Program-made: the position numbers and the translations under genes | Shown: positions 1-40,774 of the stretch, piece after piece | Layout of the letters: every line of letters begins with the position of its first letter | Numbering within the stretch: the stretch's first letter is position 1 | Notes under the pieces: model-generated | Told to the model about the DNA's origin: nothing | Database searches by the model: none | Seen by the model: only the letters and a program-made list of their open reading frames with translations | Virus record (IMG/VR): IMGVR_UViG_3300027759_000171 | Coordinates: 1 to 40,774 of that record | DNA: 40,774 nt | Source of the DNA: a virus | Strand: one strand, 5' to 3'

Positions 1-749
1 CAGCAATCCTTAAGGATAACGAAAAACAAGGTCAACGAACAATCCGTATTTTACCTACAACTGATGGATCATCTCCTTTTAAGGAAGTTTGGTTTCACGA
101 AATCAATGTTGATGGTAAATGGCAGAAATTCTACGATCCAGGAAAAAATGACAACGAACGTTCGCCTTTGAATGAGGTATACGATGAGTTAATGTCAACA
201 GGTCGTGAATCCGACAAACAATTAGCAATACAGTATAAGGCTCGTAAGTTTTATATCGTTAAGGTTGTTGATCGTGATAACGAGAGTGATGGTGTTAAAT
301 TTTGGAGATTTAAACACAATTACAAACAAGAAGGAATCCTTGACAAAATTATTCCAATTTGGAAAGCAAAAGGTGATGTTACTGACTCAGATACAGGTCG
401 TGACTTAATCCTCGAACTTACAAAGGCAAAGACACCAAAAGGTGCAGTATACACGGTTATCCAAACCGTTATGTATGACGATCCAACACCAACACATGAA
501 GACGCTGAACAAGCATCAACATGGATCAACGATGAGTTGACTTGGGAGGACGTATACTCTAAGAAACCTGTTGAATATCTTGAATCAATTGCAAGAGGTG
601 AAACTCCACGTTGGGACACTGACGCAGGAAAATACATCTATTCAAATAGTCAAGAAGAAGAGATTTCTATGGGTGGAAATGTAAAATCTGAATCTAAAAA
701 GGCGGATCCTCAGTCTAATCAAAAAGTTGACGAAGATTTACCATTCTAA
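1..749 (+). CDS. 32: gp32-like single-stranded DNA-binding protein (5' partial)
   Basis: The frame is open from base 3 to the TAA at 747-749 and gives 248 visible residues; the true start lies upstream of the window, so the Met at 168 is internal. T4 gp32 coats ssDNA at the fork and in recombination and works with UvsX, helicase and polymerase. The stretch KVVDRDNESDGVKFWRF, followed by a conserved DKI, resembles the gp32 OB-fold core (LVVKDP..EGKVFKYRFGKKIWDKI in T4). No cysteine occurs in the visible part, so the zinc site of T4 gp32 (His plus CPVC region) is absent. After a Ser/Lys/Gln-rich linker the protein ends in DEDLPF, an acidic-Pro-Phe tip like that of bacterial SSB, which is a partner-docking peptide there. 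The gene is closed by a strong hairpin terminator. Identity as a phage SSB is fairly sure; loss of zinc binding is inferred from the visible part only. Confidence 0.85.
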   Translation, partial: AILKDNEKQGQRTIRILPTTDGSSPFKEVWFHEINVDGKWQKFYDPGKNDNERSPLNEVYDELMSTGRESDKQLAIQYKARKFYIVKVVDRDNESDGVKFWRFKHNYKQEGILDKIIPIWKAKGDVTDSDTGRDLILELTKAKTPKGAVYTVIQTVMYDDPTPTHEDAEQASTWINDELTWEDVYSKKPVEYLESIARGETPRWDTDAGKYIYSNSQEEEISMGGNVKSESKKADPQSNQKVDEDLPF

Positions 750-758
750 TTAAACTCT

Positions 759-797
759 AACATAGACACTTGGTATGACTAAGTGTTTATGTTTTTT
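759..797 (+). terminator. Rho-independent terminator after the SSB gene
   Basis: A 13-bp stem (arms 759-771 and 781-793, with one G.U pair), a 9-base loop and a run of six T (792-797) begin 10 bases after the SSB stop codon. It separates the abundant SSB transcript from the recombination genes downstream. Confidence 0.85.
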
Positions 798-810
798 AAA
801 ATCAAAACAA

Positions 811-1041
811 ATGAGCAAAATAGCGGAAAAAATGTACGAGGCATTGTCCTTAAAATATCGTAGCGAAATGGCAGAAGCGGAAGCAACATTATTAGTTTAT
901 TTAACTTCTCCTGTTGGTATTGGTGAACATCCACAACATCTTGAAGAAATGGATAAGTTAGTTGAAAAATTTGCAAATGCCCAAGATAAACTTGAGTCAT
1001 TGGAAAAAATTCGTAAATATAATTCAGTAATTACACAATAA
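811..1041 (+). CDS. Small helical protein of unknown function
   Basis: 76 residues beginning MSKIAEKMYEALSLKY. An in-frame ATG at 775 would give 88 residues, but it lies in the loop of the terminator (759-797) and its extra codons read through the stem, so the ATG at 811, preceded by ATCAAAACAA, is preferred. The protein is charged, with Ala/Glu/Leu/Lys-rich stretches suggesting two long helices, possibly a coiled-coil hairpin. It has no cysteines, signal peptide or membrane segment. It ends 1 base before the uvsX start, so it is very probably co-transcribed and translationally coupled with the recombinase. The position between gp32 and uvsX suggests a replication or recombination accessory role, but no family was recognised. 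Confidence 0.7.
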   Translation: MSKIAEKMYEALSLKYRSEMAEAEATLLVYLTSPVGIGEHPQHLEEMDKLVEKFANAQDKLESLEKIRKYNSVITQ

Positions 1042-1042
1042 C

Positions 1043-2026
1043 ATGGCAATAAGAAAAAAAGAAATGTCTTTGGAATCAATCAAGGGTAAATTCTCAACTA
1101 AAACAAAATATAAACCAGAAAGTTTTTATAATTGTGGTGAAGCATTTATGGGAGCATGTGGATTACCGGGACCCGTAATGGGAGGTATTAATATGTTCTT
1201 GGGTCACTCTAACACATCTAAAACTACGGCAATGATACTTGCGGCTGCTGATGCACAAAGAAGGGGACATTTACCGGTGTTTATTATAACGGAAAAAAAG
1301 TGGAGTTTTGAGCACTCAGTTGAGTTAGGGTTACAAGCTGAAAAAAATGAAATTGGTGAGTGGGATGGTCAATTCATCTTTAATGATAGTTTTGATGTTA
1401 TTGAACAGGCGACTGATTTTATTAACGATATTCTTGACGCTCAAGAAAAAGGTGACATTCCTTATAGTTTATTGTTTCTGTTTGATAGTATTGGGTCAGT
1501 TCCGTGTCAGATGACTTTTGATGGTAAAGGTGGGTCAATGCACAACTCAAGAGTGCTTGCGGATAAAATAGGAATGGGGATACATTCTAGAATTTCTAAA
1601 TCTAAAAAAGAAGATTATCCTTATTATAATACTTTAGTTGTGGTAAATCAACCATGGGTGGAATTACCGGATAACCCATTTGGGCAACCCGAAATTCGCG
1701 CCAAAGGCGGTATTGCGATATGGTTAGCTAGTAGTTTAATATTCTTATTTGGTAATCAGAAAAAGGCGGGTATTAATCATATTGACGCAACTAAAAATGG
1801 TAGAAAGGTGTCGTTCGCAATTAGAACAAAGATATCTATTTTGAAAAATCACGTAAATGGTTTAGGATATAAGGATGTCAAAATAATCGCAGTACCACAA
1901 GGATATATTGCTGATACAAAAGAAGCTTTGGATAACTACAAAAAAGAGTACTCGGATTATTGGGCAACAAAATTGGGGTATACGGATTATTCTTTGGACG
2001 AATCTACTGACGACATTGACGAATAA
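1043..2026 (+). CDS. uvsX: UvsX-like RecA-family recombinase
   Basis: 327 residues of a RecA-fold ATPase. Walker A is G54-HSNTSKTT, a GxxxxxKT P-loop; Walker B is the hydrophobic strand YSLLFLFDSIGS with D148, matching VVVFIDSLGNL of T4 UvsX. Further on, LVVVNQPWVE and GGIAIWLASSLIFLFGN fit the strand corresponding to the T4 INHTYE segment and the GG-rich region before the last core strands. The tail is acidic (DESTDDIDE). UvsX forms filaments on ssDNA and drives strand exchange and recombination-dependent replication, loaded with help from mediator proteins and gp32. It is somewhat shorter than T4 UvsX (about 390 residues), the loss being mainly C-terminal. It starts 1 base after the small upstream gene. 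No separate UvsY-like mediator was recognised in the window. Confidence 0.88.
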   Translation: MAIRKKEMSLESIKGKFSTKTKYKPESFYNCGEAFMGACGLPGPVMGGINMFLGHSNTSKTTAMILAAADAQRRGHLPVFIITEKKWSFEHSVELGLQAEKNEIGEWDGQFIFNDSFDVIEQATDFINDILDAQEKGDIPYSLLFLFDSIGSVPCQMTFDGKGGSMHNSRVLADKIGMGIHSRISKSKKEDYPYYNTLVVVNQPWVELPDNPFGQPEIRAKGGIAIWLASSLIFLFGNQKKAGINHIDATKNGRKVSFAIRTKISILKNHVNGLGYKDVKIIAVPQGYIADTKEALDNYKKEYSDYWATKLGYTDYSLDESTDDIDE

Positions 2027-2031
2027 TAAAA

Positions 2032-2039
2032 TATAAATA
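2032..2039 (+). promoter_or_regulatory. T4-late-type TATAAATA box
   Basis: An exact match to the T4 late promoter -10 element (TATAAATA) in the 49-base gap between uvsX and the RHH gene, 36 bases before the RHH start. The region is very AT-rich, so a chance match is possible. A TATTTATT box follows at 2065-2072. Confidence 0.3.
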
Positions 2040-2064
2040 ATTATACTTTTTAGTTATTTGGTGA

Positions 2065-2072
2065 TATTTATT
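2065..2072 (+). promoter_or_regulatory. TATTTATT box before RHH gene 1
   Basis: TATTTATT ends 3 bases before the ATG at 2076. The same box with the same 3-base spacing precedes the paralogous RHH gene at 34960. It could be a phage promoter element giving a nearly leaderless transcript, or an AU-rich translation enhancer. Confidence 0.4.
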
Positions 2073-2075
2073 AAT

Positions 2076-2237
2076 ATGGGGAGAAGAAAGGTTGAAGAAG
2101 AAAAAAAGAAAGTAAAATTGGCGGTGTCTATTGATCCCGAGTTACCACAATACTTTAAGGATAAATCTATAAACTTATCTTCTCTTGTTAATAAACTATT
2201 AAAAGAGTATATTAAAAATGGAGACAAAAGTTTGTAA
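2076..2237 (+). CDS. Small ribbon-helix-helix (CopG/Arc-like) protein, copy 1
   Basis: 53 residues, MGRRKVEEEKKKVKL at the start. A basic N-terminus is followed by a short strand (KLAVSID), a helix (PELPQYFKDK), a turn and a second helix (INLSSLVNKLLKEYIK): the pattern of ribbon-helix-helix DNA-binding dimers. The segment INLSSLVNKLL is identical in a second copy at 34960-35118. The start is supported by the TATTTATT box 3 bases upstream. The 3' end overlaps the HNH gene by 20 bases. RHH proteins of this size usually act as transcription repressors, often of their own operon; that role is inferred here. Confidence 0.65.
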   Translation: MGRRKVEEEKKKVKLAVSIDPELPQYFKDKSINLSSLVNKLLKEYIKNGDKSL

Positions 2238-2811
2238 CGAATGTCGTTTAGAAAAGACTCTACTTGAATTTTATAAAAGAACAGACACGCCAAATGGATA
2301 TAGAAATAATTGCAAGGAATGTAAATTAAAAAATAATCATAGGTGGTTAAAAGAAAATAAAGAAAAAGTTATTAGTGTTGGAAAAATTTGGAGAGAAAAA
2401 AATAAAGAAAGTATTCGTGAAAGAATAAAAGAGTGGGAGATAAAAAACTACCAAAAATTAAGAGATGGAAAAAATAAAAGAGCAAAAGAAAGAAGAAAAG
2501 AAGACTCTGTTTACCATTTAATAGGTAAAATGAGATGTAGATTGTGGAAGTACTTAAAAATTCTTAACATAACCAAAAAAAACAAAACCTTTGATATTGT
2601 TGGTTGTTCGCCAGAATTTTTAAAGGAACATTTAGAAAACCAATTTGTTGTCGGTATGGGTTGGGATAACCGGAATGAGTGGCATATTGACCACATAATT
2701 CCATTATCATCGGCAAAAACAGAAGAAGAATTATACGGTTTATGTCATTATACAAATCTCCAACCATTATGGGCTGAAGATAATTTAAAAAAAAGTAACA
2801 AAATATTGTAG
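2218..2811 (+). CDS. HNH endonuclease (free-standing homing type)
   Basis: 197 residues. An N-terminal zinc-finger-like region has C6-x2-C9 and C32-x2-C35. A long Lys/Glu-rich helical middle (about 40-95) follows. The C-terminal nuclease has W155-H156-I157-D158-H159-IIPLSS, then CHYTNLQPLWAEDN and KKSNKI, a classic HNH beta-beta-alpha metal motif with H159, N180 and N189. Such genes are common in T4-like phages as free-standing homing endonucleases that cut an allele lacking them. It is inserted between uvsX and rnh, overlaps the RHH gene, and has high Lys/Asn coding typical of late-acquired phage DNA. No split host gene was seen around it, so an intron origin is not supported. Confidence 0.88.
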   Translation: METKVCNECRLEKTLLEFYKRTDTPNGYRNNCKECKLKNNHRWLKENKEKVISVGKIWREKNKESIRERIKEWEIKNYQKLRDGKNKRAKERRKEDSVYHLIGKMRCRLWKYLKILNITKKNKTFDIVGCSPEFLKEHLENQFVVGMGWDNRNEWHIDHIIPLSSAKTEEELYGLCHYTNLQPLWAEDNLKKSNKIL

Positions 2812-2834
2812 TAACGAATTATAAAAAAACACAA

Positions 2835-3842
2835 ATGACAAAGACGTTAGTTATTGACGCAAACAACTTATTAAAAATTGGGTTTCACGGAGCCAAAGAC
2901 TTCTATAACGAAGGTGAACACGTTGGCGGAACTTGGCATTTCCTTAACACAATCCGTAAATTTTTAGAGGAAACCAACTTTAATAAGGTTATGGTTTTTT
3001 GGGATAGTGATACAAATTCATCCCAGAGAAAACTAATATATCCCAAATATAAGATGAATCGCAAATCGTTTGAAAGTGACGAAAAGACGGATTCATTTAA
3101 CAGACAAAAAACAAGGGTTAAACAATATCTTGAAGAGATGTTTATAAGACAATTAGAGATTGAAAATTCGGAAGCGGATGATCTTATTGCCTATTATTGT
3201 CAAGTCTCTTTAGATGAAGAGAAAACGATATTCTCAAGTGATAAAGACCTAACTCAATTAATAACAGAAAAGGTATCAATCTATTCTCCACAAGCAAAAC
3301 AATACTTTAAATTTGGTGACAAAATTAAGTTTAAAGATTGTTCGATTCCCCACTACAATGTGATGATATTTAAGATCCTTGCTGGTGACACTTCGGACAA
3401 CATTGATGGCATTAGTTTAATGGGTGAAAAAACTTTAATTAAATTTTTCCCTGAAATACTTGATTCAGAAATATCTTTAACTGATATTTTAACAAAGGGA
3501 GAACTACTGTTAAAAGAACAACAAAAAAATGTTGTTTTAGGAAACTTACTCAGTGGAAAAACCAAAGAAGGTATTATGGGTGATGATTTTTTTAAAATCA
3601 ATAAGATACTCGTAGATTTGTCAGAACCTTTAATTAACGAAGAGGGAAAAGAAATGGTTAGGGAATATCACTCTGAATCGATGGATCCCGATGGGAGAGG
3701 ACATAGAAACCTAATTAGAATGATGATGGACGACGGGTTCTTCAAGTACCTACCAAAAGGAGACGATGCTTGGGTTAATTTTATAAAACCATTTTTAAAA
3801 TTATCAAGAAAAGAAAAAACAAAGTTTAGAAACAAAAAGTAA
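2835..3842 (+). CDS. rnh: FEN/RNase H-type 5'-3' exonuclease
   Basis: 335 residues. The acidic two-metal set of the FEN1/Pol I 5'-nuclease family is visible: D8 (VIDANNLL), D57 (VFWDSD), E113/D115/D116 (SEADDLIAYY), D136/D138 (SSDKDL) and D185/D188 (AGDTSDNIDG, followed by a helix-hairpin-helix-like stretch with GEKT). T4 RNase H, of similar length (305), removes RNA primers and adjacent DNA from lagging-strand fragments. The C-terminus is strongly basic. It sits in the replication block between the HNH gene and a small unknown gene before the helicase. Assignment to the family is firm; the equivalence to T4 rnh rests on size and position. Confidence 0.85.
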   Translation: MTKTLVIDANNLLKIGFHGAKDFYNEGEHVGGTWHFLNTIRKFLEETNFNKVMVFWDSDTNSSQRKLIYPKYKMNRKSFESDEKTDSFNRQKTRVKQYLEEMFIRQLEIENSEADDLIAYYCQVSLDEEKTIFSSDKDLTQLITEKVSIYSPQAKQYFKFGDKIKFKDCSIPHYNVMIFKILAGDTSDNIDGISLMGEKTLIKFFPEILDSEISLTDILTKGELLLKEQQKNVVLGNLLSGKTKEGIMGDDFFKINKILVDLSEPLINEEGKEMVREYHSESMDPDGRGHRNLIRMMMDDGFFKYLPKGDDAWVNFIKPFLKLSRKEKTKFRNKK

Positions 3843-3861
3843 AAACAAAAACAAAAACAAG

Positions 3862-4311
3862 ATGAGAGATCAAGATGTAACAAAAGTTGAATTCCTATTA
3901 ATGTGTAATGATAACATTGTAGTGCAACGTTTTTTTAATGTTAAAGGATTTAACAAAAATGCACACAAATCTGAGGACTTTTACGATCATATGGATATAT
4001 TATGTCGTGAGTTACAATATGATTTAAAAATGCGTTCAGTGGTCTATATGTTAGACAACAAATATGAAATTTCTGAGAACCCAGATATTTTAAATACGTC
4101 AATTACTGACGGTGATGAAAATTTTAATCTTTATATTAAGGTTGGAGACATGACAATTTGTCAGAGAAGGTTCGACGCTAAAGTGTACCCCCCGAAGGTA
4201 AGATACACCGTAGACCTACGACCAAAGCTAAAAGGTATACTAAACGGTCTGACTGACATTTTTTCGGGCAAAAACTTTAATTATTATTACCCTGAATTTA
4301 TCCAAAACTAA
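3862..4311 (+). CDS. Conserved-looking phage protein of unknown function
   Basis: 149 residues, not recognised. It looks like a compact mixed alpha/beta protein: an N-terminal strand pair (VEFLLMCNDNIVVQRFFNV), a helical middle (EDFYDHMDILCRELQYDLK), then strands (FNLYIKVGDMTICQRRFDAK) and a Pro/Arg-rich segment. No signal peptide or membrane segment. The leader is A-rich with three AAAAAC units (3841-3860), the kind of leader used in Bacteroidota instead of a Shine-Dalgarno sequence. Between rnh and the helicase, it occupies a place where T4-like phages carry helicase-loader or fork accessory genes; no similarity to gp59 was visible, so a replication role is only a guess. Confidence 0.7.
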   Translation: MRDQDVTKVEFLLMCNDNIVVQRFFNVKGFNKNAHKSEDFYDHMDILCRELQYDLKMRSVVYMLDNKYEISENPDILNTSITDGDENFNLYIKVGDMTICQRRFDAKVYPPKVRYTVDLRPKLKGILNGLTDIFSGKNFNYYYPEFIQN

Positions 4312-4314
4312 TAG

Positions 4315-4322
4315 TATTTATC
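4315..4322 (+). promoter_or_regulatory. TATTTATC box before the helicase gene
   Basis: TATTTATC sits in the 32-base gap before the helicase, ending 21 bases before its ATG. It belongs to the recurring TATTTAT[T/C/A] set seen upstream of other genes in the window. Confidence 0.3.
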
Positions 4323-4343
4323 TTTACTAACAGAAGGAAAATT

Positions 4344-5723
4344 ATGGCGACAAACAAAAATTTTGAGTATCTAGGAAACACATTCCAATTACAATTACTT
4401 AATCAAATTATCTTAGATAAAGAATTTTCACATTCAATCATTGATGTGATTGAAAACAATTATTTTGAAAATAAATACTTCAAAATAATTATCCAAATGA
4501 TTAGAGAGTATTATACAAAATACGATCATACACCATCATTTGAGACATTAGATCAGATTACTAAATCTGAATTACAACAAGAGATTGCATCCAAAATAGT
4601 ATTGGACACAATTAAGAAAATTAAAGACGCACCTATCGATGGCGTAGGTTTCGTACAGGAAAAGGCGTTAAAGTTCTGTAAACAACAAGAACTTCAAAAG
4701 GTTATGACCAAAGCTCAAAAAATCATTGATGGTGGTGAATTTGAGAACTATGACACTCTTGAGGAATTAGTTAGAGGAGCTTTACAAGTAGGGGCTAAAG
4801 ACACAAGTTCAATGAATGTCTTCTCTAACATTGATCAGGTCCTTGCTGACGACTACAGACACCCTATTCCAATGGGAATACCTGGAATTGACAGATTATT
4901 AAAAGGTGGTTTGGCTAAAGGTGAGATTGGTGTTATTTTGGCACCAACAGGTGTAGGTAAATCCACAATCTTAACTAAAATTGCGAACCACGCATTTAAC
5001 TTAGGAAACAACGTACTCCAAATCTTTTTTGAGGATAACCCTATAGTTATTCAGAGAAAACATTACACTCTTTGGACTAAGATTCATCCTGATGAATTGT
5101 CAGAAAAAAGAGACGAAGTTAAAACCAAAGTTAAAGATATTGAGGAGTCTATGTCAAATAAGTTAATTATGAATAAGTTACCGTCTGATACCGTAACTAT
5201 GTTACAAATTAAGAATCAAATCCGAAAGATGGTCGCGGATGGTATTAAGATTGATATGGTATTACTTGACTACATTGATTGTGTTGTACCTGATAAGAAT
5301 TTAGGTGATGAATGGAAGAGTGAGGGGTCTGTAATGAGAGCATTTGAAGCAATGTGTCACGAAATGGATTTAGTTGGATGGACTGCAACTCAAGGTAATA
5401 GAAGTTCTATTTCGTCTGAGGTTGTAACAACTGATCAAATGGGAGGATCAATTAAAAAGGCACAAGTTGGTCACGTTATTATTACGGTGGCGAAGACACT
5501 ACAACAAAAAGAAATGAAATTGGCAACAATAGCAATTACAAAATCAAGGGTTGGAGATGATGGGGTTGTATTTGAGAATTGTAAATTTGATAATGCAATG
5601 TTAGACATTGACACTGACAGTTCTATGACTTTCTTAGGTTTGGAAGAACAAAAAGAAGAAAGACAACGATTAAGGGTTAAAGAGTTGTTAGATAAAAGAC
5701 AACAAAGAGAACAAAAAAATTAA
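4344..5723 (+). CDS. 41: DnaB-like replicative helicase (gp41 type)
   Basis: 459 residues. An N-terminal helical domain (about 1-150) resembles the DnaB/gp41 primase-contact region. The RecA-like motor follows: Walker A A200-PTGVGKST, Walker B KIDMVLLDYIDCV near 305-315, and the WTATQGNRSS segment typical of DnaB motif 3/4 with Gln contacting DNA or phosphate. The Arg-rich tail (KELLDKRQQREQKN) is hydrophilic. As a hexamer it unwinds the fork 5'-3' and partners the gp61-type primase, which is encoded at 34016-34915. Length matches T4 gp41 (475). Firm assignment. Confidence 0.92.
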   Translation: MATNKNFEYLGNTFQLQLLNQIILDKEFSHSIIDVIENNYFENKYFKIIIQMIREYYTKYDHTPSFETLDQITKSELQQEIASKIVLDTIKKIKDAPIDGVGFVQEKALKFCKQQELQKVMTKAQKIIDGGEFENYDTLEELVRGALQVGAKDTSSMNVFSNIDQVLADDYRHPIPMGIPGIDRLLKGGLAKGEIGVILAPTGVGKSTILTKIANHAFNLGNNVLQIFFEDNPIVIQRKHYTLWTKIHPDELSEKRDEVKTKVKDIEESMSNKLIMNKLPSDTVTMLQIKNQIRKMVADGIKIDMVLLDYIDCVVPDKNLGDEWKSEGSVMRAFEAMCHEMDLVGWTATQGNRSSISSEVVTTDQMGGSIKKAQVGHVIITVAKTLQQKEMKLATIAITKSRVGDDGVVFENCKFDNAMLDIDTDSSMTFLGLEEQKEERQRLRVKELLDKRQQREQKN

Positions 5724-5754
5724 ACAAATAAATAAATAATAAAATTAATCAACT

Positions 5755-7614
5755 ATGGATATTTCACAAAAAATTTTGAGTAATATAACGGTGTATATGA
5801 AATACGCTAAATTTGTCCCCGAATTAAATAGGCGGGAAACGTGGGTAGAATTGGTATCTAGAAATAAAGAAATGCACCAAAAAAGATACCCAAATATTAA
5901 AGAAGAAATTGAAAACGTATACAAAATGGTATACGATAAGAAAATTCTTCCGTCAATGAGATCATTACAATTTGGTGGGAAACCAATTGAGATTTCACCA
6001 AACAGAGTTTACAATTGTGCTTATATGCCAATTGACCATCCAGATGCGTTCTCTGAGACTATGTTCTTATTGTTAGGTGGTACAGGAGTTGGATTCTCAG
6101 TACAAAAACACCACATTGAAAAATTACCTGAGATTAAAAAACCAAACCCATCAAGAACAAGACGTTATCTTATTGGTGATAGTATTGAGGGATGGGCAGA
6201 TGCAATCAAAGTATTGGTTGAATCTTATTTAGGGGTTAAATCATCAACACCTATATTTGATTTCTCTGACATTCGTCAAAAAGGAGCATTGTTGGTTACT
6301 TCAGGTGGTAAAGCCCCTGGACCGCAACCACTTAAAGATTGTGTTCACAATATTACTAAAGTGTTTGAAAACAAAAAAGACGGTGAAAAATTATCACCTA
6401 TTGAGACTCATGATATTGTATGTCATATTGCAGATGCGGTATTAGCGGGTGGTATCAGAAGAGCGGCGTTAATTTCATTATTCTCTGCTGACGATGAGGA
6501 AATGATTTCTTGTAAATCAGGAAATTGGTGGGAACAAAACGCACAAAGAGGTAGATCTAATAACTCAGCAGTTCTTCTTCGTCACAAAATTACTAAAGAA
6601 TTCTTTATGGATCTTTGGAAAAGAATTGAGTTATCAGGAGCAGGGGAACCTGGTATCTATTTGTCAAACGACAAAGATTGGGGAACTAATCCATGTTGTG
6701 AGATTGCACTTCGTCCTAACCAATTCTGTAACTTATGTGAAGTAAACGCCTCTGACATTGAATCACAAGAAGATTTTGAATCAAGAGTTAAAGGTGCGGC
6801 GTTCATCGGAACATTACAAGCGGGTTATACCGATTTTCATTACCTAAGAGACGTTTGGAAAAGAACAACTGAAAAAGATGCACTTATTGGTGTTGGAATG
6901 ACAGGAATTGGTTCAGGTGTTGTTTTAGGTTATGATATGAAAGCGGCGGCTGAAATTGTTAAACTTGAAAACGAAAGAGTCGCTAAACTTATTGGTATTA
7001 ACAAATCCGCAAGATCAACAACCGTTAAACCATCAGGAACGTCATCATTGGTGTTGGGAACTTCTTCAGGTATCCACGCATGGCACAATGACTTCTACAT
7101 AAGAAGACTACGTGTTGGTAAAAACGAGGCTATCTACCCTTATTTACTTAACAACCATCCTGAGTTAGTTGAAGATGAATTCTTCCGTCCTCACGATACC
7201 GCAGTTATCTCTATCCCACAAAAATCACCACAAGGTTCAATCCTTAGACATGAGTCAGTATTCCAAATGTTGGAACGTGTTAAGAAAGTATCACAAGAGT
7301 GGGTTAGATCTGGTCACAGAACGGGACAGAACACACACAACGTATCTGCCACGATTTCTGTGAAAGAAGATGAGTGGGACTTGGTAGGTGAATGGATGTG
7401 GAACAATAGAAAATTCTATAACGGTTTATCAGTGTTACCATACAACGGAGGAACTTACACTCAAGCACCATTTGAGGATTGTACAGAAGAAGATTTTGAA
7501 AGATTGTTAAGTACATTGGAAGATGTGGATCTTACAAAAGTAATTGAGTTACAAGATAACACGGACTTAAGAGGTGAAATTGCGTGTGGGGCTAATGGAT
7601 GTGAAATTTCTTAA
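5755..7614 (+). CDS. nrdJ: Class II (adenosylcobalamin-dependent) ribonucleotide reductase
   Basis: 619 residues. The cysteine set matches the monomeric B12-dependent ribonucleoside-triphosphate reductase: C88 (VYNCAYMP) and C325 (QFCNLC) as the redox pair, C314 in NPCCEI as the thiyl-radical cysteine, and a C-terminal C611-x4-C616 pair that re-reduces the active site. The 11-residue spacing from C314 to C325 equals that of C408 and C419 in the Lactobacillus enzyme. Other family stretches are SMRSLQFGG, GGTGVGFSVQ and TVKPSGTSSLVLG. It makes deoxynucleotides for phage replication, without oxygen or a small subunit, but needs host cobalamin. It is shorter than the Lactobacillus enzyme (739), probably through trimmed inserts. 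No cobalamin riboswitch fits in the 31-base gap upstream. A terminator follows at 7647-7677. Confidence 0.9.
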   Translation: MDISQKILSNITVYMKYAKFVPELNRRETWVELVSRNKEMHQKRYPNIKEEIENVYKMVYDKKILPSMRSLQFGGKPIEISPNRVYNCAYMPIDHPDAFSETMFLLLGGTGVGFSVQKHHIEKLPEIKKPNPSRTRRYLIGDSIEGWADAIKVLVESYLGVKSSTPIFDFSDIRQKGALLVTSGGKAPGPQPLKDCVHNITKVFENKKDGEKLSPIETHDIVCHIADAVLAGGIRRAALISLFSADDEEMISCKSGNWWEQNAQRGRSNNSAVLLRHKITKEFFMDLWKRIELSGAGEPGIYLSNDKDWGTNPCCEIALRPNQFCNLCEVNASDIESQEDFESRVKGAAFIGTLQAGYTDFHYLRDVWKRTTEKDALIGVGMTGIGSGVVLGYDMKAAAEIVKLENERVAKLIGINKSARSTTVKPSGTSSLVLGTSSGIHAWHNDFYIRRLRVGKNEAIYPYLLNNHPELVEDEFFRPHDTAVISIPQKSPQGSILRHESVFQMLERVKKVSQEWVRSGHRTGQNTHNVSATISVKEDEWDLVGEWMWNNRKFYNGLSVLPYNGGTYTQAPFEDCTEEDFERLLSTLEDVDLTKVIELQDNTDLRGEIACGANGCEIS

Positions 7615-7646
7615 ATAAAATGAAAGTAACTTGGGGAAATAATACT

Positions 7647-7677
7647 ACGCTAACATATCAAGTATTGTTAGCGTTTT
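7647..7677 (+). terminator. Rho-independent terminator after nrdJ
   Basis: A 9-bp stem ACGCTAACA/TGTTAGCGT (7647-7655 and 7666-7674) with a 10-base loop and four T (7674-7677), 33 bases after the nrdJ stop. It ends the replication/nucleotide operon. Confidence 0.8.
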
Positions 7678-7701
7678 ATAATCTTAGAAAAACAAATTAA
7701 A

Positions 7702-7932
7702 ATGAATGTAGGAGCATCTAAAGATTGGATACAACAGTTGTATGTTAGAGAATTTGGACCAAAATTACAACCAAACGAGTTCTACTATAATAATAAAGGT
7801 AGGATTGTTATGACCGAAGAATATCATAAACGTAGAGGTAGTTGTTGTGGAAGCAGATGTTTACATTGTCCATATGATCCCAAATGGGAGAAGGGGAGTA
7901 AAACGATAAAGGAATCACGGCTTAGGTCGTGA
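7702..7932 (+). CDS. DUF5522-like small cysteine-rich protein
   Basis: 76 residues. The core NEFYYNNKGRIVMTEEYHKR followed by RGSCCGSRCLHCPYDP matches the DUF5522 pattern (FYyn..G..V.T..YH..RG.CCG..C.HCPY), a short family common in Bacteroidota and also present in eukaryotes. Four cysteines and a nearby His (CC-x3-C-x2-C with YH upstream) look metal-binding; the function of the family is not established. About 20 N-terminal residues (GASKDWIQQLYVREFG) and a basic C-terminus extend it beyond the core. It stands alone between two terminators (7647-7677 and 7913-7937), and its last codons form part of the second one. Family recognition is good; role unknown. Possibly acquired from a Bacteroidota host. 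Confidence 0.82.
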   Translation: MNVGASKDWIQQLYVREFGPKLQPNEFYYNNKGRIVMTEEYHKRRGSCCGSRCLHCPYDPKWEKGSKTIKESRLRS

Positions 7933-7937
7933 TTTTT
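7913..7937 (+). terminator. Rho-independent terminator overlapping the DUF5522 gene end
   Basis: Stem AATCACG/CGTGATT (7913-7919 and 7928-7934), 8-base loop and T run (7933-7937). The 5' arm lies in coding sequence and the stop codon TGA (7930-7932) lies in the 3' arm. It separates the early-type genes from the virion genes. Confidence 0.75.
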
Positions 7938-7947
7938 ATTTTAGATG

Positions 7948-7981
7948 TATTTATTCAAAACACATAGATACTATATTTATT
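7948..7981 (+). promoter_or_regulatory. Two TATTTATT boxes before the baseplate operon
   Basis: TATTTATT occurs at 7948-7955 and again at 7974-7981, the second ending 4 bases before the gp25 ATG (7986). They follow a terminator directly, so a promoter for the long virion operon is expected in exactly this gap. They are the best-placed members of the recurring box. Confidence 0.5.
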
Positions 7982-7985
7982 AGAT

Positions 7986-8444
7986 ATGGCAAATGGAATC
8001 ACATATGGAATAAATTTTCCTTTTAGAGAATCTTACGTTGGTAAATATTTGGATGTTTCAGATAATACCGATGAAGAAGTTAGAAGTAATTTAGTTCATT
8101 TATTGTTAACTAGAAAAGGGTACAGATATTATCTTCCTGATTTTGGAACAAGATTGTATGAATATATTTTTGAACCTCTTGATGGGCCTACATTTAGTGA
8201 AATTGAGGGTGAGATTAGAGACTCAGTTGAAAAATATATGCCAGGTGTACAGATAACAAACATTTCAATAACCGACGCTTCTTTAGGTGAAGAGGATGAG
8301 GGTACTTTTATTAATTCTAATGGAGATAGGGAATTTAAAGTACAAGGTATAGGCGAAAAAGAACATACCGCAAAAATTAAAATAGACTATAAGGTCACAA
8401 ATCAAGCCTTTGAAAGTAGTGATTTTGTTATTATCAATATTTAA
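7986..8444 (+). CDS. 25: Baseplate wedge protein gp25-like
   Basis: 152 residues of the gp25/GPW family. Family hallmarks are the N-terminal INFPFRES segment, EEVRSNLVHLLLTRKGYRYYLPDFGTRL (the R-x-N-L.. then PdFG turn) and the EYIFEPL / DSVEKYMPGVQI stretch. gp25 joins the inner baseplate wedge to the sheath and starts sheath polymerisation in contractile tails; the old lysozyme label for the family is not supported functionally. It is a little longer than T4 gp25 (132) because of an acidic loop (GEEDEGTFINSNGDRE). First gene of the virion operon, with gp6 6 bases downstream as in many contractile-tail phages. Confidence 0.9.
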   Translation: MANGITYGINFPFRESYVGKYLDVSDNTDEEVRSNLVHLLLTRKGYRYYLPDFGTRLYEYIFEPLDGPTFSEIEGEIRDSVEKYMPGVQITNISITDASLGEEDEGTFINSNGDREFKVQGIGEKEHTAKIKIDYKVTNQAFESSDFVIINI

Positions 8445-8450
8445 TAGTAT

Positions 8451-10289
8451 ATGGCTGAGAAAAAAATATCCTACACAACCAGAGACTTTCAAGGAATAAG
8501 AACTGAGTTAATTAACTTTACAAGAACTTATTATCCTGATTTGGTACAAAATTTTAACGATGCTGGGGTTTTCTCAGTAATGTTAGATTTAAACGCTGCC
8601 GTTACAGATAACCTACAATTTAATATTGATAGAAGTATCCAAGAAACGGTATTACAATTTGCTCAACAAAAATCTTCAGTATATAATATCGCTAAGACTT
8701 ACGGGTTAAAAATTCCGGGTCAAAGACCTTCGGTGGCATTAGTAGATTTCGCAATAACGGTTCCCGCATTTGGTGATAGAGAAGATTTAAGATATTGTGG
8801 TATTCTAAGAAGAGGATCCCAAGTAAGTGGTGCAGGACAACCATTTGAAACTGTCTATGATATTGATTTTGCTTCGGCAATAAATTCTGAAGGAACCTTA
8901 AATAGATTAAAAACACCTAACTTTGATGCTAATGGTAGAATATTAAATTATACTATTACAAAAAGAGAAGTTGTCGTAAACGGGTTTACAAAAGTATTCA
9001 AACGGGTTATTACACCAAATGATGTAAAACCATTCTTTGAATTATTCTTACCTGAAAAAAATGTTTTAGGAATAACAAGTGTTCTTTTAAAAGACGGGAC
9101 TCAATATAATACAATCCCAAATCCACAAGATTTTTTAGGGTTAGACAATAGATGGTATGAGGTTAAGGCACTTGCCGAAGACAGAGTATTCATTGAAGAC
9201 CCAACTAAAGCATCTGATCAACCTGGAATTAAGGTTGGTAAATATATTTTAACTAATACTAAATTTACATCTGAATATACACCTGAAGGTTATTTAAAAA
9301 TGACATTTGGTGGTGGTAACGTTTCTGCGGAAGAACAACTTAGAGATTTTGCAAGATCAGGTAAAGGATTTGATTTAAATAAATATTCTAACAATTTAGC
9401 ATTAGGTGCGGCTCTTAAATCAAACTCAACATTGTTCATACAGTACAGAGTTGGTGGAGGACAAGCAACTAATTTAGGTATTAATGTAATCAATCAAATT
9501 GGTACGGTATCATTCTTTGTTAATGGTCCTTCAGAAAGTGTTAACAGATCTGTAATTAATACATTGAAATGTAATAACGTTACTGCGGCGATTGGAGGGG
9601 CAAACGCACCAACACTTGAAGAAGTAAGAAATATGGTATCATATAACTTCTCAGCACAAAATAGAGCGGTTACAATAAATGATTACGAATCAATTATTAG
9701 AACAATGCCTTCTCAGTTTGGAGCACCAGCAAAAGTTGCAATTACTGAAGAGAATAATATGATAAAGATAAAAATGTTATCTTATGATACAAGTGGTAAT
9801 TTAACTGACACGGTTTCTAATACATTAAAAAGTAATGTGGCAAACTACCTTTCAAACTATAGAATGATTAACGACTACATCTCGATTGAAAGTGCAAACC
9901 CAATTGACTTGTCGGTTAATGTTGATGTTGTGTTGGACGCTAGTCAAAATCAAGGAGCGATTGTGTCTAAAATTATTGATATTATCACAACATACTTTAG
10001 TCCAACAAAAAGACAATTGGGTCAAAATGTTGTTGTGTCGGAATTAAGAAGATTAATCCAAGCGGAAAATGGGGTAATAAGTATTTCAGATATGGAATTC
10101 TTCAATAAAGTTGGAGGTCAATATTCCTCAAATCAAACATCTCAGAAATATTCTAATCCGGCAACAAAACAAATACAGTTAATTGCGGACACAATTTTTG
10201 CTGAACCTACACAAATTTATCAAATTAGATACCCTAACAAAGACATAAATGTTAGAGTTATCAATTTAAGTACAGTTAATTTCTCCTGA
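8451..10289 (+). CDS. 6: Baseplate wedge protein gp6 / baseplate J-like
   Basis: 612 residues, close to T4 gp6 (660). The N-terminus (SYTTRDFQGIRTELINFTRTYYPDL followed by NDAGVFSVMLDLNAAVTDNL) is typical of gp6/BppJ proteins. The centre has the family stretch NMVSYNFSAQNRAVTINDYESII, and the C-terminal part contains the conserved DVVLD..Q...IVSKIIDIITTYFSPTKRQLGQ region. gp6 dimers form the iris around the tail tube and tie the six wedges together. The order gp25-gp6 supports the call. The next 71 bases hold an AT-rich gap with a small palindrome (10314-10330) and a TATTTATC box. Confidence 0.88.
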   Translation: MAEKKISYTTRDFQGIRTELINFTRTYYPDLVQNFNDAGVFSVMLDLNAAVTDNLQFNIDRSIQETVLQFAQQKSSVYNIAKTYGLKIPGQRPSVALVDFAITVPAFGDREDLRYCGILRRGSQVSGAGQPFETVYDIDFASAINSEGTLNRLKTPNFDANGRILNYTITKREVVVNGFTKVFKRVITPNDVKPFFELFLPEKNVLGITSVLLKDGTQYNTIPNPQDFLGLDNRWYEVKALAEDRVFIEDPTKASDQPGIKVGKYILTNTKFTSEYTPEGYLKMTFGGGNVSAEEQLRDFARSGKGFDLNKYSNNLALGAALKSNSTLFIQYRVGGGQATNLGINVINQIGTVSFFVNGPSESVNRSVINTLKCNNVTAAIGGANAPTLEEVRNMVSYNFSAQNRAVTINDYESIIRTMPSQFGAPAKVAITEENNMIKIKMLSYDTSGNLTDTVSNTLKSNVANYLSNYRMINDYISIESANPIDLSVNVDVVLDASQNQGAIVSKIIDIITTYFSPTKRQLGQNVVVSELRRLIQAENGVISISDMEFFNKVGGQYSSNQTSQKYSNPATKQIQLIADTIFAEPTQIYQIRYPNKDINVRVINLSTVNFS

Positions 10290-10339
10290 TAATTTATTTT
10301 TTTTTAATTAGAACTATTTTTTGAAAATAGGAAATAAAC

Positions 10340-10347
10340 TATTTATC
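10340..10347 (+). promoter_or_regulatory. TATTTATC box before the 1,819-residue tail gene
   Basis: TATTTATC ends 13 bases before the ATG at 10361, in a 71-base AT-rich gap. Just upstream a 7-bp palindrome (CTATTTT/AAAATAG, 10314-10330) is present without a T run. Confidence 0.35.
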
Positions 10348-10360
10348 AAAAAAGACTTTA

Positions 10361-13300
10361 ATGGTAAAATCACATAGAATAAGGACACAAGTCGGTGTCG
10401 ACAAATACATCAACGTAAAGTTAGACCAAGATTTTGATTTTTTAGAAATCCTATCTTTGAAAATTAACCAATCGGATCTCTATATGAAGGTATGTTCTGA
10501 CTATGGGGTTGTAGTTGGTAGGGTTGTGGTAAACGGTGGTTTTGGGTTACCAAATGCTAAAGTGTCTATATTCATACCATTAACACCTGAAGACGAATTA
10601 AACCCGACCATATCTGAATTATATCCGTATAAAACTTTATCTGATAATAATGAGGCTGGATATAGATATAACCTATTACCTCACGATCCCTCATATAGTG
10701 TTCATGCGGCAACAGGGACATTCCCAAACAGGGAAGAAGTTTTATTAGACCAAACTTATATTGAGGTTTATGACAAATACTACAAGTATACCGTTAAAAC
10801 AAATGATAGTGGTGATTATATGATATTTGGAGTTCCTGTTGGGACTCAAACTGTTTTCATGGATGTTGATTTATCTGATATTGGGTGTTTTTCATTAACA
10901 CCACAAGATTTAATTAATGCAGGGCAAGCGACTGAAACACAAGTTAATGGGTCAACATTTAAGAAGTCATCTAATTTAAGTGAATTACCACAAATTAAAA
11001 CATTAAATAAAAATGTTGACATTTCTCCTCTTTGGGGACAAGAAGACATTTGTCAAATAGGTATTACGAGAGTTGACTTTGATTTAACTAATGAAGCAAA
11101 CGTAACAATTAGACCTAATGCTATTTTCATGGGGTCTCTTATTTCCACAACCAATGATGATGCCCTTAAAACAAATTGTAAACCAAAAAACAATACGGGT
11201 AATTTATGTGAGTTAATTGCAGGTCCTGGACAAATATTATCTATTAGACAAACAATTTACCCCGATAAAAATAATTTACCAATTCTTGAGGAATATAAGT
11301 TTGAACAAGATGGTAAAGTTATAGATGGGGATGGATCATTTTTGGCAAATGTTCCGATGAATTTGGATTATATTATAACAAACGAATTTGGGGAACAGGT
11401 AATTTCTAATGACCCCACTAAGGGAATCCCAACAAAAGGAAGATATAGGTTTAAATTTAAATGGAGTAACGAAGGTGGGTTACAAAACGAATTCCAACGA
11501 GCAAATTTCTTAGTTCCAAATATTAAAGAGTATGGTTGGACATCAAGTAGTATGGATCCATTTGATCCAAGTTCAACAACACCATTCTCTATTGTAATGC
11601 CGTCAACATTTCCTATTAATCCACCACAATACACAGGGTCAACAATTGCAACAACTAATGGTGGTCTTTTATTTGGGGATTCTGTTAACAGTAAGAAGTT
11701 TACAATCTATATTGATAGTGGTAGTGGTCCACAACCATATTATGGTGATATAACAGTTATACCTGTTAACGCTGGTGATATTATTTTGGCGGTTTCTGAA
11801 CCAACAGATGATACACAACAACAAGAAGTTAATTTTACTTTTTATCCTCAAGATTATTTTGATTTACTAAGATCATACACGTTTAGTTTAGATTGGGACG
11901 ATTATGTTGACCCAATATCGGCAATTAATTGTGAAGACACGTTCTACGAAATGAACTATAATAAAGTTTATACGACCGCAATGTTCCTTGATAGATACAA
12001 AAATGGTGTCTCAAGGGCAAGACATTTAGGGATTAAGGAAATTGATAATAGAACTTGTAAGTCAACGGTAAATACATTCCCATCTAATGACATCGTTAGA
12101 AATTTTGATTTTATATTTTTTTTATTCAACTTACTAATTAATATTTTAACACTCCCTTTATTAGTATTATTGTTTGTTGCTCACTTTATAGCTTGGGCAT
12201 GGCCTGTTTTAAAGTACTTATTAATCATTTTAGGGATATATTTTGCTTATGATGCAATAAGGGATATGATTGACTGGATAAACTCATTAATTGAGGTATT
12301 CGCATTTGCACCTTTAGGTGGTCCTGTAATTAATTTTGGTTTGATATTAAGAATTGCGGCACAAGCGTTATCATTCATATTCCGATTAGCATTATCAATT
12401 GCGTTTATTGTCTTTACAATAAAATACTTAATTAAGATAAAGAATTTCCCAAGAATAGGTTTACCTATGATATCTTACCCTGAATGTACAAGTTGTGATT
12501 GCGATTGTGGACCTGCGACTTTGGAGGATGATATTGATGCAAACTCAGTTCAAGATTCAATTGATTCGCAACAATCAGATAGTGTTGATGTTAACCTTGG
12601 ACAAGCAAACGGATTTTTAGCACCCGTTAATACGCCCGCATCGTATAACGTTATTCACCCTAATAGTCAAAATAATCCAATTGAAGATCAAATGGAACGT
12701 GATAGAGGACCATTTTGGGATGGTCCTTGTCTTGATGGCACTACGTGTGTTAATTGTAGTGTACCATCATTAATTACTGCGGCGATGAAACAGGATATAA
12801 CTCCTGAAGTTGCCGCAAGAGGAATCATTGACTATCAAAGAATGTTCTCAGGTTATGACATATTAAGTTCAACGGGAGTAGTGAATGAAACTATTGTTTA
12901 TAATCCCGAATTTGCATTATACCACGCTCCCCAACCATTTATATTTTCCGCTTGGGATAACTCTGGTAATGACCCAAGAGGTTTTGCTTTCCCAACTAAA
13001 GAAACATTACCACAAAAATTAAATGAATTTAACACAAGAAATAAATATTTTGGACCAAACGCCACAAATAGAGTTAGAGGGTATATTAACCCATCTTTAA
13101 ATGGAAATACTTTTTTTGAAGATCAAATTGTGTTTCTTTTGGCAAATCCTGGAACAAAAGATCAAATGCAAGTTGGTAAACCAATTAGTTTTAATGATCC
13201 ATTAAAATCTAATGGTTATGTTAACCTAACAGGAGGTACATTAAACGAATTTGGTAATAATGCAATTACAGGAACAACAACAACGGGAACAACCTCAATA

Positions 13301-15820
13301 ACGGTTAGTTGGGCTGACCCTTCAAGTATTACCACCACAACATCTTTAAGTTTACCTTTCATTATTAATCAACCTGTGATATCAAATATGCCATCATCAA
13401 TTATTGGAGATGAGATTGGATATTTACAATATCCTACCGACGTGGAATATTTTCAGATGATAACAGGTATGACGGTATCCAATTTCTTTGCTTTAACTGG
13501 TACCGCATCAGGTACATTACCAACAGACTCATTTTTAAAACATAGAATTGAATTTTTATATCCTTGTGGTTCTGGTTATGGCACATATGATGCTGGTGAG
13601 GCTCTTAGTCAAATGACAAATTATGAAAATTTTGAAATTATCATACTAAATAGGGGTGTTGACGTACATACTGCACCACAAAAAATTAAATATGATTTAT
13701 CGAGAATATTTGGAGAACCATTTGGTACTGTTATAACCCCTGAAGGTGATTATTACTTAAATGTGCCGATAAAACCAACAGGTGTGAGACCTGCTAGTAA
13801 TAATACCGCAACAAACTCAGCGGCTAATTTATATTTCCCTTCATATAATTTTAATATAGGACCTGCGGTTGGGGCTAACCCTAATTACACTGCATTTACA
13901 TCAAATTACCCTTATTATTATTTATCTACTGACGATCTTAGTGTTGCGAATTACACACCAGTACCTTCCGCATGGCAAGGATTAGATTTTTTAACAAGTA
14001 CCCCAAGAACAATATTATCTGTTTGTGACTATACATTGCCAAGATCTATTCCAGACTACATTGGTGGTGGTACATTCTTAGGATCACAAAGTAATACTTC
14101 GTATCCTCCTTGTGTTAGTAGTGCTAATGCGAATACACCTAATAATGGTGATCAGGGTAAAGGAGAAATTGGTGTTGTACCATCAGACCAATTAAATGCA
14201 TTATATTCACCGGCATATTATCGTTATGGGTTACTTGGTGTTAATTTTAACGATAAAACTAAAATGGTTATGAGAAGTGACCGATTACCTACATCCACAA
14301 AAACTGAAAATGGTGCAGGATCAATAACAGGTTATGCGGCACACCAAAATAATAATTTTACATTCTACACTGCCGATGGTATTTCTTCATCATCAGGTAC
14401 TGGAGTGGCGTCTGATTTAGCGTCAGGTAATCAATTTGATTTACCTGATGGAATAGCATCAATTGCGGCAACATTAACTTGTGATGATATGGTTTCATTA
14501 CAATGTTATCAAGGTTCAGGTAATAACGTAACGGTAATACCTCCTGACCAATGTATTGTACCTGAGGATAGAGTTAAAAAAGGATGTTATTGTTTATTAA
14601 ATAAAAAGTACATTTCAGAGTACGACGAAGATGTAAAATTATTCTTAGAATGGAAAACAAGGTTTACAATTATGTTTGCCGCTTGTCGTGGGGTATTTGC
14701 TCAAGTGTTCCAAAACAATTGGATTAATGGGGTGTTATATATGTATTCATTTAATAAAACCGCAACATATACGGTATTAGATCCTAATAACCCAACATAT
14801 AATTATTGTGATGATGTTATTGTTTTTAATGAGTTAAGTAATGGTTTCTATTATAGATCTTCGCCATGGAAAGATAGTACTCAACAATTCATTGGGAAAA
14901 ACAAACCTTTGGTTAATCCATTATGGCCATCAACAATAGTTAATGGATACCCTGGATTAGGTTATAATGAAAAACAAATCCAATTCCCAACAACAATTGC
15001 TGATTTAGGGCCTAGAGATCAATTTATTACCGAGATATGTAATAATTCGAATTTTAATGGTTACATGGCCGATCAAGTCAAATCTACATCATATCAAGAT
15101 ACATCCGACCTAATCCAAATTGGGTTCTTATCTAGATTGTTAAATGACACATTTAGACAGACAATGTTTCCTGTTACGACAGGTGGTGGTACCACAGAAG
15201 GTAAAGGTATTATACAATTCTTTAATAGTACCAGAAAAGGAGATAGAATTGATGGTGATTTTGCTCAAGCATTATCGATAAATTCCGAATGGAAAGTAAA
15301 TCCATTCATCTTTGAAAATTACCCTAATCCAAATTCGATTTATTTTGGTGATGACAACCAATTCCCACCAAGACCTGTGTTTGGGATCCTATTTGAAACC
15401 CCAACTAAGGAGTATGATTATAGAAGAAAATTAACACCTGGATATGAAACCTATAGTCATACCCCGTTAATTCAAGACTATTATGGTTTCCCAAAAACGC
15501 AAGATGTTCCCCATTATCAATGGAAAATTGAATCATCACCAAATATATTTGGGTCTGAAAATAATAACTGGTATACGTATTCGCCTTTCTTCCATAAGGG
15601 ATATCAAAATTTGGATTTTAATATTGATCCGTATTTCCAATCCTCAACAACTAAATTAGGTATACTTACCAATTTTGATGTTAGTGGACAACCATTACCG
15701 ACACCACAAGTATCGACGCAAGTCATAGTTGGGGCACCATTCCATTTTTATTTTGGGTTAAATAATGGTAAAACTGCGATTGATAAATTTGTTAAATTAT
15801 ATGTAAATAACGAGGGATAA
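10361..15820 (+). CDS. Giant baseplate/tail protein with a hydrophobic multi-helix segment
   Basis: 1,819 residues. The N-terminal part includes VVGRVVVNGGFGLPNAKVSIFIPL and later TVKTNDSGDYMIFGVPVGTQTVFMDVD, a carboxypeptidase-regulatory-like beta fold. Residues about 580-690 are strikingly hydrophobic, with three or four possible transmembrane helices (FIFFLFNLLINILTLPLLVL, YLLIILGIYFAYDAI, ALSFIFRLALSIAFIVF). A Cys cluster follows (C-T-S-C-D-C-D-C near 708-715). The remainder is beta-rich, with Gly/Thr/Asn-rich repeats, aromatic residues and scattered Cys. No enzyme motif was recognised. Position right after gp6 suggests a gp7-like wedge component, but length and the hydrophobic block do not match T4 gp7 (1,032 residues). 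The block may insert in host membrane on contraction or be a buried assembly element; both are inference. Confidence 0.8.
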   Translation: MVKSHRIRTQVGVDKYINVKLDQDFDFLEILSLKINQSDLYMKVCSDYGVVVGRVVVNGGFGLPNAKVSIFIPLTPEDELNPTISELYPYKTLSDNNEAGYRYNLLPHDPSYSVHAATGTFPNREEVLLDQTYIEVYDKYYKYTVKTNDSGDYMIFGVPVGTQTVFMDVDLSDIGCFSLTPQDLINAGQATETQVNGSTFKKSSNLSELPQIKTLNKNVDISPLWGQEDICQIGITRVDFDLTNEANVTIRPNAIFMGSLISTTNDDALKTNCKPKNNTGNLCELIAGPGQILSIRQTIYPDKNNLPILEEYKFEQDGKVIDGDGSFLANVPMNLDYIITNEFGEQVISNDPTKGIPTKGRYRFKFKWSNEGGLQNEFQRANFLVPNIKEYGWTSSSMDPFDPSSTTPFSIVMPSTFPINPPQYTGSTIATTNGGLLFGDSVNSKKFTIYIDSGSGPQPYYGDITVIPVNAGDIILAVSEPTDDTQQQEVNFTFYPQDYFDLLRSYTFSLDWDDYVDPISAINCEDTFYEMNYNKVYTTAMFLDRYKNGVSRARHLGIKEIDNRTCKSTVNTFPSNDIVRNFDFIFFLFNLLINILTLPLLVLLFVAHFIAWAWPVLKYLLIILGIYFAYDAIRDMIDWINSLIEVFAFAPLGGPVINFGLILRIAAQALSFIFRLALSIAFIVFTIKYLIKIKNFPRIGLPMISYPECTSCDCDCGPATLEDDIDANSVQDSIDSQQSDSVDVNLGQANGFLAPVNTPASYNVIHPNSQNNPIEDQMERDRGPFWDGPCLDGTTCVNCSVPSLITAAMKQDITPEVAARGIIDYQRMFSGYDILSSTGVVNETIVYNPEFALYHAPQPFIFSAWDNSGNDPRGFAFPTKETLPQKLNEFNTRNKYFGPNATNRVRGYINPSLNGNTFFEDQIVFLLANPGTKDQMQVGKPISFNDPLKSNGYVNLTGGTLNEFGNNAITGTTTTGTTSITVSWADPSSITTTTSLSLPFIINQPVISNMPSSIIGDEIGYLQYPTDVEYFQMITGMTVSNFFALTGTASGTLPTDSFLKHRIEFLYPCGSGYGTYDAGEALSQMTNYENFEIIILNRGVDVHTAPQKIKYDLSRIFGEPFGTVITPEGDYYLNVPIKPTGVRPASNNTATNSAANLYFPSYNFNIGPAVGANPNYTAFTSNYPYYYLSTDDLSVANYTPVPSAWQGLDFLTSTPRTILSVCDYTLPRSIPDYIGGGTFLGSQSNTSYPPCVSSANANTPNNGDQGKGEIGVVPSDQLNALYSPAYYRYGLLGVNFNDKTKMVMRSDRLPTSTKTENGAGSITGYAAHQNNNFTFYTADGISSSSGTGVASDLASGNQFDLPDGIASIAATLTCDDMVSLQCYQGSGNNVTVIPPDQCIVPEDRVKKGCYCLLNKKYISEYDEDVKLFLEWKTRFTIMFAACRGVFAQVFQNNWINGVLYMYSFNKTATYTVLDPNNPTYNYCDDVIVFNELSNGFYYRSSPWKDSTQQFIGKNKPLVNPLWPSTIVNGYPGLGYNEKQIQFPTTIADLGPRDQFITEICNNSNFNGYMADQVKSTSYQDTSDLIQIGFLSRLLNDTFRQTMFPVTTGGGTTEGKGIIQFFNSTRKGDRIDGDFAQALSINSEWKVNPFIFENYPNPNSIYFGDDNQFPPRPVFGILFETPTKEYDYRRKLTPGYETYSHTPLIQDYYGFPKTQDVPHYQWKIESSPNIFGSENNNWYTYSPFFHKGYQNLDFNIDPYFQSSTTKLGILTNFDVSGQPLPTPQVSTQVIVGAPFHFYFGLNNGKTAIDKFVKLYVNNEG

Positions 15821-15821
15821 G

Positions 15822-17555
15822 ATGATAGATAACCCAACAAATATTGTATTAGGAAGTTTAAGATATAAAGGATCAAGCGATACTAATCTTTTTATTGATG
15901 TTCCATTAGAACAGACAGAAAAAGAAATAGTTGAATTTGATAGAAATGTTGACTTAAGTTTACAAAAGGTTTTTGATGATGAAAGACAAGGGTCAAGTGT
16001 TTTTAGACCTGTAACTAAATACACATTTATATTTAAAAATGAATATACGGGATCAACAACTTATGTTCCGTATAGAAATAATTTGTATTACACAAACGCA
16101 ATTAATAATGCGGTGTCTTACGTGACAAATCCTAATACGCCTTGGGACGGATATCCCCAATACTGTGAATTTGATTTTATTCGAGTTGATAATAATATAC
16201 CAGGTTACACCCAACCACCAAATAATCATGTGACATTTATAAATAAAAGTGCCTCCACCTATAATTGGACTCATTATATGAGTTACGGTTATAGTAATGA
16301 TTACACTAAACCTTTATTCGCAATTGATAAGGATACATCCGCATCTTGGTTTTGGATGGCATCAGATGGTATACCGTTTACAATAACATCTGGTAGTGAT
16401 GATAATGGAAATTTTATCACATTTAAATGTCCGATGAAACATGGGATATTAACAGGGGAATATGTGGAATTTCCGTTTGATTACAATGGGGAAACTATTT
16501 TTCAAGTTAATAGTCTTGGGGATTCAGGATTTGGAAGTGAGGAGTACATTTTTAACGTCTATAATGTTGGATTTACGGGAACTACATTCCAAAACGGAAC
16601 ATCAAGTACGTTCAGACGAATAATTAATAAAAGTAATACAGGAGAAACAAGATCTGAATATTATGTTAGAGTACATAAAATATTAACAAATTCTGATTGT
16701 GCGTTATTAATAAAAGCAGGATTTGAACAAAATATATTCGCATCAAAGTCAAAATTTGAAAAAGACGTTTTAAGTCCAAATAACATTAATAGAACTTCAA
16801 TAAAAGAAGGTAATCAATCATATACTTTATCCTTTAATTGTGACATTGATATTAAACCATTACGTGATAATCAAAATAGACCTATATCTGAATTGTATTT
16901 TACTACATTATGGAAAGGTTATTTTGGGTGGACAAACGGAATGAAACAAGGGTGGGGATTTAATCAACCATTAGATAATGGTTTACCAAATTCTTGGTGG
17001 GGACAAGGAAATTTCTTATCCAATACAAACATAACACAAGGTCTATATAATTCAAATACACTTCCACCTGTTGGTCCATTTTATTATAATAACGATTTAG
17101 TATCGGGCGATACCATTGATGGGGATTATTGCGAATGGAACGATTATGAACAAAAAGAAAGAGTAATATCAAGATATGTTCATAAAATAATATATAATGA
17201 CCTTAAGTTTAATATTGTAACCGATGCCGACCCAACAAATGAGTTTGGATATTATTATAATCCACACAATTCAATAGTAATTCGAGAATATTCTGATTAT
17301 ATTGAAGAGGCGGATTCTAATTTAATATTAGATATTCCTGACTATGCATTCTATTCTAATTTATCTAATAGTTTTAGATGGAGAGACCTATATACTTATG
17401 GTTATATAGATAGTAACGGTATTGGTGTTAACTATCCATTTATGAATGGTAAACATTACCCATACGTAAATACTATTTTTAGATTAACACCTGAAGGTAT
17501 TGGAGTACAAAACATAAACGATATTGCGGAACCGATAATAGATGAATGTGAATAA
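15822..17555 (+). CDS. Tail/baseplate structural protein, family not recognised
   Basis: 577 residues, starting 1 base after the previous stop. It is rich in Asn, Tyr, Gly and Thr with a beta-structure look, and has no signal peptide or membrane helix. Segments such as TYNWTHYMSYGYSNDYTKPLF and FWMASDGIPFTITSGSD suggest Trp/Tyr-rich surfaces of the sort found in phage receptor-binding or wedge proteins. In the C-terminal third, NQNRPISELYFTTLWKGYFGW is the most distinctive stretch. The next gene overlaps its end by 14 bases, implying translational coupling and co-assembly. Virion role is inferred from position between baseplate genes. Confidence 0.72.
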   Translation: MIDNPTNIVLGSLRYKGSSDTNLFIDVPLEQTEKEIVEFDRNVDLSLQKVFDDERQGSSVFRPVTKYTFIFKNEYTGSTTYVPYRNNLYYTNAINNAVSYVTNPNTPWDGYPQYCEFDFIRVDNNIPGYTQPPNNHVTFINKSASTYNWTHYMSYGYSNDYTKPLFAIDKDTSASWFWMASDGIPFTITSGSDDNGNFITFKCPMKHGILTGEYVEFPFDYNGETIFQVNSLGDSGFGSEEYIFNVYNVGFTGTTFQNGTSSTFRRIINKSNTGETRSEYYVRVHKILTNSDCALLIKAGFEQNIFASKSKFEKDVLSPNNINRTSIKEGNQSYTLSFNCDIDIKPLRDNQNRPISELYFTTLWKGYFGWTNGMKQGWGFNQPLDNGLPNSWWGQGNFLSNTNITQGLYNSNTLPPVGPFYYNNDLVSGDTIDGDYCEWNDYEQKERVISRYVHKIIYNDLKFNIVTDADPTNEFGYYYNPHNSIVIREYSDYIEEADSNLILDIPDYAFYSNLSNSFRWRDLYTYGYIDSNGIGVNYPFMNGKHYPYVNTIFRLTPEGIGVQNINDIAEPIIDECE

Positions 17556-18351
17556 AATTAAAATAATAAGACCAACAACAGATCAATATGTGAATATTCC
17601 TATTGAAATGAAATGGGATTTTGCGGGTCGGGAGGATAGTATTTTAGAATACCAAGAAGAGATGGTTAGAGAAGTTGTTGGACCACCAAATGACTTTGAG
17701 ATTAGTCAATTTTCTCACAACTCATTTAATGATGAGACCACAGACATTAATTATGAATTTTATTTTTATGATAATACATTACCAATTAGTGCAAATACGG
17801 TAACCCAATCAAATTGGGGGATATCTTATTTGAACGAAGGGTTTACCAATGAGGAAGTTTATTATTATACAAAACCTTTTACTAAGTCATTCTTTAAATT
17901 GGACTTCTATGATACGAACGATGAAAGAACACAAAAGATTTTTTTTACAATAATATTACCCGTACAACAAGGGGATTTTATGAGTGTTAGTTTAAACGCA
18001 TTGTTACCTAATGTCGATATTAGAAAACCCAAATTTAAGTTAGACTATATTGGAGATAAAGAAGGTTTCTTTATTTATTGGTTAAGAGAAAGAAATTTTT
18101 ATGATATTAGTGAATTTTATATGTCAGGTAAATTTTTTGACGCAAAATTAGGGGTTTATGTTGTAATGACTAACACACCACAACCATTAATAACCCCAAA
18201 TAAATTTAATTTTGTACCCGAAGACTATTTTTATTACAAAGTAAACTTAGATTATAATAATAAGACATATGAGGTATCATCCACTTCCACAACATTAAGA
18301 GTTGGAAGTGATGTGACACCAATAAAATGGTATGAATATGTAAACCCATAA
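17542..18351 (+). CDS. Tail/baseplate structural protein, family not recognised
   Basis: 269 residues; the ATG at 17542 lies inside the last codons of the upstream gene (14-base overlap), and the stop shares one base with the ATG of the downstream gene at 18351 (TAATG), so this is a coupled set. The protein is acidic and aromatic, starting MNVNKIKIIRPTTDQYVNIP, with beta-type stretches (QKIFFTIILPVQQGDFMSVSL and FKLDYIGDKEGFFIYWLRER). No membrane helix or enzyme motif. A baseplate wedge or connector role is inferred from context only. Confidence 0.7.
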   Translation: MNVNKIKIIRPTTDQYVNIPIEMKWDFAGREDSILEYQEEMVREVVGPPNDFEISQFSHNSFNDETTDINYEFYFYDNTLPISANTVTQSNWGISYLNEGFTNEEVYYYTKPFTKSFFKLDFYDTNDERTQKIFFTIILPVQQGDFMSVSLNALLPNVDIRKPKFKLDYIGDKEGFFIYWLRERNFYDISEFYMSGKFFDAKLGVYVVMTNTPQPLITPNKFNFVPEDYFYYKVNLDYNNKTYEVSSTSTTLRVGSDVTPIKWYEYVNP

Positions 18352-19529
18352 TGGAAGAACAAAAATATTACTTTAAAATATCTCCAGAAAATATTTTTGG
18401 GGATCTTAGATTGGTTCAATATACCGGTGGTACTGATGTGTATGATACAACCGATCCTTGTTGTCCTATATTGACAGGGGAGACATCGGTAACGGGCGTG
18501 GACTATATTGGGGTTTATACGGGTATGACATATGTCTTATCAGGTGGGACAAACGGTGATTCACTTTTAACTGGATTAACAATACCAATAATGATTACCC
18601 AAACTGCGGTTGATATGGGGTATTATTCTGTTTTTGATGGTGCGGTGTTACAGAAAGATGTGATTAACAATTTTCTATTTTCGGCAACAACGGGTAGCCC
18701 TTACACCTATTATTTTTATAATACATCAGATACTGAATTATTAAAATTTTTATCATTGGTAACTTATGTTGTTGATTGGGGTGACGGATCACCAAATGTG
18801 ACAATTACGGGAACATCTCCGTTATCTCATACTTACCCAACATCTAACAGTGAATATCAAATCACTATGACCGCAACGTCGCCATGGGGAATTTCAAAGA
18901 TAACAAAAACAATTACAATCCCATTTGATGATGTGATAATTACAAATCCTAATGGTACTGCCACATTTACACCTGCAGGTGGTAATTGGACGGGAACCTC
19001 ATTTAATTATGATTATATTTTTAGTGGGGATTCAAATACAGACATTAATGATTTCTTCAGTTACAATTATACGACTATACCATTTTTAGTTTCGGGTAAT
19101 ACCGAATCAACGATAAATGATTTAGCACAATATGGACCTATAAGTAGTCTTTATGGTGGTAAATTTAAAATAGGTATACAAGTTACAGGAACCACAGGTA
19201 GTGTTGGTACTGTATGGGGACCTGACCCAGATGGGTTATATACCGCATATACAATAAATCAGATTGATTATTTTGATTATGAAAATTTTACCATTTTTAT
19301 GGTATATTCATCTGGTTTTACCCAAGATAATATAATAATGACAGGTTTAACTAAAAATGAGGCATTAATAAATGTTATTGATCAACCTGAGGTCCAAACC
19401 AATGTCTTTGTTGAGAGAGGTAAAAACTCTGCGTTAGAATACATTGAAAGGATTGGTGAAGTTGATAATGTTGGGGACTTAGAAAAATATGGGTATGGAT
19501 TTTTTAATGTCAAAAAAGACCTTAGTTAA
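18351..19529 (+). CDS. Tail structural protein with a PKD-like domain
   Basis: 392 residues. Around residues 135-190 the sequence VDWGDGSPNVTITG, then SHTYPTSNSEYQITMTAT, matches the PKD (polycystic kidney disease) fold: a WGDGS turn, an HTY strand and a closing strand. PKD domains are beta-sandwich spacer or binding modules common on secreted Bacteroidota proteins and phage tails. The remainder is Thr/Gly-rich with repeated GMTYVLSGGT- and GTTGSVGT-like stretches. The C-terminus (YIERIGEVDNVGDLEKYGYGFFNVKK) is predicted helical then strand, possibly an anchor to the baseplate. Start shares a base with the previous stop codon. A TATTTATT box lies 1 base after its stop, before the next gene. 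Confidence 0.75.
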   Translation: MEEQKYYFKISPENIFGDLRLVQYTGGTDVYDTTDPCCPILTGETSVTGVDYIGVYTGMTYVLSGGTNGDSLLTGLTIPIMITQTAVDMGYYSVFDGAVLQKDVINNFLFSATTGSPYTYYFYNTSDTELLKFLSLVTYVVDWGDGSPNVTITGTSPLSHTYPTSNSEYQITMTATSPWGISKITKTITIPFDDVIITNPNGTATFTPAGGNWTGTSFNYDYIFSGDSNTDINDFFSYNYTTIPFLVSGNTESTINDLAQYGPISSLYGGKFKIGIQVTGTTGSVGTVWGPDPDGLYTAYTINQIDYFDYENFTIFMVYSSGFTQDNIIMTGLTKNEALINVIDQPEVQTNVFVERGKNSALEYIERIGEVDNVGDLEKYGYGFFNVKKDLS

Positions 19530-19530
19530 G

Positions 19531-19538
19531 TATTTATT
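19531..19538 (+). promoter_or_regulatory. TATTTATT box in the 46-base gap before the GTG-start gene
   Basis: TATTTATT begins 1 base after the preceding stop and ends 37 bases before the GTG start at 19576. This is one of the few real gaps in the virion operon, so an internal promoter is plausible. Confidence 0.33.
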
Positions 19539-19575
19539 AAGTAAGGAAAATAAACTAAATATAAATTAAATTCTT

Positions 19576-20481
19576 GTGGCTACAGGTAATTACGGAACAA
19601 TAAGAAGTGCGGACGTTAGTCCTGATGATGTAGAGATCATCTTGAATTATACGCCATCAAGGGATGTTACAGATAACTTTGTTTTATCTAAATTAGACGC
19701 TAAATCTATTTTACGACCATATTTTCATAATTCAGCAACTGGTGGTAACGCTAGTGTTGAGATATTAGGGGGGTTATATAATTTAAAATTACCTGCCGAC
19801 AGATTCAATAAATTGGGTATCTATACTCTTTATATTAGACCTGCTGAGATTAGAACTAAAATAACAGATTGTGGAGTCCTATCTTCATTACCTAATGTTA
19901 AAGGTATTGTTGTTGATTTAAATAATGTACCGTCTCAATATAGAAATAAGTTTGTTAATCAAGGTTTAATTGGGTTTAGAGTTGAATACTTAAATTCAGA
20001 TGGAACCAAAATACCTAATTTTTTTAGAATTATAACATCATCATTTTATTGTGAACCAATTGTCCAAAATTTGACAAACACATCACAAAAGGCAATTAGA
20101 TATAGATATGTTGAAAGTACATCAAACTTACTTTTTTGTACACTTTCACCATCCTCTTCTCCAACTAATAAACCAAGTGCGACACCATTCATTGGTCAAC
20201 CTAATCAGAATATTATAATAACAAATACATTTTTTAATCCGATAACTACGGAAATTGAAATTGTTGAACACGATATATCAACATTAGCGATTGCACTTTA
20301 TGGTAATCAAACCAAATCTATTGATGACGGTATCTATACAATCTACGATAGTGCTAATAACATTTACAAACAATACAATTTATTTGAAGTTCGTGATCAG
20401 TTTAACGAATTATTATATGAGGTTAGACAAGATAGAAATAATAACATTGATTTTAGTAAAAGTTTTAACAATATAGTGTAA
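19576..20481 (+). CDS. Tail/baseplate protein with GTG start, family not recognised
   Basis: 301 residues. The start codon is GTG (VATGNYGT...): an in-frame stop lies a few codons upstream and there is no internal Met, so GTG at 19576 is the only common start. The N-terminus (SADVSPDDVEIILNYTPSRDVTDNF) and the middle (AEIRTKITDCGVLSSLPNVKG) are beta-rich; a Ser/Pro-rich loop (LSPSSSPTNKPSATP, near residue 190) may be a small version of the Pro-rich linkers found in the downstream tail genes. The C-terminus is helical or strand-rich with YEVRQDRNNNIDFSKSFNN. It is followed 2 bases later by the 1,005-residue gene. Virion role inferred from context. Confidence 0.72.
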   Translation: MATGNYGTIRSADVSPDDVEIILNYTPSRDVTDNFVLSKLDAKSILRPYFHNSATGGNASVEILGGLYNLKLPADRFNKLGIYTLYIRPAEIRTKITDCGVLSSLPNVKGIVVDLNNVPSQYRNKFVNQGLIGFRVEYLNSDGTKIPNFFRIITSSFYCEPIVQNLTNTSQKAIRYRYVESTSNLLFCTLSPSSSPTNKPSATPFIGQPNQNIIITNTFFNPITTEIEIVEHDISTLAIALYGNQTKSIDDGIYTIYDSANNIYKQYNLFEVRDQFNELLYEVRQDRNNNIDFSKSFNNIV

Positions 20482-20483
20482 AA

Positions 20484-23400
20484 ATGGCAGTAAAAAAATA
20501 TACGTGTCCACCTCAGTCTCCAAGCGGTCAAGGAACATTCTCTGACAATTTAGTTGGTTTACAACTTGTTGATGGGGGAGGATTTACTCAGGCGAATTTT
20601 GAATTTACTACGTCAATTACTGAAAAACAAGACAGAAATTTTAATATAGGTGCATTCTCATCTCCAATTTCATTGGATAGTATGAATATTGAAAGTGTTA
20701 TTGAATCTAGAATTATCCAATCAAATAATTTTAAAGTTTACCCTAATTTTGATTTATCCCAAGTAACTAACTTTACATTGTATGGGTCATTAGTAAAAAG
20801 AATTTCTACATCAATTTCACATATAATTAATTTTTTTCCAGCGGGTTTAGATATCAGTGCGACATTACCTAATTATAGTACCGCAGAAACGGCGTTTAAC
20901 ATTCAGTATGATTCTGTTGAAAATGAAACCACGTTTGATGTTTATATAGGATCAATAAGAAACCCGTTTGATATTGACTATAGTTCAAATGCAAATAGAA
21001 ATTTTGAGTTACTTGAAATTGAAGTTTCTCGATTAAGAAATTTTACTGTAAATTACGCAAAATATTCATTATTTACAAATGATAATGAATATCCTGTGGT
21101 TTTTTATAGCCCATCAAATAACACGTCAACAACTTTAAATTTTGTAGTAAAGGGTAACCCGTTTTCGGGAAATAACATATCATATAACACATTAATCATT
21201 AGACCTAATGATATGTATGTTAATAAAACCTTCAACGAGTCTATGGATGAGGTTGAACAATTTCTATTAAACAGATCTATTACTCCAATATACACATCTA
21301 CATTTACAGTACCTGTAGAAAATGAAGACGGTACGATTAATTTAACAACTCAGGCAATAACATTCCCTAAAAATGGTCAATGGAATTTAGATATAACATC
21401 TTTGGCTTTTGATAATTACCTTGTGACTTTGAATGACTTTGCGTTTAATTTAGATTTATATCGTACAAATTTGATTTCTCGTTTTTTAACAACAGGTGCA
21501 ATTAAAGAATTTGACACACCAGATCAAAAAATTGAAAAGGTTTTACAAATATATGGTAGAAGTTTTGATGAAACCAAAAAGTTTATTTCGGCTTTATCGA
21601 ACATGAATAATGTTAACTACAATATTAAAAACGATATTCCATCACAATTATTAAAAAATTTAGCACAAACATTAGGTTGGGATACAAACATTTCACCAAT
21701 CACAAATGACCAACTATTGGATTCTGTATTTAGTACTGGTACTAATGAATTTAGTGGTTTGTCAGTTGGTATGACACCTGAGGAACTTAATTACCAATAC
21801 TATAGAAATTTAATTTTAAATTCGGCGTATCTTTTTAAATCTAAAGGGACTAGAAAATCTATTGAAATATTGTTAAGATTGATTGGAGCACCTGAGGCTT
21901 TAATTGAATTTAATGAGTATATATACATTGCCGATCAAAAAATAAACATTGAAGATTTCAAGGGACAGTACGCTAATTTATCAGGTGGTACGTACACTCA
22001 ACAATTACCGATATTAGATACTACGGACATATACTATATACAAGGTCAACAATTTACAGGGTTCACAACAACTAGTGTTATAACCGACGCTATTGTAAAT
22101 CCTGAGGATTACCCTATTGATGAATTTGGATATCCTATGATGCCGACAGTAAGTGATTCTTACTACTTCCAAATTGGGGGAGGATGGTTTGAATCCACAC
22201 CACAACATAGGATGCCAGAACAAGTAGATACCACAAATAGTGTATTTACAGGTGCTAACCCTAATTACCAAACTACATTATTACCATTTAATTATGGTGA
22301 GGAATATCTACAAAGATATAGAACTTTCCCTTATATGAATTTGGGATATAAATTACGTAGAGTAGTTGATAATAAAAAAAGTTGGACGGACACCCAAACA
22401 GGGTTAAGATCTAATTTTGACGGTAACTTCAACGCATATTATCCTGTTAATAGTGATAAATTAGTTATAAATGTTAAGAATGTTGACATATTCATGAATC
22501 CGGCACAAGGGTTAGTGTATGATGTTTGGACTATGTCGAGACAATATAATTATCCAATACCTAATCAAGGTTTAAACTATGTTGAACCAACACGTTGTAA
22601 TCCTACTCCAAATACCCCTTACCCACAAAGAGGTGGGATAGATTGGACTGAGATCGTTCCAAAACCTAAAGAAAAAACATTTTTTGAATTCGCCCAAACT
22701 TTTTGGCATAATACAATTAATGTTAGAAATAGACAATTTATAACGGATGGAAAAACGGGAGGTTACCCTACTCCCCAATCAATCTATTGGAAATATTTAG
22801 AATCAGGTCAGGCAATTAATGTTCCTAACGATAATTTTACATATCAAACAATGATAGACTACGTTAATGGTTTGGGGACTTATTGGGTAAAATTAATCGA
22901 ACAAATGGTTCCCGCAACCACAATATGGAATACGGGAACTAAATTAGAGAACTCAATTTTCCACAGACAAAAGTTTGTATGGAGAAGACAAATGGGTTGT
23001 CAACTTGTACCAGTACCGTGTGATCCTTGTTATGCAATTGGTCAGTTATTACCTTATGATTGTCCAATACAATCTGTTGAGTGTCCTATTTATCCATGGG
23101 GTTCTAACCCTCAAGTAAATTCGTTTGGGGTAGTTTTAGGTCAGGTTTTAACTACATATTTAAATAACAATGGTTATGATTTAAATAATGATTGTTTGGT
23201 TAATACATTAACATCTCAATGGTATGTGGATGTAAAATTAAATGGGGTTCAGTTGATAGAGTATAAATTTTTTGATGGGTATGGTTACTCCGTTAGCGGA
23301 ACAAGTTTCCCAACACAAGTTAATTGGTTAAATGCTCTTTATGATTCGTTACCACAAATGATTAATGACGGACTAACATTTAATATTAACGAAACAACAA

Positions 23401-23501
23401 ATATTGTGACAGTATATAATAGTGATTGTATATCACTTGATGATCAAAACAATTTTGAATTAAATGTGGGAATAAATTTTGATATAATTTGTAATCAATA
23501 A
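20484..23501 (+). CDS. Large baseplate/tail protein with a tail-protein-I-like core
   Basis: 1,005 residues. Residues about 350-475 contain EKVLQIYGRSFDETKKFISAL, LLKNLAQTLGWD and AYLFKSKGTRKSIEILLRLIG followed by APEALIEF, the order of elements seen in contractile-tail P2 gpI-like and wedge proteins, where the KGT-R-IEILLRLIG helix is conserved. The centre is beta-rich (WWF-type aromatic residues, ESTPQHRMPEQVD); the MVPATTIWNTGTKLENSIFHRQ segment near 810 is also typical of phage baseplate proteins. A Cys-rich patch follows (CDPCYAIG, CPIQSVECPIYPWG). The last about 125 residues form a domain repeated in the next gene. Stop and the next ATG share one base. Confident as baseplate/tail, exact T4 counterpart unclear. 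Confidence 0.78.
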   Translation: MAVKKYTCPPQSPSGQGTFSDNLVGLQLVDGGGFTQANFEFTTSITEKQDRNFNIGAFSSPISLDSMNIESVIESRIIQSNNFKVYPNFDLSQVTNFTLYGSLVKRISTSISHIINFFPAGLDISATLPNYSTAETAFNIQYDSVENETTFDVYIGSIRNPFDIDYSSNANRNFELLEIEVSRLRNFTVNYAKYSLFTNDNEYPVVFYSPSNNTSTTLNFVVKGNPFSGNNISYNTLIIRPNDMYVNKTFNESMDEVEQFLLNRSITPIYTSTFTVPVENEDGTINLTTQAITFPKNGQWNLDITSLAFDNYLVTLNDFAFNLDLYRTNLISRFLTTGAIKEFDTPDQKIEKVLQIYGRSFDETKKFISALSNMNNVNYNIKNDIPSQLLKNLAQTLGWDTNISPITNDQLLDSVFSTGTNEFSGLSVGMTPEELNYQYYRNLILNSAYLFKSKGTRKSIEILLRLIGAPEALIEFNEYIYIADQKINIEDFKGQYANLSGGTYTQQLPILDTTDIYYIQGQQFTGFTTTSVITDAIVNPEDYPIDEFGYPMMPTVSDSYYFQIGGGWFESTPQHRMPEQVDTTNSVFTGANPNYQTTLLPFNYGEEYLQRYRTFPYMNLGYKLRRVVDNKKSWTDTQTGLRSNFDGNFNAYYPVNSDKLVINVKNVDIFMNPAQGLVYDVWTMSRQYNYPIPNQGLNYVEPTRCNPTPNTPYPQRGGIDWTEIVPKPKEKTFFEFAQTFWHNTINVRNRQFITDGKTGGYPTPQSIYWKYLESGQAINVPNDNFTYQTMIDYVNGLGTYWVKLIEQMVPATTIWNTGTKLENSIFHRQKFVWRRQMGCQLVPVPCDPCYAIGQLLPYDCPIQSVECPIYPWGSNPQVNSFGVVLGQVLTTYLNNNGYDLNNDCLVNTLTSQWYVDVKLNGVQLIEYKFFDGYGYSVSGTSFPTQVNWLNALYDSLPQMINDGLTFNINETTNIVTVYNSDCISLDDQNNFELNVGINFDIICNQ

Positions 23502-25795
23502 TGGGAATAATAAGTACATATAGTTTTTCTATAACTGGAGATTGTACAAATGAAGGGTTAGGAGAGGTAATTTTTTCTGTAACGGGAGATAGTCCAGATT
23601 GGTTGGTTATTGAAACACCTACCGCAAATCTTAATTTACCAACATCGGCATTAACGGTAGTGAATAATGTTTATTATTATTCGGGATTAACTGCTGGTAG
23701 TTACTTCTTAAGTATATACGATGCAACGTATAGTAATTATGCCGTTGTGAATTTTTATATATCCTCAGGTACTTGCGTTTCGATTAATACGACAGACACT
23801 ACTTGTGGTTTTGATAATGGTGGGGTAACCGCAACAACCCAATCTGTATATGGTAATGTTGCGACCTTTACGTTATACGATATTGGAGATATCTTTATTT
23901 CAAGTGGGACCTCAGTAAGTAGTACATATGTTTTCCCACCTGTACCTGCAGGGATTTACTATGTTGTTGCCGATGATGGTGGTGGATGTACAGGTCGTAG
24001 TGAATCATGTATTGTCAGAGAATCTACACTGTTTGATTATGGGTATTACGTTGTAAATGATGGAAGTTGTATAAGTAGTAACGGGAGTGGTAAAATATTT
24101 TTAACAGGGTTATCCGACCCAAGTCTATATACCGTTAATTGGTTAACAAGTGTTAATGGTCAAACGGGAACTACGGTAACGGGTTTAACTGCGGGACTAT
24201 ATAATGTACAGGTTACTAACGAAGATGGTTGTATTGTAAGTAAGGTAATAACTGTTACAGGTGTGGATCCGTTAGGTATTGGTGGGTTTATGACATACCC
24301 ACCTGATTGTTTTGTAAACAATGGTGAAATAACGATAATCATTACGGGAGGAACCGCACCGTACTATATTGGTTGTTCCAATGGAGATAGTGCGATTATT
24401 TTTGGTAGTGAATATACATTTACAGGGTTATTCTCAGGAACATATAATTTTAACATAATTGATGCCGGTGTATGTAAAGTGTCAGGGACAACATCAATCA
24501 ACACATCAAATAGTTTTCAAGTATTAAGTGTTAATGCAACAAACTCAATTTGTAATGACAATTCAGGGTCAGTAACGATTACGTTAATTGGGGCAGGGTA
24601 TTACACATATAGTTTAACTGATTCCTTAGGTAATACAACAAATTTTGGGCCTACAACTAATATTGTACAACAATTCAATACATTATCTTCAGGTAATTAT
24701 GATTTAGTTGTAACTGATGGTGTGTGTACTTATGAGACAACAGTTACAATTAATAATACCGAAAAATTTACGATTTCGGCAATAACCCAAAATACTACTT
24801 GTGGGTTAAATAACGGATCAATACAATTATTGGCAAGTTCAGGTGGTACTTTACCATATAGTTATCAGATAACAGGTTACCCGCCTTCACCAACAACAAC
24901 ATTTAATAATTTAGCCCCTGGTAATTATGTTGGGACAGTAACCGATAATACGGGTTGTTCACAAACTTTAAATCTTTATGTTAATAACTCAAACGGGGTA
25001 TTATTTGATTTAGTTGTAACCCAACCAACAAGCGGTAATAATGGGGGGATAACTACCATAATTTATGGTGGCACACCAACATTCACATATAATTGGAGTC
25101 CAAACGTTAATGGACAAACAGGGTCAACTGTTACATCATTAAGTGGTGGGACATATAATTTGGAGATAGTTGACTCAAGTGGATGTACGTATACAAAAAG
25201 AGTTACTTTATCGGGGACTGAGAAAAACTTAAGTTATCAAACATATAATATTTGTAATGATAATTTTCAAAATACAGGGATACTTGGTAAACGAGGTATG
25301 CAACAAATGTTATCTGAAGGGTTTAAAGATCTTACATATGGAGATACTGCATGTATTTTAAATAGTGCAAATTTTATTGCCGACATTACTGTTGACGGTG
25401 TAAATACTCAACAATCGTTTTACGTTTCTTCAGGATTAACTGATTACCCATCTGATTATACATGGGGTCAAACAATTACTGAAGTTTTAGAAAGTTATGA
25501 AGGTATAAGTAAAGTTGAAATTAACTATTCAACTAATGAGATTAAAATATACAATAAATGTGTGGAAATAGGGGGGTGTCAACCCGAAACAATCTATTAT
25601 TTATCTGATGCAAATATAGTTATAAATGTAAAATTAGAGTATAATATTTCTTGCCAACAATGTAATATAACACCAACACCAACACCAACATTAACACCAA
25701 CACCAACACCAACACCAACCCCGACAGCCACACCAACCGCAACACCAACACCTACGGCAACAGCAACCCCTACACCTACCCCAACAGCAACGTAA
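23501..25795 (+). CDS. SprB-repeat tail adhesin ending in a Thr-Pro tract
   Basis: 764 residues. Residues about 98-570 hold six tandem SprB-type repeats (near 98-170, 183-250, 265-335, 343-417, 427-495, 505-570), each with a first Cys, an NG(S/G/E) turn, a GG/GT..PY.Y segment, a L..G.Y strand and a closing D..GC. SprB is the giant surface adhesin of gliding Flavobacterium; several of its repeats occur in phage and host surface proteins. Residues 580-722 form a separate domain (SANFIADITVDGV.., YSTNEIKIYNKC) that is also at the end of the preceding gene product. The last 41 residues are Thr-Pro/Ala repeats, then a stop. It is probably a tail fibre or receptor-binding protein; the abrupt Thr-Pro end suggests a missing or exchangeable tip domain. 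Confidence 0.82.
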   Translation: MGIISTYSFSITGDCTNEGLGEVIFSVTGDSPDWLVIETPTANLNLPTSALTVVNNVYYYSGLTAGSYFLSIYDATYSNYAVVNFYISSGTCVSINTTDTTCGFDNGGVTATTQSVYGNVATFTLYDIGDIFISSGTSVSSTYVFPPVPAGIYYVVADDGGGCTGRSESCIVRESTLFDYGYYVVNDGSCISSNGSGKIFLTGLSDPSLYTVNWLTSVNGQTGTTVTGLTAGLYNVQVTNEDGCIVSKVITVTGVDPLGIGGFMTYPPDCFVNNGEITIIITGGTAPYYIGCSNGDSAIIFGSEYTFTGLFSGTYNFNIIDAGVCKVSGTTSINTSNSFQVLSVNATNSICNDNSGSVTITLIGAGYYTYSLTDSLGNTTNFGPTTNIVQQFNTLSSGNYDLVVTDGVCTYETTVTINNTEKFTISAITQNTTCGLNNGSIQLLASSGGTLPYSYQITGYPPSPTTTFNNLAPGNYVGTVTDNTGCSQTLNLYVNNSNGVLFDLVVTQPTSGNNGGITTIIYGGTPTFTYNWSPNVNGQTGSTVTSLSGGTYNLEIVDSSGCTYTKRVTLSGTEKNLSYQTYNICNDNFQNTGILGKRGMQQMLSEGFKDLTYGDTACILNSANFIADITVDGVNTQQSFYVSSGLTDYPSDYTWGQTITEVLESYEGISKVEINYSTNEIKIYNKCVEIGGCQPETIYYLSDANIVINVKLEYNISCQQCNITPTPTPTLTPTPTPTPTPTATPTATPTPTATATPTPTPTAT
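25670..25792 (+). repeat. Thr-Pro coding tandem repeat at the adhesin 3' end
   Basis: About 20 units of ACA-CCN with occasional GCA/ACG/TTA codons, in the final 41 codons. It shares the 14-mer ACACCAACACCTAC (25742-25755) in the same codon phase with the first codons of the oppositely oriented gene at 33708 (33671-33684 and 33683-33696). Confidence 0.85.
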
Positions 25796-25860
25796 ACTAA
25801 AATATTTGTAAATTTTAATTACTACTACCCTTTTGTTGGATTAACGTTATTTTTTTATAT

Positions 25861-26835
25861 ATGGAAGATATTCTATTTGTTACCGCACAACCTGACGTAC
25901 CCTATTTTCATTGGCAAGTAAAGTTATATACTCATAATTTTATGGAGAATGGTATTAAACCTTGTCAGATCCATGTAATTTTTGGTTTACAAAAAAAACA
26001 ACAACCATCTCAAGGAGCATTAGAATTATGTGATTATGGATTCAATGTTCATTTTTATGACGATGATCGGGAAAACAAATCATATATACCAAGTATTAAA
26101 CCATATTTGATTTATGAATGGTTAAAAGAGTATCCTGAAAATAGTAAGTTATTTTTCCTACATGATTCTGACATTGTATTTAATAGGTTACCTAATTTTG
26201 ATGAATTATTAAATGATAACATTTCTTATTTATCGGACACCATAGGGTATATTGGTTACAATTATATTAAAGATTGTTGTGATAGATACGAAAAACAATA
26301 CCCAACATCAAATAAAGAACAACTACTCCAAGAAATGGCGGACATTGTTGGTATTGATGTTAATCTTATAAAACAAAATCAAGAAAACTCAGGTGGAGGA
26401 CAATACCTCATCAAAAATACGGATCCACTATTATGGGGTAAGATTTATGATGATTGTACACCATTATATAATCAAATGTTGGATTATCAAAGAAGGTTCC
26501 CAATTAACCCAGGTCAAATACAATTTTGGACTGCAGAAATGTGGTCATTATTATGGAATATGTGGAATTCAGGGTATGAAACAAAAATCACAAATGAGTT
26601 AGATTTTTCTTGGGCAACTGATGATATTGATATTTATAATAAAAAACCAATATTACATATGGCAGGTGTTACCGACCATTTAAAGACCACGAAATTTTAT
26701 AAGGGAGATTTCATAAACAAAAATCCGATTGAGGATTTAAGAAAGGATATTAATTTCTTTAATTATGTGGACAAAAATAGTTCTACGATTAAATATATTG
26801 AAGTAATGAAGTCATTTTTGGAAAAAAATAAATAA
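25861..26835 (+). CDS. Glycosyltransferase, GT-A fold (hydroxyproline/serine O-glycosyltransferase-like)
   Basis: 324 residues. A nucleotide-sugar-type N-terminus (MEDILFVTAQPDVPYFHWQV, with VHFYDD further on) leads to the metal-binding D-x-D: LFFLHDSDIVFNRL with D102 and D104. The later GGGQYLIKNTDPLLWGKIYDD and ILHMAGVTD stretches fit the acceptor region and final strand of GT-A enzymes; the overall look is like the plant/algal hydroxyproline- and serine-glycosyltransferases. Cytoplasmic, with no signal or membrane helix. It sits alone between the SprB adhesin with its Thr-Pro tail and the next SprB protein with a poly-Thr stretch, so it may decorate Thr/Pro-rich linkers of virion proteins; modification of host surface or DNA is the alternative. 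Family call good; target inferred. Confidence 0.72.
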   Translation: MEDILFVTAQPDVPYFHWQVKLYTHNFMENGIKPCQIHVIFGLQKKQQPSQGALELCDYGFNVHFYDDDRENKSYIPSIKPYLIYEWLKEYPENSKLFFLHDSDIVFNRLPNFDELLNDNISYLSDTIGYIGYNYIKDCCDRYEKQYPTSNKEQLLQEMADIVGIDVNLIKQNQENSGGGQYLIKNTDPLLWGKIYDDCTPLYNQMLDYQRRFPINPGQIQFWTAEMWSLLWNMWNSGYETKITNELDFSWATDDIDIYNKKPILHMAGVTDHLKTTKFYKGDFINKNPIEDLRKDINFFNYVDKNSSTIKYIEVMKSFLEKNK

Positions 26836-26840
26836 CTGAT

Positions 26841-26848
26841 TATTTATT
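26841..26848 (+). promoter_or_regulatory. TATTTATT box before the second SprB-repeat gene
   Basis: TATTTATT ends 4 bases before the ATG at 26853, in an 17-base gap; same box and spacing as before gp25. Confidence 0.4.
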
Positions 26849-26852
26849 AGTA

Positions 26853-28193
26853 ATGGGAATTCAACCGATATCAATAAAACCTGTAAATGAATGTGCGATA
26901 GTTACATTGTTTCCAATGGACGCAATATGTAATACGACTAACCCAAGTACCTCACAATCTTATGATGGTGCAATTAGTTTAATGATTAGTGGTGGTACTC
27001 CACCATATAATATTACTTGGGAAGAAGGAGGATCAGGGCCAACAAAAGATAATCTTGGTGTTGGAGATTACCATGCAACAGTCGTTGATTATTATGGGGA
27101 TTTCACCGCAAACACAATATGTAGTTTAACTGCGGAAACAACCACCACAACAACATCTACTTCAACAACAACATTACCTTCTTATAGTGGTTTATGTATG
27201 TACTTCACAGATACTGTTGGTGCAAATTCAGAAACACATCAACTTTTATTCAATGGGTATTTAAATGGGTACCCTACTTGGGTATCTGACGATGATTTAT
27301 ATGATATATATTGGAGTACAGGTACCACAAATCAATGGTTAGTTAATGGTTGGAGCGATGGTATCATATATAATTCAAACACATCTACACCTCCATTAAC
27401 GGGATGGGAATTCTTGGGTGGAAGTTATTCAGGAACATTTATTATTACTGTAACGGAAGGATTATGTGTTGACAACCCTACTGTTAATATGACAGTAAGT
27501 CAACAATCACCAACTTGTGGTAGTAATGGTAGTATTATTATAACTGCAAATGGAGGAACACCATCATACCAGTATTCTATTAATGGTGGTACAACATATC
27601 AATATAGCCCTGTATTCAATGGTTTATCAGGAGGAACTTATTCTGTTATAGTTAAAGATTCTAATAATGTAACAACAACGCAAACTATAACATTATTACC
27701 CCCACCACCTAACCAAACATATCAAATTCAGTTATCAATGGTGGGACTTTATTCGTTTAATATAAATGTGACACCTACGTTACCTGTTGGTGCATCAATT
27801 ACCTTTAATTTAAAACATAACAGTGTGTTTAAAACCGCACCTTCACCAACCGTGGCAACATATAATAATGTGGTTACGGTTATTGTTAATGGATCGCCTA
27901 TTGCAACACCATCGCCTATATTAAGTACAAGTACAACGTTTAATCCTTGTGATTCAGGGTCTTTTTATACAAAAACTAATCTCACAACTTGGAATACTTT
28001 AACATTTAATTCAACAACAACAATTAGCGGTACTTATACAAAATCGATAAGTCCAATAACACCTTTAGTTCCTTGTTATTATGCTATTGGTACAACCCAA
28101 TTATTAATTGAAAATGCAGTATTACATAATTGTGAATGTTGTAACATAGTGGTAAAAACACCAAGAGAGAATAATCAGTTCTTACCGGGATAA
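26853..28193 (+). CDS. Second SprB-repeat tail protein with poly-Thr linker
   Basis: 446 residues. One divergent SprB-like repeat lies at about 25-95 (GAISLMISGGTPPYNITW...VGDYHATVVD) and a clear one at about 215-283 (QQSPTCGSNGSIIITANGG followed by TPSYQYS and LSGGTYSVIVKDSN). Between them a Thr/Ser linker (ETTTTTTSTSTTTLPS, 95-110) leads to a module with L114-C, FNGYLNGYPTWVSDDDLYDIYW and a W-rich end, similar in layout to the Cys/Trp module of the - strand gene (YSAGTHNGQIYWS...CWCLSD). The C-terminal 160 residues are beta-rich and end in CECCNIVVKTPR. Likely a fibre component expressed separately from the first adhesin. Thr/Ser linkers are candidates for O-glycosylation by the neighbouring enzyme. 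Confidence 0.76.
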   Translation: MGIQPISIKPVNECAIVTLFPMDAICNTTNPSTSQSYDGAISLMISGGTPPYNITWEEGGSGPTKDNLGVGDYHATVVDYYGDFTANTICSLTAETTTTTTSTSTTTLPSYSGLCMYFTDTVGANSETHQLLFNGYLNGYPTWVSDDDLYDIYWSTGTTNQWLVNGWSDGIIYNSNTSTPPLTGWEFLGGSYSGTFIITVTEGLCVDNPTVNMTVSQQSPTCGSNGSIIITANGGTPSYQYSINGGTTYQYSPVFNGLSGGTYSVIVKDSNNVTTTQTITLLPPPPNQTYQIQLSMVGLYSFNINVTPTLPVGASITFNLKHNSVFKTAPSPTVATYNNVVTVIVNGSPIATPSPILSTSTTFNPCDSGSFYTKTNLTTWNTLTFNSTTTISGTYTKSISPITPLVPCYYAIGTTQLLIENAVLHNCECCNIVVKTPRENNQFLPG

Positions 28194-28209
28194 AAAATGA
28201 TAAATAAAC

Positions 28210-28217
28210 TATTTATT
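28210..28217 (+). promoter_or_regulatory. TATTTATT box before the 847-residue tail gene
   Basis: TATTTATT ends 6 bases before the ATG at 28224, in a 30-base gap; part of the recurring set. Confidence 0.4.
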
Positions 28218-28223
28218 GATTAA

Positions 28224-30767
28224 ATGAGCTATATATTAAAAAATACATCGGGGCTAGTTAACACTAGAATTACTGACACAGGGAGGTTAAGATTATCACA
28301 AGGTAGTTTTAATATTTCATATTTCCAAATTGGAGATAGTGAAGTGTCATATAATGAACTACCAAATACATATAACCAATTTAATAGTGTTGTATTAGAA
28401 CCAAGTTTTAATAGTCAAAATAGTGCGGGTTCTCCTGAATCAAACAAACAAAATATTAAATATCCATATTTTGTGGATGTTAATAATAGTAATACTTATG
28501 GAATACCATTTATGGATTCTGTTATTGAACCTGTTTATAATAGAGCCCCATTAAGAGGGTTTTTTACCGGTAATACAAGTGAAAGTAAAATAAATTGGAG
28601 CGCATTCACTAGTTCCAAATATGTTATCACATCTAACTATATAGTTGATATGTCAACGTTAAATGGGTCAAATCAAATAAAAATCATTCAAGATATATGT
28701 GACCCTACCAATACTAAAAAACCTGGTGTTGGAGATTTTATCACAATTTATTATGATGGTTTGGCAAAATATGATTGTTCTTGTGTTAATTTACCTACAC
28801 CCACACCAACGGCAACAATAGGTACAACACCTACACTTACTAATACACCAACTGCGTCAAATACTAATTCTGATCCGTGTGCAACACCAACACCAACACC
28901 AACACCATCGGCAACACCTTGTTTAACACCATCAAATGGACCTGTTTGTCCATTACCACCAGATCCATCATGTGTTAAACCTGTACATTCATGTTTTCCT
29001 ATATTAACATATAGGATTATTGATGTGTGTGAAGATAATGTAACATTAGATAGACCTACACCTAATTATGTTGGATTAAGTACGTATTGTTTTGGTAGAG
29101 TCTTAGTGTATCCCCCAAATATGACAACAATTTATGATAGCGTCACACCTCGACAACATTGGGCGGACGATGTTATTAATTTTGAGTCAATTTGTGATAT
29201 TGATCAATTTGATGTGAAAGTGTGGAATATGAACATTCCGTGGACTGAGAGTCCCGCAGGATTGAGATCTACTGAGTATGAAGATTATACTTATTTTGGT
29301 TCTATCGATTATATTGGTAGTAAAGAATATTTTGGGTACAACTCAACTTCAGGTCAGACAGATACAAGTTACACATATTACTATAATTCATTTGATGAAA
29401 TTGTTCAGGTTAAACCAGAAGAACAAAAGGCAATTGCGATTATACATTATACTAACCAAACTATAGATTTTTTCTATGGTGAGAAATTTGCATTAGAACC
29501 ATATAACAATTCAAATCCTGAAAATACAACAGGACAAGCAAGAAACTTTAAATTACATATGCCAACATTAATGTGGCATAAAAATCCTGAATGTTGTTAT
29601 GGTCAAACATTTTGGGTTGATCCTCCGGGATTTGACGGTAAAGACCTATTCCAAGTTGAATACATTAAGTCATCTAAAAATGCCGATATGAACCAACCTG
29701 GTATTCGTTATTATCATTTGTGGGACACCAATGCAAATGCAAATGGATTACCAAGTAGAGTTGGTAAAGTATTTCCTGATAGTAAATTAATTATTATTGA
29801 TGATGAGGAAATAATTGCGGCATTATCTTACAAATCAAATAGAAATTGGACTTTAACTGCACCACAAGTTTCATTAATCACACCAAATACTTGTGGTTTA
29901 ACAACCGCAACTACGGATGGTATTTTAACGGGTAATGGTGAGACTATGTATGTTACTTATAGATTAAGTAATCCTGGTAATTTTACTGATTCATTACATT
30001 GTAATTATTATTCTAAAATTGTTGGTAACAATAATGATTGTAATCCTGATACAACTAAAAATGTGGCAATAAGGTTTGGGTCTGAGTTCAAATGTTTAAC
30101 TCAACCTGGATATCTTCCTGTAACGACTACAACAACTTATTCACCATTAACTACTACGACTACCAATTCACCATTTACAACAACTACAACGACTTATCCA
30201 CCATTAACAACAACTACAACCACATATTGTCCAACATTTTGTGAAACACCTAATGGGTTCTTTGCAACTAAATTCCAAGTTATTGCACAAAAAGTGGTTA
30301 CAGGGCAAAGACCTGATCCGTCTAAATGGAGAGTTATTGATTATACTAATTCATTATCTGGTACAACGTCAAATGGTTATATTACCGAGGCAGGCTTAAC
30401 AGGAACAACATTTGTTATTACTCCTGATCTATATAGTAACGCACCGTACTATAATCTTAATAACTATATTCCATTAACACCACTTGGTACTACAACGCCT
30501 AATCTTAATTTTGGTGACGAGTACTTCTTTTACGGATCCTTTGAAACTGATATTCAGGCGACAATATATGAGATGAGGTATAAGGTGAATTTAAGTTTTG
30601 CGGAATTCCAAACTACGACTAACCCAACATGGAAGTCAGGGACTAATTCTTATATAACTGAAATAGCATTACTTGATAGTAATAAAGACGTTATGGTCAT
30701 CTCTAAGATGCAATCGCCAGTGTTAAGACAAGGTATACAACAGTTCGTAGTTAAGTTAGATTTGTAA
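28224..30767 (+). CDS. Large tail protein with Thr-Pro and poly-Thr inserts
   Basis: 847 residues. The N-terminus (LKNTSGLVNTRITDTGRLRL then SYFQIGDSEV) has the NTR-TD-GR..LS.G...YF.GDSEV style of phage virion proteins. Two low-complexity inserts interrupt otherwise folded sequence: Thr-Pro at about 190-237 (28794-28935) just after CSC, and Thr/Pro/Tyr at about 633-670 (30121-30234) between PGYLPV and YCPTFCETPNG. Both inserts are flanked by Cys residues, as if loops were spliced into a scaffold. The last domain (NPTWKSGTNSYITEIALLDS, then VMVISKMQSPVLRQGIQQFV) looks conserved and beta-rich. Role is probably a fibre or baseplate attachment protein. No enzymatic motif recognised. Confidence 0.75.
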   Translation: MSYILKNTSGLVNTRITDTGRLRLSQGSFNISYFQIGDSEVSYNELPNTYNQFNSVVLEPSFNSQNSAGSPESNKQNIKYPYFVDVNNSNTYGIPFMDSVIEPVYNRAPLRGFFTGNTSESKINWSAFTSSKYVITSNYIVDMSTLNGSNQIKIIQDICDPTNTKKPGVGDFITIYYDGLAKYDCSCVNLPTPTPTATIGTTPTLTNTPTASNTNSDPCATPTPTPTPSATPCLTPSNGPVCPLPPDPSCVKPVHSCFPILTYRIIDVCEDNVTLDRPTPNYVGLSTYCFGRVLVYPPNMTTIYDSVTPRQHWADDVINFESICDIDQFDVKVWNMNIPWTESPAGLRSTEYEDYTYFGSIDYIGSKEYFGYNSTSGQTDTSYTYYYNSFDEIVQVKPEEQKAIAIIHYTNQTIDFFYGEKFALEPYNNSNPENTTGQARNFKLHMPTLMWHKNPECCYGQTFWVDPPGFDGKDLFQVEYIKSSKNADMNQPGIRYYHLWDTNANANGLPSRVGKVFPDSKLIIIDDEEIIAALSYKSNRNWTLTAPQVSLITPNTCGLTTATTDGILTGNGETMYVTYRLSNPGNFTDSLHCNYYSKIVGNNNDCNPDTTKNVAIRFGSEFKCLTQPGYLPVTTTTTYSPLTTTTTNSPFTTTTTTYPPLTTTTTTYCPTFCETPNGFFATKFQVIAQKVVTGQRPDPSKWRVIDYTNSLSGTTSNGYITEAGLTGTTFVITPDLYSNAPYYNLNNYIPLTPLGTTTPNLNFGDEYFFYGSFETDIQATIYEMRYKVNLSFAEFQTTTNPTWKSGTNSYITEIALLDSNKDVMVISKMQSPVLRQGIQQFVVKLDL
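28794..28935 (+). repeat. Thr-Pro coding repeat insert
   Basis: Imperfect ACACCA/ACACCT/GCAACA units encoding a PTPTPTATIGTTPTLTNTPT-like linker and then ATPTPTPTPSATP. Related in sequence and codon phase to the tracts at 25670-25792 and in the - strand gene. Confidence 0.8.
30121..30234 (+). repeat. Tandem repeat encoding Thr5-6-x-x-P linkers
   Basis: About three and a half imperfect copies of a roughly 27-30 base unit: ACTTATTCACCATTAACTAC, then further ACT/ACA/ACG Thr codons, encode TTTTTYSPLTTTTTNSPFTT-type sequence. Mixed Thr codons argue for age or selection against perfect repeats. Confidence 0.75.
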
Positions 30768-30818
30768 AAAACTTTAGTTTTATCTTCTTACTATTATATT
30801 ATAATAAAACAATATTTT

Positions 30819-31427
30819 ATGAGTACACCAATGAAAAATTCACCTAAAGTATTAGGGTTAGATATCTCAACTAAAACAATAGGATGGGCACTTTTTGATA
30901 TTAAAACTAAAGAGTTATTAGAATTAACTCATGTATCTCCAAGACCTAAAAATAAAGATACAGAAGAAAATAAGATGTTAGAATTAATATTGAAATCTGA
31001 GGTATTCAAAACAAAATTGGAAGATTATAAAAAATTAGGTATTGTAAGTGTTATTATTGAGGAACCACTACTAAACTCTAATAATGTTTACACAATACAA
31101 ACACTATTACGATTTAATACTTTAATTTGTAAAACAATATACGACATATTAGGGATTGTCCCTGAATTCATCTCAACTTATAACTCAAGAAAATTTGCAT
31201 TTCCTGAATTAGTACAAGAAAACGATAAAAAGAAACACGTCCTATTTGGAGGACTTCCTAAGGACATTGACAAGAAAATGGTTATATGGGAGTTGGTAGC
31301 AAAAAAAGAACCTCAGATCCAATGGCAATACACTAGAAACAATACTTTGAAGAAAGAGAACTTTGATCAAACAGATGCTTATGCCTGTGTGTTAGGATAT
31401 ATGAGAAGTAAAGAAATTTGGAATTAA
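30819..31427 (+). CDS. RuvC-like Holliday junction resolvase
   Basis: 202 residues of RNase H/RuvC fold. Candidate catalytic acids are D15 (VLGLDISTKTIGWAL), E80 (VSVIIEEPLL) and D182/D185 (ENFDQTDAYACVLGYM); the D-x-x-D pair matches the D138/D141 pair of E. coli RuvC. RuvC-type enzymes cut four-way junctions before packaging, the job done by endonuclease VII (gp49) in T4, which was not seen here. It lies between the + and - strand tail genes, with a 51-base AT-rich gap upstream, and its 3' end faces the convergent - strand gene across a bidirectional terminator. Other RuvC-fold nucleases are possible, but size and motif order favour a resolvase. Confidence 0.8.
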   Translation: MSTPMKNSPKVLGLDISTKTIGWALFDIKTKELLELTHVSPRPKNKDTEENKMLELILKSEVFKTKLEDYKKLGIVSVIIEEPLLNSNNVYTIQTLLRFNTLICKTIYDILGIVPEFISTYNSRKFAFPELVQENDKKKHVLFGGLPKDIDKKMVIWELVAKKEPQIQWQYTRNNTLKKENFDQTDAYACVLGYMRSKEIWN

Positions 31428-31452
31428 TAATAACGTAAAGATGGTTCTTTAC

Positions 31453-31489
31453 AAAAAATATCGGTCAATAATTGTCCGATATTTTTTTT
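31453..31489. terminator. Bidirectional terminator between convergent genes
   Basis: A 12-bp stem (31453-31464 and 31476-31487) with an 11-base loop; T run to 31489 for the + strand and the A run at 31453-31458 gives a U run for the - strand. It lies 25 bases after the resolvase stop and 11 bases before the - strand gene stop. Confidence 0.85.
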
Positions 31490-31500
31490 ACCCAATAATT

Positions 31501-33708
31501 TTAATTACATATACCAATATTGGTAACCAAACCAAATTTTGTTGGATATGTTGGTGGATAAGGCGAACAAACTGTTGTGGATCCATAACCATTAATATTT
31601 TCCGTTATAGGGGATCCTGTTGTACATGACGTATAGGTAAATTGGGACAACCTGATGGAATTAGACGTAACTAAATATTTATAACAAATAGGTAGTGGGG
31701 ATGAAGCCGTTGGGGTTGGGGTACTTGTTAGTGTTGGCGTTGGCGTTGGAGTATTTATTGTAACACATTGTGAACAAGACCCTTCTGATTTAGGACCAAG
31801 TATTCCTGTTAATACGATAGTACTAACTCCTGAAATATTATTTACAAATCCTTCATAAGATATACAAGTTGAAATACCATTTACAAATGATTTGTATACA
31901 TACCCTTCAGCCGGTGTTTCACCAAAAGGATCTAAAACAACATCAGTTGTGTAATATAAGAAACCTGAAACACAGTCTTTAAAACTTTTACTACCATTAC
32001 ATCTGATGTTATCATCAAATGTGTTAAATACGACTGAACCATCAAAATTACAATTATATTGTGGTGATGGAGTTGGGGTTGCAATCATTTTACCACTTGT
32101 TGCGGTAGGGGTTGGAGTTAATACATTTACTGTTACCGATATTCCTTTACCACCACAAATCTCAGTTGCGGTAGGTGTTTGTGTTGGAGTTGGCGTTGGA
32201 GTACCTGTTACCGTTGCCGTTGGCGTTAAAGGTAATTCACAATCAAATGCCGCCTCAAAAGATATTGGTTGACAATATTGGGTTGGGGTTGGGGTTGGAG
32301 TAGGACAAGGTCCTCCATTGAATAAACCATCACATAAGTCAGGGCAATCACTATTACAAGGAGATGGACCAAATAAAAAACAATCACCGTCTAATAAATC
32401 TGATAAACACCAACAATTTTCGGTAGATGATGAAAATATAAATAAACCATTTGTTTCTCCTGACCAATAAATTTGACCATTGTGTGTACCCGCACTATAA
32501 TAGGTACCATCATAAATAACATTTCCTGTTGAGACACAGTATGAATTAAATGGACATAATGGTGTTGGTGTTGGTGTTGGTGTTAACGTCAGTGTTGGTG
32601 TAGGTGTTGGGGTTGGCGATAAACAACCTAGTTCAATCAGACTATTAAGTGAACTTTTAGACGACTCATTAACATAAATATTATTATTATTTGGAACATA
32701 TACCCCAAAGTGACTGGGTTCAGATAAGGTAATTGTTGATACAACAGTATTTGTTATAGTATCAACAATAAGAATACTACCATCGTCTTGATTAACATAA
32801 AGATACCCATTTGATGGATTATATGTTGAATCATTTGGTCCGCCAATAGATGGTATTGTAGTTGTTGCATCAGTAGTAATATCGATTGCCGTAATAGTAA
32901 AATCACTATTATTCGTAACATAAATGTAAAGAGGTGTCCCAACAATTGAACTTGCAGTATTCCCAACCGGTATTGTAGAAACTACCGTATTTGTGATTGT
33001 TTCAATTTTACTAACAGTACTATCTAATTCATTCACAACATAAACATAGTTGTTAATTGATGAATAAAGAATTGTACTAGGACTATTACCAACAGGTATT
33101 GACAACACAACAGTATCTGTAACTGGATCAACAACATCAACTACGTCAAAACCCGCGATTGGCACATAGATATACCCATTAATTGGGTTATACGTTAAGG
33201 AAGAATCCCGACCAGCATAAGCCGCTCCTGTTAACGTAACTGTTCCTAAAACAGTATTAGTTGTTGTGTTAATAACCCTTAAAAATACACTAAGATTATC
33301 TGTAATGTATAACTTATTAACTCCCGTTACATACAGAGACCCAAACCCTAAATGTCCAGTACTAATAATTGTTGTTATAACGGTATTCGTTACGGTATTG
33401 ATAACACTAATGGTATTAGAATTACGATTCGGAACATAAATATATCCATTATCTGGATTATATTGGGTAAGTGTCGTGTTATTATTACCTACGGTAATTG
33501 TTGTGATAACACTATTTGTTGTAGTATCTATTACAGAAAGTGACCCAGGAACATCAAATTGGTTAACATAAAGATATCCATTTGTTGGTACGTAATTCAC
33601 ACAAATTGCATTAACAAGAATTGGTATCGTATCTAATATTGTAATAGCATAACATGGTAATATTGTTGGTGTAGGTGTTGGTGTAGGTGTTGGTGTAGGG
33701 GTCGCCAT
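31501..33708 (-). CDS. Modular tail protein: seven-bladed YVTN propeller plus Cys modules on Thr-Pro linkers
   Basis: 735 residues. It starts directly with a Thr-Pro tract (MATPTPTPTPTPTPT) and then has seven blades of the type YxYVxN..S.T(I/V)SxI(D/N)..TNTVVSTI (about 16-358), a YVTN/NHL-like beta-propeller. Further modules follow, separated by Thr-Pro linkers near 365-383, 469-476, 494-515, 530-550 and 652-668: a Cys/Trp module (CPFNSYCVSTGN..WSGETNG..CWCLSD), two short Cys peptides, a Cys-rich domain (551-651), and a final domain (669-735, ICYKYLVTSNSIRL..NIGIC). Beads-on-string design suits an adhesive tail fibre. It is on the strand opposite to all other virion genes, behind the small gene at 33929 with a 1-base overlap. 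Receptor role inferred. Confidence 0.78.
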   Translation of the reverse strand: MATPTPTPTPTPTPTILPCYAITILDTIPILVNAICVNYVPTNGYLYVNQFDVPGSLSVIDTTTNSVITTITVGNNNTTLTQYNPDNGYIYVPNRNSNTISVINTVTNTVITTIISTGHLGFGSLYVTGVNKLYITDNLSVFLRVINTTTNTVLGTVTLTGAAYAGRDSSLTYNPINGYIYVPIAGFDVVDVVDPVTDTVVLSIPVGNSPSTILYSSINNYVYVVNELDSTVSKIETITNTVVSTIPVGNTASSIVGTPLYIYVTNNSDFTITAIDITTDATTTIPSIGGPNDSTYNPSNGYLYVNQDDGSILIVDTITNTVVSTITLSEPSHFGVYVPNNNNIYVNESSKSSLNSLIELGCLSPTPTPTPTLTLTPTPTPTPLCPFNSYCVSTGNVIYDGTYYSAGTHNGQIYWSGETNGLFIFSSSTENCWCLSDLLDGDCFLFGPSPCNSDCPDLCDGLFNGGPCPTPTPTPTQYCQPISFEAAFDCELPLTPTATVTGTPTPTPTQTPTATEICGGKGISVTVNVLTPTPTATSGKMIATPTPSPQYNCNFDGSVVFNTFDDNIRCNGSKSFKDCVSGFLYYTTDVVLDPFGETPAEGYVYKSFVNGISTCISYEGFVNNISGVSTIVLTGILGPKSEGSCSQCVTINTPTPTPTLTSTPTPTASSPLPICYKYLVTSNSIRLSQFTYTSCTTGSPITENINGYGSTTVCSPYPPTYPTKFGLVTNIGICN
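33664..33705 (-). repeat. Thr-Pro coding repeat at the start of the - strand gene
   Basis: Coding-strand units ACACCAACACCT (three to four) right after ATGGCGACC. The 14-mer ACACCAACACCTAC occurs twice (33684-33671 and 33696-33683), inverted relative to the copy at 25742-25755. Five more tracts of the same kind lie inside the gene (about 32561-32617, 32281-32304, 32165-32229, 32061-32120, 31703-31754). Confidence 0.8.
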
Positions 33709-33929
33709 TATATACTAATATTTTCTGTTATCACACAATTATTATCATCGATCACTTTAACCACAAAATTTGTAAATGAGGAAAAAATTGATGGAATCAT
33801 AAAAGAATATGGTAAATCACCACTATTAATAGTTGACACATATATACAAGTTGTATATCCTGTATCACACACGTAAACATCATAAGGTGATATTCCGGTA
33901 ATAGAAGTGATTGTAATGTTTGTATCCAT
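33708..33929 (-). CDS. Small tail-associated protein of unknown function
   Basis: 73 residues, MDTNITITSITGISPYDVYV at the start, two Cys (CDTGYTTC) and a C-terminal strand (VVKVIDDNNCVITENISI). It is beta-rich with no signal peptide or membrane helix, and resembles a single immunoglobulin-like or SprB-like module (ITGISPYDVYVCD...NFVVKVIDDNNC). Its TAA shares one base with the ATG of the modular gene, indicating coupled translation. A TATTTATA box lies 17 bases upstream on the - strand. Perhaps a small fibre module or chaperone for the larger protein; function is not known. Confidence 0.65.
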   Translation of the reverse strand: MDTNITITSITGISPYDVYVCDTGYTTCIYVSTINSGDLPYSFMIPSIFSSFTNFVVKVIDDNNCVITENISI

Positions 33930-33946
33930 ATATTTTTATTCTATTG

Positions 33947-33954
33947 TATAAATA
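33947..33954 (-). promoter_or_regulatory. TATTTATA box before the - strand tail genes
   Basis: On the - strand TATTTATA ends 17 bases before the ATG at 33929, so the box is in the same gene-relative orientation as on the + strand. Read on the + strand it is TATAAATA, the T4 late element, 61 bases before the primase start, so the direction of use is open. Confidence 0.4.
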
Positions 33955-33971
33955 TAGAAGGAATGGAAAAC

Positions 33972-34000
33972 TTGTGAAGTTGATTAAACGAAATAATTTG
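33972..34000 (+). promoter_or_regulatory. Host-type (Bacteroidota) promoter candidate before the primase
   Basis: TTG (33972-33974), 19 bases, then TAATTTG (33994-34000), close to the Bacteroidota TTG / TAnnTTTG promoter. A start near 34005 would leave a leader of about 10 bases. It lies at the head of the divergent early-type operon, where a promoter is expected. Confidence 0.4.
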
Positions 34001-34015
34001 TCTATCTTTTAAAGG

Positions 34016-34915
34016 ATGGAAGAAAATGATGCGATTGTTGAGTTATTAGAGGATCTTTTGGGAGAACACGGACTACATTACCCCAATAAGGGTCAGATAT
34101 CCTTCAACTGCCCCGTTTGTGATGAGGATAGAAATAAACATAATTTAGAAATAAATTACGTAAATAACGTATATAAATGTTGGAGTTGTGGAGATATAGA
34201 TGGTACTCACGGATCTTTGGGAAAACTTTTTGATAAGTACGGAAACAAGAAATTAAAGAAATTATATAATGTCTTAAAACCTGAGACGGTACAACCAAGA
34301 CAAAAACGAACAAAAAAATTAACACTTCCTGAGGGTTTCACGTTATTTACGGAATCAAGTCCGGTATACCCTGTTAGAAGACAAGCATATAACTATTTAA
34401 AGAGTAGGGGGATAACAGATGAAATCATTAAGAAATATAATATTGGATTTTGTGATCGTGGTAGCCATACAGGTCGCATTGTCGTCCCATCATATAATAG
34501 TGAAGGAGAATTAAATTATTATGTTGCCCGCAGTTGGGATCCTATGAGTAGGGCAAAATATAAAAATCCGCAAGATGAAAAGGATAAAATTATATTTTGG
34601 GAAAACCTTATTGATTGGAATAAAGATGTTTATTTAGTGGAGGGAGCTTTTGACGGGTTATTTGTAGAGAACTCAATTCCAATGTTAGGTAAACATATGT
34701 CGGAACTATTGTTTGAAACCATATATACAAAGGCAAAAGGTGATGTTATTATATGTTTAGATGCTGACGCAATTAAAAATTCCATAAAATTATATCACGA
34801 ATTAAATGGTGGTGAATTATGGGGTCGAATTAAATTAATAAAACTACCTGACGATTCCGATATCGCCGATTTAAGGGGTGTAATAAAGGAAGAATACTAT
34901 ATGATTATAAAATAA
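34016..34915 (+). CDS. 61: DnaG/gp61-type DNA primase
   Basis: 299 residues. The N-terminal zinc-binding domain has FNCPVCDEDRNKHNLEINY and CWSCGD (C-x2-C, then C-x2-C about 22 residues on), with a conserved GT-GSLGKL helix after it. The TOPRIM part has VYLVEGAFDGLF (Glu) and DVIICLDADA (D-x-D), the metal acids for primer synthesis; KYNIGFCD and RIVVPSYNSEGELNYYVAR are typical of the DnaG core. It makes RNA primers for the lagging strand with the gp41-type helicase at 4344-5723. Compact compared with T4 gp61 (342). It opens the second replication/recombination block, divergent from the - strand tail genes. Confidence 0.9.
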   Translation: MEENDAIVELLEDLLGEHGLHYPNKGQISFNCPVCDEDRNKHNLEINYVNNVYKCWSCGDIDGTHGSLGKLFDKYGNKKLKKLYNVLKPETVQPRQKRTKKLTLPEGFTLFTESSPVYPVRRQAYNYLKSRGITDEIIKKYNIGFCDRGSHTGRIVVPSYNSEGELNYYVARSWDPMSRAKYKNPQDEKDKIIFWENLIDWNKDVYLVEGAFDGLFVENSIPMLGKHMSELLFETIYTKAKGDVIICLDADAIKNSIKLYHELNGGELWGRIKLIKLPDDSDIADLRGVIKEEYYMIIK

Positions 34916-34948
34916 TTAGTAATATTCACACTTTTATAATTATTAAGA

Positions 34949-34956
34949 TATTTATT
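34949..34956 (+). promoter_or_regulatory. TATTTATT box before RHH gene 2
   Basis: TATTTATT ends 3 bases before the ATG at 34960, the same spacing as before RHH copy 1; the flanks GATATTTATT...ATGGGNAGA are shared. Confidence 0.42.
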
Positions 34957-34959
34957 GTT

Positions 34960-35118
34960 ATGGGAAGAAAATTAAAAAAAGAAGAAGATAAAAAAATAAA
35001 AGTATCTGTTGCTTTAGATAGAGTACTTTTAGAATATTATAGATCATCACATATTAATTTATCCTCCTTAGTGAATAAACTTCTTAGTGATTATAAAAAA
35101 GGAACAAAAGTATTATGA
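34960..35118 (+). CDS. Small ribbon-helix-helix protein, copy 2
   Basis: 52 residues starting MGRKLKKEEDKKIKVSVALD. It is a clear paralogue of the 53-residue protein at 2076-2237: MGR start, basic/acidic N-terminus, a strand before D20, and the identical INLSSLVNKLL in helix 2, followed by (K/S)(E/D)Y. Between them the first helix is divergent (PELPQYFKDK against RVLLEYYRSS), which could alter dimer or DNA specificity. It overlaps the next gene by 4 bases (ATGA). A DNA-binding regulator is inferred from the fold. Confidence 0.68.
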   Translation: MGRKLKKEEDKKIKVSVALDRVLLEYYRSSHINLSSLVNKLLSDYKKGTKVL

Positions 35119-35981
35119 ATATAGAAGAAACGGTATTAGATATTAGACGAATTTTAGAAGATAAAAGAAAAGAATTTCAGTTAACTTTTGAGGAAGAGGC
35201 TCACAAATATACAATGTTAGGTTTGGATGGTAAATTAACGGATAATTGGCCTTCAGTATCTAAGGTTATGAAGGCTTTTTATGACGAATTCCCTTCCGAA
35301 AAGAAGGCTCTTGAGATGTCGGGTGGCGATCCTGATAGGGCGGATGAATTACTAAATGAGTGGAAAATGGCTGGTGAATACTCAACTAATGTTGGTAGTA
35401 GAGTTCATTTTTTATTGGAAAAACACTCATTAGACGTTTTTAACTATGATAAGACAATAAGAGAACCAATATATGAATGTGATCCATTACAAATATTAAA
35501 GAGTGATTCTATGGTTACTGCCGGAAAACAATTTTTAGAAGTAATGAAAGAAAGAGGTGCTCATCTAATAGATACTGAAATAGTTTTAGGTCATCCTGAA
35601 TTGGGATATACTGGTCAGGGGGACACTGGATGGTTAATAGAAAACAAAAATAAAGATGGTTATGGTTTTATAATAACAGATTATAAAACAAATAAAGAAA
35701 AAAACTTTATTACTCAAAAATATATTAAACCAATGAGAACTCCTTTCGAATATTTACCAAACAACGCCTTAGGTCATTATCATACTCAATTACCATTTTA
35801 TGGTAAATTATTATTAAAAATGTTAGAAGGAACAAAGTATGAAAATATTAAAATTTTTGGATGTATTATCGTCAGATTAACAGATGAAAGAGAATTTATT
35901 GAATATAGGGTTGAAAGAAAAACAATTAACACAATTCTTGAAATGGATATGAAAAAATATTTGACTAAAATTAAAAAATAA
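35115..35981 (+). CDS. PD-(D/E)XK exonuclease (RecB/Cas4-like)
   Basis: 288 residues. Motif order fits the RecB-type nuclease family: H98 in GSRVHFLLEKH, E155 in DTEIVL, D170 in GQGDTGWLI, and D189-Y-K191 in FIITDYKTN, followed by a Gln/Tyr helix (ALGHYHTQLPFYGKLLLKML). These are the metal-binding Asp/Asp/Lys and His of PD-(D/E)XK exonucleases such as the RecB nuclease domain. Likely role: DNA end processing in recombination or breakdown of host DNA. It follows the RHH gene with a 4-base overlap in the same transcript as the primase and gp47 group. No ATP-binding or Cys cluster (as in Cas4) was seen. Family call good, biological role inferred. Confidence 0.82.
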   Translation: MNIEETVLDIRRILEDKRKEFQLTFEEEAHKYTMLGLDGKLTDNWPSVSKVMKAFYDEFPSEKKALEMSGGDPDRADELLNEWKMAGEYSTNVGSRVHFLLEKHSLDVFNYDKTIREPIYECDPLQILKSDSMVTAGKQFLEVMKERGAHLIDTEIVLGHPELGYTGQGDTGWLIENKNKDGYGFIITDYKTNKEKNFITQKYIKPMRTPFEYLPNNALGHYHTQLPFYGKLLLKMLEGTKYENIKIFGCIIVRLTDEREFIEYRVERKTINTILEMDMKKYLTKIKK

Positions 35982-35994
35982 ACTATAATTAGGT

Positions 35995-36087
35995 ATGGAA
36001 AATTCAATTGAAATGATTTGGGTTACAACAACAAGTTGGGATCACGAGTTACCTTTTAAAATAAACATTAATTATATAATAAAATGA
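35995..36087 (+). CDS. Possible 30-residue microprotein
   Basis: 30 codons from ATG 35995 (MENSIEMIWVTTTSWDHELP...) fill the gap between the exonuclease and the zinc-ribbon gene, and the TGA overlaps the next ATG by the ATGA arrangement used throughout this operon. The gap would otherwise be 102 bases of plain sequence in a region where genes are packed. No family or motif is recognisable at this length. Confidence 0.35.
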   Translation: MENSIEMIWVTTTSWDHELPFKININYIIK

Positions 36088-36302
36088 GTGATGACAATAT
36101 CATAAGACCTAAGATTGATCTTAGGCAACAACCAACTATCGTTTGTGGTGAATGTGGATCAAAATTCTTCAAAGAAGTAACTATGTTGAAGAAAGTACCT
36201 AAATTATTAACAGGAAGTCCTGACGATACAATCGTACCGTTTCCAACATATATGTGTAATAATTGTGGGTTCGTTAATGAAGAGTTTTTAATTTTTGAAT
36301 AA
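36084..36302 (+). CDS. Small zinc-ribbon protein
   Basis: 72 residues. Two CxxC knuckles, VCGECGSKFF (C21, C24) and MCNNCGFVNEEF (C57, C60), with strands on each side form a zinc ribbon. The linker between contains KKVPKLLTGSPDDTIVPFPT. Zinc ribbons of this size in T4-like phages may bind nucleic acid or proteins; no specific function is known. It overlaps the preceding small gene by ATGA and its TAA is followed after one base by the ATG of the next gene (36304). Confidence 0.7.
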   Translation: MSDDNIIRPKIDLRQQPTIVCGECGSKFFKEVTMLKKVPKLLTGSPDDTIVPFPTYMCNNCGFVNEEFLIFE

Positions 36303-36303
36303 G

Positions 36304-36549
36304 ATGATTCACAAAGAATTTTACGTTTGGTTAGATGGTTTTATGACCAACAGAGATTGGACGACAATTAAACAGGTTGATATTGAATCGATTCAAAATA
36401 AAATGAAAGAGGTAAAAGATGAATTACCATCATTGGGTAATAATAGACCTAACCCATTTATCCCAATCCCTGTTAACCCACTTACAAAAATTGGGGATAT
36501 CCCACCCCCGCCTTGGGATATAACTTGTAAATTAAACGATACAATATGA
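36304..36549 (+). CDS. Small Pro-rich protein of unknown function
   Basis: 81 residues. A TTG three codons upstream (36295) would overlap the zinc-ribbon gene by 8 bases; the ATG at 36304, just after the TAA of that gene, is preferred. The N-terminal half is helical (WLDGFMTNRDWTTIKQVD, SIQNKMKEVKDEL), the C-terminal half Pro/Asn-rich (NNRPNPFIPIPVNPLTKIG followed by DIPPPPWDI), like a disordered binding tail. It overlaps the next gene by ATGA. No family recognised. Confidence 0.6.
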   Translation: MIHKEFYVWLDGFMTNRDWTTIKQVDIESIQNKMKEVKDELPSLGNNRPNPFIPIPVNPLTKIGDIPPPPWDITCKLNDTI

Positions 36550-37505
36550 AATTAAAAGAATTTTTAGAAGTTGCCTTATTAGGTAAAAAAGATAATCCAA
36601 ATCAATATAATGAAACATTTGTTGATGAGACTTGTCTTTATGGTAAAGAATTGGATAAATATAAAAACATCATTAAAGAATGTGATGAATTTGCTAAATG
36701 TGATTCGTTAGATATTTTAACGATGCCGTTTGTTAAGGGTGTTAATGATAAAATTTACTCAGCTAACACCATTAAATTATCTGATTTAATGGAATTTAAA
36801 GGTAGATGTTATCTATTATCGTTAGGTTTAACTCCTGAAATGTATGACCCAAGTCGATTACTTAAACCCGTTAAGAATGGTGCCGCCATGGGACCTGTAA
36901 TTTATGATCCAACGACATTTCAACCAAGAAAACATATTTTACTAACTTGGACACCCGAAATGGCTCAAGATTTATTTGAAGGTACTAATAATGAAGAAAC
37001 ATTGAGAAATGACATTCATAAGTTATTGGATGATGTGTTGGATAACCCTGAAGAATACAAAACTAAAGGACTTAGAGGTGTTTTGGTTAGAGGTTTATTT
37101 GAAGTTATTGAAAATGGTGATGACGTTGTAAGAAATGAATATGATGTTGATCTGGTTGATCTGACTAAAAATGAAACGGAGGAAGTGGGATACATGGTTT
37201 TTTATTTAGAAACAAATGTTGTTAAACATGGAGAAATTAATTTAGAGATAAAAAGTAAAATTATACCATCCCATTTAAGACGACAATTTATTGATGAGTA
37301 TGGAGACAACCCAAGACATATTACTTTAGAAATTATTGATGAGTTTTTAGCGTACAATTGTGTTCCAAAACGTATGGATATTAATAGGTTAAAGGAAATC
37401 TTAAAAAAAAATAAAGACGTTGAGGACAGAGTTAGTTCTATGGAAAAAAAAGATAGTGAAGTAAGAAAATTGATTATGGAACTTAAAAAAACAAGTAAAA
37501 AATGA
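36546..37505 (+). CDS. Conserved-looking protein of unknown function in the gp47 operon
   Basis: 319 residues, not recognised. Charged alpha/beta sequence with no membrane helix: N-terminal helix (MKLKEFLEVALLGKK), a Cys-containing segment (VDETCLYGKELDKYKNIIKE, then CDEFAKCDSL), a middle with NGAAMGPVIYDPTTFQPRKHI, and a C-terminal helical, Lys/Glu-rich region (MDINRLKEILKKNKDVED, VSSMEKKDSEVRKLIMEL) likely to be a coiled coil. It overlaps both neighbours by 4 bases, so it is probably made in fixed ratio with gp47. A role in DNA end processing or regulation of the nuclease is possible but only inferred. Confidence 0.65.
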   Translation: MKLKEFLEVALLGKKDNPNQYNETFVDETCLYGKELDKYKNIIKECDEFAKCDSLDILTMPFVKGVNDKIYSANTIKLSDLMEFKGRCYLLSLGLTPEMYDPSRLLKPVKNGAAMGPVIYDPTTFQPRKHILLTWTPEMAQDLFEGTNNEETLRNDIHKLLDDVLDNPEEYKTKGLRGVLVRGLFEVIENGDDVVRNEYDVDLVDLTKNETEEVGYMVFYLETNVVKHGEINLEIKSKIIPSHLRRQFIDEYGDNPRHITLEIIDEFLAYNCVPKRMDINRLKEILKKNKDVEDRVSSMEKKDSEVRKLIMELKKTSKK

Positions 37506-38281
37506 TTAAAAAATTAGTACATTTTTCAGATTTACATATCAGACTATATAAAGATCACGATTTATACCGATCAATTTTAGAAACGGCAATTGAACAATGG
37601 AGAGAATTGGATCCTGATCGTATTGTATTTACGGGAGATTTAGTTCACTCTAAAAACCAAATGACACCTGAACTTATTGAGTTTGTTGCTTGGATTTTAA
37701 CAGAATGTGCTAATATCTCAAAAACAATTATCATACCTGGTAACCACGACTTTTTAGTAAATAATACCGAAAGATTGGACGCACTTACACCTATCATTAA
37801 CTCTTTGAATAATGATAATATTGTATACTACAGAGATAGAGGTGTGTATGAGGATGACAATATTAGTTGGTGCGTATATTCTCAATATCAAGGAAATATT
37901 CCTCCTGACATTATTGAAGGTAAAGGTAGAAAAATTGGGTTATTTCACGGACCGATTAATGGGTTAAAAACTGATCTTGGGTTTGAGTTTGGTGAGGAGG
38001 CATATGAGATTGAAAAGTTTGATGGGTTGGAAACTGTTTTATGTGGTGACATTCACAAACGAGCTGAGTTTCAAATTAAAGAAGGAAAAGGATATATGAT
38101 TGGATCAACCATTCAAAACAACATTGGTGAAAGTATAGGTAGACACGGATATGGTATATACGATGTTGAAACAAAGGAATATGATTATGTTGATTTACCT
38201 AACCCAAAACCATTTTTGAAGTTTTCCATTAAATCATTTGAAGATATTGAGAATGGAACAGAAAGACTCCAAAATATTTAA
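37502..38281 (+). CDS. 47: gp47/SbcD/Mre11-like recombination nuclease
   Basis: 259 residues of the calcineurin-like phosphoesterase fold. All metal motifs are in order: HFSDLHI (D10, H12), VFTGDLVHSK, IPGNHDF (N, H), IGLFHGPI and LCGDIHKRAE. With gp46 (39733 onward) it forms the Mre11/Rad50-type complex that resects DNA ends for recombination-dependent replication and host DNA degradation. It is shorter than T4 gp47 (339), lacking much of the C-terminal capping region. A strong hairpin terminator lies just past its stop, inside the next reading frame. Confidence 0.9.
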   Translation: MIKKLVHFSDLHIRLYKDHDLYRSILETAIEQWRELDPDRIVFTGDLVHSKNQMTPELIEFVAWILTECANISKTIIIPGNHDFLVNNTERLDALTPIINSLNNDNIVYYRDRGVYEDDNISWCVYSQYQGNIPPDIIEGKGRKIGLFHGPINGLKTDLGFEFGEEAYEIEKFDGLETVLCGDIHKRAEFQIKEGKGYMIGSTIQNNIGESIGRHGYGIYDVETKEYDYVDLPNPKPFLKFSIKSFEDIENGTERLQNI

Positions 38282-38996
38282 TAAAGAAACTCTCGGCAGT
38301 GTCGAGAGTTTTTGTAAACTCAATAATATTGAGGATAAGGACGATTTCATCTACCTTTGTTTCAAACAGGGGTTTGACATTAAGAAGTTTGGTTTTTTGG
38401 GAGAAACACTTAATGAAGGTGAAAAAGACTTAAAAACGGACGGGATTGGTGAAAAACGTGTAGAAATTAAGGTAATTAAAGAAATACGTGTGGAAGTACC
38501 TGTCGAGGTTATCAAAGAAGTTGAAAAGATAGTTGAGGTAATTAAAGAAGTACCCATCGAGAAAGTTGTCACAAAAATAGAATACATTAGTGACAAAGAA
38601 TCTGAAAACGAGTTGTTGTTTAAAATACAACAACTTGAACAAACTGTTTTCCAGTTAAATGATGATTTGGAGTCAGAAAGGCAAGAATTTTCCACTAAAA
38701 CCCAAGAAACGGCAAAAATTTTCCAAGAAGAGATGTCTAATAAGGATAAAAGTTTAGACGAACTTAGACGTAATTTAGACAAACAACCTGTGGAAATTGA
38801 GAAGATTGTTGAGGTGGATAACTCAAGTGATAAATTAAAAATGATGTCAACCACTTTACAGAATTTAAGAAATGACTTATCCTTGAAAAACGAAAGAATA
38901 ACTGAATTAGAAAAAATAAACCAGGAACTACAAAGAACGGCAAATCTACAAAATGCCACTTATATGAAAGGTTCCAATTTAAATAGTAGAATATGA
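38253..38996 (+). CDS. Coiled-coil protein with VE/VK-rich repeats
   Basis: 247 residues from ATG 38253 (MEQKDSKIFNKETLG...). A TTG at 38238 is an alternative; either start lies inside the gp47 gene (29-base overlap for the ATG). Residues 60-110 carry a striking repetitive stretch (IKVIKEIRVEVPVEVIKEVE, KIVEVIKEVPIEKVV), then long heptad-like coiled coil (LLFKIQQLEQTVFQLNDDLE to the C-terminus) ending hydrophilic. A likely rod or scaffold in the cytoplasm. The terminator-like hairpin at 38287-38313 falls in codons 12-20, so expression may depend on read-through. It overlaps the next gene by ATGA. The long - strand frame opposite it (38351-38959) is a codon-pattern shadow. Confidence 0.72.
   Translation: MEQKDSKIFNKETLGSVESFCKLNNIEDKDDFIYLCFKQGFDIKKFGFLGETLNEGEKDLKTDGIGEKRVEIKVIKEIRVEVPVEVIKEVEKIVEVIKEVPIEKVVTKIEYISDKESENELLFKIQQLEQTVFQLNDDLESERQEFSTKTQETAKIFQEEMSNKDKSLDELRRNLDKQPVEIEKIVEVDNSSDKLKMMSTTLQNLRNDLSLKNERITELEKINQELQRTANLQNATYMKGSNLNSRI
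38287..38313 (+). terminator. Terminator-like hairpin inside the coiled-coil gene
   Basis: Stem AAACTCTCG/CGAGAGTTT (38287-38295 and 38303-38311), 7-base loop GCAGTGT, T run 38309-38313, starting 6 bases after the gp47 stop. It has every mark of an intrinsic terminator but lies in codons 12-20 of the next open frame, which could make it an attenuator. Confidence 0.7.
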
Positions 38997-39346
38997 TACA
39001 ATTAATAATGTTTATGATAGTGGCTTACGGAATGACCACAATCTTAGTGTACGGATCAATCTTTAATAGGTTAAGAGATAAAATTAAAATCGCTGGTAGT
39101 GAAGAAGGGTATAGGTTAACTAGACCAACATTCAAGTTCATATCGGATTTGATATCTTGTATGTTATGTACTGGTACTTGGATTGGATTTTTATTGTCCT
39201 TAATTTATTTTTCACCAGCCCATGAATTCATTGGACTTAATAAGTTTTTATCCGTATTTTTTGATGGTATGTTGTCCGCAGGATCAGTATGGGCAATCAA
39301 TGGTATAATCGAATGGTTTGAGGAAAATAGGCCAAATAATAATTAA
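38993..39346 (+). CDS. Small membrane protein, DUF1360-like
   Basis: 117 residues. Three predicted membrane helices: about 3-22 (LIMFMIVAYGMTTILVYGSI), 53-74 (LISCMLCTGTWIGFLLSLIY) and 85-105 (FLSVFFDGMLSAGSVWAING). The CMLCTGTWIG segment with two cysteines is like the CxxC..W.G pattern of DUF1360 proteins, small membrane proteins found in bacteria and T4-like phages with no settled function. It overlaps the coiled-coil gene by ATGA. A role in the inner membrane during infection, perhaps anchoring the upstream coiled-coil protein, is speculative. Confidence 0.72.
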   Translation: MIQLIMFMIVAYGMTTILVYGSIFNRLRDKIKIAGSEEGYRLTRPTFKFISDLISCMLCTGTWIGFLLSLIYFSPAHEFIGLNKFLSVFFDGMLSAGSVWAINGIIEWFEENRPNNN

Positions 39347-39360
39347 AAACAAATATAAAA

Positions 39361-39687
39361 ATGGGAAAAAAAGACAAAGAACACAAAGCAAAAGTTGCGA
39401 AAAGAAATAAACGAATCTCACAAGAAAAATCAGGAATGCAGAAAGCATTCGATAAGTTAATGGAAGACCAAATCCAAAAACTAAAAAATGGTGACGGTTT
39501 AAATGTGAATTTATCTGGTAATACGGTACCATTTGAGGTATTTGAAAAAGATGAGTTAGATTCAATTGTGGATTTTAAAGAAAAACACCCTGAATTAATT
39601 ATGGGTAATGATGAAGAATACCCATTTAATGTTGAAGGATCTAACATGATTTTAGATATTAACACAACAGAAGAAGAACAAAAATAA
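39361..39687 (+). CDS. Small charged protein of unknown function
   Basis: 108 residues. The first 45 residues are strongly basic and helical (MGKKDKEHKAKVAKRNKRIS, SGMQKAFDKLMEDQIQKLKN), the rest acidic (FEVFEKDELDSIVDFKEKHP, NTTEEEQK). The basic tail could bind nucleic acid. An A-rich leader (AAAAACAAATATAAAA) precedes its ATG, as is common in this genome. It lies between the membrane protein and gp46, within the gp47/gp46 transcription unit. No family recognised. Confidence 0.65.
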   Translation: MGKKDKEHKAKVAKRNKRISQEKSGMQKAFDKLMEDQIQKLKNGDGLNVNLSGNTVPFEVFEKDELDSIVDFKEKHPELIMGNDEEYPFNVEGSNMILDINTTEEEQK

Positions 39688-39732
39688 TGAATGGACCTGT
39701 TCAACCCACCAAAATTATTTAATTACAATATA

Positions 39733-40774
39733 ATGATAAAAGATTTAGACTTTTCAAAGTACGAGAACCCAACAATACAAGTTGTTTGGGAAGATCTACA
39801 AGAAAATTTCACACAGGATAAGATTAAGAGTGTTAAACATTATTTCCAAAAGAAATATAACACTACTAATGTGAATGTATTATCTAAAGTTAAAAACGTT
39901 GACACAGACACAATGCAAAGTGTTGATGTGTCAGTTAATGTAACCGATGTTAATTATCAACTTGATCTATTAAAGAAATTTTTAGAGTCTAAAGGGTATA
40001 CTGACTATGCTGAAGATATCTTAGGTATTAACAGAATGGTTGAGAACCGAATGAAAGAGGATGAAAATGAAACAACACAATTCAAAAAGTGGTATATCAG
40101 AAACATTGAGTTTTCTAACTTTTTATCATATGGTGAGAACCAAAGAATGGATTTTGACAAATGTAACGGAGTCGTTGTCGTTGAGTCAGATCCTCCTAAC
40201 TTTGGTGGGAAGACCGTTCTTTCTGTGGATTTATTGTTGTTCTTATTTTTTAATGAGACAACAAAGACTACAAAGGCAGAAGAAATCTTTAATCGATTTA
40301 CCGATAAAGACTCGGTAGTTGTTAAAGGTGAAGTTACAATTGATGGGGAAGATTATATTATCCTTAGAAAGATCGAAAGAAAACTTTCTAAAAAAGGAGA
40401 ATGGAATGTAAAAACCGAATTGGACTTCTTCAAAAAAATGTCCGATGGTAGTTTACAAAATTTCACGGGGGAACAAAGAAGGGAAACTGAAGCGTTCATT
40501 AAAAATTCCATTGGAACCAAAGAAGATTTCTTAATGACCATACTTACAACTGCAACCAATCTTGAAGAGTTATTGGAGTCAAAACCAACTGCAAGAGGAC
40601 AGGTGTTGTCAAGGTTTATGGGACTTGAGTTTTTAAAACGGAAAGAGGAAGTTGGTAAAGAGATTTATTCTGAATTTAATAAATCAAAGATGTCTAACAT
40701 TTATAATTCTGAGGAATTAAAAACGGACAATGAATCTTTAACAACAAAAATCGGTGAATTAAATGATCAAATTG
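39733..40774 (+). CDS. 46: gp46/SbcC/Rad50-like ATPase (3' partial)
   Basis: 347 complete codons are visible and the frame runs off the window edge. The ATPase head starts near residue 120: WYIRNIEFSNFLSYGENQRM, the P-loop segment VVVVESDPPNFGGKTVLSV, and later FLMTILTTATNLEELLESKP with RGQVLSRFMGLEFLKRK, the order of T4 gp46 and SbcC before the long coiled coil. With gp47 it resects DNA ends. Two oddities: about 115 extra N-terminal residues (MIKDLDFSKYENPTIQVVWE ...) precede the head, whereas T4 gp46 starts almost directly with it; and the Walker A, normally GxNGxGKS, reads PPNFGGKT, with Pro in place of the first Gly. Start at ATG 39733 follows an AT-rich leader; later Met codons (e.g. in VENRMKEDENE) are alternative starts. 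Family assignment firm. Confidence 0.85.
   Translation, partial: MIKDLDFSKYENPTIQVVWEDLQENFTQDKIKSVKHYFQKKYNTTNVNVLSKVKNVDTDTMQSVDVSVNVTDVNYQLDLLKKFLESKGYTDYAEDILGINRMVENRMKEDENETTQFKKWYIRNIEFSNFLSYGENQRMDFDKCNGVVVVESDPPNFGGKTVLSVDLLLFLFFNETTKTTKAEEIFNRFTDKDSVVVKGEVTIDGEDYIILRKIERKLSKKGEWNVKTELDFFKKMSDGSLQNFTGEQRRETEAFIKNSIGTKEDFLMTILTTATNLEELLESKPTARGQVLSRFMGLEFLKRKEEVGKEIYSEFNKSKMSNIYNSEELKTDNESLTTKIGELNDQI

Follow-up and report, generated by a model that had tools for sequence, protein, structure and literature searches.

The window, that is the whole stretch of 40,774 nucleotides analyzed here, is a 40.8-kb part of an uncultured virus genome, and features T4-like replication genes along with homologues of gp25 and gp6. 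A protein of 1,819 aa, carrying a long hydrophobic block, is encoded next to gp6. The features described below are reported in Table 1, where residue numbers refer to this protein.

Table 1. Position, strand and supporting evidence of the features at the baseplate locus
Feature	Position in the window	Strand	Evidence
gp25-like baseplate wedge gene	7986..8444	+	phrog_261, E=3e-15
gp6 / Baseplate_J wedge gene	8451..10289	+	PF04865, phrog_219
Block-carrying protein of the baseplate operon, 1,819 aa	10361..15820	+	ORF; family in at least 583 viral loci; gp6 upstream, 577-aa gene downstream
Beta domain at the N-terminus (about residues 45-170), possibly carboxypeptidase-regulatory/transthyretin-like	10493..10870	+	PF13620; pLDDT 79-92 mostly
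Upstream flank GIKEI-x-D-x2-C566...FP-x-ND...NFD, residues 556-583	12026..12109	+	median identity 58% over residues 505-583
Predicted continuous helix, residues 584-648	12110..12304	+	AlphaFold2; counterpart helix in relative L095
Hydrophobic core helix with polar stripe, residues 584-628	12110..12244	+	102-degree hydrophobicity periodicity; 584-617 nearly without charge
Second hydrophobic helix, optional in the family, residues 656-694	12326..12442	+	hydropathy; helix 659-692 in the model
Cys motif YPE-C709-TS-C712-D-C714-D-C716	12476..12508	+	C709, C712 and C714 invariant, C716 not
C-terminal region, beta-rich, with more conserved cysteines	12509..15817	+	pLDDT >90 in places; no match to a fold in the PDB
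gp7 / tail-protein-I-type wedge gene, 1,005 aa	20484..23501	+	profile match, probability 93%, E=3e-7

Gene order and phage type

The order gp25, gp6, 1,819-aa protein, followed by genes for proteins of 577, 269, 392, 301 and 1,005 aa, recurs among the relatives (25 loci, within contig reach and the resolution of the ORF scan). The large protein is nearly always encoded directly downstream of gp6, the exception being one locus, L143, where an insert of 308 aa (6253-7176 of that locus) separates the two genes. A similar protein of about 305 aa is found in locus L138, at 3889; the protein shared by these two loci combines N-terminal hydrophobic segments with a hydrolase-like motif, GHS-x-GG. Since a tail sheath is present in relatives, and a Gp23-type capsid protein in one of four contigs, the tail is taken to be contractile.

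The nearest relatives of the window's gp6 include Flavobacterium phages. Repeats of the SprB type (PF13573), which occur in adhesins of gliding Bacteroidota, are present in two tail-module proteins (23501-25795 and 26853-28193); taken together, these similarities hint at a host among the Bacteroidota. At 25861-26835, a 324-aa protein of phrog_4417 shows about 33-38% identity to proteins of Lactobacillus, Enterococcus and Staphylococcus phages, a range which also takes in Chryseobacterium phage MA9V-3; such similarities suggest a transfer across host phyla.

The gap between helicase and gp25 contains, in the window, a 619-aa protein (5755-7614), identified by Pfam as a ribonucleotide reductase; across the relatives, the slot seemingly holds different modules, either one protein of 619 aa or pairs of about 315 and 806, or 426 and 568, aa. 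An Endonuclease VII-like protein is encoded at 2218-2811, and its first 59 residues also match a Lar-like restriction-alleviation family. The sole long gene of note on the minus strand (31501-33708) encodes 735 aa, with a signal-like hydrophobic stretch at the N-terminus and weak beta-propeller matches.

Identity of the 1,819-aa protein and its family

The label of baseplate wedge protein, given in the earlier note, applies to the 1,819-aa protein by position only: the trait it shares with gp7-like proteins is its place directly downstream of gp6. A gp7-type identity was rejected, as the N- and C-terminal family profiles, compared by hhalign to T4 gp7 and to three gp7-like proteins, all scored at or below 20% probability. 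No similarity to the 1,819-aa protein was detected by hhalign among T4 gp6, gp7, gp8, gp9, gp10, gp11 and gp53, and none to wedge proteins in the PHROGs and Pfam scans, by which alone gp25 was compared. The gp7 type is represented, instead, by the 1,005-aa neighbor, whose profile matches are large proteins of Flavobacterium phage immuto, Microcystis phage Mel-JY01 and LR756508.

The hydrophobic stretch 584-628 is long enough for two transmembrane helices, as in a tape measure of the T5 pb2 type. A tape-measure identity was nevertheless rejected, because of the composition of the protein, of its beta-rich predicted N- and C-terminal regions and of the presence of a better candidate, a separate helical protein of 650 aa encoded after the tube and hub genes. 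As judged from its sequence, the 1,819-aa protein is an extra, or accessory, protein of the baseplate operon of contractile-tailed phages.

The family is large. A profile of the N-terminal half identifies at least 583 loci in IMG/VR, and a second family profile 568 loci, overlapping the first set. Relatives were found neither in the GTDB genomes, hence in none of the host genomes or prophages searched, nor in INPHARED (50,697 phage records), when three divergent members were used as tblastn queries. PHROGs contains no relative, except for one stray match, and the family is without representative in Pfam and PDB. Protein A0A8S5LA66 of Myoviridae sp. ctPuP5, an uncharacterized metagenomic record with a predicted structure, is clearly a true relative (Foldseek E=5.5e-40, 44% identity over 392 columns). 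Matches to PF13620 at E<=0.01 are found in 14 of the 61 aligned members; the window protein scores 14.3 bits, against a curated cut-off of 32.3.

The hydrophobic block and the cysteine motif

Kyte-Doolittle values above 1.6 (19-residue windows) are reached, in the 1,819-aa protein, solely between residues 578 and 694, where they peak at 2.52. The membrane-grade block covers residues 584-694 (12110-12442), and is followed by C709-x2-C-x-C-x-C716. Its 110-residue mean hydropathy of 1.62, to be compared with 0.16 or less elsewhere in the protein, is matched by none of 2000 residue shuffles, and none of the other proteins scanned in the window features a comparable block. Both the hydrophobic stretch reported earlier at about 580-690 and the C-T-S-C-D-C-D-C cluster after it, which starts at residue 709 (base 12485), are thus borne out; the CxxCxCxC pattern occurs in none of 2000 shuffles.

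Single segments are less distinctive. On the apparent-free-energy (biological hydrophobicity) scale of Hessa and colleagues, the two best segments of the window protein score -0.6 and -0.5 kcal/mol, which is marginal and is reached in 76 of 2000 shuffles; on the same scale, at least one segment below zero is present in 108 of 120 members, vs. none of the 839 other ORFs of the same loci. The best 45-residue hydropathy ranges from 1.51 to 2.64 in the family, does not exceed 1.36 in those 839 ORFs and is 0.73 in T4 gp7: this average separates the family from other ORFs better than the free energy of single segments.

All of the 120 distinct members spanning the site contain both the block, of about 52-128 aa, and the motif [YF]P-x-C-x2-C-x-C; absence of the segment from homologues, proposed earlier as a refutation, is therefore not observed. 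Where the scan shows no block, the member is truncated at a contig edge or divided into separate ORFs, and one locus, L184, retains the block next to a variant motif, YDQCEFCSC. Identity, hydropathy and stripe counts are based on an alignment of 61 family sequences, where the median pairwise identity is 62% at residues 1-390, 58% at 505-583, only 24% in the block (52-117 aa long in this alignment) and again 62% in the Cys motif. Block hydropathy, in contrast, is maintained (mean 1.35, SD 0.32, minimum 0.58). Sequences that face lipid typically lose identity in this way while remaining hydrophobic, and this drift is counted in favor of membrane insertion. The dN/dS of the block, 0.035-0.075 vs. 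the nearest relatives, indicates strong purifying selection; along with the shuffles and the conservation, it rules out chance or a frame artefact as the origin of the block.

C566 and P574, in the upstream flank, are invariant in the 61 aligned sequences. It may be guessed that C566 forms a single site with C709, C712 and C714. Within the block, a pair of cysteines at alignment positions 667 and 682 is complete in 33 of the 61 sequences, absent in 27 and reduced to one residue in a single case; the window protein does not have it (its positions 12359-12361 and 12404-12406).

Two AlphaFold2 models are available. For the window protein, helices are predicted at 584-648 and 659-692, and the Cys region is not resolved. 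For the relative L095, modeled from the middle to the C-terminus, a 59-residue helix is predicted, with pLDDT of about 83-92 for most of the helix; short strands directly adjoin the block on either side, and the flanks, including the Cys motif, are modeled with confidence. Neither model has a fold match in the PDB at E<=0.001. The "three or four transmembrane helices" of the earlier note are hence supported as to hydrophobicity and not as to number. In many relatives a polar stretch takes the place of the second helix; because of this replacement, the first helix is regarded as the common unit. The return path after the helix is polar in relatives such as L095, so that both conserved flanks may lie on one side only with a return through a lumen, or with the helix broken into a hairpin, for which a proline is available in as many as 43 of the 61 rows (position 598 or 599).

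The first helix shows a regular pattern. Almost no charged residue is present in any member at columns 584-617. Hydrophobicity follows a period of 102 degrees, the heptad angle (permutation p=0.0012 for 584-617; none of 5000 permutations for 584-628), and over 45 residues the phase stays in a range of about 50 degrees; the same result is obtained after clustering of the sequences into 26 groups with block identity under 45%. The polar stripe comprises alignment positions N590, S/T594, S/T597, 601, 604, H608, A611, P615 and K/R618, with histidine at 608 in 58 of the 61 sequences. Mean hydropathy is -0.28 along the stripe and 2.76 at all other positions, a difference whose direction is shared by each of the 61 sequences; stripe positions were chosen post hoc, and the permutation test is independent of them. 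Periodicity is confined to hydrophobicity, no such signal being found for entropy along the helix. In a soluble coiled coil the stripe is hydrophobic and the other faces are polar, the reverse of what is seen in this family. By its residue pattern, the predicted core helix 584-628 is an inside-out coiled coil, as expected for a membrane-embedded bundle.

Possible roles of the block

The reading we favor, to which roughly even chances may be given, is that of a membrane-inserting element deployed during infection; it is based on sequence, conservation, helix periodicity and gene context. The long hydrophobic helix would project from the body of the protein, and the two conserved flanks, together with the Cys motif (C566 with C709, C712 and C714), would close the base of the projection, possibly through a metal ion or disulfides. 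Several copies would pack with the stripe inward, as its conservation implies, and with hydrophobic faces outside. Before infection, the virion would keep this surface covered; contact with the host, or contraction, would expose the helix, which would insert into the host membrane, and the inserted helices would either anchor the tail or line a channel. On these grounds we infer that the 1,819-aa protein is part of the virion, forms an oligomer, keeps its helix concealed at first and later deploys it into contact with lipid. The complete picture, where a membrane channel or anchor is built from the baseplate, with multiple copies of inside-out helices, a Cys4-type closed base, insertion into the envelope upon firing and the role played in T5 by the tape measure, is unlikely to hold in every part.

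The nearest working analogue of the family helix would be found in T5 pb2, where 46 hydrophobic residues have been proposed to provide two transmembrane helices, forming a channel in the outer membrane (PMC10038345). Compared by description, both are hydrophobic stretches within a large tail protein (PMC10038345); pb2, however, is a tape measure inside a non-contractile tail tube, while the 1,819-aa protein is beta-rich, belongs to a contractile baseplate operon and carries a Cys motif. This precedent counts for membrane insertion, as does the inside-out heptad over 45 residues. Moreover, among the proteins scanned in the window and in two relatives (there, those of the tail module), the 650-aa tape-measure candidate included, no other has a comparable segment: a membrane role would be otherwise unfilled, which also favors insertion. 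On the opposite side, the helix, 59-65 residues long in the AlphaFold2 monomers, exceeds one bilayer, the return is polar in many members, and the Hessa-scale segments, marginal and reached by shuffles, count against insertion. On the whole, the membrane-like character described in the earlier note is supported, and, between the two options it left, membrane insertion and internal core, sequence statistics lean to the membrane.

The internal core, the main rival, would correspond to a permanently buried shaft, where the helices make up the core of an oligomer, enclosed by further domains of the baseplate and at no time in contact with lipid, a possible arrangement, if on balance an unlikely one. 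The confident prediction of the helix amid well-folded beta domains on both sides, and the roughly continuous heptad phase over 45 residues, fit such a shaft. T4 gp7 adds to this: like the 1,819-aa protein, it is encoded directly after gp6 and contains one hydrophobic stretch, annotated in its record as a predicted membrane domain, yet its solved structures are those of baseplates. Location in a membrane, accordingly, does not follow from the presence of a short hydrophobic stretch in a protein of the baseplate, and the argument that wedge proteins are normally soluble, put forward earlier, is weakened by the same annotation. T4 gp7 differs in showing no profile similarity to the family and a lower 45-residue maximum (0.73 vs. 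at least 1.51). Against the shaft, the polarity of the stripe and the hydrophobicity of the other faces are opposite to those of a water-soluble coiled coil; buried cores, besides, are usually better conserved than surfaces, whereas the block is far more variable than its flanks, and its length varies too (about 52 to 117 aa).

An assembly role, where during construction of the baseplate the block would bind the host membrane or a chaperone of the phage, and would take no part in entry, seems improbable. Its model is the tape measure of the lactococcal phage TP901-1, with two hydrophobic regions of three putative transmembrane segments each, one of them needed for infectivity; these regions were proposed to recruit a chaperone (PMC5099701). 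TP901-1 differs in that the protein is a tape measure, the host is Gram-positive and membrane insertion was doubted by its authors (PMC5099701). In the present family no dedicated chaperone was identified, and neither conservation of the polar stripe nor invariance of the Cys motif would be demanded by a chaperone site. Still less credible is a non-virion membrane protein of the infected cell, found in the operon by chance: its membrane-grade segment would suit such a protein, but hydropathy reveals no signal-like segment in the 583 residues upstream of the block, and its place in the baseplate operon is fixed in the 25 loci examined.

Hydrophobic segments entering membranes are already known in phage tail proteins, namely in tape measures. 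The carrier family, its Cys-closed architecture and its location in a contractile baseplate operon appear, in contrast, to be undescribed in the searched libraries and open-access journal papers; the literature searched for baseplate proteins with transmembrane segments, mainly tape-measure papers, reports no such segment. How DNA passes across the inner membrane, upon infection by contractile-tailed phages, is an open question on which this family bears, as a defined and conserved candidate in a large group of uncultured phages. Features open to point mutation, such as H608, the polar stripe and C566/C709/C712/C714, make the membrane question testable.
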